From the NCBI GenBank assembly GCA_947502645.1, contig CANNAD010000001.1, positions 1,054,001-1,118,000 on the forward strand: a stretch of DNA of 64,000 bases, read 5' to 3'. Both the position numbers and the translations under genes were made by a program. Source of the DNA: an uncultured Micrococcaceae bacterium. Lineage in GTDB: Bacteria > Actinomycetota > Actinomycetes > Actinomycetales > Micrococcaceae. Each line of letters opens with the position of its first letter. Position 1 is the stretch's first letter. The notes under the pieces are model-generated. The model saw only the letters and a program-made list of their open reading frames with translations. It had not been told where the DNA came from and searched no databases. Positions 1 to 64,000 of this stretch are shown here, piece after piece.

Positions 1-139
1 GACGGAGCGCATCGCCGCTGATGTCCTTGCCGTTTTTGATGTCGCCCGCGTTGACGTGACCGTGCACAAACCCAAGGCGCCCATTGAGGTCCCGTTTGGC
101 GACGTTTCCGTGAGTGTGTCCAGGAGTCGGCATGGCTGA
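1..139 (+). CDS. folB: Dihydroneopterin aldolase, C-terminal fragment
   Basis: The window opens inside an open frame (codons from base 2) that encodes the last 45 residues of a protein and stops with TGA at 137-139. The segment reads TERIAADVL, then VTVHKPKAPI, the usual C-terminal signature of FolB, which cleaves dihydroneopterin to 6-hydroxymethyl-dihydropterin and glycolaldehyde in folate synthesis. The stop overlaps the ATG of folK by eight bases, so the two are translationally coupled. FolB plus FolK as neighbours is the normal folate operon order in actinobacteria. The N-terminal part lies outside the window. The identification rests on this short tail and on the neighbour. Confidence 0.8.
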   Translation, partial: TERIAADVLAVFDVARVDVTVHKPKAPIEVPFGDVSVSVSRSRHG

Positions 140-644
140 GAACGTTGTTCTTGCGCTGGGGAGCAATCTTGGTGACAGCGCTGAGACGTTAGCCGGTGCC
201 GTCCGGGATATAGCTGATCACCCCGGAATTACGTTGAGTCGTATTTCGCCCGTCGCGCAGACCAAACCGGTTGGCGGGCCAGAGCAGCCTGACTACCTGA
301 ACATGGTTATTGAAGTGGTGACTGAGCTTTCACCGCTTGAGGTTCTTGATCTGTGTCAGGACGTGGAGCACCGGCATCACCGGGTCCGAGAGGAACGGTG
401 GGGCGCGCGCACGCTGGACGTGGACGTCATTGTGTACGGGAATCTACGGCACGACGACGACAGGCTGACACTGCCTCATCCCCGTGCTGCCGAACGTGCT
501 TTTGTGCTCGAACCCTGGCTCTGGATGGACCCGGACGCGCATTTGTTGGGTCAATCGGTGGCTGAGCTGGCGGCGCAGGCATCGGACCGGGATGGTGTTC
601 GGCGTTATGAGCCTTCTGCATCCGGCGATACCGCTGAGGCGTAA
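132..644 (+). CDS. folK: 2-amino-4-hydroxy-6-hydroxymethyldihydropteridine pyrophosphokinase
   Basis: 170 aa, a normal HPPK length. It transfers pyrophosphate from ATP to 6-hydroxymethyl-7,8-dihydropterin, the step after FolB and before FolP in folate synthesis. Visible motifs are LALGSNLGD at the N-terminus, RWGARTLDVDVIVYG (the HPPK signature with the two Asp that hold magnesium) and LPHPRAAERAFVLEPW. The ATG at 132 is chosen over an upstream GTG at 114 because it overlaps the folB stop and gives the canonical N-terminus. Its own stop overlaps the next ATG (TAATG). Cytosolic. Confidence 0.95.
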   Translation: MAENVVLALGSNLGDSAETLAGAVRDIADHPGITLSRISPVAQTKPVGGPEQPDYLNMVIEVVTELSPLEVLDLCQDVEHRHHRVREERWGARTLDVDVIVYGNLRHDDDRLTLPHPRAAERAFVLEPWLWMDPDAHLLGQSVAELAAQASDRDGVRRYEPSASGDTAEA

Positions 645-1159
645 TGCGCAACATCAGATACAGCTGGTTGGCCATCATGGTGCTTGTGGCGGGGGCCGCT
701 GGCTGGATGCTGAATGTCCTGGCAACCCGCAATGGGTTTCCCGCGCCGGCCTTGCACCTGGGGTCGCTGCTGACCATGGCGTTTATCGTGGTTTTCACGC
801 TCGCCCTCGGGCTCAAAGTGCGTGCCTGGCGTAACGGCAACCGCGACAAACCGTTGGACCCGATTCTTGCTGCCCGCACTCTGATCCTTGCGCAGGCCTG
901 TGCCTATACGGGTGCGCTGATGTTGGGCTGGCATTCTGGAATCTTTGTGGATCAGCTCGCTCTGGTGTCAGTTCGGGGCTTTACGGAAGGGATCTGGGGC
1001 TCGTTGGCTACAGTTGCCGGCGGTGCTGCGATGATTGTTATCGGCCTCGTGGTGGAGCGGTTCTGTAAGTTGCCGCCGGATGACGATGCTTCGACGAAGG
1101 ACGTTGGCGGGGCAGGAAACAGGCGCTCTGTGCGTGGTGATGAGGGGGAGTATGCCTAG
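644..1159 (+). CDS. DUF3180 membrane protein
   Basis: 171 aa with four hydrophobic segments, roughly residues 8-26, 40-58, 77-96 and 116-136, and a short charged C-terminal tail. Matches in character the DUF3180 family, which in actinobacteria sits directly after folK. Function is unknown. The ATG overlaps the folK stop by one base and the C-terminus overlaps the start of the next gene, so it is part of the same operon. No catalytic residues are apparent. Confidence 0.85.
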   Translation: MRNIRYSWLAIMVLVAGAAGWMLNVLATRNGFPAPALHLGSLLTMAFIVVFTLALGLKVRAWRNGNRDKPLDPILAARTLILAQACAYTGALMLGWHSGIFVDQLALVSVRGFTEGIWGSLATVAGGAAMIVIGLVVERFCKLPPDDDASTKDVGGAGNRRSVRGDEGEYA

Positions 1160-1664
1160 TGAAGCGATTGATCCGCACGGTGTTGTGTGGACGGGAGTCT
1201 CGAAGAATTATCTGAAGGTCCGGCTGCTGGGCTGGCTTCTGACAGCGGTCATCTGGCTGGTGGTGCTCTCTGTGCCGCTGGTGCTTGTCCTGATCGGGGT
1301 GTGGACCTGGCTTCCGCTGTGGGTCATCTGGTCGCTCATTGCGTTGAACGTCGTCATCAGTGCCTGGACGGGGTTGCTGATTCCCCGGCAGGTTCGGGCT
1401 ATCGGTTATGCCGAGCGCGACGACGATCTCCTGATCCGCAGCGGCGTGTTCTTTCAGCGTGCCATGGTGGTGCCCTATGGGCGGATGCAGTACGTGGACG
1501 TTTCGGTGGGGCCCGTGGAGCGGGCTTTCGGGCTTTGTTCCCTGAAGCTGCACACCGCAGCGGTTGCCACCAAGGCTGAAATCCCTGGGTTGCCTACCGA
1601 TGAGGGGGCCCGGTTGAGGGAGCAGCTGAGCGCCCGCGGTGAGGCGAAGCTGGCTGGACTGTGA
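1152..1664 (+). CDS. PH domain-containing membrane protein (YdbS-like)
   Basis: 170 aa. Two adjacent hydrophobic helices near residues 27-75 are followed by a bacterial PH (bPH_2) domain with the typical run RSGVFFQRAMVVPYGRMQ and the VERAFGL and LHTAA pattern near its end. ATG 1152 is preceded by GAGGGGGAG and overlaps the DUF3180 stop; the longer reading frame upstream is only an overlap with the previous gene. It pairs with the three-PH-domain protein downstream, the same arrangement as B. subtilis ydbS-ydbT. A role in membrane or secretion physiology is inferred from homologues only. Confidence 0.85.
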   Translation: MPSEAIDPHGVVWTGVSKNYLKVRLLGWLLTAVIWLVVLSVPLVLVLIGVWTWLPLWVIWSLIALNVVISAWTGLLIPRQVRAIGYAERDDDLLIRSGVFFQRAMVVPYGRMQYVDVSVGPVERAFGLCSLKLHTAAVATKAEIPGLPTDEGARLREQLSARGEAKLAGL

Positions 1665-3145
1665 GTGTCCCGGCGGAAGAACAGGCTCCTGATCCCGCGG
1701 TGATCGACAACCCGCAGGATGCGTGGCACCGGGTTCACCCGATCTCGCCGATGGTCCGTGGGTGGCTTGCCATTGTCGCCGTACTTTTTGTCTTCGGCCG
1801 TGACCGCGTTGAAGGGATCTTCATGGGGGAGGCCGAGGCTCTCCCGTCTGATGCGATCTGGTGGATTGTCGGGGTCGGGGCGGCTGTCGTCGTCGTCATT
1901 GCCGTGTTCTTTTATTTGTCCTGGCGGTTCACCCGGTATCAGGTGACGGCCGAGCATGTGAAGGTCAACAGCGGCGTTCTGTTTCGGCAGCAGCGGCAGG
2001 CGCGGCTTGACCGGGTGCAGGCGATTGATCTGATGCAGCCGCTTCTGGCCCGAATCTTCGGGCTGGCGGAACTGAAATTCGAGGTCGCTGACGCGGGAGA
2101 GTCTGCCGTCAAGCTCTCCTTTTTGAAACTGCAGGATGCCCGCACCCTGCGCGCTACCATTCTCAGCCGTGCAAGCGGCGGAGCGGATGACGAGTCCGGG
2201 CCGCAGGACCAACCGGAGGAAGCTGAACATCGTGTTTTGCACGTGACCCCCGGCCGGGTGTTCGGGGCTACCTTGCTCTCGGGTGCAACGATCGCTCTTC
2301 TCCTGCTGGCGATTATCGCCGTCGTCATGTCATTCCTGCTTGATGAACCACTGGTCATTACCGGCCTGCTGCCTGTCATTATTGGCATCGTGGCCAGTTA
2401 CTGGACGACGTTCAGCAGTTCCTTCAATTTCCGGGTCTCGGTGCTGGAGGACGGGATCCGGCTGCGATACGGACTGTTGGATACCAGAACGCAGACCATC
2501 CCGCCCGGACGTATCCAGGCAGTGAGCGTGGTGCAGTCACCGCTCTGGCGCTTCACCGGGTGGTACAAGATGAGACTGAACGTCGCCGGTTATGGGGGAG
2601 CCGCGGGACAACCCGCCAGTGGTGGAAACACGCTCCTGCCAGTGGGCACCAAACAAGAGGTGCTGCAGTTGATGGCACTCGTATTTCCAGATCCCGGCAC
2701 AGAGGATCCCCTGGGACTGTTCCACGCCGGGCTGGAAGGCAAGAACGACGACGCCGGCTTCACCACCAGCCCGCGCCGCGTACGGTGGATCAGCCCGTTC
2801 ACCTGGCGGCGTAACGGGTTTGTCGTCACCAGAACCGCACTCGTGGCCCGTTCGGGCGCCTTCTGGCGGCATCTGGCGGTGGTGCCGCATGAGCGAACAC
2901 AGTCAATGGCACTTGAGCGTGGGCCTCTGAGTCGTCGGTTCGGGGCCATGGATCTGGTCATGCACACCACCCCCGGGCCGGTAGCGGTGCGGGTCCGCCA
3001 GATGGACAAGCACACGGCCGTGGAACTTTTTGACCTTCAGTCATCGCGGGCGGCCGAGGCGCGCAAACACAGCGTGGGCGATCGTTGGCGCGAACACCAT
3101 GACGAGCAGGACAGTGAGCGAGGCGGGGAGTTGACCCATGGTTGA
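1661..3145 (+). CDS. PH domain-containing membrane protein (YdbT-like)
   Basis: 494 aa. Paired transmembrane helices (about residues 31-85 and 202-260) are each followed by a bPH_2 domain; the repeats can be seen as HVKVNSGVLFRQQRQARLDRVQ, then GIRLRYGLLDTRTQTIPPGRIQ, then FVVTRTALVARSGAFWRHLAVV. This triple architecture is the YdbT type. GTG 1661 overlaps the TGA of the YdbS-like gene (GTGA), so the two are coupled and probably form one complex. Molecular function is not established. Confidence 0.85.
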   Translation: MSVPAEEQAPDPAVIDNPQDAWHRVHPISPMVRGWLAIVAVLFVFGRDRVEGIFMGEAEALPSDAIWWIVGVGAAVVVVIAVFFYLSWRFTRYQVTAEHVKVNSGVLFRQQRQARLDRVQAIDLMQPLLARIFGLAELKFEVADAGESAVKLSFLKLQDARTLRATILSRASGGADDESGPQDQPEEAEHRVLHVTPGRVFGATLLSGATIALLLLAIIAVVMSFLLDEPLVITGLLPVIIGIVASYWTTFSSSFNFRVSVLEDGIRLRYGLLDTRTQTIPPGRIQAVSVVQSPLWRFTGWYKMRLNVAGYGGAAGQPASGGNTLLPVGTKQEVLQLMALVFPDPGTEDPLGLFHAGLEGKNDDAGFTTSPRRVRWISPFTWRRNGFVVTRTALVARSGAFWRHLAVVPHERTQSMALERGPLSRRFGAMDLVMHTTPGPVAVRVRQMDKHTAVELFDLQSSRAAEARKHSVGDRWREHHDEQDSERGGELTHG

Positions 3146-4043
3146 ACCAGCACGTAAGCCGGGCCGTCTCGGCGTCGGCATCATTGGAAGCGGCAAGGTA
3201 GGTGCCGTGCTCGGCGCCGCTCTCCGTGGGGCGGGGCACGCCGTCGTCGGGGTGTCAGCGGTATCGGACGCCAGCCGGGAACGGGCAGAGAATCTGTTGC
3301 CCGGCGTTCCCATCCTGGATATCCCGGATGTGGTGGAACGCTCGGAACTGGTGCTGCTGGCCGTCCCGGATGACGCCCTCGAACAGCTGGTTGCAGGGTT
3401 GGCCGCTGCCGGGGCGTGGCAGCCGGGGCAGATCGTGGCACACACGTCCGGCCGGTTTGGCACAGACGTGCTCGCACCTGCCCGGGCCATGGGCACCATT
3501 GGGCTGGCACTTCATCCCGCCATGACCTTCACCGGCATGAGCCTGGACCTGGCGCGCCTCCCGGACTGCACCTTTGCTGTCACCGCACCGGCAGCGGTCC
3601 TGCCGATCGCGCAGGCACTGGTTGTTGAAATGGGCGCTGAACCAGTGGTCCTCGACGAAGCGGACCGCGTGGTCTACCACGCAGCTCTGGCGCACGCTTC
3701 GAATCATCTCGTGACCATCGCCGCGCAGTCCGCGGAGCTGCTGGCGGGCATCGGCGTCGAGGACCCGTCGCGTCTGCTGGGGCCTCTGTTGCGGGCATCT
3801 CTGGAGAACGCGTTGGCCAGCGGTGAGTCCGCGCTGACTGGTCCCGTAGCCCGTGGGGATCTCGGTACTGTCCGGGCGCACTGGAAGGCACTCGGGTCGG
3901 TTCCAGCAGAGGACACCCGCGACGCCTACCGCGAGCTGGCCAAAGCAACGGCACGCAGAGCAGCCGGACGCGGGACCCTGAAAGCGGATCAGGCCCAGGG
4001 AGTCCTGGACATATTTTCTACCCGAGACGAAGGAACAGCATGA
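3138..4043 (+). CDS. Rossmann-like and DUF2520 domain-containing protein
   Basis: 301 aa. An N-terminal NAD(P)-binding Rossmann fold shows [16 protein letters not shown] near residue 13. The C-terminal half is the helical DUF2520 region (HPAMTFTG, then [14 protein letters not shown]). The overall plan resembles 6-phosphogluconate or pyrroline-carboxylate-type dehydrogenases. It overlaps the previous gene by eight bases and the next (panC) by four. In many actinobacteria it precedes panC, and a ketopantoate-reductase-like activity has been suspected because of that. The substrate is not known and I do not assign one. Confidence 0.85.
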
Positions 4044-4924
4044 CCAAGCCGTTGCTCGTGACCACCAAAGCGGCCCTGCGGGAGGCCCTCGGTCGGCACC
4101 CCAGTTCATCGATCGGCCTCGTGCCCACCATGGGCGCGCTGCATGAGGGGCACGAATCGCTCGTCCATGCCGCGCGTGAAGCGAACGACGTCGTCGTCGT
4201 CAGCATCTTCGTGAACCCGCTTCAGTTCGGAGAAGCGCGGGACCTGGAACACTATCCGCGCACTCTTGAATCGGATCTCGAACTGCTGCAGGGCTGCGGG
4301 GCGGACGTTGTCTTCGCTCCCTCCGTTGAGGAAATGTACCCGAACGGTGAACCGATGGTAGGGCTCGACGCCGGCCAATTTGGCACACGCTTTGAGGGAG
4401 CGTCCCGTCCCGGCCACTTCAACGGCATGCTGACGGTGGTCAGCAAACTGTTCCACCTGGCGCAGCCGGGGTCCGACGCCGCTTACCGCGCCTATTTCGG
4501 GCAAAAAGATGCCCAGCAGCTGGCTCTTGTCAGAGGGATGGCTGCTGATCTTGATTTCCCTGTTGAGGTGAACGCCGTGCCCACAGTTCGGCACGACGAC
4601 GGGCTGGCCATGTCCAGCCGGAACCGGCGTCTTTCGCCGGAAGAGCGGGAGGCCGCCCTGGTGCTCTCCCGTGCACTTCGCCTGCTGGAAGCACGTGCGG
4701 ACGCCCACGAACCATTGGATCCTGACTCCGCTGTGGCCCTCGTCGAGAGTCAGAAGCTGGTGGAGCTGGACTACCTCGAAATCGTGAGTCCTGACACTCT
4801 GGAGCCGCTGGCCTTCAACTGCCACGAGACCCCGTTTACCGGGACAGCCCTTGCGTTGATCGCGGCCCGTGTGGGTGAAGTCCGCCTCATTGACAATCTC
4901 CCGCTGGGCACCGAAGAGCAGTAA
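4040..4924 (+). CDS. panC: Pantothenate synthetase
   Basis: 294 aa. Condenses pantoate and beta-alanine using ATP to give pantothenate, the precursor of coenzyme A. The HIGH-type motif is in [15 protein letters not shown] (about residue 29) and the KMSKS-like motif is SSRNRRLS (about residue 190). FVNPLQFG and GQKDAQQL are also family signatures. Its ATG overlaps the TGA of the DUF2520 gene (ATGA). No panB or panD is visible nearby. Cytosolic. Confidence 0.96.
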
Positions 4925-4970
4925 CCACTCTGGTCGGCGGCCGAAGACAGTGCCGAACGCCTGTAACCGG

Positions 4971-4976
4971 TAACCT
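4971..4976 (+). promoter_or_regulatory. Candidate -10 box of leaderless lysS promoter
   Basis: TAACCT ends eight bases before the GTG of lysS and no Shine-Dalgarno sequence lies between. The spacing would place the transcription start at or next to the start codon. No convincing -35 element is seen. Inference from spacing only, and the weakest member of the set of similar sites in this window. Confidence 0.4.
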
Positions 4977-4984
4977 TATATACC

Positions 4985-6490
4985 GTGACGACTGATAACG
5001 GAACCCCTAGCGAAACAGCCGAGTTCGACGAGCAGATGCGCATCCGTATGGAAAAGCGCAGCAAGCTACTCGAAGGAGGCCACGAGGCGTACCCCGTCGG
5101 AGTGCCCCGGACGCACTCGCTGAAGGAGATCCGGGAAAAGCACGGAGATCTCGAGCCCGAAGCAGCTACCGGCGAAATGGTCGGAATCACCGGACGGGTC
5201 GTGTTTGTCCGCAATACCGGAAAACTCTGCTTCGCCACCCTTCAGGAAGGCAACGGCACCCGGCTTCAGGCCATGCTCAGCCTCGCCGTCGTCGGTGAGG
5301 AAGCGCTCGCCGGCTGGAAGGCGCTTGTTGACCTGGGAGACCACGTCTTTATCCACGGCGAAGTCATCACCTCCCGCCGCGGAGAGCTGTCCATCATGGC
5401 TGACAGCTGGAAGATGGCGTCCAAGGCGCTACGCCCCCTGCCGGTGCTGCACGCAGACCTCAATGAGGAAACCCGCGTCCGCCGTCGTTATGTGGACCTG
5501 ATGGTCCGTGACGAGGCCCGGGACATGGTCTATCGGAGGGCCGCCGTCACCCGCGCTGTTCGTGACACGCTCCACGGGCATGGCTACGTTGAGGTGGAGA
5601 CGCCCATTCTGCAGCTCATCCACGGCGGCGCGACTGCCCGTCCCTTTGAAACACACCTGAATGCTTTTGATCAGAAAATGACGCTCCGTATTGCTTTGGA
5701 GCTTTATCTGAAACGTGCTGTTGTCGGTGGCATTGACCGGGTCTATGAGATCGGCCGGATCTTCCGTAATGAAGGCGTCGACTCCACGCATAGCCCGGAA
5801 TTCACCATGCTCGAGTGCTACGAAGCATGGGCAGATCAATTCGTTATGGCTGACCGGATGAAAGAGATCATCCTCAACTGTGCTGACCTTCTGGGCTCCA
5901 GGACGATCGAAACGGCCGCTGGCACGATCAATCTTGACGGCGAATGGAAATGGTTGGCCGTCTATCCCGGCCTGTCAGAGGCCGTTGGTGAGGTTGTCAC
6001 CCCGCAGACCACTGCCGAGCGCCTTCGCGAGATCGCCGAGAAGCATGAGGTCGGCATATCGGCTGATTGGGGTGCCGAGAAGCTGGTCATGGAATTGTTC
6101 AGCGAAATAGTTGAACCCACGCTCATCCAGCCCACTTTTGTTTACGATTATCCACCGCTTGCCCAGCCGCTCGCCCGCCCTCATCGGGAAAAGCCGGATC
6201 TGATCGAGGCCTGGGATCTGATCATCGGCGGTATGGAAAGAGGAACCGCTTTCAGCGAGCTTATTGACCCCGTGGTGCAGCGGGAGCGCCTGACCCGTCA
6301 GTCGCTCATGGCAGCGGCAGGGGACGACGAAGCGATGCAGCTGGATGAGGACTTCCTGCGCGCTCTGGAACACGGCGCTCCGCCGATGGGCGGAATTGGC
6401 CTCGGAATAGACCGCCTCGTGATGTTGTTTACGCAATCGGGCATTCGGGAAAGTATTCTCTTTCCCCTCCTCAAACCGGAAGTCGGATAG
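4985..6490 (+). CDS. lysS: Lysyl-tRNA synthetase, class II
   Basis: 501 aa. Charges tRNA-Lys with lysine. An N-terminal OB-fold anticodon-binding domain (GEMVGITGRVVFVRNTGK) is followed by the class II catalytic core: motif 2 is seen as RIFRNEGVDSTHSPEFTMLECYEAW and motif 3 as GIGLGIDRLVML near the C-terminus. The start is GTG 4985, with a TANNNT box but no ribosome binding site just upstream. It lies 60 bases after panC and is probably its own transcription unit. One oddity is EKPDLIEAWDLIIGGMERGTAFSEL, where most LysRS read a little differently at the catalytic site; the C-terminal half still looks intact. Confidence 0.95.
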   Translation: MTTDNGTPSETAEFDEQMRIRMEKRSKLLEGGHEAYPVGVPRTHSLKEIREKHGDLEPEAATGEMVGITGRVVFVRNTGKLCFATLQEGNGTRLQAMLSLAVVGEEALAGWKALVDLGDHVFIHGEVITSRRGELSIMADSWKMASKALRPLPVLHADLNEETRVRRRYVDLMVRDEARDMVYRRAAVTRAVRDTLHGHGYVEVETPILQLIHGGATARPFETHLNAFDQKMTLRIALELYLKRAVVGGIDRVYEIGRIFRNEGVDSTHSPEFTMLECYEAWADQFVMADRMKEIILNCADLLGSRTIETAAGTINLDGEWKWLAVYPGLSEAVGEVVTPQTTAERLREIAEKHEVGISADWGAEKLVMELFSEIVEPTLIQPTFVYDYPPLAQPLARPHREKPDLIEAWDLIIGGMERGTAFSELIDPVVQRERLTRQSLMAAAGDDEAMQLDEDFLRALEHGAPPMGGIGLGIDRLVMLFTQSGIRESILFPLLKPEVG

Positions 6491-6494
6491 TTCC

Positions 6495-6644
6495 ATGGAG
6501 TACTTGGCTGTCATCCTGCCATCGCTGTGCGTAGGCGTTGTGTTCTATTTCGTGATGAAATCAATTTTCAACGCTGACCGCGCCGAAAGGGAAGCATTGG
6601 CGGAAGCAGATCGCCGTGAAGAAGAAGAGCGCGCGAATCTCTGA
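6495..6644 (+). CDS. Small single-span membrane protein (49 aa)
   Basis: An ATG four bases after the lysS stop opens a 49-codon frame: a hydrophobic helix (about residues 4-21, ending FYFVMKSIF) followed by a strongly charged tail rich in Glu, Arg and Ala (ADRAEREALAEADRREEEERANL). The short helix plus amphipathic charged tail and the position directly after lysS argue for a real microprotein, likely cotranscribed with lysS. No family or function is recognised. Too short for standard ORF cut-offs. Confidence 0.6.
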   Translation: MEYLAVILPSLCVGVVFYFVMKSIFNADRAEREALAEADRREEEERANL

Positions 6645-6756
6645 ATATGACTTGTATTGCTTTGTAACCTTCTTACATAGATAATTACCTCGGGGGCGGG
6701 GATATTCTCCGGAAATTCATAGCCCTGAGGGGTTGATCCGAGGAAAGGCTTGCAGT

Positions 6757-7077
6757 ATGGCGCAAAAAGTAGAAGTAATCCTGATCGATGATATCGACGG
6801 CGGTGGCGCTGATGAGACGATTCGCTTTGGCGTAGATGGTTCTGAGTATGAAATTGACTTATCTACGGCTCACGCAGATGAGTTCCGTTCAGCGGTGCAG
6901 GCCTACGTGGATGCTGGTAGGAAAGTAAGCCGTGCGAAGAGCACACCAGCTGGCTCACGTAATCAGGAGACGGCAAAAATTCGTGAATGGGCCCGTAAAA
7001 ATGGACGCACCGTTTCCTCACGCGGCCGCGTAAGCGCCGATATTGTTGAGGCATACCGCGCAGCTCAGGGTCGTTAG
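6757..7077 (+). CDS. lsr2: Lsr2 family nucleoid-associated protein
   Basis: 106 aa, the usual Lsr2 length. The N-terminal dimerisation half (MAQKVEVILIDDIDGG, then ETIRFGVDG and YEIDLS) and the C-terminal DNA-binding half with the AT-hook-like RGR (NGRTVSSRGRVSADIVEAY) are clear. Lsr2 bridges AT-rich DNA and silences horizontally acquired genes. ATG 6757 follows AGGAAAGG at 6741-6748. The 90 bases upstream are AT-richer than the surroundings and would hold the promoter. A strong hairpin follows the gene. Confidence 0.95.
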   Translation: MAQKVEVILIDDIDGGGADETIRFGVDGSEYEIDLSTAHADEFRSAVQAYVDAGRKVSRAKSTPAGSRNQETAKIREWARKNGRTVSSRGRVSADIVEAYRAAQGR

Positions 7078-7096
7078 CAGTTCGCAGACGCATCCG

Positions 7097-7134
7097 GGAA
7101 GAGCGGGCGTCGGTTCTCCGCCGCCCGTTCTTCC
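7097..7134 (+). terminator. Hairpin terminator after lsr2
   Basis: A 13-bp stem (7097-7109 with 7122-7134, one G-U pair, core GAGCGGGCG) closes a 12-base loop shortly after the lsr2 stop. It has no long T-run, as is common in high-GC actinobacteria. Confidence 0.7.
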
Positions 7135-7149
7135 GATGGCGAACACGCC

Positions 7150-7161
7150 CCACGAGCGTGG
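7150..7161. promoter_or_regulatory. Perfect palindrome upstream of clpC
   Basis: CCACG-AG-CGTGG forms a perfect 5+5 inverted repeat 47 bases before the clpC ATG. The position suits an operator in the promoter region. It does not have the five-base spacing between CGC and GCG expected of a ClgR box, so the binding protein is not named. Confidence 0.4.
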
Positions 7162-7207
7162 AACGGCCACGTAGCATCGAAGTACATGTTAGCTAGGAGT
7201 GTGCCTC

Positions 7208-9703
<2,496 letters not shown>

Positions 9704-9719
9704 GCGGCAGATACGCATC

Positions 9720-9754
9720 GAGAGGCACGTTCCCCCTGTGGGGATGTGCCTCTC
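9720..9754 (+). terminator. Hairpin terminator after clpC
   Basis: Outer arms GAGAGGCAC (9720-9728) and GTGCCTCTC (9746-9754) with inner arms TCCCC and GGGGA form a long two-part hairpin 17 bases after the clpC stop. Confidence 0.8.
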
Positions 9755-9840
9755 GGCGTTAACGCCGGTCGCGCTGGACGCCGGCCCGTGACCGATCGTC
9801 AGTAGTGACCAGTGACACAAATAGTGATAGAGATGTGCGT

Positions 9841-11916
9841 ATGACTTCGGAATCTCCATTGCCCGCAACGCCCTTCCATCATCTTGACGAGTTCATTGCG
9901 ATCCCGAGGGTTGGCAGTCTGGCCCTCAGCCCCGACGGCCAGCGGCTGGTGACGTCCGTCGCGTCGCTGAACAGCAAGGGAACTGCCTACCGGACAGCGC
10001 TCTGGGAGATCGACCCCTCCGGTGAAGCTCCGGCGCACCGGTTGACCCGCAGCGCCAAGGGCGAGTCCTCGCCGGTGTTCGCTGCCAGCGGCGACCTGTA
10101 CTTCACCTCGTCACGGCCCGCGGATGACGACGACGAGAAAGACAGCGCGGCCCTGTGGCGGATTCCTGCGGCTGGCGGCGAAGCGGAACAGGTGCTTTCA
10201 CGCAAGGGCGGTGTTTCCGGGCTGGTGGCCGCCCGGAGTGCGGAGACGTTGATTGTGGCCGCAGACGTTCTCGCCGGTTCTACGGACGAAGAGGACGACG
10301 ACGCCCGCCGCACCGCACGCAAGGACAAGAACGTGGGGGCTATCCTCCACTCCGGATACCCGGTTCGGGACTGGGACCACGATATTGACCCCTCCCAAAC
10401 CCGTCTTTTCGCACTGGAGCACAAAGCTGCAGAGAATCAGCAGACGGCAGCCGGGCAGGACGGCCAGCGTGAACTGCGCAACCTCACGCCTAAGGCGGGC
10501 GCTACGCTCCTGAATGCGGATGTTGTCGTCACCCATGACGGCGCAACGGTTATCAGTTCCTGCAGCCGTTCGCTCGCCAGGGGTGACAGCCGCAGTCACT
10601 TGATCGCTATCGACGTCGCGTCCGGGGATTCACGTACTCTGCTCTCTGACGATGCGGCGGACCTCTCTCCGGGGCCCGTCAGCCCGGACAACCGCCAACT
10701 GGTTGTCCAGGTCAGCACGGTAACTGACGCGCAGACGCCGCCACGGAACAGCCTGGGGCTCTTGGCACTGGACGCGGACGACGCTGAGCTCGTGCCGCTG
10801 GCGAGCGGCTGGGACCGCTGGCCATCCGCGGCCGGTTGGCTACCGGACGGTTCGGGTGTTGTCGTGACCGCTGACGACGACGGCAACAGCCCGATTTTTG
10901 TTCTTGATGTGAACTCTGGCGACGTGAGACGCCTGACAGAGGATCCGGCGTCGTACTCCGATGTGGTGATCAGCCCTGCGGGCGACTACGTGTATGCGTT
11001 GCGGAGCTCTCTGGAATTCCCGGCCGAGCCGGTGCGGGTGGATCTCGCCAGCGGGCAGGTTGATGCGCTGCGGTCTCCGGTGGACCGCCCAGCGCTGCCC
11101 GGACGGTTGGAGCGGGTGGAGACGACGGCCGAGGACGGAACTCGGATCGCGTCGTGGCTGGTGCTGCCGGAGGGCGCCGCTGAGGGGAGCCCTGTGCCGT
11201 TGCTGCTCTGGATCCACGGTGGGCCGCTGGCGTCCTGGGGGGCATGGACGTGGCGCTGGACGCCGTGGAATATGGCGGCGCTTGGCTACGCGGTGCTTCT
11301 GCCGGATCCGGCGCTGTCCACGGGCTATGGTCAGGACTTCATCCAACGCGGTTGGGGGTCGTGGGGGAAGGCGCCGTACACGGACCTTCTGGCGGCTGTT
11401 GACGGCGTGCTGGGCCGGCCGGAGATTGATGAAACCCGGACGGCCGCCATGGGCGGGTCTTTCGGCGGCTATATGGCGAACTGGATTGCCGGTCACACGG
11501 ACCGGTTTGATGCGATCGTTACGCATGCCAGCCTCTGGGCGCTGGATCAGTTTGGGCCCACGACTGATTTCTCCAGTTACTGGGAGCGGGAGATGACGCC
11601 CGCGATGATGGAGGAGAACTCTCCGCACCGGTTTGTGGACCGCATTTCGACGCCGATGCTCGTCATCCATGGGGACAAGGACTACCGCGTTCCGATCGGG
11701 GAGGGCCTGCGCCTTTGGTATGACCTCATCTCGAAGTCCGCTCTGCCGGCCGATGAGAATGGTCAGACGCCGCACAGGTTCCTGTTTTTCCCGGACGAGA
11801 ATCACTGGATCCTCCAGCCGCAGCATGCCCGCATCTGGTATCTGACGGTGCAGCACTTCCTGGCGCAGCAAGGCCTGGGGCCCGACGTCGATCTCCCCGC
11901 GGAGTTGGGGCTGTAG
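9841..11916 (+). CDS. S9 family peptidase (prolyl oligopeptidase type)
   Basis: 691 aa. Serine peptidase with an N-terminal beta-propeller (repeated LSPDGQRLV-like and DVNSGDVRRLTEDPASY-like blades, about residues 20-400) and a C-terminal alpha/beta-hydrolase domain. The catalytic Ser lies in MGGSFGGYMANW, the Asp in IHGDKDYRVP and the His in PDENHWI. This is the acylaminoacyl-peptidase/dipeptidyl-peptidase group of S9. No signal peptide is seen, so it is probably cytosolic. ATG 9841 is preferred over a GTG at 9805; the ribosome binding site is weak. Confidence 0.92.
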   Translation: MTSESPLPATPFHHLDEFIAIPRVGSLALSPDGQRLVTSVASLNSKGTAYRTALWEIDPSGEAPAHRLTRSAKGESSPVFAASGDLYFTSSRPADDDDEKDSAALWRIPAAGGEAEQVLSRKGGVSGLVAARSAETLIVAADVLAGSTDEEDDDARRTARKDKNVGAILHSGYPVRDWDHDIDPSQTRLFALEHKAAENQQTAAGQDGQRELRNLTPKAGATLLNADVVVTHDGATVISSCSRSLARGDSRSHLIAIDVASGDSRTLLSDDAADLSPGPVSPDNRQLVVQVSTVTDAQTPPRNSLGLLALDADDAELVPLASGWDRWPSAAGWLPDGSGVVVTADDDGNSPIFVLDVNSGDVRRLTEDPASYSDVVISPAGDYVYALRSSLEFPAEPVRVDLASGQVDALRSPVDRPALPGRLERVETTAEDGTRIASWLVLPEGAAEGSPVPLLLWIHGGPLASWGAWTWRWTPWNMAALGYAVLLPDPALSTGYGQDFIQRGWGSWGKAPYTDLLAAVDGVLGRPEIDETRTAAMGGSFGGYMANWIAGHTDRFDAIVTHASLWALDQFGPTTDFSSYWEREMTPAMMEENSPHRFVDRISTPMLVIHGDKDYRVPIGEGLRLWYDLISKSALPADENGQTPHRFLFFPDENHWILQPQHARIWYLTVQHFLAQQGLGPDVDLPAELGL

Positions 11917-11957
11917 CGGCTCGTGTAACAGGCAGGCGGCGGTGCGGCGTGCGGACG

Positions 11958-11963
11958 TAGACT
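11958..11963 (+). promoter_or_regulatory. Candidate leaderless -10 box (GNAT gene)
   Basis: TAGACT followed by six bases and then GTG. No ribosome binding site is present between the box and the start codon, which points to a transcript beginning at the GTG. Confidence 0.6.
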
Positions 11964-11969
11964 GGCCGG

Positions 11970-12479
11970 GTGGCTTCTGAATTCACTATTCGTCCGGCAC
12001 GGACCAGCGACGTCGCTTCCATCAAGGAGCTCGTGGCCCCGTTCGCTGAACACCGCGTGCTCATGGCCAAGGAAACTGTCGCCTACTTCGAGGGTGTGCA
12101 GGAGTTCCGGCTTGCCGTTGATCCAGCGGGCAGGGTGATCGGGTGCGGCGCACTGCATGTGATGTGGGAGGACCTCGCGGAGGTCCGCACCTTGGCTGTG
12201 GCGCCGGACTGGTTGGGCCGCGGCGTCGGGCATGTCCTGTTGGAGAACCTGCTGCAGGTAGCCGAGGCACTTGGTGTATCGCGGGTTTTCTGCCTGACCT
12301 TTGAGGTGGATTTCTTCAGCAACCATGGGTTCACGGTCATGGAGAATCAGTCCGCCATTGACCCGGAAGTCTATTCGGAACTGCTGCGCTCCCATGATGA
12401 GGGCGTAGCGGAATTTCTTGATCTGGCACGCGTCAAGCCCAATACCCTCGGCAATACCCGCATGATCCGCAGCTTGTAG
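11970..12479 (+). CDS. argA: Amino-acid N-acetyltransferase (GNAT)
   Basis: 169 aa. A GNAT domain with the acetyl-CoA loop in DWLGRGVGHVLLENLL and a C-terminal part (FCLTFEVDFFSNHGF, then NTRMIRSL) that matches the short actinobacterial N-acetylglutamate synthase type (M. tuberculosis Rv2747-like), the first step of arginine synthesis. It lacks the amino-acid-kinase domain of the long E. coli ArgA. Starts with GTG 11970, six bases after TAGACT. Function by family resemblance; no other arg gene is nearby. Confidence 0.8.
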   Translation: MASEFTIRPARTSDVASIKELVAPFAEHRVLMAKETVAYFEGVQEFRLAVDPAGRVIGCGALHVMWEDLAEVRTLAVAPDWLGRGVGHVLLENLLQVAEALGVSRVFCLTFEVDFFSNHGFTVMENQSAIDPEVYSELLRSHDEGVAEFLDLARVKPNTLGNTRMIRSL

Positions 12480-12584
12480 GGAGCCCTAGACACCTTCGCG
12501 GTGATGTGCAACTGTGGCCGTAGGTGTTGCCAACGCCTCTGGCTCGCGAAACCGAACCAGTGTCTATCAGGAAGTGAGTACATC

Positions 12585-12812
12585 ATGGGACTTGGGGACA
12601 TGGCCAACAAGGCCAAGGATTTTATGGGTAACGAGGAAAACCACGACAAAATCAATGACTTCGTGGATAACGCCCAAGAGCAGCACGGCGACAAATTGGG
12701 CTCCCATGGCGATAAAATCAATGATTTCGTTGACGGCCAGCAGGAGCAGCGATTTGGCGGCGGTGGCGGCGAAGGTCAAGGCAATGAAGGCCAGGGCGCC
12801 GAAGGGCAGTGA
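12585..12812 (+). CDS. MT0933-antitoxin-like small protein with internal repeat
   Basis: 75 aa, highly charged. It begins MGLGDMANKAKDFMG and holds two copies of a DKINDFVD..QEQ unit (about residues 20-33 and 43-56), then a Gly/Glu/Gln-rich tail. This composition resembles the MT0933-like (Rv0909) antitoxin family, but no toxin gene is adjacent. It sits just before csbD and shares its first residues (MGLGD), so a general-stress role is also possible. AGGAAG at 12569-12574 serves as ribosome binding site. Confidence 0.7.
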   Translation: MGLGDMANKAKDFMGNEENHDKINDFVDNAQEQHGDKLGSHGDKINDFVDGQQEQRFGGGGGEGQGNEGQGAEGQ

Positions 12813-12841
12813 ACTAGCCAGCACAACCCGAGAGCGATAAG

Positions 12842-12855
12842 CTAAGTATGCTTAG
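12842..12855. promoter_or_regulatory. AGTATGCT-core palindrome upstream of csbD
   Basis: CTAAG-TATG-CTTAG, symmetric except for the central TATG. The same core lies upstream of three other stress-type genes in the window. TATGCT could itself be a -10 element, or the palindrome could be a regulator site. Confidence 0.55.
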
Positions 12856-12923
12856 TTCGTTATGGCGGGCTGGCCGCATTCCCTGTCAGGGGAGACGTCG
12901 ACCGACTGAAAAGAGGTTTGATT

Positions 12924-13106
12924 ATGGGACTCGGAGATAAGGTTTCCAACAAGGCCGAAGAACTTGGTGGCAAGGCCAAGCAGGGTGTCGGTGAAGCTAC
13001 CGACAACCAGAGCCTCAAGGCTGAAGGCTACGGCGATCAGGCCAAGGCCGAGACCAAACAGGCCGGTGAAGAGGTCAAGGACCACTTCAAGGACGACAAT
13101 AAGTAA
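12924..13106 (+). CDS. CsbD family stress protein
   Basis: 60 aa, hydrophilic and helical. The sequence shows the CsbD pattern NKAEELGGKAKQGVGEATDN followed by KAEGYGDQAKAETKQAGEEVKD. CsbD proteins are small general-stress proteins of unknown biochemistry. The ATG at 12924 follows AGAGG. The palindromic AGTATGCT motif lies about 70 bases upstream, and a perfect hairpin follows the gene. Confidence 0.9.
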   Translation: MGLGDKVSNKAEELGGKAKQGVGEATDNQSLKAEGYGDQAKAETKQAGEEVKDHFKDDNK

Positions 13107-13139
13107 TTATTGCGACGGTCATCATGCCGGCGTTGAATG

Positions 13140-13170
13140 GTTGTAGGAGGGACGCTGTCCCTCCTACAAC
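13140..13170. terminator. Bidirectional hairpin between csbD and mutY
   Basis: A perfect 14-bp stem (13140-13153 with 13157-13170, arm core GTAGGAGGGAC) closes a three-base GCT loop between converging genes, so it can serve both strands. Confidence 0.8.
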
Positions 13171-13201
13171 TCGTTAAGCAGACGACGGCGAGCACACAGC
13201 C

Positions 13202-14164
13202 TCAGTGCGGCAGGGCAATGTGGTCATCGTGTTGGGCCGCGAGGCCGTCCTTAAGGAGGCCTTCCAGTGAGCGTTCGAGCTGCTCGGCCGGCGCGTTCAG
13301 GCGGTGAAGTTTCCGCAATGCAGAAGCCTCCGTCGCATCCGTCGTCGTTCTCTGCGAAAACTGCAGGTCAACCGGAGCGTCGAGTAGAAGCCCACGTGCA
13401 ACTGGGTCGCTGGCACCGCGCAGCACGGCCATGATCGCGCCTCGCACCTGACGGTCAGTTCCTGCCCACGCCTGGCCCTTGGGGACGTAGTCAGGCTCAG
13501 GACGTCCAGCTGCTACCCACGCGCAGACGTCGAGCAAGGGGCAGGCCTCGCATTTCGGGGAGCGCGCGGTGCAGACGAGTGCTCCGAGCTCCATCACGGC
13601 TGCGTTCCACTGGCGCTGGCTGATGTCGCCGGACTCTTCGGGCATCAGTTCGGTGGCGAGGCGGGTCTCTGCGGCCGTTAAAGACTGGCTGGGCAGCGCC
13701 TTGCCGCTGAGCGCCCGGGCGTGCACGCGTCTGATGTTGGTGTCGATGACGGTCGCAGAAAGGTCGAACGCGAAGGAGGCTATCGCCGCCGCGGTATACG
13801 TTCCGACTCCGGGCAGGCCCAGTAGTGCGTCATAGGACGATGGGACTGCGCCGCCGTACTCATTGACCATTGTGGTTGCTGCCGCGTGTAGCCTCAACGC
13901 GCGCCGGGGGTATCCGAGCCGCCCCCAATGACGCAGGGCATCACCGCTCGGGGCGGACGCCAGGTCCGCGGGCGTGGGCCACCGCTGCATCCACTCTTCC
14001 CACACAGGCAGGACCCGAACTACGGGCGTCTGCTGAAGCATGAACTCACTGACCATGATTCCCCAGGCGGAGCAGTCGGGGGAGCGCCACGGCAGGTCCC
14101 GGGCATTCGCGTCGAACCACTGCGTGACCAATGAGTGCAGAGTGGCGGACGTTGTTTCAGACAC
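13202..14164 (-). CDS. mutY: A/G-specific adenine glycosylase
   Basis: 320 aa. Removes adenine mispaired with 8-oxoguanine. Catalytic Glu in SEFMLQQTP, helix-hairpin-helix LPGVGTYTAAAI, catalytic Asp in TVIDTNIRRVHAR, and a [4Fe-4S] cluster motif with spacing C-x6-C-x2-C-x5-C (CTARSPKCEACPLLDVC). The C-terminal NUDIX-like domain of E. coli MutY appears short. GTG 14164 is chosen because AAGGA lies five bases upstream; the frame extends further but without a better start. It sits with disA and radA in a genome-maintenance cluster. Confidence 0.93.
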   Translation of the reverse strand: MSETTSATLHSLVTQWFDANARDLPWRSPDCSAWGIMVSEFMLQQTPVVRVLPVWEEWMQRWPTPADLASAPSGDALRHWGRLGYPRRALRLHAAATTMVNEYGGAVPSSYDALLGLPGVGTYTAAAIASFAFDLSATVIDTNIRRVHARALSGKALPSQSLTAAETRLATELMPEESGDISQRQWNAAVMELGALVCTARSPKCEACPLLDVCAWVAAGRPEPDYVPKGQAWAGTDRQVRGAIMAVLRGASDPVARGLLLDAPVDLQFSQRTTTDATEASALRKLHRLNAPAEQLERSLEGLLKDGLAAQHDDHIALPH

Positions 14165-14250
14165 AGAAATCCTTGCATGCGGGCGTGGGCAGTGGTGAAC
14201 CAATACTTTACTTCCCGGCGTGGTTTGGCCCGTAATCGCCTCATGTTACC

Positions 14251-14256
14251 TAGCCT
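14251..14256 (+). promoter_or_regulatory. Candidate leaderless -10 box (membrane-anchored hypothetical)
   Basis: TAGCCT, six bases, ATG, with no ribosome binding site in between. Same geometry as radA, glsA and others in this window. Confidence 0.6.
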
Positions 14257-14262
14257 TGAATC

Positions 14263-14931
14263 ATGGCAGGACAGGGGAGTGGCCCATCGCGCACAACCAA
14301 CGGACGCCGGACGGTGAGTCCGGCGGTCTACAGGCGTCGCCGCCTCGTCGTCGGGGTGCTGGCCCTGCTCATTATTGTTGGCCTGGTTTTTGGCGCGGTC
14401 GCAGTGATAAAAATGTTCGCTGGCGGTAACGCTGAAGCTGACGGGGCGACGACGGCGCCCGGCCAGACTACGCCAGCCCAAGCGGGTCAGGACTCAAAAG
14501 CAGCGACTGAATCGCAGCCGGCCTCACCAACACCCACTCCACAATCCGGGTGTGCTGACTCCAAGGTGGTTGTGGAAGCGTCGACGGACAAGAGTGTCTA
14601 CCAGGCCGGGGCGAAGCCGGTCTTGACCTTGTCGGTGTCCAACAAGGGCGAGAAGCCGTGCGAGGTGAACGTGGGAACGTCGCAGATGGAGTTCCTCGTG
14701 ACCAGCGGCGATGACCGGGTTTTCTCTTCCCGCGACTGCCAGGCGGAACCCTCGGATCTGGTCAGGACCATTGAGCCTGGTAAATCGGAGAAGGCCAACT
14801 TCATGTGGGAACGGAATCGCACCACGCCGGGCTGCAACCCGGTAGAGATGAATCCGAAACCCGGTTATTACGTGCTGGTGACCAAGCTTGGTGAGCGGGT
14901 CAGCGACAAGACCTCGTTCGAGCTGAGGTAG
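14263..14931 (+). CDS. Membrane-anchored extracytoplasmic protein, function unknown
   Basis: 222 aa. A basic N-terminus (RRRRLVVG) precedes one transmembrane helix (about residues 28-49). A Thr/Pro/Gln-rich linker (about 55-95) leads to a C-terminal beta-rich domain with two or three Cys (GCADSKVVVEA, then GEKPCEVNVG, SRDCQAEP and TPGCNP). The layout suggests an exported Ig-like domain tethered to the membrane, like several conserved actinobacterial hypotheticals. No enzymatic motif is seen. Its stop lies four bases from the disA stop on the opposite strand. Confidence 0.75.
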   Translation: MAGQGSGPSRTTNGRRTVSPAVYRRRRLVVGVLALLIIVGLVFGAVAVIKMFAGGNAEADGATTAPGQTTPAQAGQDSKAATESQPASPTPTPQSGCADSKVVVEASTDKSVYQAGAKPVLTLSVSNKGEKPCEVNVGTSQMEFLVTSGDDRVFSSRDCQAEPSDLVRTIEPGKSEKANFMWERNRTTPGCNPVEMNPKPGYYVLVTKLGERVSDKTSFELR

Positions 14932-14935
14932 ATCC

Positions 14936-16012
14936 CTACATAAAGCGGTCGAGCAGGCTGGTCTCGGCGATCCGGGACAGCCCTTCCCTGACGGTGCGCG
15001 CCCGCTGCTCGCCGATTCCCTCGACGGCCATCAGATCGTCAATGTTCGCGGCCATCAGATTCTGCAGCCCGTCAAAGTGATCAACGAGGCGTGTGGCAAC
15101 GGCTGGTGGAACAGCCTTGATGCTCGAGAGCAGACGGAAACCCTTTGGTTGAACAATGGCTTCCAGGGAATCTGTGCCCGGCTGGAATCCGGCGACACTT
15201 GCGATCTTGCTCAGATCAATCAACTCAGTGGAGGTGAAGCCGTGCAGGGTGGCGATCTGATCCTCAGGTACCTGCGGGGATGAGGCGAGCGAGGAGTAAT
15301 CCCGCAGCACCATTTCGCTTCCAGGCCCCAGGCCCGCGGTCAGTTCCTCAAGCTGAAGGGACAGGAGGCGGCCGTCTACCCCGAGCTCGAGGACATAGTG
15401 ACCGATCTCCTCGGAAATCCGCCGGACCATTTCCTGCCGCTGCAGTGTGGCCGCGACGTCGCGAACCGTGACCATCGCCTCGATCTCCAGGGCGGAGAGC
15501 GAGTTCGTGACCTGATCCAGCCGTGAACGGTAGCGTTCCAGGGTAGCCAGCGCCTGATTGGCGCGGGCAAGAACGGGTTCGGAACCCTCCAGCACGTGGC
15601 GGCGTCCATCAACGTAGAGGGCAATGATCTGCATGGATTGGCTGACCGAAATGACCGGAAGGCCCGTCTGGATGGCAACCCGTTCCGCAGTGCGGTGCCT
15701 CGTGCCGGATTCCTGGGTTTCAATGCGGGGATCCGGCATGAGCTGAACACCGGCCCGGATGATATGGCTGGCGTCCTTGTCGCAGACAATCGCGCCGTCC
15801 ATTTTGGCCAGTTCACGCAGGCGCGTGGGGGAGAATTCGATTCCGATATCGAAACCGCCGGAGCAGATGGAATCCACGGTACGGTCCAGACCCAGAACAA
15901 TAAGCGCACCCGTGCGGCCACGGAGGATCCGCTCCAGACCATCCCGCAATAGAGTGCCCGGTGCAACCCGGGCAAGAGTGGTCTTCAATGCGTCCTCTGG
16001 ACCACGTACCAT
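14936..16012 (-). CDS. disA: DNA integrity scanning diadenylate cyclase
   Basis: 358 aa. Makes c-di-AMP from two ATP and pauses at branched DNA. The N-terminal DAC domain has the DGA motif (LAKMDGAIVCDKD) and RHRTAER (GTRHRTAERVAIQTG). A helical middle region is followed by a C-terminal helix-hairpin-helix domain (DDLMAVEGIGEQRARTVREGL). ATG at 16012 is preceded by GGAGGG. It lies just downstream of radA on the same strand, the arrangement known in other bacteria, where RadA can modulate DisA. Confidence 0.96.
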   Translation of the reverse strand: MVRGPEDALKTTLARVAPGTLLRDGLERILRGRTGALIVLGLDRTVDSICSGGFDIGIEFSPTRLRELAKMDGAIVCDKDASHIIRAGVQLMPDPRIETQESGTRHRTAERVAIQTGLPVISVSQSMQIIALYVDGRRHVLEGSEPVLARANQALATLERYRSRLDQVTNSLSALEIEAMVTVRDVAATLQRQEMVRRISEEIGHYVLELGVDGRLLSLQLEELTAGLGPGSEMVLRDYSSLASSPQVPEDQIATLHGFTSTELIDLSKIASVAGFQPGTDSLEAIVQPKGFRLLSSIKAVPPAVATRLVDHFDGLQNLMAANIDDLMAVEGIGEQRARTVREGLSRIAETSLLDRFM

Positions 16013-16146
16013 GGGCGCTTCCCTCCATCCCGGTTATCAACTGCTCCGCGGCATATCAATACCCGGCTGGCGCAATGCTAATCCAATAGTAGTGGGAGCG
16101 CATTGAGCCACAGCATTTTTAAGGTGCTCAATTCGATGACGATTAT

Positions 16147-17514
16147 TCAGAACAACAGTCCGAGGGCCTCGCTCAGAGTTGATACTTCCCGGACTTTGAA
16201 GCCCTTCGGAACGGCTCCCGGACCGTTGGGGCTGGCCGGCACAACAGCATGGGTGAACCCAAGCCTCGCCGCTTCCTGGATCCTTTGGCCAATCCCCGGT
16301 ACAGCCCGGACCTCGCCAGCCAGACCCACCTCTCCAAACGCAATCAGTTGGGCAGGCAAGGGTTTGTCCGTCTTCGCGCTGGCGATAGCCAACGCAACAG
16401 AGAGGTCCGTGGCCGGCTCACCCAGTTTCACACCGCCGACCGTAGCAACATAGCTGTCGTCCTTGGAAAGGTTCATCGATGCGCGGCTTTGCAGCACCGC
16501 AAGAAGCATGGCCACCCTGGAGGTGTCCAGACCGCTCGTTGCCCTCCGTGGCTGAGCATTGGAAGTTTCCGCCAGAAGCGCCTGAACCTCTGCCAGAAGC
16601 GGACGCCGCCCCTCAATCGTGACCGTGATGCACGTACCGGACACGGGGTCCTTGGTCCGTGACACAAAAAGACCGCTGGGATCCGCGAGGCCCTCGATAC
16701 CCTGCTCCGTGAGGTCGAAACACCCGACGTCGTCCGTTGGCCCATACCGGTTCTTGACGGCGCGCAGTAGCCGCAGGCGCGAGTGGCGTTCGCCCTCGAA
16801 CTGGCACACCACGTCTACCAGATGTTCCAGCAGCCTCGGGCCGGCAATAGAGCCTTCTTTCGTGACATGACCCACCAGCAGGGTGCTCATGTTGCGGTTC
16901 TTGGCTGCATTGATCAGTGACGCGGCCACCTCACGCACCTGTGTGACTCCGCCGGCAGAACCCTCAACCGCTGAACTGCTCAGCGTCTGAACCGAATCCA
17001 CGATCATCAGGGCCGGGTCCACTTCCTCCACCTGTCCCAGTGCCTGGCCGAGGTCCGTTTCAGCCGTGAGATAGAGGGTCTCGGCCACCGCGCCGATCCG
17101 CTCGGCACGCAGCTTCACCTGGGCGGCGGATTCCTCACCCGTGACGTAAAGAACCTTGCGGCCGTCCTGGGCAACACGGGCCGCAACGTCCAGTAGCAGG
17201 GTGGACTTGCCCACGCCCGGTTCCCCGGCCAGCAGGATGACAGCCCCCGGCACCAGCCCGCCGCCCAGCACTCGGTCCAGTTCACTGACGCCTGTGGGTT
17301 GAAACGCTGCCGTGGTGGCATCAACATCGCCGATCCGCTGGGCTGGCTGCGCAACGGTTGCTGCCGCCGTCGTTCGTGCTGAAACCTGCCCCGCCTCCTC
17401 AACGGAGCCCCACGCCTGGCATTCGCCGCACCGTCCCACCCACTTGGCGGTGGTCCAGCCGCACTCGCTGCAGCGGTAAGCGGGCGCTTTAGCCCGAGTA
17501 GTTTTTGTAGCCAT
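16147..17514 (-). CDS. radA: DNA repair protein RadA
   Basis: 455 aa. Branch-migration ATPase of recombination. An N-terminal zinc finger (CSECGWTTAKWVGRCGEC), a RecA-like core with Walker A GEPGVGKSTLL, the RadA-specific KNRYG motif (RAVKNRYGPTDD), and a C-terminal Lon-protease-like domain (GEVGLAGEVRAVPG) are present. The ATG at 17514 lies six bases after TAGCCT with no ribosome binding site, so the message is probably leaderless. Forms a repair pair with disA downstream. Confidence 0.96.
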   Translation of the reverse strand: MATKTTRAKAPAYRCSECGWTTAKWVGRCGECQAWGSVEEAGQVSARTTAAATVAQPAQRIGDVDATTAAFQPTGVSELDRVLGGGLVPGAVILLAGEPGVGKSTLLLDVAARVAQDGRKVLYVTGEESAAQVKLRAERIGAVAETLYLTAETDLGQALGQVEEVDPALMIVDSVQTLSSSAVEGSAGGVTQVREVAASLINAAKNRNMSTLLVGHVTKEGSIAGPRLLEHLVDVVCQFEGERHSRLRLLRAVKNRYGPTDDVGCFDLTEQGIEGLADPSGLFVSRTKDPVSGTCITVTIEGRRPLLAEVQALLAETSNAQPRRATSGLDTSRVAMLLAVLQSRASMNLSKDDSYVATVGGVKLGEPATDLSVALAIASAKTDKPLPAQLIAFGEVGLAGEVRAVPGIGQRIQEAARLGFTHAVVPASPNGPGAVPKGFKVREVSTLSEALGLLF

Positions 17515-17520
17515 GGAACA

Positions 17521-17526
17521 AGGCTA
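17521..17526 (-). promoter_or_regulatory. Candidate leaderless -10 box of radA
   Basis: On the minus strand TAGCCT is followed by six bases and the radA ATG. Confidence 0.6.
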
Positions 17527-17552
17527 GCGGTGGGCACTGACAGTTCTGGCGG

Positions 17553-18680
17553 TCACAGCTCCGGAAGGTACGCGGCGGCCTCGTCGTGGCTCAGTCCGCT
17601 GGCCTCCAGGAGGTCCACGATCATCGGACGGAACAGCAGCACGAGCCCCTCACCCTCAAGCCGGGTCACCCCAAGGTTCCGCGGGTGGGCAATCATGGCT
17701 ACCGCCGCCAGATCGTTTCTCGCCTGCCGTAAATACCGTTGTCGGTTTCCCGAGGACGGATCGGACAACGCCTGCGAAAGGATGCCGACGGCGTCGGCTG
17801 TGTCATACAGGGCTTCTGTGAGGTGGCTGATCGCATCATCCGTGAGGGCCGCATGATTGATCACCGATGTGAGGCGACGTGCGAAGACCCGGCTGTTCCT
17901 TACCGCCAGATCGAGAAAATCGATGGTGGTGCGCAGGGACCCCAGCTCCTCCCGGTGTCTTCGGTATGCGGGGGAGAGCAGCGTGACCTCTTCGGCCTGG
18001 CGCATGGAACCGGAGAGCCCGTCGAGCAGCGGCTGGCAGTTCCGTGCCCTCACCAGGGCGTGCCAGGCGCGGGTGGAATCGGACTCGCGCAGCGAATCAG
18101 CGCACTCACGCAGCACACCAGACAGCTCGGAAAGGAGCATCCGCGCGTTGGTCTTCGGCTCACGCCGCGGATCACGCGGAACCAGCAGCGTGATGGCCAG
18201 GGCAATGACACCTCCGACGACGGCGTCGAGACTGCGCGTGAAAGGACCGCCTTCAGGTACCGGCAGCAGCACAACGAGCAGCGACTGCAGGCCTAGCTGC
18301 GTGGTGAAAATGCTGCCGCTGTCCAGGAACCGCGCCAGCAGGATGGAGAACAGCAGAACACCGGCCGCCTGCCAGATACCAGTTCCGAATATGTGGAGCA
18401 AGAAATCGCCAACGGCAATTCCCAGTGTGCAGCCGGCAGCAACCTCGATCACCCGCCGCAGCCGGGGTTCCCTTGTGAAGCCCAGCGCAATCATGGCCGA
18501 CGTCGCCGCGAAAAGCGGGCCCTCATGGCCCAGAACATATTCGGCGAAAGCGTACGCTCCGACGGCACCAACGGTCATCTGTAGAGCGGGAGCAACAGAG
18601 CGTCTGGTGCGGCTCACTCCAACACGGACCCGGTTACGCAGGAACTGCCACGGGTTCCTGTGAGTGGTCCGTTGTGACAT
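17553..18680 (-). CDS. FUSC-type (aromatic acid exporter-like) membrane protein
   Basis: 375 aa. About five to six hydrophobic segments in residues 25-165, with the family-like LFAATSAMIALGFTREPRLRRVIEVAAGCTLGI region, are followed by a long helical cytoplasmic domain (about residues 170-375). This is the plan of FUSC/ArAE family proteins, some of which export aromatic acids. The substrate is unknown. The ATG follows TAGACT by six bases, so a leaderless start is likely. The gene diverges from pstS; the PHO-box-like repeats lie between them. Confidence 0.8.
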   Translation of the reverse strand: MSQRTTHRNPWQFLRNRVRVGVSRTRRSVAPALQMTVGAVGAYAFAEYVLGHEGPLFAATSAMIALGFTREPRLRRVIEVAAGCTLGIAVGDFLLHIFGTGIWQAAGVLLFSILLARFLDSGSIFTTQLGLQSLLVVLLPVPEGGPFTRSLDAVVGGVIALAITLLVPRDPRREPKTNARMLLSELSGVLRECADSLRESDSTRAWHALVRARNCQPLLDGLSGSMRQAEEVTLLSPAYRRHREELGSLRTTIDFLDLAVRNSRVFARRLTSVINHAALTDDAISHLTEALYDTADAVGILSQALSDPSSGNRQRYLRQARNDLAAVAMIAHPRNLGVTRLEGEGLVLLFRPMIVDLLEASGLSHDEAAAYLPEL

Positions 18681-18686
18681 ATGGCA

Positions 18687-18692
18687 AGTCTA
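18687..18692 (-). promoter_or_regulatory. Candidate leaderless -10 box (FUSC gene)
   Basis: TAGACT, six bases, ATG on the minus strand; no ribosome binding site in between. Confidence 0.6.
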
Positions 18693-18713
18693 TGGTGCCT
18701 GTTTCACGCCTTG

Positions 18714-18742
18714 GTTACAGGAGAGTTCACCTTCCGTTTACT
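18714..18742 (+). promoter_or_regulatory. PHO-box-like direct repeats upstream of pst operon
   Basis: Three 7-base units at exact 11-base spacing: GTTACAG (18714), GTTCACC (18725) and GTTTACT (18736). This matches the direct-repeat unit and period of the PhoP box described in Streptomyces (GTTCACC). It lies about 110 bases before pstS, so phosphate-starvation control of the pst operon by a PhoR-PhoP system is expected. The regulator genes are not in the window. Confidence 0.75.
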
Positions 18743-18847
18743 TTGGTGGGCCATGCTCGTCATCTGCGGCTTCTACTTTCGTAGGGGATCCGGATATCCG
18801 GGGCACCGAAGTGGCAGACGTAATGAAACCCGAAAGAGGCATGTGAA

Positions 18848-19966
18848 GTGAAGGCTCTCCGTTTTTACCGTTCAGCGGCACTGATTTCCGTGGCTGCGAT
18901 CGCACTGACAGCTTGCGGTTCAGACAATGCAACACAGACCGACGCCGGCGCTGACGGCAGTTCCGCAGCAGTGAGCTCCAGCGTCAGCGGCACGCTGACC
19001 GGAATCGGCGCATCTTCACAGAAGGCTGCCATGGAAGCGTGGAAGGTGGGCTTCGAGGAACTGAACCCTGAGGCGAAGGTCCAGTACTCGCCGGACGGTT
19101 CCGGTGCCGGGCGCAAGGCATTCCTCAGCGGCGGCTCCCAGTTCGCTGGTTCCGACGCTTACCTGAAGGACGAGGAAATGGAAGCGGCCAAGGAGGTCTG
19201 CGGACCCGATGGCGCCTTGAACATCCCTGCCTACATCTCGCCGATCGCCGTCGCATTCAACCTGGGCGACGTCAAGGAACTGAACCTCGACGCAGACACG
19301 ATCGCGAAGATCTTCACCAGTGAAATCAAGAAGTGGAACGACCCGGTCATCGCCAAGCAGAACGAGGGCACGGAGTTGCCTGACACCGCGATCACCGTGG
19401 TTCACCGTTCAGACGAGTCCGGAACCACCGAAAACTTTGTGGACTACCTGTCCGCTGCCGCACCCAAGACGTGGACCTACGAAGTCTCCGGTGACTGGCC
19501 TGCCGACATCCAGTCCGAGAACGCCAAGGGAACGTCCGGTGTTATCGCGACCGCTACCGCAACTGACGGAGCCATCACCTACGCGGATGCTTCAGCTGTA
19601 GGGGATCTCGGCCAGGTCAACGTCAAGGTTGGCGAAGAGTACGTGGCGTTGAACTCAGAGGCAGCCGCGAAGGCCGTTGAGGTCGCAACACCCGTTGAGG
19701 GTCGTTCGGACCTCGACATGTCACTGGACCTGAAGCGTGACACCACCGAATCCGGTGCCTACCCGATCGTCCTGATCAGCTACCACCTCTACTGCACCGC
19801 ATACGAGGACCAGGAAACTGTGGATCTGGTCAAGGCCTTCGGCGAGTACGTCATCAGCGAAGAGGGACAGTCCGACGCCGAAGATTCAGCCGGTAACGCA
19901 CCTATCTCGGATAGTCTGCGGGAAGATGCCCGGAAGGCTATCGACTCCATCAAGGTCGCTTCCTAG
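18848..19966 (+). CDS. pstS: Phosphate ABC transporter substrate-binding lipoprotein
   Basis: 372 aa. Captures phosphate outside the membrane for PstCAB. A lipoprotein signal peptide ends in LTAC with the lipidated Cys at residue 23. A Ser-rich linker follows, then the PstS fold with GIGASSQKAAMEAWK, YSPDGSGAGRKAFLSGGSQFAGSDAYL and VHRSDESGTTENFVDYL, the phosphate-contact segments. Starts with GTG 18848 behind AGAGG. First gene of pstSCAB, preceded by the PHO-box-like repeats. Confidence 0.96.
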   Translation: MKALRFYRSAALISVAAIALTACGSDNATQTDAGADGSSAAVSSSVSGTLTGIGASSQKAAMEAWKVGFEELNPEAKVQYSPDGSGAGRKAFLSGGSQFAGSDAYLKDEEMEAAKEVCGPDGALNIPAYISPIAVAFNLGDVKELNLDADTIAKIFTSEIKKWNDPVIAKQNEGTELPDTAITVVHRSDESGTTENFVDYLSAAAPKTWTYEVSGDWPADIQSENAKGTSGVIATATATDGAITYADASAVGDLGQVNVKVGEEYVALNSEAAAKAVEVATPVEGRSDLDMSLDLKRDTTESGAYPIVLISYHLYCTAYEDQETVDLVKAFGEYVISEEGQSDAEDSAGNAPISDSLREDARKAIDSIKVAS

Positions 19967-20062
19967 CAGTTCCGTGGTTCGTCATGTTGCCATCGCGGGC
20001 CCAACCGTGAAAACTGTCAACAGCGACCATCAGTTCCTATTCACACCCCGAAGGGTCAGTAA

Positions 20063-20995
20063 TTGTCGTCCAACACGTTGAACAGCTCAGGCGGGGGAGG
20101 CCGCACCGGAGACCGCGTATTCTCCGGTGCGTCGCTCTTCGCAGGGTGTCTTATCCTCGCCGTGCTGTTCAGCGTGGCGGTCTTCCTGCTGGTGCAGGCA
20201 TTGCCGACCTTCAGCGCCGATCCGGAACTGGTGACTGGCGGGGAGGGGTTCACCAACTACATTGTCCCCATCGTCATCGGGACCGTGATCGCCGCGTCAA
20301 TCGCCATTCTGCTCGCTACACCGGTGGGAATCGGGGTGGCCCTGTTCATTTCCCACTACGCGCCGCGGAAGCTGTCGCAGGGTCTTGGATACGTCATTGA
20401 CCTGCTCGCGGCCATCCCCTCTGTGGTCTACGGCGCCTGGGGTTATGCAGTGCTGGCGCCTGAACTGGCCAAGATTTACGACACGTTGGCCCGCACCGTC
20501 GGTTGGATTCCCATTTTCGAGGGTCCGGCAAGCCAGACTGGTAAAACCATGCTGACGGCGGGCATAGTCCTTGCGGTCATGGTGCTTCCCATCATCACGT
20601 CGCTGAGCCGTGAAATCTTCCTGCAGGCACCGAAACTCCATGAGGAAGCTGCGCTGGCTCTCGGAGCTACCCGTTGGGAGACCATCCGGATGGCGGTACT
20701 TCCCTTCGCCCGGCCCGGCATCATCAGCGCCGTCATGCTGGGGCTTGGCCGCGCGCTGGGCGAAACGATGGCCGTGGCGCTGGTCCTGTCCTCCGGCCCG
20801 TTGATGGCTTCGCTCATCAAGTCCGGCAATCAGACCATCGCCGCGGAGATCGCCCTCAACTTCCCCGAGGCCTTCGGGCTGCGGCTCAGTGAGCTCATTG
20901 CCGCTGGTCTGGTTCTGTTCGTCATCACCCTCGCGGTCAACATGGTGGCCCGCTGGGTTATCAGCCGTCACAAAGAATTCTCGGGAGCCAACTGA
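20063..20995 (+). CDS. pstC: Phosphate ABC transporter permease PstC
   Basis: 310 aa. Inner-membrane channel subunit with about six transmembrane helices and the permease EAA loop (EEAALALGATRWETIRMAVLPFARPGI). The only plausible start is TTG 20063, with AAGGG about nine bases upstream; there is no in-frame ATG or GTG before the first helix. A TTG start could reduce PstC translation relative to PstS. Its TGA overlaps the pstA ATG (ATGA). Confidence 0.95.
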   Translation: MSSNTLNSSGGGGRTGDRVFSGASLFAGCLILAVLFSVAVFLLVQALPTFSADPELVTGGEGFTNYIVPIVIGTVIAASIAILLATPVGIGVALFISHYAPRKLSQGLGYVIDLLAAIPSVVYGAWGYAVLAPELAKIYDTLARTVGWIPIFEGPASQTGKTMLTAGIVLAVMVLPIITSLSREIFLQAPKLHEEAALALGATRWETIRMAVLPFARPGIISAVMLGLGRALGETMAVALVLSSGPLMASLIKSGNQTIAAEIALNFPEAFGLRLSELIAAGLVLFVITLAVNMVARWVISRHKEFSGAN

Positions 20996-22104
20996 TGAGC
21001 AGCCCCACTCCTACCCTCAGCCGAACCACGTCATCCCTCACCAAGAACCAGCTGCCGGGCTACGCCATCTGGGCGATCCTCGCCGGTGCTGTGGTGTTGG
21101 GGGCGGCAGCCTCGAGCGCGCTCGGGTTCTCCATAGCGACATTCGCCATTTTCGCCGCCGTGTTCTTCGTTCTCGGCGGGTGGTTGATCACCTCCGTGGT
21201 CGAAGGTCCCCGAAAGGGCCGCGATGCGCTGGCTACCTACCTCATGTACGGCGCGTTCCTGGTGGCGCTTCTTCCGTTGTTGTCGGTGATCTGGACGGTT
21301 TTGGAGAAGGGCCTGCCGGGCATGACGCACAATTTCCTCTTCACCTCCATGAATGGCATGACCGGTGCCGTGGACAATGAAACCGTGGAAGGTGGAACGC
21401 CGGTTCTCGGCGGTGCTTACCACGCTGTGATCGGTACACTTCTGATCACCCTCTGGACCACGCTGATCTCCGTTCCGGTTGGACTGCTGACCGCCGTCTA
21501 CCTGGTTGAATACGGCGAGGGCAAGGCGCTTTCGCGTGCCATCACGTTCTTCGTGGACGTCATGACCGGAATCCCCTCGATCGTTGCAGGTCTCTTTGCG
21601 GCAGCACTGTTCGGCATGATTTTCGGTCCGGGAACCCGTACCGGGTTCGTGGCCGCCGTCGCACTGTCAGTGCTGATGGTGCCCGTGGTCGTCCGCTCCA
21701 CCGAAGAGATGCTTCGCATCGTTCCCAACGAACTACGCGAAGCCTCCTACGCCCTCGGGGTACGTAAGTGGCGCACCATCGTGAAGGTGGTCATTCCGAC
21801 GGCGATCTCCGGTATCGCCTCGGGAGTCACCCTGGCTATCGCGCGCGTCATCGGGGAGACGGCGCCAATCCTGGTAACGGCCGGTTTTGCGAGCGCCATC
21901 AACTGGAACGTATTCTCCGGGTGGATGAGTACGCTCCCAACGTTTATCTACTACCAGATCCTCACCCCGACGTCCCCGACAAACGTGGACCCCAGCGTCC
22001 AGCGGGCATGGGCGGCAGCGCTGTTGTTGATCATCATGGTTATGCTGCTGAACCTCGTTGCGCGACTCGTCGCACGGTTGTTCGCACCGAAGACCGGTCG
22101 CTGA
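20995..22104 (+). CDS. pstA: Phosphate ABC transporter permease PstA
   Basis: 369 aa. Second channel subunit, with additional N-terminal helices (about residues 17-110) before the usual permease core and an EAA loop (REASYALGVRKWRTIVKVVIPTAISGI). PstA proteins of this longer type are common in actinobacteria. ATG overlaps the pstC stop; pstB follows after 39 bases. Confidence 0.95.
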   Translation: MSSPTPTLSRTTSSLTKNQLPGYAIWAILAGAVVLGAAASSALGFSIATFAIFAAVFFVLGGWLITSVVEGPRKGRDALATYLMYGAFLVALLPLLSVIWTVLEKGLPGMTHNFLFTSMNGMTGAVDNETVEGGTPVLGGAYHAVIGTLLITLWTTLISVPVGLLTAVYLVEYGEGKALSRAITFFVDVMTGIPSIVAGLFAAALFGMIFGPGTRTGFVAAVALSVLMVPVVVRSTEEMLRIVPNELREASYALGVRKWRTIVKVVIPTAISGIASGVTLAIARVIGETAPILVTAGFASAINWNVFSGWMSTLPTFIYYQILTPTSPTNVDPSVQRAWAAALLLIIMVMLLNLVARLVARLFAPKTGR

Positions 22105-22143
22105 GGCGACCACCCGGAATTTCATCGTCAGAGAAGGAAAAGA

Positions 22144-22923
22144 ATGACCAAGCGAATCGACGTCAGGGATCTCAACGTCTACTACGGCAATTTTCTGGCC
22201 GTGGAGGGCGTGAATATCAACATCGAACCACGTTCGGTGACGGCGTTTATCGGTCCTTCCGGCTGTGGCAAGTCAACGTTCCTGCGGACGCTGAACCGCA
22301 TGCACGAGGTGTTGCCTGGTGCACGTGTTGAAGGCGAAGTGCTACTCGACGGCGAGGACCTCTACGGTCCCGGCGTGGATCCGGTGGCTGTCCGGACACA
22401 GATCGGCATGGTTTTTCAACGGCCCAATCCCTTCCCCACCATGTCTATCCGCGACAACGTCCTTGCCGGGGTGAAGCTCAACAATAAGCGGATCAGCCGC
22501 TCCGACGCCGATGCTCTGGTGGAACGCTCCCTCACGGGTGCCAATCTGTGGAAGGAGGTCAAGGACAGGCTTGACAAGCCCGGGTCAGGGCTTTCTGGCG
22601 GTCAGCAACAGCGCTTGTGTATTGCACGAGCTATCGCCGTTTCTCCGCAGGTAATTCTCATGGATGAGCCCTGCTCCGCTCTGGACCCGATCTCAACGCT
22701 CGCGATCGAGGATCTGATCGAGGAGCTCAAGAGCAACTACACCGTGGTGATCGTGACCCACAACATGCAGCAGGCGGCCCGTGTCTCGGACAAGACCGCG
22801 TTCTTCAACATCGCGGGCACCGGCAAACCTGGCAAGCTCATCGAGTACTCAGACACAAACCTGATTTTCAGTAACCCCACCGAAAAGGCCACCGAGGACT
22901 ACGTGTCCGGCCGCTTCGGATAG
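22144..22923 (+). CDS. pstB: Phosphate ABC transporter ATPase
   Basis: 259 aa. ATP-hydrolysing subunit of the Pst importer. Walker [10 protein letters not shown], signature [10 protein letters not shown], Walker [14 protein letters not shown] and the switch His in VIVTHNM are all intact. ATG 22144 follows GAAGGA. It ends ten bases from the stop of the Pit gene on the other strand, so the high- and low-affinity phosphate systems converge here. Confidence 0.97.
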
Positions 22924-22933
22924 ATCGGTAGGA

Positions 22934-23941
22934 CTACAGCAGTGGGCTCAGAGCAAGAAAAAATACTGCGCCCAGAGCCGCCGTCGCGACTGCCGTGGCC
23001 AGCCAGATGAACAGGATGTGGCGCACCACGGTGAGTCGGACCGTGGCAAAACGCTGATTTGCTCCAGCGCCCACAATGGCGGAAGCAACGGTGTGGGTGC
23101 TGGAGAGCGGTACGTGGAGCGTGATTGCTCCGAGGAACAGCATCGCGGAGCTGACGCCCTGGGCTGTCATACCCCGTAAGGGGTCTACCCGGACCAGCTT
23201 TTCCGCCAGGGTATGGCTGATCCGCCAGCCGCCGAACATCGAGCCGGCCGCGAGCAGTACGGCCGCGAATATCTGCACCCACAGGGGCATTTCACTGCCG
23301 GTGGCGTAACCGGCTGCCATGAGGCTCAGCAGGACCACCGCCATGGTCCGCTGCCCGTCCTGCAGGCCATGTCCAAGGGCGAACGCACCAGTCAGGACGG
23401 CCTGTGCCATGCGGTTACCGGTATTCGCGCGGCGTGGTGAGGAGTACCGCATGAGCCACATGGCCGGGTACACCGCAAGGTAGGACAGGGCGAACGCCGC
23501 CACTGGCGAGAGCAGCAGTGGCAGGACAATCAGCCAGATCGCACCGTTGGCATCAGCGATGTCGTGACCACCAAAGTGGGCGGCGGCCAGTCCGGCTCCC
23601 ATGAGTCCGCCCAGTAGGGCGTGGGTGGATGATGAGGGCATACGCCAGCGCCACGTCAGGACACTCCAGCTGATGGCACTGACGAGCCCGGCAACCAGGA
23701 TGCCCAGGCCAACGGAGCCGCTGGGCAGCGACAACCATTCGTCGGTGAACAGCGCTGCGATCCCCGTGCCCATCAGGGCGCCGACCAAGTTGAAGGTGGC
23801 AACCAGCAGGACGGCGACGGTCGGGGTCAGAGCGCGGGTCCGGACGGCGGTCGCCACCGAGTTCGAGACGTCGTGGAAGCCGTTCAGGAAAGCGAAAGCC
23901 CCGGCCAGACCTACGGTCACCGCCAGGAAAACAACTTCCAC
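22934..23941 (-). CDS. Inorganic phosphate transporter, Pit family
   Basis: 335 aa with nine to ten hydrophobic helices. Low-affinity phosphate (metal-phosphate) symporter. The duplicated PHO-4 signature is visible: FLNGFHDVSNSVATAV near the N-terminus and GAFALGHGLQDGQRTM in the second half. GTG 23941 directly abuts the TGA of the DUF47 gene, so the two are cotranscribed with DUF47 first. Typical Pit accessory pairing. Confidence 0.93.
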   Translation of the reverse strand: MEVVFLAVTVGLAGAFAFLNGFHDVSNSVATAVRTRALTPTVAVLLVATFNLVGALMGTGIAALFTDEWLSLPSGSVGLGILVAGLVSAISWSVLTWRWRMPSSSTHALLGGLMGAGLAAAHFGGHDIADANGAIWLIVLPLLLSPVAAFALSYLAVYPAMWLMRYSSPRRANTGNRMAQAVLTGAFALGHGLQDGQRTMAVVLLSLMAAGYATGSEMPLWVQIFAAVLLAAGSMFGGWRISHTLAEKLVRVDPLRGMTAQGVSSAMLFLGAITLHVPLSSTHTVASAIVGAGANQRFATVRLTVVRHILFIWLATAVATAALGAVFFLALSPLL

Positions 23942-24559
23942 TCAGGATTCCTTGACCAGGATACTGCCCACGTGGGTTGCAAGCCGGCGGAGGTCGGTGA
24001 CAACGTCCATCAGCTGGGCTGCGACGTCCCGGTGGCGGGCGTAGGTGAGAATCTTGTGGTCGCGTTGGAGTTCGCTGATCCAGGTCCGATGCGTCCTGAC
24101 CGCCCGGCGGGACAAGCGCAACATCTCGATCCAGTACTCCTCAAGGTCCTCAAGGGAGCCCAGGCGCTTCATCGCGTCAACTGACAGCAGCGCCTGACGG
24201 TTGATGACTTCCAGCTGTTCGGTTGCCCGCTTCGAGTGGTGTGTCAATTTGTACAGCGTGATCAGTTCGGCTGCGCCGTCCAGTTTTTCCACGGCTTCAG
24301 CCAGCAGGCGGGACAGTGCATAGAGATCCTCACGGGGGAGAGGATTGATGAAGCTCGTGCGCATCTGGGTCATCAGAGCGAAATGGAGGTTCGAGGCCTT
24401 CTCATCAACATCGTGGAGCTGCTGTGCCAGATCGTCATAGTCATCCAACGATGCGCCGAGAATCTGGGACATGATGTCGGTCCCGTGGACCAACTCCATG
24501 GCCATGCTTGATAACAGTTCAAGCCCGGCGTTCTCCTGCGGGAAAAGACGTAGTTTCAC
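23942..24559 (-). CDS. DUF47 (PhoU-like) phosphate transport regulator
   Basis: 205 aa, all helical, with the pattern MKLRLFPQEN at the start, EKASNLHFALMTQMRTSFINPLPREDLYALSRLLAEAVEKLDG in the middle and repeated AVRTHR-type helices. DUF47 proteins are PhoU relatives encoded next to pit genes and are thought to control transporter activity. GTG 24559 follows AAGGA. Immediately upstream of pit on the minus strand with no gap. Confidence 0.92.
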   Translation of the reverse strand: MKLRLFPQENAGLELLSSMAMELVHGTDIMSQILGASLDDYDDLAQQLHDVDEKASNLHFALMTQMRTSFINPLPREDLYALSRLLAEAVEKLDGAAELITLYKLTHHSKRATEQLEVINRQALLSVDAMKRLGSLEDLEEYWIEMLRLSRRAVRTHRTWISELQRDHKILTYARHRDVAAQLMDVVTDLRRLATHVGSILVKES

Positions 24560-24638
24560 CGGGGTGTCCTTCTTGGGGTGGGCGCGTCAACAGTGGACAC
24601 AATAATGGTGTCGAACCGGGAGCGCCTCTCGGCGAAAG

Positions 24639-24653
24639 GCCGCTCGAAGCGGC
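24639..24653 (-). terminator. Small hairpin downstream of the 24750-25397 gene
   Basis: GCCGCT-CGA-AGCGGC, perfect 6-bp stem and three-base loop, followed on the minus strand by CTTTC. Weak candidate terminator. Confidence 0.35.
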
Positions 24654-24749
24654 TATCAGTTGAAGCCCGGGGGTTCCGCGGTCCGACACCACCTTCAGTT
24701 TTCTCTCTTCTCCCGGGTGTTGTCAACACGCCCCATCTGCGAAGAATTA

Positions 24750-25397
24750 CTAATCCAGTTCGCCGCGGCGCCAGGAAGCCGCCGCGTGCTCCAGGTCCTC
24801 CGCTGTTTTGACCAGCTGGTGGGAGTTGCGGGTCAGGAACGTCGCATGGGCCTGGCCCGAGTGCTCTGCTGCATCGGCATGGTTGGCCTGACCGAGAGCC
24901 AGAACGCGGCAGAACGCGGCGAAACGTTCGAGGGCGACGTCGAACTCTCCCTCGAAGGCGCCGGAAAGGATGGTGTCCGCCATCTCCTGTACTTCTTTCT
25001 CTCCGGGGGGTTCCGCGACACCGGCTACAACATTGGAGACCTGCGCCGTTTCCTTCCCCGCTTTGAAGTATGCAGCTATTCGCTCGGGATTGCGCTGGGT
25101 TGCCGCGCGCAGAGCGTACAGCCGCCAGAGCGCGCCGGGGAGTGACCGGGGTGGGCTTTCCGCCCAGAGTTCCGCGACGGCCTCAAGTCCCTGCACATCA
25201 GCGAGTTCCACCAGCCGCTGCGTGACCTCGGGATCATCGCTCTGCCTGCCCCGGTGAACGAGGGCCTGTGCGGCAAGATGGGCGGCTTCGGAAACTCGTG
25301 CGGGATCTGCACCGCCTGAGAAGACTTCAAAATCCGAAGGTGCGAACGGCTTCGGTTTGTGATGCCGGGGAGCTTCACCGTGCTTGTTACCACTCAT
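24750..25397 (-). CDS. Conserved hypothetical helical protein
   Basis: 215 aa, soluble, predicted mostly helical from composition (repeated Ala/Leu/Glu heptad-like stretches such as VSEAAHLAAQALVHR and EVQEMADTILSGAFEGEFD). A basic, His-rich N-terminus (MSGNKHGEAPRHHKPKPF) precedes it. No family is recognised with confidence. ATG 25397 is preferred over GTG 25418 because AGGAG lies upstream of it. It reads toward the DUF47-pit pair with a 190-base gap, so it may be independent. Confidence 0.7.
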   Translation of the reverse strand: MSGNKHGEAPRHHKPKPFAPSDFEVFSGGADPARVSEAAHLAAQALVHRGRQSDDPEVTQRLVELADVQGLEAVAELWAESPPRSLPGALWRLYALRAATQRNPERIAAYFKAGKETAQVSNVVAGVAEPPGEKEVQEMADTILSGAFEGEFDVALERFAAFCRVLALGQANHADAAEHSGQAHATFLTRNSHQLVKTAEDLEHAAASWRRGELD

Positions 25398-25721
25398 GCT
25401 CCGAGGATACTCCTGCACCTGGGAGGGGTCGAGGAATCTCCGGGGCGCCTATTTATAAGCCAACTGAGTGGTGATGGTCACGTTATGGACATAAATAATG
25501 GGTGGGAGACAAGGAGCCATAACATGTGTACTATTCTGACCAGTTACACTTTGCGCGGGGGACCAAATAACGACGGTCAATTGGGTTTACGGGGAGCTTG
25601 GGGCGCCCCGTAACTACTGGAGCAATCAACACGCGCGCATGCAGGAACACGAACCGGTCCAAGTCGGGGGTGTTTCGGGGGACAACGCAACGCCATCCAT
25701 CGCATTCAGGAAGAAAAAAAC
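25398..25721 (+). other. Long non-coding leader with hairpins, upstream of the VWA gene
   Basis: 324 bases without a credible gene. It contains an AT-rich stretch near 25480-25500 that could be the promoter, GTGTA/TACAC arms around 25525-25550, a perfect 8-bp hairpin TTACGGGG (25587-25594) with CCCCGTAA (25606-25613), and the block CGGGGGAC twice (around 25556 and 25677). The length and base pairing suggest a structured 5' untranslated region. I cannot assign it to a known riboswitch class by eye. Confidence 0.45.
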
Positions 25722-27329
25722 ATGGGCCGTCATCAAACCAAGTCCAAACGACCACTACGTTTCTGGGCCATCATCATGGGCATCGCAGGAGTTGCGACAC
25801 TCACCGGAGGAATGCTCTCAACAGGATTCCTCGGCAACTTTGGCTCCTGCGATGATCCGGAACTATTTACCGTTGCGACGGACAATGACATGGCGTCAGT
25901 CCTGCGCGAGGTAACGTCTGCGCAGTCCGCCAGCGAATGCACACGGTTCACCATTGTCGCTGCCGGCCACGAGGCGACGGCGGCCAAAGTCACCGAGGGC
26001 AAGGAAGCCCCTGATCTGTGGCTTGCCGACAGCTCCACACGGGTGCGCCTCCTCGCGGGCAAGACTGAAACCGTGCAGGTTGCCAATGACTTTGCCACCA
26101 CGCCCGCTGTCGTCGTCGGAGAGAAGGGGTCGCTGGATGAACCGGCGTCCTGGCTGACCATCCTGCAGGACGAAGATGTACTCCTGGGAAGTCCATCCAA
26201 GACGTCGAGTGGCGAGCTGGCACTCTTGAACCTCCTCGGTGAGGCTGCAGCTGGAACCGTGGACCCGGCAACGGTGGAAAGCCTCCTTCCACTTCTGGCC
26301 CAGCGTGGGGTCATGTCTCCCCCTGATGATGTGCAGCTCATGCGTGAGATTGCTGATGAGGGCGGCGCCGCTGTCGTGACGGAACAGAGTTGGGTTAACT
26401 TCAGCGGAGATGCCGTTGCGAAGAAGCTCGCACCCGTGATTCCAGCTACGGGCAGTGCATTCCTTGACTACCCGCTGGTTGCTACCGCTGCCTCTGAGGA
26501 GCGCCGTGCCAGCGCCGTCGAGGCCGGCAAGAAGCTTGCTTCATGGCTCAAGGAAGACAGAGGACAAAGTAGCCTCAGCAACGCGGGCTTCCGCAGCGTT
26601 CAGGACAAGGGCCTTTCCAATGACCGCGGTGTAGGCACTGTTGCTGCGATGAAGGAGCCAGCCACGAAGAGCGTTGACGAGGCGCTCAAGGCTCTTGGCG
26701 TCGCCGCAATGCCTTACCGCACTCTTGTCGTCATGGACGTATCTGGTTCCATGAGCATCAAGGCGGGGCCGGCCACACGCATGCAGCTCACGGAAAAGGC
26801 GGCGTCGATCGGCAGTTCCCTGTTCCCGGACAACACATCTATGGGTCTGTGGGCATTCTCCACCAATCGCGGCCCCAACGGGGAGGACCACAAGGAGCTC
26901 CTGCCCATTCGCCCTCTCGACACGAAGGTTGGTAACTTGACGCAGCGCGAGCTTCTCGTCAAGGACGTAGACAACCTGAGCAGTATGGTTGGCGGGTTTA
27001 CCGGCCTCTACGACACCACGCTTGCGGCTTTCCGTACCGTGCAGGCTGGATATGACCCGCGAGCAGTCAACAGCGTCATCATCCTGACTGATGGCGCAAA
27101 CGAGGACCCCAATTCAATCGACCTCGAAACCCTGCTGAACGCGCTCAAGTCGGAACAGGACCCCACTCGTCCTGTGATCGTCGTGACGCTCGGTATCACG
27201 GAGGACGCCGACGCTGAAACCCTGAAACAGATTTCGGCTGTGACGGGTGGCAGCAGCTACACGGCAATCGAACCGGCCAAGATCCCGACGGTCTTCGTGG
27301 ACGCGCTGCGTGCGCGCACCTCGAAGTAG
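25722..27329 (+). CDS. Exported solute-binding/VWA domain fusion protein
   Basis: 535 aa. An N-terminal signal anchor (about residues 12-34) is followed by a solute-binding-protein-like domain (about 45-290; VAAGHEATAAKVTEGKEAPDLWLADS, then ALLNLLGEAAAG) and a von Willebrand factor A domain (about 335-530). The metal-ion site is complete: DVSGSMS, the Thr in GGFTGLYDT and LTDGANED. Such SBP-VWA proteins are known in actinobacteria, with no defined ligand. ATG 25722 follows AGGAAG. The preceding leader is long and structured; the next feature is tRNA-Lys. Confidence 0.85.
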   Translation: MGRHQTKSKRPLRFWAIIMGIAGVATLTGGMLSTGFLGNFGSCDDPELFTVATDNDMASVLREVTSAQSASECTRFTIVAAGHEATAAKVTEGKEAPDLWLADSSTRVRLLAGKTETVQVANDFATTPAVVVGEKGSLDEPASWLTILQDEDVLLGSPSKTSSGELALLNLLGEAAAGTVDPATVESLLPLLAQRGVMSPPDDVQLMREIADEGGAAVVTEQSWVNFSGDAVAKKLAPVIPATGSAFLDYPLVATAASEERRASAVEAGKKLASWLKEDRGQSSLSNAGFRSVQDKGLSNDRGVGTVAAMKEPATKSVDEALKALGVAAMPYRTLVVMDVSGSMSIKAGPATRMQLTEKAASIGSSLFPDNTSMGLWAFSTNRGPNGEDHKELLPIRPLDTKVGNLTQRELLVKDVDNLSSMVGGFTGLYDTTLAAFRTVQAGYDPRAVNSVIILTDGANEDPNSIDLETLLNALKSEQDPTRPVIVVTLGITEDADAETLKQISAVTGGSSYTAIEPAKIPTVFVDALRARTSK

Positions 27330-27416
27330 CTCCACGATTTGTCGTCAGACGGATAAGGTGCGCTAAAGTTGGTGGTGGTCAATTTGGACCGGCAATAGCC
27401 GACTTAATTGGCTGGA

Positions 27417-27492
27417 GGGCCTTTAGCTCAGTTGGTAGAGCATCGGACTTTTAATCCGTGGGTCGCGGGTTCGAGCCCCGCAGGGCCCACCA
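27417..27492 (+). tRNA. tRNA-Lys(TTT)
   Basis: Full cloverleaf: acceptor GGGCCTT with AGGGCCC, D-arm GCTCAGTTGGTAGAGC, anticodon loop CTTTTAA (anticodon TTT), T-loop TTCGAGC, encoded CCA. Followed at once by a strong terminator. Confidence 0.97.
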
Positions 27493-27494
27493 GC

Positions 27495-27530
27495 AAGCCC
27501 CGGAACACACTTCATGTGTTCCGGGGCTTT
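27495..27530 (+). terminator. Terminator of tRNA-Lys
   Basis: A perfect 15-bp stem (27495-27509 with 27515-27529, arm core GCCCCGGAACACA), five-base loop CTTCA, then TT. Confidence 0.9.
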
Positions 27531-27687
27531 CGCGTTAACGAGTAAGGGCAGACGATGGTCACTTAGTAAGGGTGCTGCCCTTGTTCTTGGGCGTCTGAAT
27601 GGGCAGACTGGGATGGAGGACCGGCTCGCCACAGATCGAGCATGGATTCGTTGGCGGCCCCGCAGTCAATGGAAGGAAGACGTGCAC

Positions 27688-29064
27688 ATGACTTCATCCG
27701 GGAAAACCAAAGTACTCATACTTGGCGGCGGTTATGTCGGCCTGTATACGGCGTGGGGCCTTCAGAAACAGCTGGGCGATGTACCGCTGGACATTACCGT
27801 TCTTGAGCGCAACCCCTACATGACGTATCAGCCGCTGTTGCCCGAGGTGGCAGGCGGTCATGTGCTCTCGAGTGACGTGGCGGTCAACCTTCGGCGGACG
27901 CTGAATAAGTGCCGGATCCTTCGCGGTGAACTCGTCAGCCTGGACTGCGAGGCGCGGACGGCGGAGGCTGAACTGCTGGACGGACACCGCCAGACGCTGG
28001 AATACGATCACGTGGTCTTCGCCCTCGGCGCGATCACGCGGGTGTTTCCCACTCCGGGGCTGGAGGAGCACGCCGTCGGCTTCAAGACCATTGAAGAAGC
28101 GGACTATGTCCGGAACACCATGCTGAACAATATTGCGCTGGCGGCGGCTTCCACGGATGAGGATGTACGACGCCGGGCCCTCACCTTTGTGTTCATCGGC
28201 GGCGGCTACACGGGCGTGGAGGCCATGGCAGAGTTGAATGACCTCGCCAAGACCGCGATCAAGGACTATCCGCAGCTGCAGAACTCGGACATGACCTGGG
28301 TTCTTGTGGAGGCCCTGGATCGGGTTGCACAGGAGGTGGGGCCGGAGCTTTCTGAGTGGACGCTGCACCGGCTGCGTGAACGTGGCATAGACGTGCGGTT
28401 GAAGACCACGATGAAGTCCTGTGCGGACTCGGTTGTGGAACTCAGCGACGGCGACCGGCTGCCGGCGGGGCTGATCGTGTGGACGGCCGGCGTTACGCCG
28501 AACCCGGTACTCGACAGGACCAACGTTCCACGGGGACCCAAAGGTCATGTCAATGCGAACGCCAGAATGCAGGTGATCCGCGACGATGAGTCAGTGGTGG
28601 AAGGGGCCTGGGCCGCCGGAGATAACGCGCAGATCCCCAATCTGACGGAGGAGAAACAACCTGCCTACTATCCGCCGAATGCGCAGAACGCTGTCCGGCA
28701 GGCCAAGCTGCTGGCCCGGAACATCACCGCTGCGGTGCGCGGTGAGGACATCCAGGAGTACCGGCACAGATCTCTCGGCGCACTGGCCGAGTTCGGTGTT
28801 GGCAAGGGTGCTGCCAATATTCGTGGCCTGAAGCTTCGTGGACTCCCCGCCTGGTTGGCGCACCGGGCGTATCACGGCATGGCGCTGCCCACGTTCAACC
28901 GAAAGTGGCGCGTAGTCTCCCGCTGGCTGACGGACACCGTGGCCAAGCCGAACGTTTCGTCACTGTCCGCCATCGAGAACCCACGCCGGGATTTCGTGGA
29001 AGGATTGAAGCAGCAGCGGGAACAGCGCGAACGTCAGGAACGTGAGAAGAAGCAGGACAGCTGA
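27688..29064 (+). CDS. ndh: Type II NADH dehydrogenase (NAD(P)/FAD oxidoreductase)
   Basis: 458 aa. Non-proton-pumping NADH:quinone oxidoreductase at the membrane surface. FAD site LILGGGYVGLYTAWGL at the N-terminus; NADH site FVFIGGGYTGVEAMAEL in the middle; second FAD contact WAAGDNAQIPN. The C-terminal part is basic and could form the membrane-anchoring helices. The frame is open upstream to 27514, but that region overlaps the tRNA-Lys terminator; ATG 27688 (or GTG 27682) behind GGAAGGA is the start. Confidence 0.93.
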   Translation: MTSSGKTKVLILGGGYVGLYTAWGLQKQLGDVPLDITVLERNPYMTYQPLLPEVAGGHVLSSDVAVNLRRTLNKCRILRGELVSLDCEARTAEAELLDGHRQTLEYDHVVFALGAITRVFPTPGLEEHAVGFKTIEEADYVRNTMLNNIALAAASTDEDVRRRALTFVFIGGGYTGVEAMAELNDLAKTAIKDYPQLQNSDMTWVLVEALDRVAQEVGPELSEWTLHRLRERGIDVRLKTTMKSCADSVVELSDGDRLPAGLIVWTAGVTPNPVLDRTNVPRGPKGHVNANARMQVIRDDESVVEGAWAAGDNAQIPNLTEEKQPAYYPPNAQNAVRQAKLLARNITAAVRGEDIQEYRHRSLGALAEFGVGKGAANIRGLKLRGLPAWLAHRAYHGMALPTFNRKWRVVSRWLTDTVAKPNVSSLSAIENPRRDFVEGLKQQREQRERQEREKKQDS

Positions 29065-29100
29065 CGACCGTCGGCAGGTGCGGGAAGAAGGGCAGTGGAG

Positions 29101-29643
29101 ATGCTGGTGATAGCGGGTATCGCCATTGCGCTGACCGCGCTTGGTACGGCAGTCGCCGTCAATGCTGCTGCCGCACGTCAGCAGGGCGCCGATGCGATGT
29201 TCTGGTACGGCTTTCTCGGCGTGACCGCGTTGATCGCCGAAGTGGTCTGGTTCGCGGTGGCCTGGCCCTCGCTGGCCGGAGTTGGTGTCCTTTTCGCCGG
29301 GCTGTGCACGGGGGCGGCGGGCTGGTGGCTCGTCAGGACCCAGCGGAGACGCAGGGCGGTGCTTCGCGAGTCACTGACCGATGCGCGCTGGCGGGAGCTG
29401 GAAAAACGGCACGACGCCGTGCTCTCGCGGTGGACAGCGTATGAACTGGATCCGGCGCTGGCCATTGCGCATCCTGAGCTGACGGACTCCCGTGTACCCG
29501 AGGTCGCGGAGGTGATCCGGGCGCTCAAACGGGCCACCCGTACCCGTAACCACGCAGGGGACCGTGGCGCCTATGCCACCGCCGTCCAGGATCTGGAGAC
29601 CGCGTTTCAGAAGGCCGAGCGCGGCGTCAGTCTCGAGTCCTGA
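29101..29643 (+). CDS. Hypothetical membrane protein
   Basis: 180 aa. Three hydrophobic segments (about residues 1-24, 34-52 and 55-78) then a cytoplasmic helical domain that begins RTQRRRRAVLRESLTDARW. ATG 29101 is preferred because AAGAAGGG lies eight bases upstream; GTG 29095 is possible. Directly downstream of ndh, likely same operon. Its last 17 bases overlap the 3' end of glsA on the other strand. No family recognised. Confidence 0.7.
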   Translation: MLVIAGIAIALTALGTAVAVNAAAARQQGADAMFWYGFLGVTALIAEVVWFAVAWPSLAGVGVLFAGLCTGAAGWWLVRTQRRRRAVLRESLTDARWRELEKRHDAVLSRWTAYELDPALAIAHPELTDSRVPEVAEVIRALKRATRTRNHAGDRGAYATAVQDLETAFQKAERGVSLES

Positions 29644-31453
29644 CAGCCATTTCACGCAGCTGCTGGTCAACCCGGACGTACGCGTCCCTGGTCAGGGCCT
29701 TCCAGAGAGCTACAGACAAGCGCGGGTTGTCTTCCTCCAGCGCGTCGATGGTCGCAGCTTCCAGTAGTTTGAGCGACACCTTCCCAATGGCCTTCACCGT
29801 TGTTTCCTGACGGTCCTCGCTACCGAGCGCCAGTTCACCGAACGTCATACCCGCCGAGAGCTTGGATGTCTGGATCCGGTCGCCGGAGGGATCGCGCAGA
29901 TAACCAGCCACCCTCCCGGACTCGATGAAGTGGACGCCACCAAATTTCTGTCCCACGCGGCGGATGATGTCGCCGTCGTCGTACGTTCTTTCCACCATCA
30001 GTTCCTGGAGTGATCGGGCGTCCTCATCGCTCATGGTGCCCAGAGCCGGACTGTTGGCGGCCTCAACCTTCGACGGCATGCACAACTCGTTGCCGTAGCG
30101 GCGAATCAGCGTGGACTCACACCATTCGACGGCGCCTGAGCGGGTGTCGAAGACGGGCACCGGAGACTCATCGTTTTCCGGTGTGGATTCGAGGTAGCTG
30201 GTCACCTTTGATTCGGGATCCACGAGGAGCAGCTCGCGGCCTTCATTTTTCAGTTCCTGCCAGCTGGAATGGAACATGCGCAAGCTGATGTCTGCCACTT
30301 CGTCGACGCGGCGGATGTCTAGTATCACGTGTTCAACTTCGTCGGGAAGTGTAGTGATGGCACGGACCATCGCTTCGGCGCCGGCGAAGAGCAGATCTCC
30401 CTGCAGTTCCAGCACTTCTGCCCGGTGCCCGTGTTCCTCGAGGACTTCTGCTGATTCATCGTTGCGGCGGATGCCCGACGGCGTTTTGGTGATCGGGTAG
30501 CTGCTGCGCACCGTTGAGCGGCCGGTTCTGCCGGCGCGGACGAAGTGCAGTTCCAGTTCGCGCGAAATGCGCTCGCACGCTGACATGCCCCGAACGCTGT
30601 GGCCGAACTCGTCCAGCGGCGGTGCGAAGACGGCCAGCCCAACCTGTCCGGGCAGGATGGCGATAATGCCGCCTCCGACGCCGGACTTTGCGGGCATCCC
30701 CACGCTGGTGACCCATTCGCCGGCGGCGTCGTACATGCCGCAGGTGGTCATGACGCTGAGGACCCGCTCGACGACGTCCACTTCCATGACCCGTTGTCCC
30801 GTGACGGGGTTTACGCCGTTGTTGGCCAGAGTCGCGGCCATGACTGCGAGGTCACGGCAGTCCACGTTGACGGAGCACTGCATGAAGTAGTCCCTGAGAA
30901 CGGGGTCGGGGTCCGTTTCGAGGATGCCGAAGTTGCGCAGCATGTGCCCGATGGCACGGTTGCGGTGTCCGTGGACCAGTTCAGAGGTGAAGACGTCCTC
31001 TGCGACGTCGAGATCGCGGCCAGCGTAGGACGAGTAGGCGTTGAGGATGCGGGTGGGGCGTGAGCCGTTGGTGCCTCCGCGAACCAGTGACACTGCCGCT
31101 ATGGCTCCGGCGTTGATCATGGGGTTCATGGGCCGCCCGGTGCTGGGCTCCAGGGAGATCTCGTTGAAGGCGTCACCTGAGGGTTCCACATCGATCTTCT
31201 CGTCCACGGCATCGAACCCGATATCGTCCAGGGCCAGGCCGTAGGTGAACGGCTTCGAAATGGATTGGATGCTGAAGTTCTCGCGCGTATCGCCGGTCTC
31301 GTAGACGTACCCGTCCACGGTTGCCAGTGCGATTCCGAACAGGTCCGGATTCACGGTTGCCAGTTCGGGTATGTACGACGCCGGCTGACCGCCGTCGATT
31401 TTCAGAGTGTCGTGATGGACGTCCTCAAGGAACTTCTCGATTGGCGACTTCAT
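29627..31453 (-). CDS. glsA: Glutaminase fused to STAS and cyclic-nucleotide-binding domains
   Basis: 608 aa, about twice the length of a plain glutaminase. Residues 1-310 are a complete GlsA domain that hydrolyses glutamine to glutamate and ammonia, with the serine-hydrolase S-x-x-K (S64-x-x-K67 in SIQSISKPF) and MNPMINAGAIA. About 340-450 is a STAS-like domain (EVLELQGDLLFAGAEAMVRA, then ILDIRRVDEVADI). About 470-600 is a Crp-like cyclic-nucleotide domain (DGDIIRRVGQKFGGVHFIESGRV, then FGELALGSEDRQETTV). The tail suggests allosteric control; whether it binds cAMP is not shown. The ATG lies six bases after TAGCCT, a leaderless geometry. Confidence 0.93.
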   Translation of the reverse strand: MKSPIEKFLEDVHHDTLKIDGGQPASYIPELATVNPDLFGIALATVDGYVYETGDTRENFSIQSISKPFTYGLALDDIGFDAVDEKIDVEPSGDAFNEISLEPSTGRPMNPMINAGAIAAVSLVRGGTNGSRPTRILNAYSSYAGRDLDVAEDVFTSELVHGHRNRAIGHMLRNFGILETDPDPVLRDYFMQCSVNVDCRDLAVMAATLANNGVNPVTGQRVMEVDVVERVLSVMTTCGMYDAAGEWVTSVGMPAKSGVGGGIIAILPGQVGLAVFAPPLDEFGHSVRGMSACERISRELELHFVRAGRTGRSTVRSSYPITKTPSGIRRNDESAEVLEEHGHRAEVLELQGDLLFAGAEAMVRAITTLPDEVEHVILDIRRVDEVADISLRMFHSSWQELKNEGRELLLVDPESKVTSYLESTPENDESPVPVFDTRSGAVEWCESTLIRRYGNELCMPSKVEAANSPALGTMSDEDARSLQELMVERTYDDGDIIRRVGQKFGGVHFIESGRVAGYLRDPSGDRIQTSKLSAGMTFGELALGSEDRQETTVKAIGKVSLKLLEAATIDALEEDNPRLSVALWKALTRDAYVRVDQQLREMAVRTRD

Positions 31454-31459
31454 TCCCCA

Positions 31460-31465
31460 AGGCTA
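31460..31465 (-). promoter_or_regulatory. Candidate leaderless -10 box of glsA
   Basis: TAGCCT, six bases (TGGGGA), ATG on the minus strand. Confidence 0.55.
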
Positions 31466-31542
31466 ACCGGACGCATGCTTACTTCCGTATCGTGTTGCGT
31501 CTGGCGCTTGTCATGGCAGTCCCCGAGTGGGACGCTCGCAAT

Positions 31543-31830
31543 ATGAGCGAGGACAATACAGTAATCAAAAATGAAGAGCGGAACCGTTACGAGATCGTGG
31601 TCGACGGCGAAGCGGCCGGATTTATTGAGTACCGGGAACACGAGGGCTACGTGGATTTCCTGCACACCGTGGTTGGCGAGAAGTTCTCCGGTCAGGGACT
31701 GGCCGGTCAGCTCGCGCAGAATGCGGTGTCGGACGTCATCTCGAATGGCGCGAAGGTCAAGCCCACGTGCTCCTACGTAGCCAAGTGGTTTGAGAAGCAT
31801 CCGGAGTTCCAGGAGCATGTGGCTAAATAG
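31543..31830 (+). CDS. Small GNAT-family N-acetyltransferase (YjdJ-like)
   Basis: 95 aa. A minimal GNAT domain of the YjdJ type: GEAAGFIEYREHEGYVDFLHTVV, then the acetyl-CoA loop GEKFSGQGLAGQLAQNAV and the C-terminal SYVAKWFEKHPEF. The substrate is unknown. ATG 31543 has no good ribosome binding site; a longer form from ATG 31513 is possible. Divergent from glsA. Confidence 0.85.
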   Translation: MSEDNTVIKNEERNRYEIVVDGEAAGFIEYREHEGYVDFLHTVVGEKFSGQGLAGQLAQNAVSDVISNGAKVKPTCSYVAKWFEKHPEFQEHVAK

Positions 31831-31899
31831 GCCGTTAATCAAGCTGACCCCGGCTTCTGCGTATGGGGGGACAGCAGAAGGCGGGGCCAGTGAAACCAG

Positions 31900-31925
31900 T
31901 ATACTTGCATACCGGTAGTACAAGT
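31900..31925 (+). promoter_or_regulatory. Promoter -10 (TATACT) and overlapping dyad before the HTH gene
   Basis: TATACT at 31900-31905 is a near-consensus -10. An imperfect dyad runs from ACTTG (31903) to CAAGT (31925) around ACCGGT and would cover the transcription start, where an autoregulator could bind. Confidence 0.5.
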
Positions 31926-31941
31926 CCAATCAGAAGGTTTC

Positions 31942-32670
31942 ATGACTGTATCGGCGAAGTCCTTTCAGCGGTGGCGCCTTCACGTTGCGGCTGAGGTCAG
32001 CCTGACCGAGCTGTGCAGACAAGCTGGTTTCAAGAGGGCCACGTTGGCTCAGCAGCTGGTGCGCGGCAAGGTGAGTGTCACCGCCGTCGTGGCTATTTCC
32101 CGCAGTCTCGGGCTTGCCCCGGTGAAGGAGTTGTCCTCCTTTGACCCTTTTGGCGATCTCGCTGACGGAGTTCGGGAGCCAACTGCTGCGGAGTTGTTGA
32201 GCCAGGTCTCGCACCTGGATGTGATGGAGTATCTCGTTCAGCGCAGCCGCGCAGACGAGAAGGAAACGGTGCTTCCGCAGCCGGGTCCCCTTCCGCATCC
32301 AGCGTCTGTGCGGACGTGGCTTGAGGCTGTCGATCGGGGCGATCTTCGGCAGATGATGGCGAACGTGAGCGGTGTTGCACCGCAGAATATTTCGGCTGCT
32401 GTCAGCGCCAACAGGCTCAGCCCTCATCTGGCGGTGATTGCTGCGCGCCTTTCGGAGGTGTCGTTGACCAGTGGTCTGGTGGTCACTGGAATACTGACGC
32501 CGGAAGAGGGCTCGTGGCCTAATGGGGGACGTAGCGAAGCGCTCCTGCAGCTGCGCGACAGCAAGTTGGTGGCGCTGGCACAGGGGAGACTTGAGGAAAT
32601 GGCCAAGGCCGTAAGAAAGCGTGAGCGGGATGACGAACGGGCCCGGGAAGTCTGGGAGACACTGGGATGA
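31942..32670 (+). CDS. HTH-type DNA-binding protein
   Basis: 242 aa. The N-terminal 60 residues read as an XRE-like helix-turn-helix (LTELCRQAGFKRATLAQQLVRGKVSVTAVVAISRSLGL). A second, similar repeat may be present at about residues 125-180 (RQMMANVSGVAPQNISAAVSANRLSPHLAVIAARLSEV). The rest is charged and helical. AGAAGG precedes ATG 31942. It overlaps the following membrane gene by four bases, so the two work as a pair. No specific regulator family is assigned. Confidence 0.7.
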   Translation: MTVSAKSFQRWRLHVAAEVSLTELCRQAGFKRATLAQQLVRGKVSVTAVVAISRSLGLAPVKELSSFDPFGDLADGVREPTAAELLSQVSHLDVMEYLVQRSRADEKETVLPQPGPLPHPASVRTWLEAVDRGDLRQMMANVSGVAPQNISAAVSANRLSPHLAVIAARLSEVSLTSGLVVTGILTPEEGSWPNGGRSEALLQLRDSKLVALAQGRLEEMAKAVRKRERDDERAREVWETLG

Positions 32671-33395
32671 ATGCTGAAATCATCAAGTTTGTGGTGCTGG
32701 GTGTTGTGCTGATCGCGGCATTGATGCGGTTGAAGGCCACCATTCAGGGGAGGAACCGGAGCATTTTTGTTGCTCTTGTCCTCATGCTCGTGGGGGTTGC
32801 GCTCAGTATCGAGTCCATCTACCTCGCCGTTGACGGTGCCCTTGGGGGCCTCAATTACGCGAACCTCCTGATCCGCTTTGTCATGTTCACGATTTTTGTC
32901 ATTCTGGGCGTCAAGATGGCGAAGGCTTTTGAATCTCCGTGGGCGGCGCGGCTGATTGTTGGGCCTGTTGGTCTGGTGGTGCTTGCCATTTGTTCAGTGC
33001 TGGCCGTGCTGTTCTTTATTCAGAGCGATCTGCCGCAGTCGTCAGTGGGTCTGCATGATTACGGTTCGCAGGAAACTGTGCGCTGGTACGGCAGGATGGG
33101 GCGCATCTATCCCACGTTCGTAGCCGCCTGCCTGATTGTTCCCGCGGCGCGGTGTGCCCTGTCCAGGAGTGCATCGGTTGCCACGAGGGTTGCGTCCTCT
33201 TTGCTGACCGTTGGTTTCACGATCATGTTGGGTCACGAGATCGGCCGGGAGCTGCGGCTGGTGCACGGTATCTTGGACGTCATCCTGCCTTTCAGCACGG
33301 TTCTCCTGGTGACTGTGGGCCTGATCATGTTCGTCGTAGCGCGGGTTATGGGGGAAAAAGCTGAGCGTCCGAAAGCGTTATCCGACCGTTGTTGA
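32667..33395 (+). CDS. Integral membrane protein of the HTH gene pair
   Basis: 242 aa with six to seven hydrophobic segments (about residues 6-22, 32-52, 64-85, 95-118, 148-165, 175-193 and 210-232) and few charged residues between them. The ATG overlaps the HTH stop (ATGA). The coupling to a DNA-binding protein resembles other actinobacterial HTH-plus-membrane pairs whose roles are unknown. No transporter motif is visible. Confidence 0.7.
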   Translation: MNAEIIKFVVLGVVLIAALMRLKATIQGRNRSIFVALVLMLVGVALSIESIYLAVDGALGGLNYANLLIRFVMFTIFVILGVKMAKAFESPWAARLIVGPVGLVVLAICSVLAVLFFIQSDLPQSSVGLHDYGSQETVRWYGRMGRIYPTFVAACLIVPAARCALSRSASVATRVASSLLTVGFTIMLGHEIGRELRLVHGILDVILPFSTVLLVTVGLIMFVVARVMGEKAERPKALSDRC

Positions 33396-33424
33396 ATAGC
33401 GTTACAATTTCATATTTCGAACTG

Positions 33425-33540
33425 TAGATTATGAATATGTAACGTCCGCGAACCTTTCGAACGAGTGAGTTCGATCCAATGGGGGGTCGAGGGATTACGC
33501 CGGGGACCAGCCACAACGAACGGGTGGCTGGTCCCTTTTT
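33425..33540 (+). ncRNA. Candidate small RNA with its own promoter and terminator
   Basis: Between two converging genes, TTACAA (33402-33407), a 17-base spacer and TAGATT (33425-33430) form a plausible promoter. The transcript, from about 33437, would hold a TCGAAC/GTTCGA hairpin (33457-33474) and end at the strong terminator at 33503-33540, giving about 100 nt. Inferred from sequence signals alone. Confidence 0.4.
33503..33540 (+). terminator. Rho-independent terminator
   Basis: A perfect 12-bp stem GGGACCAGCCAC/GTGGCTGGTCCC (33503-33514, 33524-33535) followed by TTTTT. The best-formed intrinsic terminator in the window; it serves the plus strand, and its AAA flank allows no mirror T-run for ptsI. 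Confidence 0.9.
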
Positions 33541-35242
33541 AAAGGCCCAGCGACTGCAGAATCGGTAGCCGGTCCCGGACCAGCCGTCGGCCTTCTGCCG
33601 GGTCGGAGGCATGGACGGCGAGATCCGCGAGCTCCCGGGCGGTGTCCAGATCCACGGATTTGAGGACCGCGCTGACGGCCGGGAGTGATCGCGATGACAT
33701 CGAGAGGCTGTCCACCCCGAGGCCAACGAGTACGACGGCGAGGGCCGGATCGGCGGCGGCCTCACCACAGACGCTGATGGGCGGGGGAGCGTGCCGGGCG
33801 TCGTCGTTCTCCGTGGCAGTTCGCACTCCCTGAACGGTGAGTGAAACGAGACGGAGGACCGCCGGCTGCCAGGGGTCGTTCAGTGCGCCGAGTGATCCGA
33901 GATCCCTGTCCGCGGCCATGGCGTACTGGGTCAGATCGTTGGTCCCGATGGAGAGGAAATCCACGTGACGGGCAATGGCAGCCGCGCTCAGAGCGGCTGC
34001 GGGTACTTCCACCATGACGCCGGCGCTTCCCAGTCCTGCGCGCTCGCACAGCTGGGCAAACCCGGCGGCCTCTGCTGCTGTGGAGATCATGGGGGCCATG
34101 ACCTGGACGTCCGCCTCGGTTTCCTTCGATGCTGCCGCGATGGCCTCCAGCTGGCGTTCCAGTACACCCCCGCTGCCAGTCCGGTAGCCGCGGGTGCCCA
34201 GTGCGGGGTTCTGCTCCGGGGACGCGTTCAGGAAGGGGAGGGGTTGATCCGAGCTGGCATCCAGCGTGCGGATAATGACGGGCCGCCCGGGGAACTGCGC
34301 AAAAATCTGTTCGTACGCGGCGGCCTGCTCTCCCATAGACGGCTCAGTGTCCCGGTTGAGGAAGCAGAACTCGGTGCGCAGGAGCCCTATGCCTTCGGCG
34401 TTCGCTGCAGCGGCGTGTTCAGCTTCTGCTGCTGTGGCAACGTTGGCGAGCAGCGAAACGTGGTGCGCATCCGACGTCGTTCCGTGTCCGTTGAACGCGC
34501 CGAGAGAGGTGGTCTGTCTGGCCCAAAGGGCCACGGCGGCCCGTTCGGTGTCCCCGGGGTGCACGATGACAACCCCCGACGCACCATCAAGGTAAACCTC
34601 GACACCGTCCTGAAGTGCCTGCGTGCCCTCTGCCCCCACGACGGTGGGAATGCCCAGGCTCCTGGCCATGACTGCCGTGTGGGATTGCGGCCCGCCCGAG
34701 GTTGTGAGAATACCGACGACGACGGCCGGGTCGAGGGCGGCGGCGTCAGTTGGTGCGAGGGTGGCGGCGGCGAGGATGAAGGGCTTTCCGGGAGCGGGAA
34801 CTCCGGGCGCGGGCTGGCCTCGCAGTTCTGCCACGATGCGCGAGCGGACATCGAGGACGTCCTGGGTTCGCTGAGCCATGTAGCCGCCGAGGCCCCTGAG
34901 CATTTCTGCTACCTGACTACCTGCTTCCCACACGGCTCGCTCTGCGCTGACTCCGGCGACAATCTCGGCGTTGGCGGACTGGAGCAGCACGGGATCTGCG
35001 GCCATGAGTGCGGTTGTTTCGAGAAGGATTTTCGCGTCGCCCCCGGTGGCTTCGGCACGTGCATACAGTTCGGTCTGCACCGCTCGTGCGGCATCTTTCA
35101 GCCGGGCCTGCTCAGCCTCCACGGTGGTGCCGGCGCGGTCCCACGTTGCGTTCGCGCTCGGCTCCACCACGGCTGGCGGCATCCGGTAGACAGGGCCAAC
35201 AATGCGGCCGGGGCTGACTCCCATTCCCGCAAATTTCGTCAT
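33539..35242 (-). CDS. ptsI: PTS enzyme I (phosphoenolpyruvate-protein phosphotransferase)
   Basis: 567 aa. Takes phosphate from PEP and passes it to HPr, the common first step of sugar PTS uptake. The phosphorylated His is in TSGGPQSHTAVMARSLGIP; the PEP-binding core shows GIGLLRTEFCFLNRD and the catalytic Cys in VCGEAAADP. ATG 35242 follows AAGGACAAG. No ptsH is adjacent. Cytosolic. Confidence 0.95.
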   Translation of the reverse strand: MTKFAGMGVSPGRIVGPVYRMPPAVVEPSANATWDRAGTTVEAEQARLKDAARAVQTELYARAEATGGDAKILLETTALMAADPVLLQSANAEIVAGVSAERAVWEAGSQVAEMLRGLGGYMAQRTQDVLDVRSRIVAELRGQPAPGVPAPGKPFILAAATLAPTDAAALDPAVVVGILTTSGGPQSHTAVMARSLGIPTVVGAEGTQALQDGVEVYLDGASGVVIVHPGDTERAAVALWARQTTSLGAFNGHGTTSDAHHVSLLANVATAAEAEHAAAANAEGIGLLRTEFCFLNRDTEPSMGEQAAAYEQIFAQFPGRPVIIRTLDASSDQPLPFLNASPEQNPALGTRGYRTGSGGVLERQLEAIAAASKETEADVQVMAPMISTAAEAAGFAQLCERAGLGSAGVMVEVPAAALSAAAIARHVDFLSIGTNDLTQYAMAADRDLGSLGALNDPWQPAVLRLVSLTVQGVRTATENDDARHAPPPISVCGEAAADPALAVVLVGLGVDSLSMSSRSLPAVSAVLKSVDLDTARELADLAVHASDPAEGRRLVRDRLPILQSLGL

Positions 35243-35301
35243 CTTGTCCTTTCCAACGGGGGCGGGCCGCCCGTTGCAGTGGAGCCGTTCTGCGCGGTGA
35301 C

Positions 35302-35553
35302 CTAGATGTCGTCCCGAGTCTCATGCCGGGTGACGCGTTCGCCCGTTCCGGGGTCCTGCACTGTGCGCGATTCGGTGGTCCTGCGCTGGCTGCGCGGTGC
35401 ATTCATCAGAAGGGAGATGATCAGCCCCAGGACTCCTACGCCCATCAGGATGTATCCAACCAGCGTGAGGTCGATGAAGCTGACCAGGTCTGCTACCGCG
35501 AAAGCGAGGATTGCGCCGAGGGCAATCAGGACAATTGATGTGCCGATTCTCAT
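35302..35553 (-). CDS. DUF6458 small membrane protein
   Basis: 83 aa. Two hydrophobic helices (about residues 4-24 and 30-50) then a basic tail (APRSQRRTTESRTVQDPGTG). Matches the DUF6458 actinobacterial family; function unknown. ATG preceded by GGGAG. The AGTATGCT-core palindrome lies about 48 bases upstream. Confidence 0.85.
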   Translation of the reverse strand: MRIGTSIVLIALGAILAFAVADLVSFIDLTLVGYILMGVGVLGLIISLLMNAPRSQRRTTESRTVQDPGTGERVTRHETRDDI

Positions 35554-35596
35554 GGTGTCTCCCAGTTGCTAGTGACTTTCTGACCACTGTTGCATT

Positions 35597-35612
35597 CAAC
35601 AGCATACTGTTG
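35597..35612 (-). promoter_or_regulatory. AGTATGCT-core palindrome upstream of DUF6458 gene
   Basis: On the minus strand CAACAG-TATG-CTGTTG, arms perfectly complementary. Same core as at 12842, 35683 and 48107. Confidence 0.55.
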
Positions 35613-35680
35613 GTAGCGGAGATAGTGATCCAGGACACCCTTCAAGTTGTCCCAATCTTTTCCTGTGCTTTGCGTTATAA

Positions 35681-35694
35681 ACAAGTATGCTTAT
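35681..35694 (+). promoter_or_regulatory. AGTATGCT-core motif upstream of GlsB/YeaQ gene
   Basis: ACAAG-TATG-CTTAT, about 75 bases before the start codon. Second copy in this divergent intergenic region, each copy pointing toward a small stress membrane protein. Confidence 0.55.
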
Positions 35695-35767
35695 AGAGTG
35701 ATACATCGCTTCACCTTCCGCCCGACCGGGCGGGAACTTATGTGTCATCACGAGTAGAGGAGTAATG

Positions 35768-36025
35768 ATGGTCGACTTTCTGATCTTTCTTCTGTTGGGG
35801 TTGGTGGCAGGAGCCATCGCCAAACTAATTCTTCCCGGCAAGCAGGGCGGCGGCTGGATCGCTACGCTGATCCTCGGCGTCATCGGTGCCCTGTTGGGCG
35901 GCTTTATCGGTGGCATGTTCGGCTCGGGAACCGGCGGTTTCAACTTCATGTCGATCCTGTGGTCCGTTATCGGTGCGCTCATTGTTCTGGTGGTCTGGGG
36001 ATTCATCACCAAGCGCCGCGCCTGA
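35768..36025 (+). CDS. GlsB/YeaQ/YmgE family stress membrane protein
   Basis: 85 aa. Three hydrophobic segments rich in Gly: FLLLGLVAGAIAKLILPGKQGGG, then LILGVIGALLGGFIGGMFG and a C-terminal VIGALIVLVVWGFI. This is the transglycosylase-associated (YeaQ/YmgE) family, small proteins often induced by stress. Two in-frame ATGs (35765, 35768); the second has better spacing from GAGGAG. Terminator downstream. Confidence 0.9.
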   Translation: MVDFLIFLLLGLVAGAIAKLILPGKQGGGWIATLILGVIGALLGGFIGGMFGSGTGGFNFMSILWSVIGALIVLVVWGFITKRRA

Positions 36026-36065
36026 GACTGCTGGAAAATAATCAGCTGACGTAACCACGTCGCCG

Positions 36066-36100
36066 CGAAGGCCGGAAGCAAAACGCTTCCGGCCTTCGTT
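36066..36100 (+). terminator. Hairpin terminator after GlsB/YeaQ gene
   Basis: Perfect 14-bp stem (36066-36079 with 36085-36098, arm core GGCCGGAAGC), five-base AAAAC loop, then TT. Confidence 0.85.
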
Positions 36101-36134
36101 GTCTCTGCAGGAGCTCAAGCGATCAGGAGAAGTC

Positions 36135-36917
36135 ATGTCCAGAAATCACAAGCCCACCGCCGCCGAGAAAGCAGCACGAAGCGCGATCTTCGACCCGGAC
36201 GGCAGGCCCAAACCCGGCGTCCAGCGGGCCCTCGAACGCGCAGTCGAGGTACAGCGTCCAGTGGTTCTGTCCAATATTCGCCGCCTGCGCAAGAAGCACC
36301 CACACGCCAGTGCGGCAGACCTGTCCCGGATGCTGGAGCGAAGCTACCTGGCAGCTGTCACAACCAGCGGCGCTGCCGTCGGTGCGACGGCGGCAGTCCC
36401 CGCCATCGGCACCGTAGCGGCACTCGGGTTGTCCGGCGTCGCCGTCGTCGGCTTCCTGGAAGCCACAGCCCTCTACGCCCAGTCCGTTGCTGAACTTCAC
36501 GGCGTCCAGACCTCGGACCCGGAACGCGCAAGGACCCTGGTGATGGCGATCATGCTCGGCGAAGAGGGCAACGCGCTCATGCAAACACTCTCGGGATCCT
36601 CAGGTCATGCCACACAGCACTGGGGGAACGTTCTCGGCAGTAGCATGCCCAGCGGCATGATGGGCGGTATCGGCCGTCAGATCCGCAACCGGTTCATCAA
36701 GAAATTCCTTGCACGTCAGGGGACAGCCATGCTGGGGCGCGTTATCCCCTTCGGCATCGGTGCAGCCGTCGGCGGGGCCGGAAACCACATCATGGGCAAG
36801 AACGTCATCAAATCCACGCGCGAAGCGTTCGGGCCAGCCCCGGAAACCATCCCCGGTGAACTTCTCCATGACCTCAAAGGCTCCATCGAAGAGCCCCAGG
36901 CGGACGAAAGGCGTTGA
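36135..36917 (+). CDS. EcsC-like family protein
   Basis: 260 aa. A basic N-terminus (residues 1-70, SNIRRLRKKHPHASAADLSRMLERSY) precedes Gly/Ala-rich hydrophobic helices (about 78-125; AVGATAAVPAIGTVAALGLSGVAVVGFLEATALYAQSVAELHG), a pattern seen in EcsC-like proteins. A second Gly-rich hydrophobic stretch follows near 200-225. Function unknown. ATG 36135 sits behind AGGAGA. It converges with the DUF445 gene, whose stop lies two bases away. Confidence 0.6.
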   Translation: MSRNHKPTAAEKAARSAIFDPDGRPKPGVQRALERAVEVQRPVVLSNIRRLRKKHPHASAADLSRMLERSYLAAVTTSGAAVGATAAVPAIGTVAALGLSGVAVVGFLEATALYAQSVAELHGVQTSDPERARTLVMAIMLGEEGNALMQTLSGSSGHATQHWGNVLGSSMPSGMMGGIGRQIRNRFIKKFLARQGTAMLGRVIPFGIGAAVGGAGNHIMGKNVIKSTREAFGPAPETIPGELLHDLKGSIEEPQADERR

Positions 36918-36918
36918 C

Positions 36919-38181
36919 CTAACCGAACACAGCGTGCGCGAGTGAGAAGATCACCAATCCGGCAATGGCGCCGACCACCGTGCCATTGATGCGGATGAAC
37001 TGGAGGTCGCGTCCCACCTGCAGTTCGATCTTCCGCGACGTTTCAACGCCGTCCCACCGCTCAACGGTTTCCGAGATGACGCTGGCGATATCGCTGCGAT
37101 AAGTGCGCACCAGGTATACGGTGCCATCGGAAATCCATGAGTTGACCTTCGCCGCAAGGGGCTCATCCGTCGCCAGGCGCTGCCCGAAGTCCAGAACCGC
37201 GGCCGTGAAATTTCTGGACAACCCGCTGTCAGGATCACTGACGGCGTCGAGCAGAGTGTCCTTGATGCTGGACCATGTGCGGCTCACCAGATCTGTGACC
37301 CGCGGATCATTGGCCAACTGATCCTTGATGCCCTCCGCCCGGGCAATAACCGCCGGGTCGTACTGCAGATCCTGCGCCAGGGTCTTGAGCCAGCTATCGA
37401 TCGACTGCCTCACCTGATGCTCTGGATCCCGCTGCACCGCACGAATGAACCTGCTCAACTCCGTGTAAACACGTTCGCCCACGAACCCGTCCACGAACCC
37501 CGGCACCCACTGAGGCTTCCGCTCGGTCACCAGGCCGGTGACGACGTCGTGGTTCTCGCTCATCCACTCCTCGGCGCGATCCACCAGGAGGTCCACCAAC
37601 CGGTGGTGATGGCCGTCGTCGAACACGTTCTCCGCAAGGCGTCCCACCGGCGGACCCCACGGCGGAGCGAGGACGTGCCTGCGGAAAAGCGACTCCAGAA
37701 CGTCCTGCACCGTCTGATCATCCAGCACAGTGAACGCCGCACGGATAGCGGCAGCTCCCTCCCGGGCAACACGGTCAGCATTGGCCGGACGAGAAAGCCA
37801 CTGACCGGATTTCTCCGCTATCCCCAGGGACCGGATCTTGCCCTCGACCACGTCCTCGGCCAGGAAATTCTCCTCCACGAAATCCCCCAGAGACGCACCG
37901 ATCTGATCCTTACGCCGAGGAATGATCGCGGTGTGCGGAATCTTCAGACCCAGCGGATGACGGAACAGCGCAGTGACCGCGAACCAGTCCGCAATCGCAC
38001 CGACCATCCCGCCCTCCGCAGCCGCACGAACATAGGCTATCCACGGATAAGCATCCTCAAGGGCAAACGCGACGACGAAAATCACCGCCATCCCCGCCAG
38101 CAGCAACGTAGCCACCAGCTTCATGCGGCGTAGGGCAGCGGCGCGGACGGCATCCGCCGTGGACACACGGACTTCAGACAT
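36919..38181 (-). CDS. DUF445 family membrane protein
   Basis: 420 aa. Hydrophobic helices near residues 22-40 and at the extreme C-terminus (VVGAIAGLVIFSLAHAVFG) flank a long helical region. The DUF445 signature is clear: EGGMVGAIADWFAVTALFRHPLGLKIPHTAIIPRRKDQIG. Members are of unknown function, related to B. subtilis YheB. Divergent from the GDPD gene. Confidence 0.9.
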   Translation of the reverse strand: MSEVRVSTADAVRAAALRRMKLVATLLLAGMAVIFVVAFALEDAYPWIAYVRAAAEGGMVGAIADWFAVTALFRHPLGLKIPHTAIIPRRKDQIGASLGDFVEENFLAEDVVEGKIRSLGIAEKSGQWLSRPANADRVAREGAAAIRAAFTVLDDQTVQDVLESLFRRHVLAPPWGPPVGRLAENVFDDGHHHRLVDLLVDRAEEWMSENHDVVTGLVTERKPQWVPGFVDGFVGERVYTELSRFIRAVQRDPEHQVRQSIDSWLKTLAQDLQYDPAVIARAEGIKDQLANDPRVTDLVSRTWSSIKDTLLDAVSDPDSGLSRNFTAAVLDFGQRLATDEPLAAKVNSWISDGTVYLVRTYRSDIASVISETVERWDGVETSRKIELQVGRDLQFIRINGTVVGAIAGLVIFSLAHAVFG

Positions 38182-38238
38182 GATTCAAGTCAACCACTGC
38201 CGCCAACAAAAACGTGGCCGGAGGCAATGCCCGTGCCG

Positions 38239-38244
38239 TACGTT
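38239..38244 (+). promoter_or_regulatory. Candidate leaderless -10 box (GDPD gene)
   Basis: TACGTT, seven bases, ATG; no ribosome binding site between them. Confidence 0.5.
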
Positions 38245-38251
38245 TAACCCC

Positions 38252-39148
38252 ATGAGGCCCACGATCTACGCCCACCGCGGGGCAAGCGGTGAATACGCGG
38301 AACACACCCGTGCCGCCTATCTTCAGGCGCTCGCGGAAGGATCAGACGGGCTCGAGTGCGATGTCCACCTCTCCCGCGACGAAGTTCTGGTCTGCATCCA
38401 CGACAATACGCTCGACCGCACGTCCAACGGGACGGGCGAAGTGGAGGACCACACCCTGGCTGAACTCAGGGCCCTGGATTTCAGCACGTGGAAAGGCGCG
38501 TTCATCCCGCCCGAACTGGGGGCTCCCTCAGAACAGCTCCTTACTCTGGAAGAGCTGATCGACCTGGCACGTCAGGCCGGCCGGCCACTCGAGCTCGCCA
38601 TTGAGCTGAAACACCCGAGCCCCTTCGGGATGCGCCTCGAGGAGGAGGTCCTCGCGTTCCTGATGCGCCAGGGATGGAACGCGGAAACCTCCACGGTGGA
38701 CAACATCACCGTGCACTTCATGAGCTTCAACCCCGATTCCACGAAGCACCTGCTCGAATACGGGGTGCCACCGCGGTTTCTGTGCCAGCTCGTCTCTGAT
38801 GTGGACCCGGAAGAGGTCAAGGACGAACTGCGGTTCGACATCATCACGGCGGGCGCCGTCATGACGCTGCTGCGCCGCGCCCTGAAAGAGGGCGAGGAGA
38901 TGATCCAACGCGGAGTCGTCGGCGTCGCAGGACCAGGGGTGGACTACGTGCGGGACCATCCCGAACGCGTCCGGGAGTGGATTGCCGCTGGCAGGAGCGT
39001 GCGGGTATGGACGGTCAACGAACCGGCCGACGTCGAGCTGATGCATGAACTGGGCATCCAGGAGATCACCACGAACTACCCGGACCGCGTTCGACAGCAG
39101 CTCGAGGAACTCTCGCGAGACCCGGAGCGGCGAAAAGGAGTGCACTGA
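38252..39148 (+). CDS. Glycerophosphodiester phosphodiesterase
   Basis: 298 aa. Hydrolyses glycerophosphodiesters to glycerol-3-phosphate and an alcohol. The GDPD catalytic block is at the N-terminus: YAHRGASGEYAEHT, then ECDVHLSRDEVLVCIHDNTLDRTSNGTG, with the His and Glu/Asp metal ligands. C-terminal signature VRVWTVNEPAD followed by IQEITTNYPD. No signal peptide, so likely intracellular. ATG 38252 gives the canonical N-terminus and lies seven bases after TACGTT. Confidence 0.92.
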   Translation: MRPTIYAHRGASGEYAEHTRAAYLQALAEGSDGLECDVHLSRDEVLVCIHDNTLDRTSNGTGEVEDHTLAELRALDFSTWKGAFIPPELGAPSEQLLTLEELIDLARQAGRPLELAIELKHPSPFGMRLEEEVLAFLMRQGWNAETSTVDNITVHFMSFNPDSTKHLLEYGVPPRFLCQLVSDVDPEEVKDELRFDIITAGAVMTLLRRALKEGEEMIQRGVVGVAGPGVDYVRDHPERVREWIAAGRSVRVWTVNEPADVELMHELGIQEITTNYPDRVRQQLEELSRDPERRKGVH

Positions 39149-39174
39149 TCCGGCCCTTGTGATTGAGTGGGTTC

Positions 39175-40977
39175 ATGCCATCTCCAATTGAGGATTACGC
39201 ACTCATCTCGGATCTGCATACGGGCGCGCTGCTGTCCCGGGACGGAAGCATGGACTGGTTGTGCTTCCCCCGCTATGACTCAGATTCCGCCTTCGCTGCC
39301 CTGCTGGGAACGGAAGATCACGGGCGCTGGCTGCTCGCGCCGGCGTCGTCGGAATCCGGGGCAGCTGTTGTCGGACGCAAATACGTGGACAGTACCTTCG
39401 TTCTGCAGACCCACTGGCGCACAGACGCTGGCGAGGTGCTCGTCACCGAATACATGCCCGTCGGGGACCGCCGCGCATCGGTGGTGCGCCGGGTCGAAGG
39501 TATCAGCGGCCGGGTCACGATGAGCCATGAGCTGGAGATCCGCTTTGGCTACGGAAGCATCCTGCCCTGGGTCAGCAAAGCGCACGACGACGACGGAGAG
39601 CTACTGCTGGCCATCGCCGGCCCGGACGCTCTGGTGCTCCGCGCACCGGAACTGCCCAAGGCGTCCGGCCACAGCCACATCGGTGAGTTCACGGTGGAAG
39701 AGCAGCAAACCTATGACATGGAACTGGTCTGGTACCCCTCTCACCGTGAGCCGCCGGAACAGGTCGACGTCGATCAGACGTTGAAAGACACGATCGGCTA
39801 CTGGCAGGACTGGGGCTCCAACTGCATTGACCGCGGACGCCATGACGCCATTGTGCAGCGCTCCCTGCTGGTCCTGCGCGCCCTGACCCACGAGGATACT
39901 GGCGGCATTGTGGCCGCGGCCACCACCTCTTTGCCGGAAACTTTTGGCGGGGTGCGGAACTGGGACTACAGGTACTGCTGGCTGCGCGATGCAGCGTTGA
40001 CGCTCAAGGCGATGATGACCCACGGGCTGCAGGATGAAGCGCTGCAGTGGCGGAACTGGCTGCTGCGTGCAGTCGCCGGAGATACCGGGGATCTTCAGAT
40101 CATGTACGGCGTGGCGGGGGAGCGCCGGCTGCCCGAACGCGAACTCGACCATCTGCCCGGCTACGCCGATTCCACGCCGGTACGCATAGGTAACGGAGCT
40201 GTTGCCCAATACCAGGCTGATGTTGTCGGCGAGGTCATGGTGTCCCTGGAGAAGCTGCGCGAACTGGGCGTGAAGGAGGATCACTTCTCCTGGCCGCTTC
40301 AACGGGCGCTGCTGACCTACGTGGAGGAGAACTACGACAAGAAGGACCACGGCATCTGGGAGATGCGTGGGGAGAAGCAGTACTTCACGCATTCACGGGT
40401 GATGATGTGGGCGGCGCTGAACAGTGGTGTCCGCGCAGTCCGCGACCACGGGCTCGAGGGCCCGGTGGAAAAGTGGGAGGAGCTCCAGGACAAGCTGCAT
40501 ACCGAAATCATGGAGCACGGGTATAACCAGGAGATCGGTTCCTTCACGCAGACCTACGGCAGTACGCACGTGGATGCGTCGCTGCTGCAGTTGCCGCAGG
40601 TCGGGTTCATTGATTACGACGACGAGCGGATGCTCTCCACGGTCAGGCGGTTGGAGAAGGATCTGGTGCTCGATAGCGGCCTCATTCTGCGCTACCGGAC
40701 GGAGAGCGGGATGGACGGTCTTGCCGGTGAAGAGCACCCCTTCCTGGCCTGTTCGTTCTGGCTGGTGGAGCAGTATGCCCGGTCCAACCGGTTTGATGAG
40801 GCCAATGCACTCATGGACAAGCTGGTGGGGTTCTGCAACGAGCTGGGCCTCATGAGCGAGGAGTACGACACCGATAAGATGCGGATGGCGGGAAACTTTC
40901 CGCAGGCGTTCTCTCACCTGGCGCTGGTTCGGGCCGCTGACGCCGTGCACGGTATCAAGAAGGACCCGAAAGACTGA
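39175..40977 (+). CDS. Glycoside hydrolase family 15 protein
   Basis: 600 aa. N-terminal beta-sandwich (about residues 1-200; IEDYALISDLHTGALLSRDGSMDWLCFPRYDS) and a C-terminal (alpha/alpha)6 barrel with GGVRNWDYRYCWLRDAALTLKAM, and GEEHPFLACSFWLVEQYA near the second catalytic Glu. This is the bacterial glucoamylase/trehalase type of GH15. Trehalose is a likely substrate in actinobacteria, but this is inference. ATG 39175; ribosome binding site weak. Confidence 0.92.
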   Translation: MPSPIEDYALISDLHTGALLSRDGSMDWLCFPRYDSDSAFAALLGTEDHGRWLLAPASSESGAAVVGRKYVDSTFVLQTHWRTDAGEVLVTEYMPVGDRRASVVRRVEGISGRVTMSHELEIRFGYGSILPWVSKAHDDDGELLLAIAGPDALVLRAPELPKASGHSHIGEFTVEEQQTYDMELVWYPSHREPPEQVDVDQTLKDTIGYWQDWGSNCIDRGRHDAIVQRSLLVLRALTHEDTGGIVAAATTSLPETFGGVRNWDYRYCWLRDAALTLKAMMTHGLQDEALQWRNWLLRAVAGDTGDLQIMYGVAGERRLPERELDHLPGYADSTPVRIGNGAVAQYQADVVGEVMVSLEKLRELGVKEDHFSWPLQRALLTYVEENYDKKDHGIWEMRGEKQYFTHSRVMMWAALNSGVRAVRDHGLEGPVEKWEELQDKLHTEIMEHGYNQEIGSFTQTYGSTHVDASLLQLPQVGFIDYDDERMLSTVRRLEKDLVLDSGLILRYRTESGMDGLAGEEHPFLACSFWLVEQYARSNRFDEANALMDKLVGFCNELGLMSEEYDTDKMRMAGNFPQAFSHLALVRAADAVHGIKKDPKD

Positions 40978-41009
40978 CCTCGATCCTTCGTCCCACCAGA
41001 AAGAGCCTC

Positions 41010-41405
41010 ATGAATCGCACGGGAATTTCGGCCGCCTGTTTGGCTGCCCTCTTGACGGTGTCCGCGGTCAACCACCTGCGGAACCCAAAGTTCTACTATT
41101 CGGTGGTGCCGCGCAGCCTCTGCACTGACAAGGACGGCCGCTTCGGTGTCATGACCCGGGACCAGTGGGTCACGGCCTCCGCCGTCCCGGAGTTTGCGGC
41201 CGCCGTCGGACTGTTGATCCCGGCCACACGTCCGAGCGCGGCAGTCGCTACCGCTGCGATGTTCGCGGGTTTCACTGCGGGCCATATCAGCGGGCTGCAG
41301 CGTGCTTTCAGCCCCAGGGGTTCACACCGCGACCGGATGATCCAGGCTGCGCGTCTGCCGCTTCAGGCGCCGTTGGTTGCCTGGGCGTGGAGTCTTCGCC
41401 GCTGA
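41010..41405 (+). CDS. DoxX-like membrane protein
   Basis: 131 aa with about four hydrophobic stretches (near residues 5-20, 55-72, 77-95 and 108-127). Plan and length resemble the DoxX family of small quinone- or sulfur-linked membrane proteins, but the sequence match is loose (SAVNHLRNPKFYYSVVP, then AAMFAGFTAGHISGL). ATG 41010 follows AGAAAGAG. Confidence 0.65.
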   Translation: MNRTGISAACLAALLTVSAVNHLRNPKFYYSVVPRSLCTDKDGRFGVMTRDQWVTASAVPEFAAAVGLLIPATRPSAAVATAAMFAGFTAGHISGLQRAFSPRGSHRDRMIQAARLPLQAPLVAWAWSLRR

Positions 41406-41428
41406 CGGGGAGCCGTAACTCCCCGTCA
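41403..41428. terminator. Bidirectional hairpin terminator
   Basis: Perfect 10-bp stem TGACGGGGAG/CTCCCCGTCA with six-base loop between converging genes. Confidence 0.75.
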
Positions 41429-41436
41429 ACTGGACT

Positions 41437-42624
41437 TCATGCCTTTTTGTGGGGTTCCAGCACTACCTTGATGCAGCCGTCCTGCTTCTTCTGGAACGTC
41501 TCGTACATGGCTGGCGCTTCGTCGATGCCGACCCGGTGCGTGACCAGGTCTGCGGTACCCAGCGGGTCCGCGGGGTCCTCGACCAGCGGCAGGACGTCGT
41601 CGATCCAGTTCTTCACGTTGCACTGGCCCATCCGCACACTCAGCTGCTTGTCGAACATGGTGAGCATCGGCATCGGGCTGGTCTGCCCGCCATAGACACC
41701 GCTGAGGGAAATGGTTCCGCCCCGGCGCACCGCATCGATCGCTCCGTGAAGCGCCGCCAGACGGTCGGATCCCATGGTGGACATGGCCTTCTGCGCGATC
41801 TTGTCCGGGAGCAGCCCCACGATGGTCTGGGTAGCTGAGGCAACAGGGGACCCGTGTGCTTCCATTCCCACCGCGTCCACTACCGAATCCGGTCCGCGGC
41901 CGTCGGTCATGTCGCGGAGCTGGTCGCCCGTGGTTTTGCTGAAGTCGACGGTTTCCACGCCGTGGCGTTCGGCCATCGTGCGGCGTTCGGGGACGAGGTC
42001 GACGCCGATCACCCGGTAGCCGAGGTGCTTTCCGATCCGGGTGGCGAACTGGCCGACCGGACCGAGCCCGTAGACGGCGAGCGTACCGCCGTCGGGCACG
42101 TTCGCGTACTTCACGCCCTGCCAGGCCGTGGGAACGATGTCCGAGAGGAAGAGATAGCGGTCATCGGGGAGCTCGGTCCCTACTTTGATGGCGCCATAGT
42201 CCGCGTGCGGCACGCGCAGGTACTCTGCCTGCCCGCCGGGCACGGCCCCGTAGAGCTGGGAATAGCCGAGCATCGCTGCGCCGCTGCCCTGCTTGCGAAC
42301 CTGTGTTGTCTCGCACTGGGACTGGAGCCCGCGCTGGCACATCCAGCAGTTGCCGCAGGCGATGTTGAAGGGGATCACCACGCGGTCGCCGACGCTGACG
42401 CTGCTGACGCCCGAGCCAACTTCCTCCACGATACCCATGGGCTCGTGGCCCACAATGTCTCCTGGTGTCATGAAGGGGCTGAGTACGTCGTAGAGGTGCA
42501 GGTCAGAACCGCAGATCGCAGTGGATGTCACTTTGATGATGATGTCTGTGGGTTCCTGAATCCTGGGATCCGGCACCTCTTCAACACTCATGGAACGGCG
42601 TGCTTGCCAGGTAACTGCCTTCAT
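41437..42624 (-). CDS. Zinc-dependent alcohol/formaldehyde dehydrogenase family
   Basis: 395 aa. Medium-chain dehydrogenase: catalytic zinc ligands in CGSDLHLYD and GHEPMGIVEEVG, structural zinc Cys cluster CGNCWMCQRGLQSQCE, and NAD site VYGLGPVGQFATRIGKHLGYRVIGVDLVPERR. The long form with this N-terminus (MKAVTWQARRSMSVEEVPDPRI) is the glutathione-independent formaldehyde dehydrogenase-like group; the exact substrate is not fixed. ATG 42624 behind GAGGGAG is preferred over GTG 42630. Confidence 0.9.
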   Translation of the reverse strand: MKAVTWQARRSMSVEEVPDPRIQEPTDIIIKVTSTAICGSDLHLYDVLSPFMTPGDIVGHEPMGIVEEVGSGVSSVSVGDRVVIPFNIACGNCWMCQRGLQSQCETTQVRKQGSGAAMLGYSQLYGAVPGGQAEYLRVPHADYGAIKVGTELPDDRYLFLSDIVPTAWQGVKYANVPDGGTLAVYGLGPVGQFATRIGKHLGYRVIGVDLVPERRTMAERHGVETVDFSKTTGDQLRDMTDGRGPDSVVDAVGMEAHGSPVASATQTIVGLLPDKIAQKAMSTMGSDRLAALHGAIDAVRRGGTISLSGVYGGQTSPMPMLTMFDKQLSVRMGQCNVKNWIDDVLPLVEDPADPLGTADLVTHRVGIDEAPAMYETFQKKQDGCIKVVLEPHKKA

Positions 42625-42702
42625 GGTCACTCCCTCTCCGCTGTTTATACGTGTTGTCCAAACTAACTGTTCGGGACGTACGTCACCAGAGAGATAGCAA
42701 GA

Positions 42703-43833
42703 TTACTGATGATTTTGCACGACGGCGGCGGTTGCCTCCGCGATTGCAGCCTCCTCATCAGTGGGAATGACCAAAACAGGAATACTGGAACCCTCGGTGC
42801 TGATTTCGCGTGGGTCGCTGCTCTTCTTGCGGTTGGCGGCATCATCGAGACTGATCCCCAGTACACCGAGCTGCTCGACGACGGATTCTCTGAACTGCCA
42901 CGCGTTCTCGCCAATACCGGCGGTAAAAACCAGAGCCTGGGCGCCGTTCACCGCTACGTGGTACGCGCCGATATATTTGGCCAGTCTGTAGGCCGCAACC
43001 TTCAGGGCGATGGCTGCCTGTTCGTCGCCGTCGTCCGCTGCCTCCTGCGTACTGCGCATGTCGTTGGTGCCCGTCATGCCCTTGAGGCCCGAGTTGCGGT
43101 TCAGCAGTTGGTCGAGATCTTCGGTGGAATATCCTTCGCGGGCGAGGAAGAGCAGGATTGACGGGTCAATGTCTCCGGACCGGGTGCCCATGACCAGACC
43201 CTCGAGCGGCGTGAAGCCCATGGATGTGTCGATGCTCTTCCCGCCTGACACCGCGGTAATGGACGCACCGTTGCCCAGGTGTGCCACGATTCCGTTGAAG
43301 TCCCCGGCACCGATGCCGAGCAGTTTCGCTGCCTGCCGGGACACGTACTCGTGTGACGTCCCGTGGAAACCGTAGCGCCGGATACCGTACTTTCGGTACA
43401 GCTCATCGGGAATGGCGTAGCGCCACGCGTGCTCAGGCATGGTCTTGTGGAACGCGGTGTCGAAGACCGCAACCTGGGGCAGGTTCGGCCATTTCCTGGT
43501 GATGGCGCGGATGCCCAGGACGTTCGCCGGATTGTGGAGGGGCGCCAGCGGGTTGAGACGCTCGATGGCCCGGGTGATCTCGTTGTTGACCAGTACCGGT
43601 TCGCCGAACCGTTCCCCGCCGTGCACCACACGGTGACCCACGGCGTCCAGAGTCTGGTCCCCGAGAATACGGCCCAGTTCCTGTTCCACCTGATCGAGGG
43701 CCTGGGCGTGGTCTGCGACCTCGGACTCACCGATGCGCTCGATAAGCCCTTCCGTCAGCACGGAATCCTGGCTGGTGTCCCGGACCTGGTACTTGAGGGA
43801 CGAGGAACCTGAATTGATGATGAGGATCAGCAT
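42703..43833 (-). CDS. ackA: Acetate kinase
   Basis: 376 aa. Interconverts acetyl phosphate plus ADP with acetate plus ATP. Signatures: LIINSGSSSLKYQV at the N-terminus, VVHGGERF, and GFHGTSHEYVSRQAAKLL (second acetokinase signature). Starts five bases after the pta stop, so pta-ackA form one operon on the minus strand. Confidence 0.96.
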   Translation of the reverse strand: MLILIINSGSSSLKYQVRDTSQDSVLTEGLIERIGESEVADHAQALDQVEQELGRILGDQTLDAVGHRVVHGGERFGEPVLVNNEITRAIERLNPLAPLHNPANVLGIRAITRKWPNLPQVAVFDTAFHKTMPEHAWRYAIPDELYRKYGIRRYGFHGTSHEYVSRQAAKLLGIGAGDFNGIVAHLGNGASITAVSGGKSIDTSMGFTPLEGLVMGTRSGDIDPSILLFLAREGYSTEDLDQLLNRNSGLKGMTGTNDMRSTQEAADDGDEQAAIALKVAAYRLAKYIGAYHVAVNGAQALVFTAGIGENAWQFRESVVEQLGVLGISLDDAANRKKSSDPREISTEGSSIPVLVIPTDEEAAIAEATAAVVQNHQ

Positions 43834-43838
43834 GTGCT

Positions 43839-45917
43839 CTACCTGCTGCTTTCTTGTGCCTGGATGGCGGTAATCGCGACGGTGTTCACGATGTCCTCGA
43901 CGGTGCAGCCCCGCGACAGATCGTTGACGGGTTTCCGCAGCCCCTGAAGGACGGGCCCGACGGCGACTGCCCCCGCGGATTGCTGGACGGCCTTGTACGT
44001 GTTGTTGCCGGTGTTCAGGTCCGGGAAGATGAAAACAGTGGCCTGCCCAGCCACTTCTGAGCCCGGCATCTTGGAGGCCGCGATGGAAACGTCGACGGCG
44101 GCGTCGTACTGGATGGGGCCTTCCACAGCGAGGTCCGGGCGCATTTCGCGTACCAGTTCGGTGGCTCGCCGAACCTCCTCCACAGCTCCTCCGGAGCCTG
44201 AGGCGCCCGTGGAATAGGACAGCATGGCGATGCGGGGTTCCACCCCGAACTGCGCAGCCGTTTCGGCGGACGCGATCGCAATATCGGCAAGTTGTTCGCT
44301 GCTCGGATCCGGGTTCACCGCGCAGTCTCCGTAGACCAGAACGCGGTCCTGAAGGAGCATCAGGAACACGGAGGACACAATCTTGACCCCCTCGCGGGTC
44401 CGCACGAACTCCAGGGAAGGGCGGATCGTGTTGGCCGTGGTGTTCGCGGCGCCGGAAACCATCCCATCCACTTCGCCAAGCTGAACCATCATGGTGCCGA
44501 AGTAGGCGCCGTCGAGCATCCGCTCCCTCGCCTCGTCGAGCGTGACGCCCTTGTGCGAACGCAGCCGAACATACTCCTGCGCATACTTCTCGCGCAGTTC
44601 CGAGGTGGCCTGATTGATGAGCGTCAGCCCGGAAAGGTCGATTCCCTGGCTGGCCGCGAGCTCGCGGATCTGGCCTTCGGGACCGAGGACCACGAGGTCG
44701 CAGACATCTCGCCGCTGCAGGATCTCGGCAGCCCGGAGGATGCGCGGGTCCAGCCCCTCGGGCAGAACGATGGTCCGACGGCGGGACCGCGCCCGCTCGA
44801 TCAGCTCATGCAGGAAGCGCAGGGGAGTCATCTTCATGGGGCGTGGCAGTTCCAGCCGCTCCAGAATCTCGACCTCATCCACCCCGCGGGACCAGATTCC
44901 CAGCGCCGCCGCGGACTTTCTGCGCATACCCGTGGCGATCTCGCCGCGCACATCGCTGACCCGCCGGGTGGCCGAGTACGTGTCCTCATCCACGGACAGG
45001 ACCGGGAAGGGTGCCTGCGCCAGCATGGGCAGCAGGTGCGCCTCCGGGGCCAGCCCGCCAGTCAGCAGCAGCGCAGCGGGCACAGGTGCGTCAGCGGAGA
45101 GCGAGGAAGCCAGCGTTGCCACCACGATGTCCGCCCGGTCACCGGGCGTGATGACCAACGAACCGGGGTCAAGCGCGGCCAGAAAGTTACTCACGCCCAT
45201 GGCTGCCACCTTGACGGAGACGACGTCTCGCTCAAGGGTAGGGCTCCCCGCCAGATGCCGCGCGCCCAGAGCCGTCACAACCTCCGCGACCGTGGGACGC
45301 GAAATTTCTTCGAGGTCAGGCAGCACGTACACCGGACGCCGGGAAGCTCCGGGACGGACCGCCGTCCGGATGGCCTCGACGTCGTCGTCCTTTGCCCTGT
45401 TGACCATCATCGCCAGCAGCGTTGCCTTCGCTTCGACGAGTTCCTTTCGCGCCACGTCGACGGCGTCGGCGGCTTCAGCGACCGTCATCTCACGGGCGTT
45501 CACGACGGCGAGAACCATGGCTCCGAGGTTGTTCGCCAAGCGTGCGTTGAGATCGAATTCGACGGCGGAGTCGTGTCCTGTGAGGTCTGTTCCCTCGATG
45601 ATGATGACATCGCACTCGGCACTCATCTCGCTGTAGACAGCAACGCACCGGGCATCGATTTCCTCGCGTTGGCCCGCCACCAGCAGTGCACGGGCCTCGG
45701 CCCGGGTCAGACCGCCGCGCGACGCCGACTCGTCAAGATCGAAACTGCGCTGCATCAGCTGGACCATGGGATCCGAGGTGACGTCGTCGCCCTCCACGAT
45801 GGGACGGAAGAAGCCGATCCTGTCCGCATGGCGTCGCAGCGTGTCGGCCAGGCCCAGACTGATCAGGGACTTTCCTGAGCCTGGGGTCATGGCACTTACA
45901 TAGATTCCTCGGGTCAT
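43839..45917 (-). CDS. pta: Phosphate acetyltransferase (long form)
   Basis: 692 aa. Makes acetyl phosphate from acetyl-CoA. A P-loop/DRTGG N-terminal region (MTPGSGKSLISLGLADTL, about residues 1-340) precedes the catalytic PTA domain (about 360-690), with PEGLDPRILRAAEIL, MLSYSTGASGSG and FPDLNTGNNTYKAVQQSAGA. The long form allows allosteric control in E. coli. AGGA lies upstream of the ATG. With ackA it forms the overflow and acetate pathway. Confidence 0.96.
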   Translation of the reverse strand: MTRGIYVSAMTPGSGKSLISLGLADTLRRHADRIGFFRPIVEGDDVTSDPMVQLMQRSFDLDESASRGGLTRAEARALLVAGQREEIDARCVAVYSEMSAECDVIIIEGTDLTGHDSAVEFDLNARLANNLGAMVLAVVNAREMTVAEAADAVDVARKELVEAKATLLAMMVNRAKDDDVEAIRTAVRPGASRRPVYVLPDLEEISRPTVAEVVTALGARHLAGSPTLERDVVSVKVAAMGVSNFLAALDPGSLVITPGDRADIVVATLASSLSADAPVPAALLLTGGLAPEAHLLPMLAQAPFPVLSVDEDTYSATRRVSDVRGEIATGMRRKSAAALGIWSRGVDEVEILERLELPRPMKMTPLRFLHELIERARSRRRTIVLPEGLDPRILRAAEILQRRDVCDLVVLGPEGQIRELAASQGIDLSGLTLINQATSELREKYAQEYVRLRSHKGVTLDEARERMLDGAYFGTMMVQLGEVDGMVSGAANTTANTIRPSLEFVRTREGVKIVSSVFLMLLQDRVLVYGDCAVNPDPSSEQLADIAIASAETAAQFGVEPRIAMLSYSTGASGSGGAVEEVRRATELVREMRPDLAVEGPIQYDAAVDVSIAASKMPGSEVAGQATVFIFPDLNTGNNTYKAVQQSAGAVAVGPVLQGLRKPVNDLSRGCTVEDIVNTVAITAIQAQESSR

Positions 45918-46026
45918 GCTCTCATCCTGTCAAAGCCGCGGCCCGCTGGCCATGACGGGCAGCACACCCGGGAGGCTCTGGCCAGGCTTCATTCCCAATG
46001 TCAGTCCACCATGGGAGACTTGGCGC

Positions 46027-46347
46027 ATGTTGGTTGCCTTCTCAGTTGCCCCGTCCGGATCCGGCGAAATCCGGAGAGAAAACGAAGACGCTTCAGTGCA
46101 CGACGCCGTCGCTGCAGCCGTTCTCGTCGTACGGGATTCCGGTCTGCCCCATCAGACGGATTCAATGTTCACAACCATTGAAGGTGAATGGGACGAGGTG
46201 ATGGCGGTCATCAAGGACGCCACGGACGCCGTCGGGAAATACGGCAGCAGGGTGTCGCTGGTCCTGAAAGCCGACATACGCCCGGGCCACTCCGGTGAAC
46301 TCACGGGCAAAGTTGAACGCCTCAACCAAGCTATGGAAGCTGGATAA
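46027..46347 (+). CDS. MTH1187-type thiamine-binding protein
   Basis: 106 aa. Small alpha/beta protein of the MTH1187/YkoF group: MLVAFSVAPSGSGEIR, then MFTTIEGEWDEVMAVIKDATDAVG and VSLVLKADIRPGH. Members bind thiamine or related compounds; it may act as a thiamine or HMP salvage accessory. ATG 46027 with GGGAG upstream; the frame upstream is open but antisense to pta. Likely cotranscribed with the O-methyltransferase, six bases downstream. Confidence 0.85.
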   Translation: MLVAFSVAPSGSGEIRRENEDASVHDAVAAAVLVVRDSGLPHQTDSMFTTIEGEWDEVMAVIKDATDAVGKYGSRVSLVLKADIRPGHSGELTGKVERLNQAMEAG

Positions 46348-46352
46348 CGCTC

Positions 46353-46997
46353 ATGAACCGCTGGCACGAAGTTGATCAATACCTGACCGAAACGGTGGTC
46401 TGCCCGGACGACGCCGTGCGGAACGCCGTATCCACAACGCACGACGCCGGAATGCCTGCCATCGAGGTTACAGCAGGTCAGGGCAAGTTCCTGATGCTGC
46501 TTGCCCGCATGTCAGGTGCGCGCCGTGTGTTGGAAATTGGCACGCTGGGCGGATTCAGCACCATCTGGCTGGCACGCGGACTCCCGGACGACGGCGTCGT
46601 CGACACCTGCGAATTCGAACCAGCCCACGCCGAAGTGGCGCGCCGCAACCTGGACAGCGCCGGCGTCGGGCACAAGGTCACCATCCACGTGGGCGCAGCC
46701 CTGGACACCCTGCCCACGCTCACCGGGCCCTACGACCTCTTCTTCATTGACGCGGACAAGGTCAACAACCCGCGGTACGTGGAAGCAGCGCTGACGCTCT
46801 CCCGCCCCGGAAGCGTGATCGTTCTGGACAACGTGGTGCGGGGCGGAGACGTTCTCGACGGCGACGGCGAAGACGCCGCAGGAACGCGCCAGGCACTCGA
46901 AATCCTCGGAAGCCACCCCCGCCTGGACGCAACCGCACTGCAGACCGTCGGCGCGAAGGACTGGGACGGTTTCGCGCTCGCAGTGGTGCTCGAGTGA
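46353..46997 (+). CDS. O-methyltransferase (catechol-type, class I)
   Basis: 214 aa. Rossmann-fold SAM-dependent enzyme: SAM motif VLEIGTLGGFSTIWLA, metal/substrate loop LFFIDADKVNNPRYVEAA and IVLDNVVRGGDV, the standard COG4122 O-methyltransferase pattern. Substrate unknown. Starts six bases after the thiamine-binding protein stop. Confidence 0.9.
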   Translation: MNRWHEVDQYLTETVVCPDDAVRNAVSTTHDAGMPAIEVTAGQGKFLMLLARMSGARRVLEIGTLGGFSTIWLARGLPDDGVVDTCEFEPAHAEVARRNLDSAGVGHKVTIHVGAALDTLPTLTGPYDLFFIDADKVNNPRYVEAALTLSRPGSVIVLDNVVRGGDVLDGDGEDAAGTRQALEILGSHPRLDATALQTVGAKDWDGFALAVVLE

Positions 46998-47003
46998 GCT
47001 TAC

Positions 47004-47849
47004 GTGGGTAGGCAACGCCCGAACAGGACGACGGCGCCGGCAGAGGCCGACGGGAAAGGGCCCGTTCCAGGCGTCTACCCGATAGATACCGGAACCTGCG
47101 AACTGCAGCCTGACGGGTACCGGCCCAGCGGCTGGCTGGTCCGCATCAACGATGTGCAGAGCTCACATGTAGATCTTGACGACCCCACGTATCTCGAATT
47201 TGAATACATGCGCTGGATCGCTGGCCTCGCCGATTCTCACTGGAGTTCGGATGCGCGGCTTCGGGTGCTGCATCTGGGCGCTGGAGCCTGCTCACTGGCA
47301 CGCTATTTCGCCGCCGTGTATCCGAACGCTCGGCAGGTCGCCGTCGAACTGGACGGCAAGCTCGCCGAACGCGTTCGCGACTGGTTTGATCTTCCGCGCG
47401 CCCCGCTGCTGCGGCTGCGCGTGGGTGAAGCGCGTGAAGTGACGGAATCGCTGACCGAGGACAGCCGGGATCTGATCATCCGTGACGTCTTTTCTGGAAG
47501 CAGGACGCCTCAGCCTCTCACCACAACCGAATTCACTGCTCAGGTGAGGCGTGTGCTTGCCCCTGGCGGTATCTATGCCGTCAATTGCGGGGACGGCCCT
47601 GACCTCACTACCGCCCGTCGGGAAGCCGCCACACTGACGGCGGCGTTCCCTCACACGGTCATCGTTGCCGATCCGGCGATGTTGAAGGGGCGGCGCTACG
47701 GAAATATGGTCATCGCAGGCAGCGATACGCCCATTGGCGAGGATTCCGGGTTCATTCGAGGGCTCCTGTCAGGGGGCCTGCCAGCGCACGTTTGGCATGA
47801 TAGCCAAGTTCGTCGATTTGGCAATACTTCAGTGCCGTTTACGGACTGA
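47004..47849 (+). CDS. Spermidine synthase-like methyltransferase-fold protein
   Basis: 281 aa. SpeE/PABMT-like core: LHLGAGACSLARYFAAVYPNARQVAVELDGKLAERVRDWFDLP and a polyamine-synthase-like acidic stretch (RDLIIRDVFSG, then APGGIYAVNCGDG). Bacterial proteins of this type are often annotated as spermidine synthase, but many lack that activity; no other polyamine gene is nearby. GTG 47004, six bases after the O-methyltransferase stop. Confidence 0.8.
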   Translation: MGRQRPNRTTAPAEADGKGPVPGVYPIDTGTCELQPDGYRPSGWLVRINDVQSSHVDLDDPTYLEFEYMRWIAGLADSHWSSDARLRVLHLGAGACSLARYFAAVYPNARQVAVELDGKLAERVRDWFDLPRAPLLRLRVGEAREVTESLTEDSRDLIIRDVFSGSRTPQPLTTTEFTAQVRRVLAPGGIYAVNCGDGPDLTTARREAATLTAAFPHTVIVADPAMLKGRRYGNMVIAGSDTPIGEDSGFIRGLLSGGLPAHVWHDSQVRRFGNTSVPFTD

Positions 47850-47951
47850 TTTTGCCAAGATTGTTGTTTCTGCTGAGACGTCCTAACCAGAGCGGTAGTG
47901 TCTATTTACGAAGGGTGACCCCCAACACCCCGGGTGATTGATTGTTCACCA

Positions 47952-48066
47952 AGTTCAGCCAGAACCAGTTGCAGCGCAGTGGATGGCGCTCCAACCGCGT
48001 CGGCTGAACTCGTTGGCTACGGCCAACCTGCCAGCCGTCGGATCCGCCCCCGCGTCCGACGGCTGG
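47952..48066 (+). ncRNA. Candidate structured RNA, strand uncertain
   Basis: Three consecutive hairpins, all perfectly paired, fill 115 bases with almost no linker. The last one could be a terminator of the upstream gene, but the first two are not explained by that. Strand is a guess because hairpins are symmetric. Confidence 0.4.
48031..48066. terminator. 12-bp hairpin, possible terminator
   Basis: CCAGCCGTCGGA (48031-48042) and TCCGACGGCTGG (48055-48066) pair perfectly over a C-rich 12-base loop. Confidence 0.5.
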
Positions 48067-48104
48067 CCCCACTTAACGGCCAGATCAGAATCCCCACCCA
48101 CGTA

Positions 48105-48118
48105 TTCAGTATGCTTAT
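48105..48118 (+). promoter_or_regulatory. AGTATGCT-core motif upstream of catalase
   Basis: TTCAG-TATG-CTTAT, about 90 bases before the start. Fourth copy of the motif in the window. Confidence 0.55.
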
Positions 48119-48206
48119 CAATTCGGTTAGGGTTTTATTCGTAGGCACCATAGCGGGGGCTGGTTTCCCAGCTCCGCTATCCGCGCGAGTACCTCGGAGG
48201 CCCGAT

Positions 48207-50408
<2,202 letters not shown>

Positions 50409-50415
50409 GCAACTT

Positions 50416-51849
50416 CTAGCCGACGCCGAGGATCGCCTGAATGGGCCCGATGCCGAAGAAGATCACAAACGCTCCGGCAACAGCCCACATCAGCGGATGC
50501 ACTTCGCGTGCCTTCCCCTGGAACAGGCGGATCAGGACGAAGCTGACAAAACCGGCACCCAGACCGTTCGCGATCGAGTACGTGAACGGCATCAGAACGA
50601 AGGTGAGGAAGGACGGGATGGCCAGGCCCCAGTCGCTCCAGTCGATCTGACCAACCTGCGACACCATCATGAAGCCGACGACGACGAGGGCCGGCGCCAC
50701 GGCCTCGAACGGAACTAGGTGGATCAGTGGGGTGAGGAACATGGCCAGGAGGAGCAGTAGCCCGGTAACGATGGAGGCGAAGCCGGTTCGGGCACCTTCA
50801 CCGATTCCTGCGCCGGATTCAACGTAGATCTGGCTCGATGAGGTGGAGGACCCACCGCCGGCAATGGCGCCAAAGGCATCCACCAGCAGCACGCGGTCCA
50901 CGTTCGGGATGTTCCCGTCCTTGTCCACGTTGCCGGCCTCGTTGGCCAGGCCCACCATGGTGCCCATCGCGTCAAAGAAGATGCTCAGGAGGATGACGAA
51001 GGCCAGTAGCGTGGCGGCTGTGAAACCGAGGTGGTTGTAGGCGCCGAAGAGGTTGACCTCGCCGATGAGGCTGAGATCTGGCGCTTCCCAGTCGGGCAGG
51101 CTCGGAGTCACCAGCGACCAGCCGGTGGGGACGCCCTGCCCCTGCGATCCGGGGTTGGCCACGAGTTCGATGATGCCCGCGAAGATTGTGGCGGCGACGA
51201 TGCCGATCAGGATCCCGCCCTTGACCTTGCGCACCACCAGAATGATGGTGAGGATCAGACCGAACACGAAGACGAGTGTGGGCCATCCCATCAGCTCGCC
51301 GTTGAACCCGAGGCCTACCGGCACCGTGGTTCCGGCAACGTCAGGCACACGGCGGACAAAGCCTGCGTTGACCAGCCCGATGAGGGCAATAAACATACCG
51401 ATGCCAACCACGATCGCGGTTTTCAGGCTAGACGGCACAGCACGGAAAACCGCTGTTCTGAAACCTGTCAGCACCAGGATGAGCATGGTGATACCCGACA
51501 GGACCACCAGGCCCATCATGTCCGGCCACGTGAGCCCCGGGTTCGTTGCCACCGTGATCGCCACGTAAGCGTTGACGCCAAGCCCTGTCGCCAGCGCGAA
51601 CGGGTGCTTGGCCCAGGCTCCCATGATGATCGTCAGGACGCCGGCAACAAGGGCTGTTGCGGCCGCCACGCGGGCGTTCCCCAACTCGGCTCCCGCCGCA
51701 TCCGCCCCTGAGAGGATCAGCGGATTCAACACCACGATGTAGCTCATGGCGAAGAATGTTGCGATGCCTCCGCGGATTTCACGGGAGAAGGTGGAACCCC
51801 TCTTCGTGATTTCAAAGTAGCGGTCCAGAACGGAACCGAGTTTGAGCAT
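50416..51849 (-). CDS. NCS2 family permease (AzgA/PbuG-type purine transporter)
   Basis: 477 aa, twelve to fourteen hydrophobic segments. The sequence REIRGGIATFFAMSYIVVLNPLILSGADAAG near the N-terminus and ANEAGNVDKDGNIPNVDRVLLVDAFGAIAGGGSSTSSSQIYVESGAGIGEGARTG are typical of the COG2252 group, which carries hypoxanthine, guanine or adenine. ATG 51849 has AGGAAAA upstream. No purine riboswitch is evident in its short leader. Confidence 0.93.
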   Translation of the reverse strand: MLKLGSVLDRYFEITKRGSTFSREIRGGIATFFAMSYIVVLNPLILSGADAAGAELGNARVAAATALVAGVLTIIMGAWAKHPFALATGLGVNAYVAITVATNPGLTWPDMMGLVVLSGITMLILVLTGFRTAVFRAVPSSLKTAIVVGIGMFIALIGLVNAGFVRRVPDVAGTTVPVGLGFNGELMGWPTLVFVFGLILTIILVVRKVKGGILIGIVAATIFAGIIELVANPGSQGQGVPTGWSLVTPSLPDWEAPDLSLIGEVNLFGAYNHLGFTAATLLAFVILLSIFFDAMGTMVGLANEAGNVDKDGNIPNVDRVLLVDAFGAIAGGGSSTSSSQIYVESGAGIGEGARTGFASIVTGLLLLLAMFLTPLIHLVPFEAVAPALVVVGFMMVSQVGQIDWSDWGLAIPSFLTFVLMPFTYSIANGLGAGFVSFVLIRLFQGKAREVHPLMWAVAGAFVIFFGIGPIQAILGVG

Positions 51850-51910
51850 GGGTTTTCCTAGAAGTAGGTGGGGGTAGGCCGCAATGATCATATCGCGGCG
51901 CGTCTGAGCG

Positions 51911-51916
51911 TAGGGT
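51911..51916 (+). promoter_or_regulatory. Candidate leaderless -10 box (copC)
   Basis: TAGGGT, seven bases, GTG at 51924. An in-frame GTG at 51915 would lie inside the box, which favours 51924 as the start. Confidence 0.5.
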
Positions 51917-51923
51917 GGTCCGT

Positions 51924-52502
51924 GTGAAAGCCAAAGCTGTTGTTACGTCCGTGAACGCCGTCGTCGTCGCCCTTCTGCTGGCCTGCGCAGGGCTGCTGCT
52001 CGCCTCTGGTCCCGCCGTCGCGCATGACCAGCTGTCCGGTTCAGAACCGGCCGACGGCGCAACTGTTGCCCAGATGCCCGAGGAGGTGACCCTGACCTTT
52101 ACTGATAATCCGCAGGGCATCGGTTCGGAAGTCCAGGTGATGGATGCCGAGGGCAGTGACTGGGCCGATGGTGAGGTCAGGATTGTCGACAATCAGGCCA
52201 TCCAGTCACTCAAACCGGGTGCCCCTGAGGGTGAGTACACCGTGAACTGGCGTGTAGTTTCCGCCGATGCCCACCCGATTGAGGGTAGCTTCACGTTCAC
52301 AGCCACAGGAGGGTCGGCGGCGTCTGCTGTTCCGTCGCAACCCATCGACGAAGCCTCGCCCGAGCCAACGGAGAACGTGAGCGACGGCGGGTTCCCCTGG
52401 GGAATCACCATCATGATCCTGGTGCTCGCAGGCCTGGTGGTGGCCATCGCCGTCACCGCGCGCAAGCGTCTCGGCTCCACGCGGGACGACGACGCCGTCT
52501 GA
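51924..52502 (+). CDS. copC: CopC domain-containing copper-binding protein
   Basis: 192 aa. Signal peptide ending ASGPAVA; the next residue is His (HDQLSGSEPADGATV), giving the N-terminal His of CopC Cu(II) sites. The Ig-like domain carries SADAHPIEGSFTFTA, with the second copper His. A Pro/Glu linker and C-terminal transmembrane helix (about residues 155-177) anchor it outside the membrane. No CopD or copper ATPase is nearby. GTG 51924 fits a leaderless start. Confidence 0.9.
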   Translation: MKAKAVVTSVNAVVVALLLACAGLLLASGPAVAHDQLSGSEPADGATVAQMPEEVTLTFTDNPQGIGSEVQVMDAEGSDWADGEVRIVDNQAIQSLKPGAPEGEYTVNWRVVSADAHPIEGSFTFTATGGSAASAVPSQPIDEASPEPTENVSDGGFPWGITIMILVLAGLVVAIAVTARKRLGSTRDDDAV

Positions 52503-52517
52503 CCGCGGTGCGAACGG

Positions 52518-53105
52518 TCAGGCGATGAGGGGCGCGGCTTTGTTGCCCTGAATGGCGATGGCGTTGCAGGCGCACTTGGCCTGGCGAACGATCTCACGGG
52601 TGGTGGGGCTGATGAGTTCTCCCACTCCGACGAGGTACACGCCCAACGACTGCAGGACGGCCTTCAGGTTGCTGGTCACCGCGATGCCGAGCGAACGCAG
52701 GAAACTCCGGAACCGGTTCTGGGGTACACGCGTCAGGACAACGGTGTCCGCGAGCATGGTGCCGTTCGAGGTCTCGATGACCCACTTTCCGTTTTGGCGA
52801 ACCGGCATTGCGTGACTTGCCGCCGTCGACTGATTGAGGCTCTGGACGAAACTGTGGCGGCGGACGTCCAGATGGTGACATGCCGCGTAGGAACGCAGAA
52901 GTCGAAATAGTTCTGTGCGTTCTGCGACGGAGCGGAAATCGTCTGAAGGGGGACTGCACTCGTTGTCCGCGCAGTCCATACCGCCCAGGACGATGGATTC
53001 AATACCCTTGCGCTGCAGCTCTGTTGCTATTGCCAATCCGGCGAGCCCAGAACCGATAATCACGGCTGGCGTGAACTCAACGGAGACAACTGGCGCAGGA
53101 CACAT
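52518..53105 (-). CDS. Reduced FAD/NAD-binding protein, function unknown
   Basis: 195 aa. A GxGxxG dinucleotide site (AVIIGSGLAGLAIATELQRKG) is followed by RSVAERTELFRLLRSYAACH, resembling the N-terminal part of flavin monooxygenases of the CzcO type, but the second nucleotide-binding domain is missing. The C-terminus holds CACN and a LVGVGELIS stretch. It may be a shortened flavoprotein. ATG 53105 with GGGAGGG upstream. No neighbour suggests a pathway. Confidence 0.65.
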   Translation of the reverse strand: MCPAPVVSVEFTPAVIIGSGLAGLAIATELQRKGIESIVLGGMDCADNECSPPSDDFRSVAERTELFRLLRSYAACHHLDVRRHSFVQSLNQSTAASHAMPVRQNGKWVIETSNGTMLADTVVLTRVPQNRFRSFLRSLGIAVTSNLKAVLQSLGVYLVGVGELISPTTREIVRQAKCACNAIAIQGNKAAPLIA

Positions 53106-53131
53106 TGGCCCTCCCGAACTGTAGGAGTGGA

Positions 53132-53224
53132 TCCGCACAGTCCGGCGCCTCTTCCGGACTGTGCGGACACCCGGAAGTGAACGGTCAACCGGGCGCACCT
53201 CGGCACCGGACAGCCGGCGCCCGG
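53132..53224. repeat. Two perfect inverted repeats in a divergent intergenic region
   Basis: A 14-bp stem (53132-53145 with 53154-53167, arm core CGCACAGTCCGG) with eight-base loop, then CCGGGCGC (53189-53196) and GCGCCCGG (53217-53224). They lie between divergent genes, where terminators are not expected. Confidence 0.6.
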
Positions 53225-53370
53225 CGGAAGCTTGCGCTCAATCGGGTGACGTCCATTCGGCATCGAATGATCGAAGCCTACAAAACTTCCGCGCCCATGG
53301 ATAGCCCCGGCCGGAGGGTAGTCTTGATTTACGGGTAGTAAGCAGGATCACACAGGTAGAGAGGGCCATC

Positions 53371-54390
53371 ATGAACAGGAATGCTGGCAGAGGACCATCA
53401 GAATCTGTTGCCGGTGCCATCGTCGCAGGCGTGGACGGCTCCGATCAGGGAATGTGCGCCGCCATCTGGGCGGCCAGGGAAGCTGAACGGCGCAAGCTGC
53501 CCCTGCACCTCATCACGGCCTACACGGTGCCCGTTTTTGCTGCTTCCAGCCTGGACGCTGGCTACGCCACGGTCGATGACTCGGTCATTCGGGAAGGCGC
53601 TGAAGCGGTTCTGAAACAGGCCGTCGTGAAGGCGTCCACGTACGACGTCGACCTGCACGCCCGTATCGAGACCGGAGACGCTGCCGGAGTGCTGCTGGAA
53701 CTCTCCGAGGAGGCCGCCATGATGGTGGTCGGATCCCGGGGGAGGGGCGGTTTTGTTGGTCGCCTGCTCGGCTCGGTGAGCAGCGCGCTGCCTGCCCACG
53801 CGAAGTGCCCCACCGTCGTCGTCCCGCTATGCGCAGCTTCACGCCTGCCCGACGCCGATGTGTCGGACGAGAACAGTCCCGAAGCCCCGGAGCAGTCGCA
53901 GGTACGCCCGGTCGTCACAGTTGGCGTCGATGGTTCAGAGCACGCGCGTATGGCGTCCCTGGAGGCTGCTGAGCTGGCCACCCGGCGCGGTCTGCCGCTG
54001 GAAGTGCTGTGCACGCTGCCGCCATTCACCGGTTCCCTCGCCTGGGTTCCTGCGCCGTTGGACCGGGAAGCCCTGCACGAGGACCTGCTGGTGCAGCTGG
54101 AAGCAGGCAAACAGTGGTTGAACAGCCACTTCCCGAACCTTGAGATCACGCTGAAACTTCTTGACGGCCCGCCCGTGGAACTGCTCATCGAGGAGTCGCG
54201 TACGGTCGAGATTCTGGTGCTGGGGACCAGGGGCAGGGGTGGTTTCGCGGGGATGCTGCTCGGCTCCACCAGCCAGGGAGTTCTGCATCACGCCAAGGGT
54301 CCGGTCATGATCGTGCCGGACAAAGAGGATCCGCGGCTGGCGGACCGCGAGAAATTCGGTCCGATGTTCACGGGCGATTTCGGCGGATAG
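53371..54390 (+). CDS. Tandem-domain universal stress protein
   Basis: 339 aa. Two Usp domains (about residues 12-150 and 180-325). Each has the ATP-binding loop: VVGSRGRGGFVGRLLGSVSSAL in the first and LGTRGRGGFAGMLLGSTSQGVL in the second, each ending VVVPL or IVP. Tandem Usp proteins are common in actinobacteria and linked to hypoxia and stasis. ATG 53371 behind AGAGAGG. Converges with the CDF gene. Confidence 0.95.
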   Translation: MNRNAGRGPSESVAGAIVAGVDGSDQGMCAAIWAAREAERRKLPLHLITAYTVPVFAASSLDAGYATVDDSVIREGAEAVLKQAVVKASTYDVDLHARIETGDAAGVLLELSEEAAMMVVGSRGRGGFVGRLLGSVSSALPAHAKCPTVVVPLCAASRLPDADVSDENSPEAPEQSQVRPVVTVGVDGSEHARMASLEAAELATRRGLPLEVLCTLPPFTGSLAWVPAPLDREALHEDLLVQLEAGKQWLNSHFPNLEITLKLLDGPPVELLIEESRTVEILVLGTRGRGGFAGMLLGSTSQGVLHHAKGPVMIVPDKEDPRLADREKFGPMFTGDFGG

Positions 54391-54402
54391 GTGAACGGCC
54401 GC

Positions 54403-55332
54403 TCAGGCGTGTTGCTCGCGCTCATGCCGGGCGTGACTGAGCGGTTCCAGCTGGAAGGTGCAGTGATCGGTGTCGAAGTGGGTGCTCAGGCAGTGAATGA
54501 GCCGGTCCAGTACCGCATCCATCCCTTCTGCCGTGAGCGTCGCGTCCTCGACCACCACATGTGCTGAGAAGACGGGCACACCTGATGTGAGCGTCCAGAC
54601 ATGGATGTCGTGTGCGTCCACGACGCCCTGAACATCCGTGATGTGCGTGCGCAGCCTGTCGAGATCGATGTGGTTCGGCGTGGTTTCCAGCAGGACGTCA
54701 ATGACTTCGCGCAGCAGGCTCCAGGCTCTCGGGATGATCATGAGAGCAATCGCCATGGATGCCAGCGGGTCAGCGTTCCGGTAGCCGGTTGTCGCGATGA
54801 CTATGGCGGCGACGACGACGGCGGCGGACCCCAGTAGGTCCCCGAGGACTTCCAGATATGCTCCGCGGACGTTGAGGCTTTCCTTCTGTCCGCTCCGCAG
54901 GATCAGCAGACACACCAGGTTCGCAGCACCGCCGAGAGCGGCCGCTACGAGCATCACACCAGTGTGGATCTCGCCCACATCACCAAAACGTTTCACGGCT
55001 TCGATGAAGACGACGACGGCAATCACCATGAGCGCCACACCGTTGGCCAGCGCGGCAAGAACCTCCGCACGCTGCATGCCGAAGGTTCGCTTCGCCGTCG
55101 CCGGCCTGGTGGCGAACCAGGAGGCGAGGAGCGCCAGGGAGACGCCGGCGGCGTCGGAGAGCATGTGTCCGGCGTCGGCCAGAAGAGCCAACGAACCTGA
55201 CACCACCGCCCCGATCACCTGAATGAGGACAATGGCGACAGTGATCACGACGACGATCACCAGCTTCTTGCGGTGCCGCCCTGTGGCCGTTCCTGGGGTG
55301 ACGTGGCTATGGCCGCCGTGGTGGTTCCCCAT
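54403..55332 (-). CDS. Cation diffusion facilitator family transporter
   Basis: 309 aa. His-rich N-terminus (MGNHHGGHSH), six transmembrane helices, metal site LLADAGHMLSDAAGVSLAL in TM2 and the second acidic site in YRNADPLASMAIALMI; cytoplasmic C-terminal domain with VDAHDIHVWTLTSG. Exports zinc, cobalt or similar divalent metals (CzcD type). ATG 55332 overlaps closely with the zincin stop, suggesting translational coupling. Confidence 0.93.
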   Translation of the reverse strand: MGNHHGGHSHVTPGTATGRHRKKLVIVVVITVAIVLIQVIGAVVSGSLALLADAGHMLSDAAGVSLALLASWFATRPATAKRTFGMQRAEVLAALANGVALMVIAVVVFIEAVKRFGDVGEIHTGVMLVAAALGGAANLVCLLILRSGQKESLNVRGAYLEVLGDLLGSAAVVVAAIVIATTGYRNADPLASMAIALMIIPRAWSLLREVIDVLLETTPNHIDLDRLRTHITDVQGVVDAHDIHVWTLTSGVPVFSAHVVVEDATLTAEGMDAVLDRLIHCLSTHFDTDHCTFQLEPLSHARHEREQHA

Positions 55333-55333
55333 C

Positions 55334-55705
55334 TCAGCCCCAACCCAACTCATGAAGGCGTTCGTCGTCGATGCCGAAATGGTGGGCGACCTCGTGGATG
55401 ACTGTGATCACAACTTCGTCAATGACTTCCTGCCGTGATTCGCACATAGCCAGAATGGATTCACGAAAGATGACGATCCTGTCCGGCAGGGAGCCCGCGT
55501 CCCACCAGGAGTCACGTTCCGTCAGCGGAGTGCCCTCGTAGATGCCAAGCAGCTCGGTTTCCGGGTCCTCGCCGGGCTGCGGAACGTAGCGGTCCTCAAT
55601 GAAGATCGCCACGTTGGACATGGCGTTTGCGAGGTCCTCCGGAATGCGGTCGATGGCGTCATCGACAGCGGACTCAAAGTCCTCTTCACTCATCTCCATC
55701 GCCAT
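55334..55705 (-). CDS. Zincin-like metallopeptidase family protein
   Basis: 123 aa. Minimal zinc peptidase with the motif VIHEVAHHFGIDDERLHELG (HExxH plus downstream ligand). N-terminal MEMSEEDFESAVDDAIDRIPEDL is typical of this PF06262-type family. ATG 55705 is preferred: TAGTGT lies seven bases before it and there is no ribosome binding site, a leaderless geometry. Operon with the CDF transporter. Confidence 0.9.
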   Translation of the reverse strand: MAMEMSEEDFESAVDDAIDRIPEDLANAMSNVAIFIEDRYVPQPGEDPETELLGIYEGTPLTERDSWWDAGSLPDRIVIFRESILAMCESRQEVIDEVVITVIHEVAHHFGIDDERLHELGWG

Positions 55706-55712
55706 AGCATCA

Positions 55713-55718
55713 ACACTA
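55713..55718 (-). promoter_or_regulatory. Candidate leaderless -10 box (zincin)
   Basis: TAGTGT, seven bases, ATG on the minus strand. Confidence 0.55.
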
Positions 55719-55762
55719 CAGAAGGCAGAGTGCCACCCCCGATCCGGTCGAAACACGATATT

Positions 55763-55791
55763 TTGGCAAATCAGTGGATAGGACCTATAGT
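55763..55791 (+). promoter_or_regulatory. Promoter of the tRNA cluster
   Basis: TTGGCA (55763-55768), 17-base spacer, TATAGT (55786-55791), a near-ideal vegetative promoter about 75 bases before tRNA-Glu. Confidence 0.75.
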
Positions 55792-55866
55792 TTTAGAGGT
55801 CCACAGCGGGAGCTGAAGATCTGGGAGCCGCAGGGCCTCCGGAAATTGCCCGTGCTGGATACTTAG

Positions 55867-55939
55867 GCCCCCATCGTCTAGCGGCCTAGGACACCGCCCT
55901 TTCACGGCGGCGGCACGGGTTCGAATCCCGTTGGGGGTA
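55867..55939 (+). tRNA. tRNA-Glu(TTC)
   Basis: Acceptor GCCCCCA with TGGGGGT (one G-U), anticodon stem CCGCC/GGCGG with loop CTTTCAC (anticodon TTC), T-loop TTCGAAT. CCA not encoded. Confidence 0.97.
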
Positions 55940-56000
55940 CTTACAGGATTGGTTCTGGCAGTGCGAAAGAACTGCTAAGATTTAGATCTTGTAAACGCAA

Positions 56001-56074
56001 GGCCCTGTAGCGCAGTTGGTTAGCGCGCCGCCCTGTCACGGCGGAGGTCGCGGGTTCGAGTCCCGTCAGGGTCG
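56001..56074 (+). tRNA. tRNA-Asp(GTC)
   Basis: Acceptor GGCCCTG with CAGGGTC, anticodon loop CTGTCAC (anticodon GTC), T-loop TTCGAGT. CCA not encoded. A TAAGAT box at 55976 may give it its own promoter. Confidence 0.97.
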
Positions 56075-56132
56075 CTCAGATTTTTTGGAGAGATTCAGAA
56101 GATCGAAGGTGACCATCGAGAGATGTTACCAA

Positions 56133-56208
56133 GGCTCTGTAGCTCAGTTGGTAGAGCGTTCGACTGAAAATCGAAAGGTCACCGGATCGACGCCGGTCGG
56201 AGCCACCA
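56133..56208 (+). tRNA. tRNA-Phe(GAA)
   Basis: Acceptor GGCTCTG with CGGAGCC, D-arm GCTCAGTTGGTAGAGC, anticodon loop CTGAAAA (anticodon GAA), encoded CCA. The T-loop is ATCGACG rather than TTCGANN. A decayed integrase lies just downstream. Confidence 0.96.
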
Positions 56209-56210
56209 CG

Positions 56211-56240
56211 AACCCCCGGGAATCCGGGGGTTTTTCTTTT
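56211..56240 (+). terminator. Terminator of tRNA-Phe
   Basis: AACCCCCGG/CCGGGGGTT stem, GAAT loop, then a T-rich run. Confidence 0.85.
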
Positions 56241-56545
56241 TAACCGTTGGGCGGCCCGCATAAACCCCGCAGAATTCGGATGAGGTTGCCGAGGGGCTGT
56301 TTCAGGACTTCGGCGGCCCTCGTTGATCCCTTGAGGGTGTTCATGTAGACATCTTGGGTCATGGACGGGTTCTCGTGACCGAGGTAGTCGGCGATCCTTC
56401 CCTGTCGAGGATCGTTGCTACGGTCTTGTGAAACGAATGGGTAGACAGCTCGGGGTAGCCGAGCATATCGCGCCGATCCCGGATTTCCCGGGGACTGCCC
56501 ATGCTGTTGCTGACGACTATGCGGAGTCCGTGCCTGTGCACACTC
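56240..56545 (-). pseudogene. Decayed tyrosine recombinase (integrase) C-terminus
   Basis: On the minus strand one frame reads LGYPELSTHSFHKTVATILDREG and, after a frameshift near 56395, another reads RIADYLGHENPSMTQDVYMNTLKGSTRAAEVL. Together they are the C-terminal catalytic part of a phage-type integrase: the LGH His and the DVYMNT Tyr remain. The HxxR box reads HSFHKT where R is expected, about four residues are missing at the shift, and the N-terminal two thirds are absent. It ends against tRNA-Phe, the usual integration site, so this is the scar of a lost element. Confidence 0.85.
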
Positions 56546-56642
56546 AGGAGATACTTGATTCACTGAATGTTTCTACCGCGACTCGGGATTCGTTGCGCGG
56601 AATGCTTGTTGACCAGTAACTGCACACCCTCTGAAAGGTTCG

Positions 56643-57137
56643 TTGAACAGGACCCAAGCAATTCTCCATTGGAGGAACGAAGACCTGGATGACAAAGCGA
56701 GGATACAGTTGAATGAGAGCTCGGCTAGCTTGGGTGTGGTGAACATGAACGTACGGATAGAGCCTTTAGTAGGCAGCCTAGTGCTTATGCTGACTGTCGG
56801 ATACTTTTCGCAGTCCTCGCCAGCTATTGGGGTGTCTATTGCGATTACTGTTGTTGGGCTAGCTTTTGGGGCTCAAATGGCGGTTGCGACGAAAGCGATC
56901 GTCTCGTCGGAGGCTGACGATCTGGGGCTGGAGAGTCGTAGGAGCAAGGCTAGGATTTTGGTTCCGATCGTGCTGTTGGTCGCTATCGCTCTACTGGCGT
57001 GGGCGTCGTACACCTTGCTTGCTTTCAGCCACTACTTCTCCCTCGCTGGCATAGGTGCAGCCTTATTCGCAGGATATGTCGCCATCTTTTCTGGACGCGC
57101 TGCATCTGCCTCCCGAATATCGAGCAAACCTAGGTAA
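56643..57137 (+). CDS. Orphan membrane protein in the integration scar
   Basis: 164 aa. Four hydrophobic segments (about residues 42-56, 62-80, 106-128 and 130-148) and a basic C-terminus. Codon use is less GC-biased than in neighbouring genes. Starts with TTG 56643 behind GAAAGG, or with an internal ATG at 56745. No family recognised. Likely cargo of the former element, which also left the integrase remnant. Confidence 0.55.
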   Translation: MNRTQAILHWRNEDLDDKARIQLNESSASLGVVNMNVRIEPLVGSLVLMLTVGYFSQSSPAIGVSIAITVVGLAFGAQMAVATKAIVSSEADDLGLESRRSKARILVPIVLLVAIALLAWASYTLLAFSHYFSLAGIGAALFAGYVAIFSGRAASASRISSKPR

Positions 57138-57154
57138 AGCCGATACATCCGGCT

Positions 57155-57206
57155 GAGATCACCCTTTGTCGTCGAGATCACCGGTTGTGCGGGGTGATCT
57201 CGACGA
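57155..57206. repeat. Repeated GAGATCACC element with 14-bp inverted repeat
   Basis: GAGATCACC occurs at 57155 and 57174 and in inverted form at 57193. The second and third copies belong to a perfect 14-bp inverted repeat (57169-57182 with 57193-57206, arm core CGTCGAGATCACC) around a ten-base loop. It lies just past the orphan gene, possibly the edge of the former insertion. Confidence 0.65.
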
Positions 57207-57326
57207 GAAACCCCGACTTCGGCGGTGGGAGCAAACGGGTCCCGCCACTCGTTGAGCTTGTGCAGGAACGGACGGAAGGCCGCCGTTCCGCGGAGTTCTA
57301 CGACGTTACGCAGAGGAGGAGCGGCC

Positions 57327-57824
57327 ATGATACGGATGACGACGGCGGTTCTCGCCTCGCTCACCCTGCTGTGCCTGACCGCCTGTTCACCGGACGACGG
57401 CGCGAACGCCACGGATTCTGCCCCGGCAGTCATCGAAACACCGATGCCCGTCCTGACCCTCCCGCCGTCGCCTGCTGAAGATCGGTCAACGATGTCCCTC
57501 GCAGACCCCCAGGCACAGACGCTGACGGAAGAAGAGGTACGCGAACACTCACGTGACTGCGTCATGGCCGCGGCAGGACTCGCCTCCATCGCATTGGCCC
57601 CCTCGGCCTTCATTTATGGCGCTGATGCCCAGAAGCTCAAGGAACTGGAGGGGCAGCTTGAGGAGATGGAAACGCAGGTCCCCGATGAGCTGAAGCCCCA
57701 CGTCGTCGAACTCGAAACCGTGGTCAGTGAAAACCTTTCAGATCCCCATGATTTCCACGCCGAGGAGTACAGGGAGGCACTGCGTCCCCTTGAGTTGTGG
57801 GTTCGTAACCACTGCCAGCGCTAG
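57327..57824 (+). CDS. Putative lipoprotein
   Basis: 165 aa. Signal peptide with lipobox LTAC, lipidated Cys at residue 20, then a Thr/Pro-rich linker. A helical domain with a possible coiled coil follows (AQKLKELEGQLEEMETQVPDELKPHVVELETVVSENL). Two further Cys (HSRDCVMAA, NHCQR) may pair. ATG 57327 is preceded by AGGAGGAG. No family recognised. Lies 80 bases before the alkaline-shock operon. Confidence 0.75.
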   Translation: MIRMTTAVLASLTLLCLTACSPDDGANATDSAPAVIETPMPVLTLPPSPAEDRSTMSLADPQAQTLTEEEVREHSRDCVMAAAGLASIALAPSAFIYGADAQKLKELEGQLEEMETQVPDELKPHVVELETVVSENLSDPHDFHAEEYREALRPLELWVRNHCQR

Positions 57825-57852
57825 AACCACCCAGATTGTCGGTCCGAAAGGA

Positions 57853-57858
57853 TAGGCT
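57853..57858 (+). promoter_or_regulatory. Candidate -10 box of the alkaline-shock operon
   Basis: TAGGCT about 30 bases before the minicistron that precedes the first Asp23 gene. Consistent with the TANNNT boxes elsewhere in the window. Confidence 0.4.
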
Positions 57859-57887
57859 GGGGCCAATCCAATCGGAAAGGGAGGATC

Positions 57888-57911
57888 ATGCAGGTGACAG
57901 CCAATGACTGA
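57888..57911 (+). CDS. Seven-codon minicistron overlapping the Asp23 start
   Basis: ATG CAG GTG ACA GCC AAT GAC TGA, directly after AAAGGGAGG. It overlaps the ATG of the Asp23 gene in another frame. The strong purine run sits nearer to this ATG than to that of Asp23. Translation is not proven; it may couple to the next gene or may be coincidental. Confidence 0.3.
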   Translation: MQVTAND

Positions 57912-58380
57912 TAGCGCACCCCAGTCAGTACCCGCCGAGCCCGTAGCCACGGGTCGGCAGCCAGCTGGCACCACCGCTATCGCGGACGCGGCCGTGGCCA
58001 AAGTTGCTGCTATCGCTGCCCGGGAAGTCCCTGGAGTTTTCACGCTTGGTTCCGGTGGCGGACGTGCCCTTGGTGCGCTCAGGGACGCCGTCGGCGGCGG
58101 AGACAGCACGCAGGGAGTGCAGGTCGAGGTCGGCGAAGTCCAGGCCGCCGTGGACATCACCCTGGTAGCCGTCTACGGAGCGCCGCTACTGGCCGTCGCG
58201 GATCAGGTGCGCGCCGCCGTTTATCAATCCGTGCAGGCGCTGACGGGTCTGGAAGTCATTGAAGTGAACGTCGAAATCAACGATGTTCACGTTCCGGGTC
58301 TCAATGATGCCCGGAGTGCGGAGAAACCGCGGAGTGCTCCCGCGGGCAAGTCTGGGTCGGAAGGTCAGGTCGTCTCGTGA
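57904..58380 (+). CDS. Asp23/Gls24 family envelope stress protein
   Basis: 158 aa. Asp23 fold: AIADAAVAKVAAIAAREVPGVFTLG, then VQVEVGEVQAAVDITLVAVYGAPLLAVADQVRAAVYQSVQALTGLEVIEVNVEINDVHV. Asp23 proteins line the inner face of the membrane, held by AmaP. ATG 57904 is the first possible start because an in-frame stop lies three codons upstream. First gene of a five-gene operon. Confidence 0.92.
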   Translation: MTDSAPQSVPAEPVATGRQPAGTTAIADAAVAKVAAIAAREVPGVFTLGSGGGRALGALRDAVGGGDSTQGVQVEVGEVQAAVDITLVAVYGAPLLAVADQVRAAVYQSVQALTGLEVIEVNVEINDVHVPGLNDARSAEKPRSAPAGKSGSEGQVVS

Positions 58381-58568
58381 ATTACACGGTCTTTGGAATC
58401 ATCATCGGCGCGATCCTCGCCTTTTCGGCACTATTCTTCGATTTCTGGGGATTCCTCCTCATGGCTGTCTTCATGCTCGTCGGTGCGCTGCTGGGGCGCG
58501 CGGCAGACGGCAAGCTGGACTGGCGCAGCCTCCGTGACGCGCTCAGCGGCCGCCGTTCATCTTCATGA
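58377..58568 (+). CDS. DUF2273-like small membrane protein
   Basis: 63 aa. One or two hydrophobic helices (about residues 4-23 and 26-42; FGIIIGAILAFSALFFDFWGFLLMAVFMLVGALLG) and a basic C-terminus (SGRRSSS). Such small proteins are regularly found in Asp23 operons. GTG 58377 overlaps the Asp23 stop (GTGA) and its own stop overlaps the next ATG. Confidence 0.85.
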   Translation: MNYTVFGIIIGAILAFSALFFDFWGFLLMAVFMLVGALLGRAADGKLDWRSLRDALSGRRSSS

Positions 58569-58933
58569 CGGTGACCGGAATGACCACCTTCTCCGGACAC
58601 AACCGCATCAGTACGCAGGCGCTGACCAGCACAGCGAAGGCAGTCGCGGCAGAGGCATTCAACATTCCACCGCGCAGCATCCGGGCTGACTGGACGGACG
58701 ACGGCGGCCTCCTCGCCCTTTCCCTGGCCCTGCCTGTGGCCATTCCGGCCCTGGACCGGGTACGCAGGGACCCTTCTGTCATTGATGGGTTTGGTGGGAC
58801 GGTCTGGAACCGGGCGAGCTCCGCGAAGTCCATCATTCTGGAACGGGTCATCCAACTGACCGGGTCGCGGCTCAGCCGCGTGGACATCCGCTTCACGGGC
58901 ATCGTTGTCACCGGGGGAGGGCGCGTCTCATGA
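58565..58933 (+). CDS. Second Asp23/Gls24-related protein
   Basis: 122 aa. NRISTQALTSTAKAVAAEAFNIPPRSIRADWTDDGGLLALSLALPVAIPAL and C-terminal LTGSRLSRVDIRFTGIVV resemble the Asp23 fold in shortened form. No transmembrane helix. ATG overlaps the DUF2273-like stop and TGA overlaps the next ATG, so expression is tightly coupled. Confidence 0.7.
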   Translation: MTVTGMTTFSGHNRISTQALTSTAKAVAAEAFNIPPRSIRADWTDDGGLLALSLALPVAIPALDRVRRDPSVIDGFGGTVWNRASSAKSIILERVIQLTGSRLSRVDIRFTGIVVTGGGRVS

Positions 58934-59541
58934 CCAGCTCGAACACCAACGCCACGGACGAGCAGCCGGATGCCGTGACAGAGCAGATCATCCGTCGCGA
59001 AACCCACTCTTCGCGCGCCATCCCCGCAACGATCGCCGCAGCGATAATTGGCTTGTTCTGCCTTTATGTTCTCCTCGAAACCACGCTGAAAGCACTCGGA
59101 CAAGACCCCTGGCTGGCCAGCCCCGAAGAAGCAGGGCAATGGCTCGCGGACCTCCCCGGCAACGTGGAGCCGCTCATGCTCGGCGCCGCGAGCACACTGC
59201 TACTTTTCGTCGGCGTCGTGTTCCTGGCTTTGGCGGTGGTGCCCGGGCGTCGGGCCCGTCATTCCATCCCCAACAGCCGGGCCGCCGTCGTCGTTGATGC
59301 GGAAGTCATTGCGTCGTCGTTGGCGCGCAGTGCGCGCACCGTTGCCGGAGTTACCCCGGAACAGACCATGGTGACCGTGGGGCGGGATCTCGTGGAAGTG
59401 CAGCTGCGGCCCACCTCGGGAACTCCCGTGGACCGGGAGGCCATCCGAACGGTGCTGGAAGAAGAGCTACGGCGCACATCCATGACCCCCGTTCCTGAAG
59501 TGCGCGTCGTGATTTCTTCGTCAGGGGTGATCGGCCAGTGA
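58930..59541 (+). CDS. DUF6286-type alkaline-shock membrane protein
   Basis: 203 aa. Two hydrophobic helices (about residues 35-55 and 83-103) and a C-terminal cytoplasmic domain (DAEVIASSLARSARTVAGVTPEQTMVTVGRDLVEVQLRPTSGTPV). This is the DUF6286 pattern. The C-terminal domain resembles that of AmaP, the membrane anchor for Asp23. Overlaps the next gene by four bases. Confidence 0.85.
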   Translation: MTSSNTNATDEQPDAVTEQIIRRETHSSRAIPATIAAAIIGLFCLYVLLETTLKALGQDPWLASPEEAGQWLADLPGNVEPLMLGAASTLLLFVGVVFLALAVVPGRRARHSIPNSRAAVVVDAEVIASSLARSARTVAGVTPEQTMVTVGRDLVEVQLRPTSGTPVDREAIRTVLEEELRRTSMTPVPEVRVVISSSGVIGQ

Positions 59542-60149
59542 ACCAGACTCCACGAGCACTCAACCGCGTTCTTGTCGGCGTCCTCGGTGCCGTGTTGGCG
59601 CTCGTCGGCGGCACTGGGCTGCTGCTCGCCCTGATGCCGTCACTACACGGTTGGTGGAACGGGTTCACCGAGGACACCGGCCAGGTCCTCGACAACATTT
59701 TTGCGTCCACCACGCTCGAGGGGCAGCGCGACTCCTGGCTCTGGATTGGCATTGCGCTGTCCATGATCGTGCTCACGATTCTGGCCATTGCCTGGGTCAG
59801 TGCGCAGGGAAAGGGCCGCATCGGTACGCTCGCTTCAGAATTTTCCGAGGAACCGGTACCTGGCGGTATCACCCTGAGCGCGGCCGTCGCGGAGCAGGCC
59901 CTCAAAGCAGCGTTGCTGGAGCGGCGTGACATCGTCAACGCGACCGTCAGTACCTGGGAGTTCAGAGGCCAACCAGCCCTGAAAATCCGGGTCCACCCGC
60001 GGCAGGGAGTGGGACCTTACGTGGTGGCCGAGGACGTTGTGGCGCTCGTGACCGCCCTCGATCAGTCGCTGGGGCAACGGCCCCCGGTCCTCGTCAGCAT
60101 CGGTGCTGGCGCGCGCACCCGGTTCACCCGCGCCGAGCGCGTCCGCTAA
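59538..60149 (+). CDS. amaP: AmaP-like alkaline shock membrane anchor protein
   Basis: 203 aa. Two transmembrane helices (about residues 10-32 and 69-88) separated by an extracytoplasmic loop, then a C-terminal domain (SAAVAEQALKAALLERRDIVNATVSTWEFRGQPALKIRVHPRQGVGPY) like that of the DUF6286 protein. In staphylococci AmaP holds Asp23 at the membrane. GTG 59538 overlaps the previous stop. Last gene of the operon, followed by a hairpin. Confidence 0.85.
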   Translation: MNQTPRALNRVLVGVLGAVLALVGGTGLLLALMPSLHGWWNGFTEDTGQVLDNIFASTTLEGQRDSWLWIGIALSMIVLTILAIAWVSAQGKGRIGTLASEFSEEPVPGGITLSAAVAEQALKAALLERRDIVNATVSTWEFRGQPALKIRVHPRQGVGPYVVAEDVVALVTALDQSLGQRPPVLVSIGAGARTRFTRAERVR

Positions 60150-60151
60150 CC

Positions 60152-60189
60152 GGGCATCGCGTCTCACGCGTGCCAGACGCGATACGCCC
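60152..60189. terminator. Bidirectional hairpin terminator
   Basis: ATCGCGTCT/AGACGCGAT (60156-60164, 60175-60183) extended by GGGC/GCCC with a two-base bulge, between converging genes. Confidence 0.7.
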
Positions 60190-61847
60190 TAGACCAACCA
60201 CACCGCACGGTTCGGCTGCAGCGCATTGTCTGTAACGGCGTCGGGCTGGCTGGCCAGCAAAACCTCCGCCCCCGCAGGTAGCCGGACGGGACGCGTTCCC
60301 GCATTGACCACCAACGTCAGGTCACCGTTGCGGTAGGAGAGGACGCCGTCGGCTGGAGCATGCAGGCTGGTCCACGCAACTGTTCCCTGACCGAGTTTCC
60401 GTTCCGCCCGGATGCTCAATGCCTGCCGGTACAGCTCGTAGGTCGAGCTGTCCAAGCCCACCTGCTGATCGGCCGCGTACTTCGCGAAGCTGTCCGGTTG
60501 GGGAAGCCACGGGCTCGCGGCCTCAGGGTTCTCGGCAAACCCGTATCCGGGTGCAGCTCCTGTCCATGGGATCGGAACGCGGCAGCCGTCACGCCCAATC
60601 TCTTCGCCGTTCGTGCGGAAGAAGGCTGGATCCTGGCGGACCGAGGCATCGAGGGTTGTGTGCTCGGGCAAGCCCAGCTCGTCGCCCTGATAGATGTAGG
60701 CGGATCCGGGCAGCGCGAGCATCGTCAACGCCGCGGCACGTCCGCGAGCCAGTCCCAATTCCTCGTCCGGCTGCTCGTCCTCTGCGCTGATGCCCTTGGG
60801 GAACGTCGTCGGATCGGTAAGTCCGTAGCGGGTGCTGTGGCGGACGGTGTCGTGATTGGAAAGCACCCAGGTGGCAGGGGCGCCCACCTTTCCGGCTTCC
60901 TCGAGGGACTCGTTGATGCTCTCGGCCATGCGGACCGCATCCCAGCCGGCCAGAAGGAACCCGAAGTTGAACGCTTGCTGCATCTCGTCCGGGCGCACGT
61001 AGCGGAAGAGCCGCTCTGCCGGTTCCACCCACGCTTCGGCAACCAGCATGCGGTCGCCGTCGTACTCGGACAGCACCTTGTTCCAGTGTTGGTAGATTTC
61101 GTGGACACCCTCCTGATCGAAGTAGGGCGGAGTCTCAGCGTCGCTGCCCTCAACCATGCTGGTCTTCGCGTGCCAGTCCGGCAGGCCGTCGGCCTTGATC
61201 ATGCCGTGAGCGACGTCGATACGGAACCCGTCCACGCCCCGGTCCAGCCAGAACCTCAGGACAGACTCCATTTCGCTGTGGACCTCCGGGTTCTCCCAGT
61301 TCAGGTCCGGCTGGGAGGTGTCGAAGAGGTGCAGGTACCACTGGCCGTCCTGAACGCGCGTCCAGGCATTTCCGCCGAAGATTGACTGCCAGTTGTTCGG
61401 CGGCAGCGCGCCGCCCGGCCCCTTCCCGTCACGGAAAATGTAACGCTCACGCGCCGCGGATCCCGGGGTAGCGGTCAGCGCGTCCTGGAACCACTCGTGT
61501 TGATCAGAGGTATGGTTCGGCACCAAATCCACGATGACGCGGATGCCCATTGAGTGGGCCTCAGCGAGCATCGCGTCGAAGTCCTTCATACCCCCGAACA
61601 GCGGGTCCACCGCCCGGTAATCGGCGACGTCGTACCCGGCATCTGCCTGAGGGGAGAGGTAGAAGGGCGAGAGCCAGATCGCGTCCACGCCAAGCTGGCT
61701 CAGGTAGGGCAACCGGCTTCGTACACCCTGCAGGTCGCCCATCCCGTTGGCGTCCGCATCAGCGAAAGAACGAGGGTAAATCTGGTAAATGACGGCGTCT
61801 GCCCACCACTGATCGTGTTGGATTCTGGTGTTCTCTGCCAACGACAT
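60189..61847 (-). CDS. GH13 alpha-glucosidase (oligo-1,6-glucosidase type)
   Basis: 552 aa. Releases glucose from short alpha-glucans. GH13 motifs in order: DLVPNHTSDQHEW, GFRIDVAHG (nucleophile Asp), LVAEAWVEP (acid/base Glu) and LSNHDTVRH. YQIYPRSFADADANGMGDLQGVRSRLPYL marks the alpha-glucosidase subgroup. Cytosolic, no signal peptide. ATG 61847 with CAGGAG upstream is preferred over the longer frame to 61949. Confidence 0.94.
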   Translation of the reverse strand: MSLAENTRIQHDQWWADAVIYQIYPRSFADADANGMGDLQGVRSRLPYLSQLGVDAIWLSPFYLSPQADAGYDVADYRAVDPLFGGMKDFDAMLAEAHSMGIRVIVDLVPNHTSDQHEWFQDALTATPGSAARERYIFRDGKGPGGALPPNNWQSIFGGNAWTRVQDGQWYLHLFDTSQPDLNWENPEVHSEMESVLRFWLDRGVDGFRIDVAHGMIKADGLPDWHAKTSMVEGSDAETPPYFDQEGVHEIYQHWNKVLSEYDGDRMLVAEAWVEPAERLFRYVRPDEMQQAFNFGFLLAGWDAVRMAESINESLEEAGKVGAPATWVLSNHDTVRHSTRYGLTDPTTFPKGISAEDEQPDEELGLARGRAAALTMLALPGSAYIYQGDELGLPEHTTLDASVRQDPAFFRTNGEEIGRDGCRVPIPWTGAAPGYGFAENPEAASPWLPQPDSFAKYAADQQVGLDSSTYELYRQALSIRAERKLGQGTVAWTSLHAPADGVLSYRNGDLTLVVNAGTRPVRLPAGAEVLLASQPDAVTDNALQPNRAVWLV

Positions 61848-61948
61848 GGATGCTCCTGTTTCGTAGATAGCCACACCCACCTTAAGGCTTTCTGCGGCCA
61901 GGATCTTCCCGTGCGTGAATGGAATCACATGATGTGGCGTGGATCGCA

Positions 61949-61954
61949 TAGGCT
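61949..61954 (+). promoter_or_regulatory. Candidate leaderless -10 box of the histidine kinase
   Basis: TAGGCT, six bases, then ATA in the kinase frame at 61961. See the finding on a possible non-standard start. Confidence 0.5.
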
Positions 61955-62011
61955 GGGCGTATAGCTACGTTAACCAGACTCGGGAGAGCGCTCGAGGGCG
62001 CTCCCTTTGGT

Positions 62012-64000
62012 GTGCACATTTTCTTTGCCGCAGCTGTACTCGCGGCCGGTGCCGTTGGACGGGCAACTGATTTTTCCACAGGCGATCTGGGTCTGGTCTG
62101 GCCTGTTTCTGGGGTCAATATTCTGTGGCTCGCTTGGGCTTGGGAACGCAAACAGCAGCGGTACACCGCGCTCGTGGGCATACTCCTCGTTGTCACAGCG
62201 ATAAATGCGTTCACAAGTGTGCCGCCGGAAACGTCGCTCCTATTCGGTCTTGGCAACATGGTCCAGGCGTGGATTGCGTATGCAGCCTTCGGCAAGCTTC
62301 TGCCCGGCCGTACCCAACGGGCAACCGGCGATTTTTTCCTGCTGTCAGTAGCAGCCCTCGTGGGTGTGCTGGTGAGCGCATTCCTGGTGGCCGCCTTTTC
62401 GCTGGCCTCGGGAGACCCGCTCTCGCCCGAGCTCTACATGCAGTGGATCCTCAGCAACTTTGTGAGTATGAGCGCGATCGGCAGCGTGGGGCTCATCGCA
62501 GCCAGCATGTCGTCCGAGGACTTTCGGGACTCGTTCCCGGAGGACATCTGGGAACCGCTTGCGCTCGCGATCTTCACGGCGACTATCTACGCCATCGGTT
62601 TCGGTCAGACCATCTACCTGCCGATTGCCTTTCTGGCACTTCCTGCCTCGATCTGGGCCGGGCTGCGGTTCAGCCCCTTGTGGGCGATGGGGCACGCTCT
62701 CATATGCGGCGGCCTGCAGATTGTCATGACGTTGAACATGCGTGGCCCTTTCGGCTCCATAGAGTCGCCGTCCGCCGCGCACATTGCCCAGCTGTTCCTG
62801 TTCATCTCCTTCGCAGTGACAGCGGTTCTGACCCTCAACCGGGATGAGCAGAGCCGCACGATGTCGGAACTATCGGAGGCGCACCTCCGGGCCGAAACCG
62901 CCTCTCACCTTCGCGATATTGTCATCGCCAAGCTGAGTGCCGGCGTCATAGTCTGCGATGCTCACGGGCGTATCATCATGCAGAACAAGGCTTTTAGCCG
63001 GTGGATGGGCAAGGAAGTCCAGCTGGTCAGGGACATTTCCAAGTCCGTCCAGCTGCTCACGAGCGACGGCGAGAAATACCCCAAGTCACGGATGCCCATC
63101 CGGCGCGCGCTGCATGGAGAAGTCGTTAGCCGGGCAGAGATCAGCGTGGTGAAGCCCGATGGCAGTGTCCACCACTTTTATGTGGACGCTGAACCACTCA
63201 TGCTTCCGGGCGGCCCTGGTGCTGTGATCATTTACCACGACTACACGGACGAGCGGCGGCATCAGCAGGACCTGTCACGTTTTGCCTCAGTGGTTGCCCA
63301 TGACCTGACCAACCCTCTGGCGGTGTTTGACGGATGGCTGGAGATTCTGGAGGACCCGCAACTTTCTGCAGGAGAGCGTAAACGCAGCATCAAGCGGTTG
63401 CGCGGCGCGAGTGTGCGGATGCGAACCCTCATTCGTTCCCTCCTGACCTACAGCCTCGCCAAGGAGGACAAGGTGGTGGCGGCCAAGCTGCAGGTGGATG
63501 ACGTAGCAGCGAACATCATCGGGCTCCACGAGGGGCTGGCTGAAAGCCGCTATTCAGGTACCGATTTCACGGTCGACGCCGACTGCCAGATCATCGCGGG
63601 CCCGGACCTTTTCCAGCAGCTGATGGAGAATCTCATTGGGAATGCGGCCAAGTACGCCCATCCTGACCGGCCATCGGAAGTCATGATTGTTGCGGGACCA
63701 GCGGAGAAGGAGGGCTGGACGCGGATCATGGTCCGGGATAACGGCATCGGGATTCCGGAGGGCGAGTTGGACACGGTTTTCACCGAGTTCCACCGTTCTG
63801 CCAATGGTGTTTCGGTAGCTAGCGGGTCGGGTTTGGGACTATCGATCTGCCGTCGCATCGTGGAGAGCCATGGTGGGAGGATCAAGGTCACCAACCGGGC
63901 AGAGGGCGGGTGCGAGTTCTCCTTCACGATGCCGTCCAGCCCCGAAAGATTGCCCGCTCACGTCCGTTTCCCGCTCGAGGATGCCAAGACCGCGACCCGT
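62012..64000 (+). CDS. Membrane-sensor PAS histidine kinase, cut at window end
   Basis: At least 663 aa. About eight hydrophobic helices (residues 3-260, MASE1-like; STGDLGLVWPVSGVNILWLAWAWE) sense an unknown signal. A PAS domain follows (IVIAKLSAGVIVCDAHGRIIMQNKAFSRWMG, about 300-415), then the H-box with phosphoryl His at nucleotides 63299-63301 (VVAHDLTNPLAVF) and the ATPase domain (N box NLIGNAAKYAHP, G1 VRDNGIGIPEG, G2 GSGLGLSICRRIVESHGG). GTG 62012 is the first standard start, but coding continues in frame upstream to an ATA at 61961. The C-terminus and any partner regulator lie beyond the window. Confidence 0.88.
   Translation, partial: MHIFFAAAVLAAGAVGRATDFSTGDLGLVWPVSGVNILWLAWAWERKQQRYTALVGILLVVTAINAFTSVPPETSLLFGLGNMVQAWIAYAAFGKLLPGRTQRATGDFFLLSVAALVGVLVSAFLVAAFSLASGDPLSPELYMQWILSNFVSMSAIGSVGLIAASMSSEDFRDSFPEDIWEPLALAIFTATIYAIGFGQTIYLPIAFLALPASIWAGLRFSPLWAMGHALICGGLQIVMTLNMRGPFGSIESPSAAHIAQLFLFISFAVTAVLTLNRDEQSRTMSELSEAHLRAETASHLRDIVIAKLSAGVIVCDAHGRIIMQNKAFSRWMGKEVQLVRDISKSVQLLTSDGEKYPKSRMPIRRALHGEVVSRAEISVVKPDGSVHHFYVDAEPLMLPGGPGAVIIYHDYTDERRHQQDLSRFASVVAHDLTNPLAVFDGWLEILEDPQLSAGERKRSIKRLRGASVRMRTLIRSLLTYSLAKEDKVVAAKLQVDDVAANIIGLHEGLAESRYSGTDFTVDADCQIIAGPDLFQQLMENLIGNAAKYAHPDRPSEVMIVAGPAEKEGWTRIMVRDNGIGIPEGELDTVFTEFHRSANGVSVASGSGLGLSICRRIVESHGGRIKVTNRAEGGCEFSFTMPSSPERLPAHVRFPLEDAKTATR

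Follow-up and report, generated by a model that had tools for sequence, protein, structure and literature searches.

The window analysed here, a stretch of 64,000 nucleotides from a genome of 2.67 Mb, ends in a histidine kinase gene whose start poses a question: does translation begin at the frame's first standard start codon, GTG 62012, or 17 codons earlier, at an ATA codon that would form the 5' end of a leaderless mRNA? Leaderless AUA initiation was the best single reading of the kinase start, at about even odds (probability roughly 0.48). The window was compared with the genome of a second species in its genus (G001, hereafter the sister species), which is syntenic over the region; the syntenic region examined comprised the window and 9 kb beyond it. 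Genome-wide statements derive from pattern searches of both genomes and from retrieved stretches. The features of the gene and its start are as follows.

61949..61954, + strand: -10 element TAGGCT, whose first three bases (TAG, 61949-61951) double as the in-frame upstream stop.
61955..61960, + strand: six-base spacer GGGCGT from the -10 element to ATA, identical in the sister species.
61961..61963, + strand: ATA, proposed transcription start and putative start codon, conserved in the sister species.
61961..62011, + strand: extension of 17 codons ahead of the frame's first standard start; on the rival reading, a 51-nt leader.
61961..64000, + strand: histidine kinase (MASE1, PAS, HisKA, HATPase_c), 680 residues counted from ATA; its TAA stop at 64001-64003 lies just past the window.
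61982..62005, + strand: inverted repeat GGGAGAGCGCTCGAGGGCGCTCCC, a predicted hairpin.
61994..61998, + strand: GAGGG, Shine-Dalgarno-like, inside the predicted hairpin and ~13 nt before GTG 62012; conserved in the sister species.
62012..62014, + strand: GTG, the frame's first standard start codon and the rival start, aligned in both species.

The kinase frame is free of stops from ATA 61961 through GTG 62012 and holds no ATG, GTG or TTG between TAG 61949-61951 and GTG 62012, as the original prediction had stated; it had also placed the stop, TAGGCT, the six-base gap, ATA and the in-frame GTG correctly. Translation from ATA gives I-ATLTRLGRALEGAPFG-VHIFF, and the sequence preceding ATA is the promoter TAGGCTGGGCGT. 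Matches to MASE1, PAS_4, HisKA and HATPase_c each exceeded the Pfam cut-offs, placing the protein among the MASE1-containing sensor histidine kinases, with which it shares its domains in an ordinary order; unlike the other members, it is unusual solely at the gene start. A scan of genome contigs returned only a distant kinase. From GTG 62012, the hydrophobic stretch of helix 1 would span only ~16 residues with no Arg or Lys before it (residues read from the sequence, hydropathy computed).

The promoter geometry recurs in the region. TANNNT was found 6-7 nt before ATG or GTG in both species at 13 genes of the syntenic region besides the kinase, more than the at least seven leaderless-looking genes first proposed, and several of these 13 resemble the kinase in that the TAG of the -10 element also closes the frame upstream. 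A -10 element conserved at 6-7 nt preceded 12 of 206 conserved in-frame start codons and 16 of 5180 other codons (~0.3%), the kinase ATA itself being counted among the 16. The same spacing appears in published maps of actinobacterial promoters, averaging 6.3 nt in S. lividans (PMC8079986). The kinase has the conserved TANNNT 5-7 nt before its proposed coding sequence (TAGGCT, 6 nt) that marks actinobacterial leaderless genes, but not their AUG or GUG, carrying ATA in both species. The geometry and its conservation at the kinase are solid as features of the sequence.

The 21 bp TCGCATAGGCTGGGCGTATAG, covering the -10 element, the spacer and ATA, are identical between the kinase genes of the two species. 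The sister gene has the same ATA, again without ATG, GTG or TTG ahead of the aligned GTG, so that in two species of the genus the ATA is conserved with the next standard start 17 codons on. The proteins are 83% identical across the first 346 residues, the two N-terminal sequences being IGTLKRLARALEGAPSVVH and IATLTRLGRALEGAPFGVH. Elsewhere among 395 family genomes, the kinase turned up in a single further genus, with 32-41% identity. In the orthologue comparison that had been proposed, the sister species carries ATA, not ATG. In the homologues from the other genus (n = 20) the start codon precedes a conserved His by ~16-21 residues, often as ATG in MQAVAGRLAALSPATLH; this is close to where ATA lies and away from GTG 62012. 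In the window gene the distance to this His is 18 residues from ATA and one from GTG 62012. Both species, and 16 of the 20 homologous N-termini (read from the list of N-termini), also have a Pro upstream of the GTG, at the fourth residue ahead of this His. The homologue start positions and the shared Pro favour a start at or near ATA. As read from sequence, the case for ATA comprises promoter-like geometry, exact conservation, no standard start before GTG 62012 and homologue N-termini of matching length.

Whether the extension itself is coding received mixed evidence. It is ungapped and 40 of its 51 nucleotides are identical between the species (78%), a level reached by 11.5% of intergenic windows and by 44 of 61 coding windows. 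The sister extension aligned to the homologous N-termini better than shuffles did (P 0.016), whereas the window's own extension did not (P 0.46), and a profile comparison of the extension with the homologues gained a non-significant 3-5 bits. Substitutions fell 1/5/5 across the three codon positions, a distribution that differed from the kinase core (P 0.005) and from the 13 control N-termini (P 0.036). Of the 17 upstream residues, whose conservation the original prediction had proposed to compare, 12 are identical in the sister species, not above the null of 10.5 (P 0.22). Its description of the upstream sequence as coding-like was too strong, the 17 codons having poorer codon usage than all 13 leaderless control N-termini. 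Leaderless initiation at AUA, one of its two proposals, is partly supported: it has a promoter geometry conserved base for base and homologues that start near ATA, against a mixed coding signature and published leaderless mRNAs that begin with AUG or GUG only.

The strongest rival, a serious one that we put somewhat below an even chance, has the mRNA begin at A61961 and translation at GTG 62012. The intervening 51 nt would be a 5' leader, perhaps left over from an older leaderless start that lost its ATG in the common ancestor of the two species. The GTG is aligned in both species, the extension lacks a clear coding signature, and the rule that leaderless mRNAs begin with AUG or GUG (PMC3890552) also speaks for it. 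Leadered TAGNCT promoters with canonical starts are present in both genomes: a glutamine synthetase-like gene (L082) and a rhodanese-like gene (L066), both named by sequence reading, have a TAGNCT element and a leader, with a purine-rich site close to the canonical start. The GTG had been said to lack a good ribosome binding site; a conserved GAGGG does exist upstream, but its spacing of 13 nt is too long and it lies within the predicted hairpin. GTG 62012 is a possible but poor ribosome site. With a start there, the N-terminus would also be unusually short: the 20 homologues carry ~16-21 residues before the conserved His, ~15-20 more than it would have, and the Pro common to 16 of them would lie upstream of the coding sequence. 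On this reading only coincidence or a relic would explain why an in-frame AUN codon stands exactly six bases from the -10 element. A conserved structured leader was considered and rejected: the hairpin is no better than dinucleotide shuffles (z -1.0), and the conserved 20-nt block is not special because identical runs of 19-41 nt between the species occur in the kinase core too. Should GTG 62012 be the true start, the case would reduce to an ordinary leadered gene whose leader resembles a relic.

Re-initiation at AUA after a small upstream ORF, beginning at ATGATG (61930/61933) and ending at TAG 61962-61964 in an AUAG overlap, is very unlikely. Both species keep this ORF open, as MMWRGSHRLGV and as MMWCSSHRLGV, but its 3' half coincides with the -10 block, which accounts for the conservation there; no TANNNT element that could transcribe it was seen in 61880-61930, nor does a good ribosome site precede it. 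A sequencing error or a recent ATG-to-ATA mutation damaging the gene, the other explanation originally offered, would take only a single base change, but it has next to no probability and, barring the same error in both assemblies, is ruled out because ATA and its surroundings are identical in the independent genome of the second species, and the kinase is intact and 85% identical to the sister protein over its length.

Under leaderless AUA initiation, transcription from the TAGGCT promoter would take A61961 as its first nucleotide, and the kinase mRNA would begin AUAGCUACG. The 5'-terminal AUA would serve as the ribosome's start, presumably read by initiator tRNA through near-cognate pairing. 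The product would have 680 residues, of which the first 17 make up a short, Arg-containing stretch ahead of the first MASE1 membrane helix, and the weak start would hold an apparently orphan sensor kinase at a low level. That a leaderless bacterial mRNA is translated here from a 5'-terminal AUA, which different species would have retained as an intrinsic brake on a sensor kinase, is a tentative proposal to which we give slightly less than even odds.

Mitochondrial leaderless mRNAs offer one likeness, as AUA starts occur there at or near the 5' end, without a leader, as proposed for the kinase. In mitochondria a modified tRNA reads AUA as Met; the kinase gives no sign of such a changed code. 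With the leaderless mRNAs described in C. glutamicum (PMC3890552), S. lividans (PMC8079986) and M. tuberculosis (PMC9094748), the kinase shares a TANNNT about six bases before the coding sequence, here the proposed one, and the lack of a ribosome binding site. Unlike the known actinobacterial examples, its mRNA would begin with AUA: each of the 707 leaderless C. glutamicum mRNAs opens with AUG or GUG (PMC3890552), and those of S. lividans with ATG (67.8%) or GTG (32.2%) (PMC8079986); the way in which starts were called may have biased both sets. In E. coli, leaderless translation has been reported to need AUG, according to a paper that cites earlier work on the point (PMC5622118), and IF3 disfavours leaderless and non-canonical initiation alike (PMC2268962). 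The prior against a leaderless AUA start is considerable. Leadered AUA starts with extended Shine-Dalgarno sequences are already known from S. aureus (PMC13009471); a leaderless one would be new. In S. aureus infC, ccpN and citZ, the AUA start codon is conserved and weak, and it lowers expression (PMC13009471), as proposed for the kinase. At infC and two conserved new sites the extended Shine-Dalgarno sequence directs the start (PMC13009471), whereas the proposed kinase mRNA has no leader: no strong Shine-Dalgarno sequence of this type precedes the ATA, the promoter occupying that place.

Leaderless initiation is thought to require that a 5'-terminal AUG be recognised directly, with GUG as an alternative in actinobacteria. 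A 5'-terminal AUA that is conserved, if true, would widen this codon rule, would mean that a signalling gene is restrained by its start codon, and would point to genes whose starts are set too far downstream by gene finders.

Further cases were sought in both genomes. TAGNCT-N6-ATA occurred 14 times, and only the two kinase sites headed a long ORF. Among the sites examined in the TAGNCT-N6-ATA/ATY/CTG scans, the kinase was the only one with a convincing long ORF that lacked a canonical start close by; the apparent long ORFs behind ATC, ATT and CTG have canonical starts nearby or resemble chance frames. A candidate AUC start, TAGCCTGTGGCG-ATC before a PdtaS-like kinase (named by sequence reading) in both genomes, proved false: 30 aligned family members have a standard start (GTG, ATG or TTG) two codons before the ATC, giving (M/V/L)AIFTDPI. 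The refutation of this case by the family alignment means that the pattern alone proves nothing. The PdtaS-like gene (L128, L129) has in the window's genome a GTG start 7 nt after TAGCCT (GGTAGCCTCTAGCCTGTG) and may be leaderless there; relatives in other genera often have purine-rich sites.

Upstream, the kinase faces a divergent minus-strand gene for an alpha-amylase-family enzyme, and one further element lies close to the promoter.

61926..61936, no strand assigned: palindrome CACATGATGTG, centred ~30 bp upstream of the proposed transcription start and unchanged in the sister species.

This palindrome has one other copy per genome, in a non-orthologous place, and is a possible regulator site. 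Between the two divergent genes also lies an imperfect palindrome, TTCCCGTGCGTGAA (61908-61921), which is mostly kept in the sister species and could be an operator for the sugar gene. A 136-codon frame (61554-61964) runs antisense to the alpha-amylase-family gene and ends in a TAG that forms ATAG with the ATA; the terminal portion, beginning at ATGATG 61930, is also open in the sister species, and the frame as a whole is probably due to chance. Directly 3' of the kinase are two genes (L038:1073-3157, ~64073-66157 in window numbering) that are absent from the sister species, where synteny resumes at once. The first encodes a secreted-looking protein without a Pfam match, and the second looks like a fusion of a signal peptidase with an Ice_binding-like domain (PF11999).
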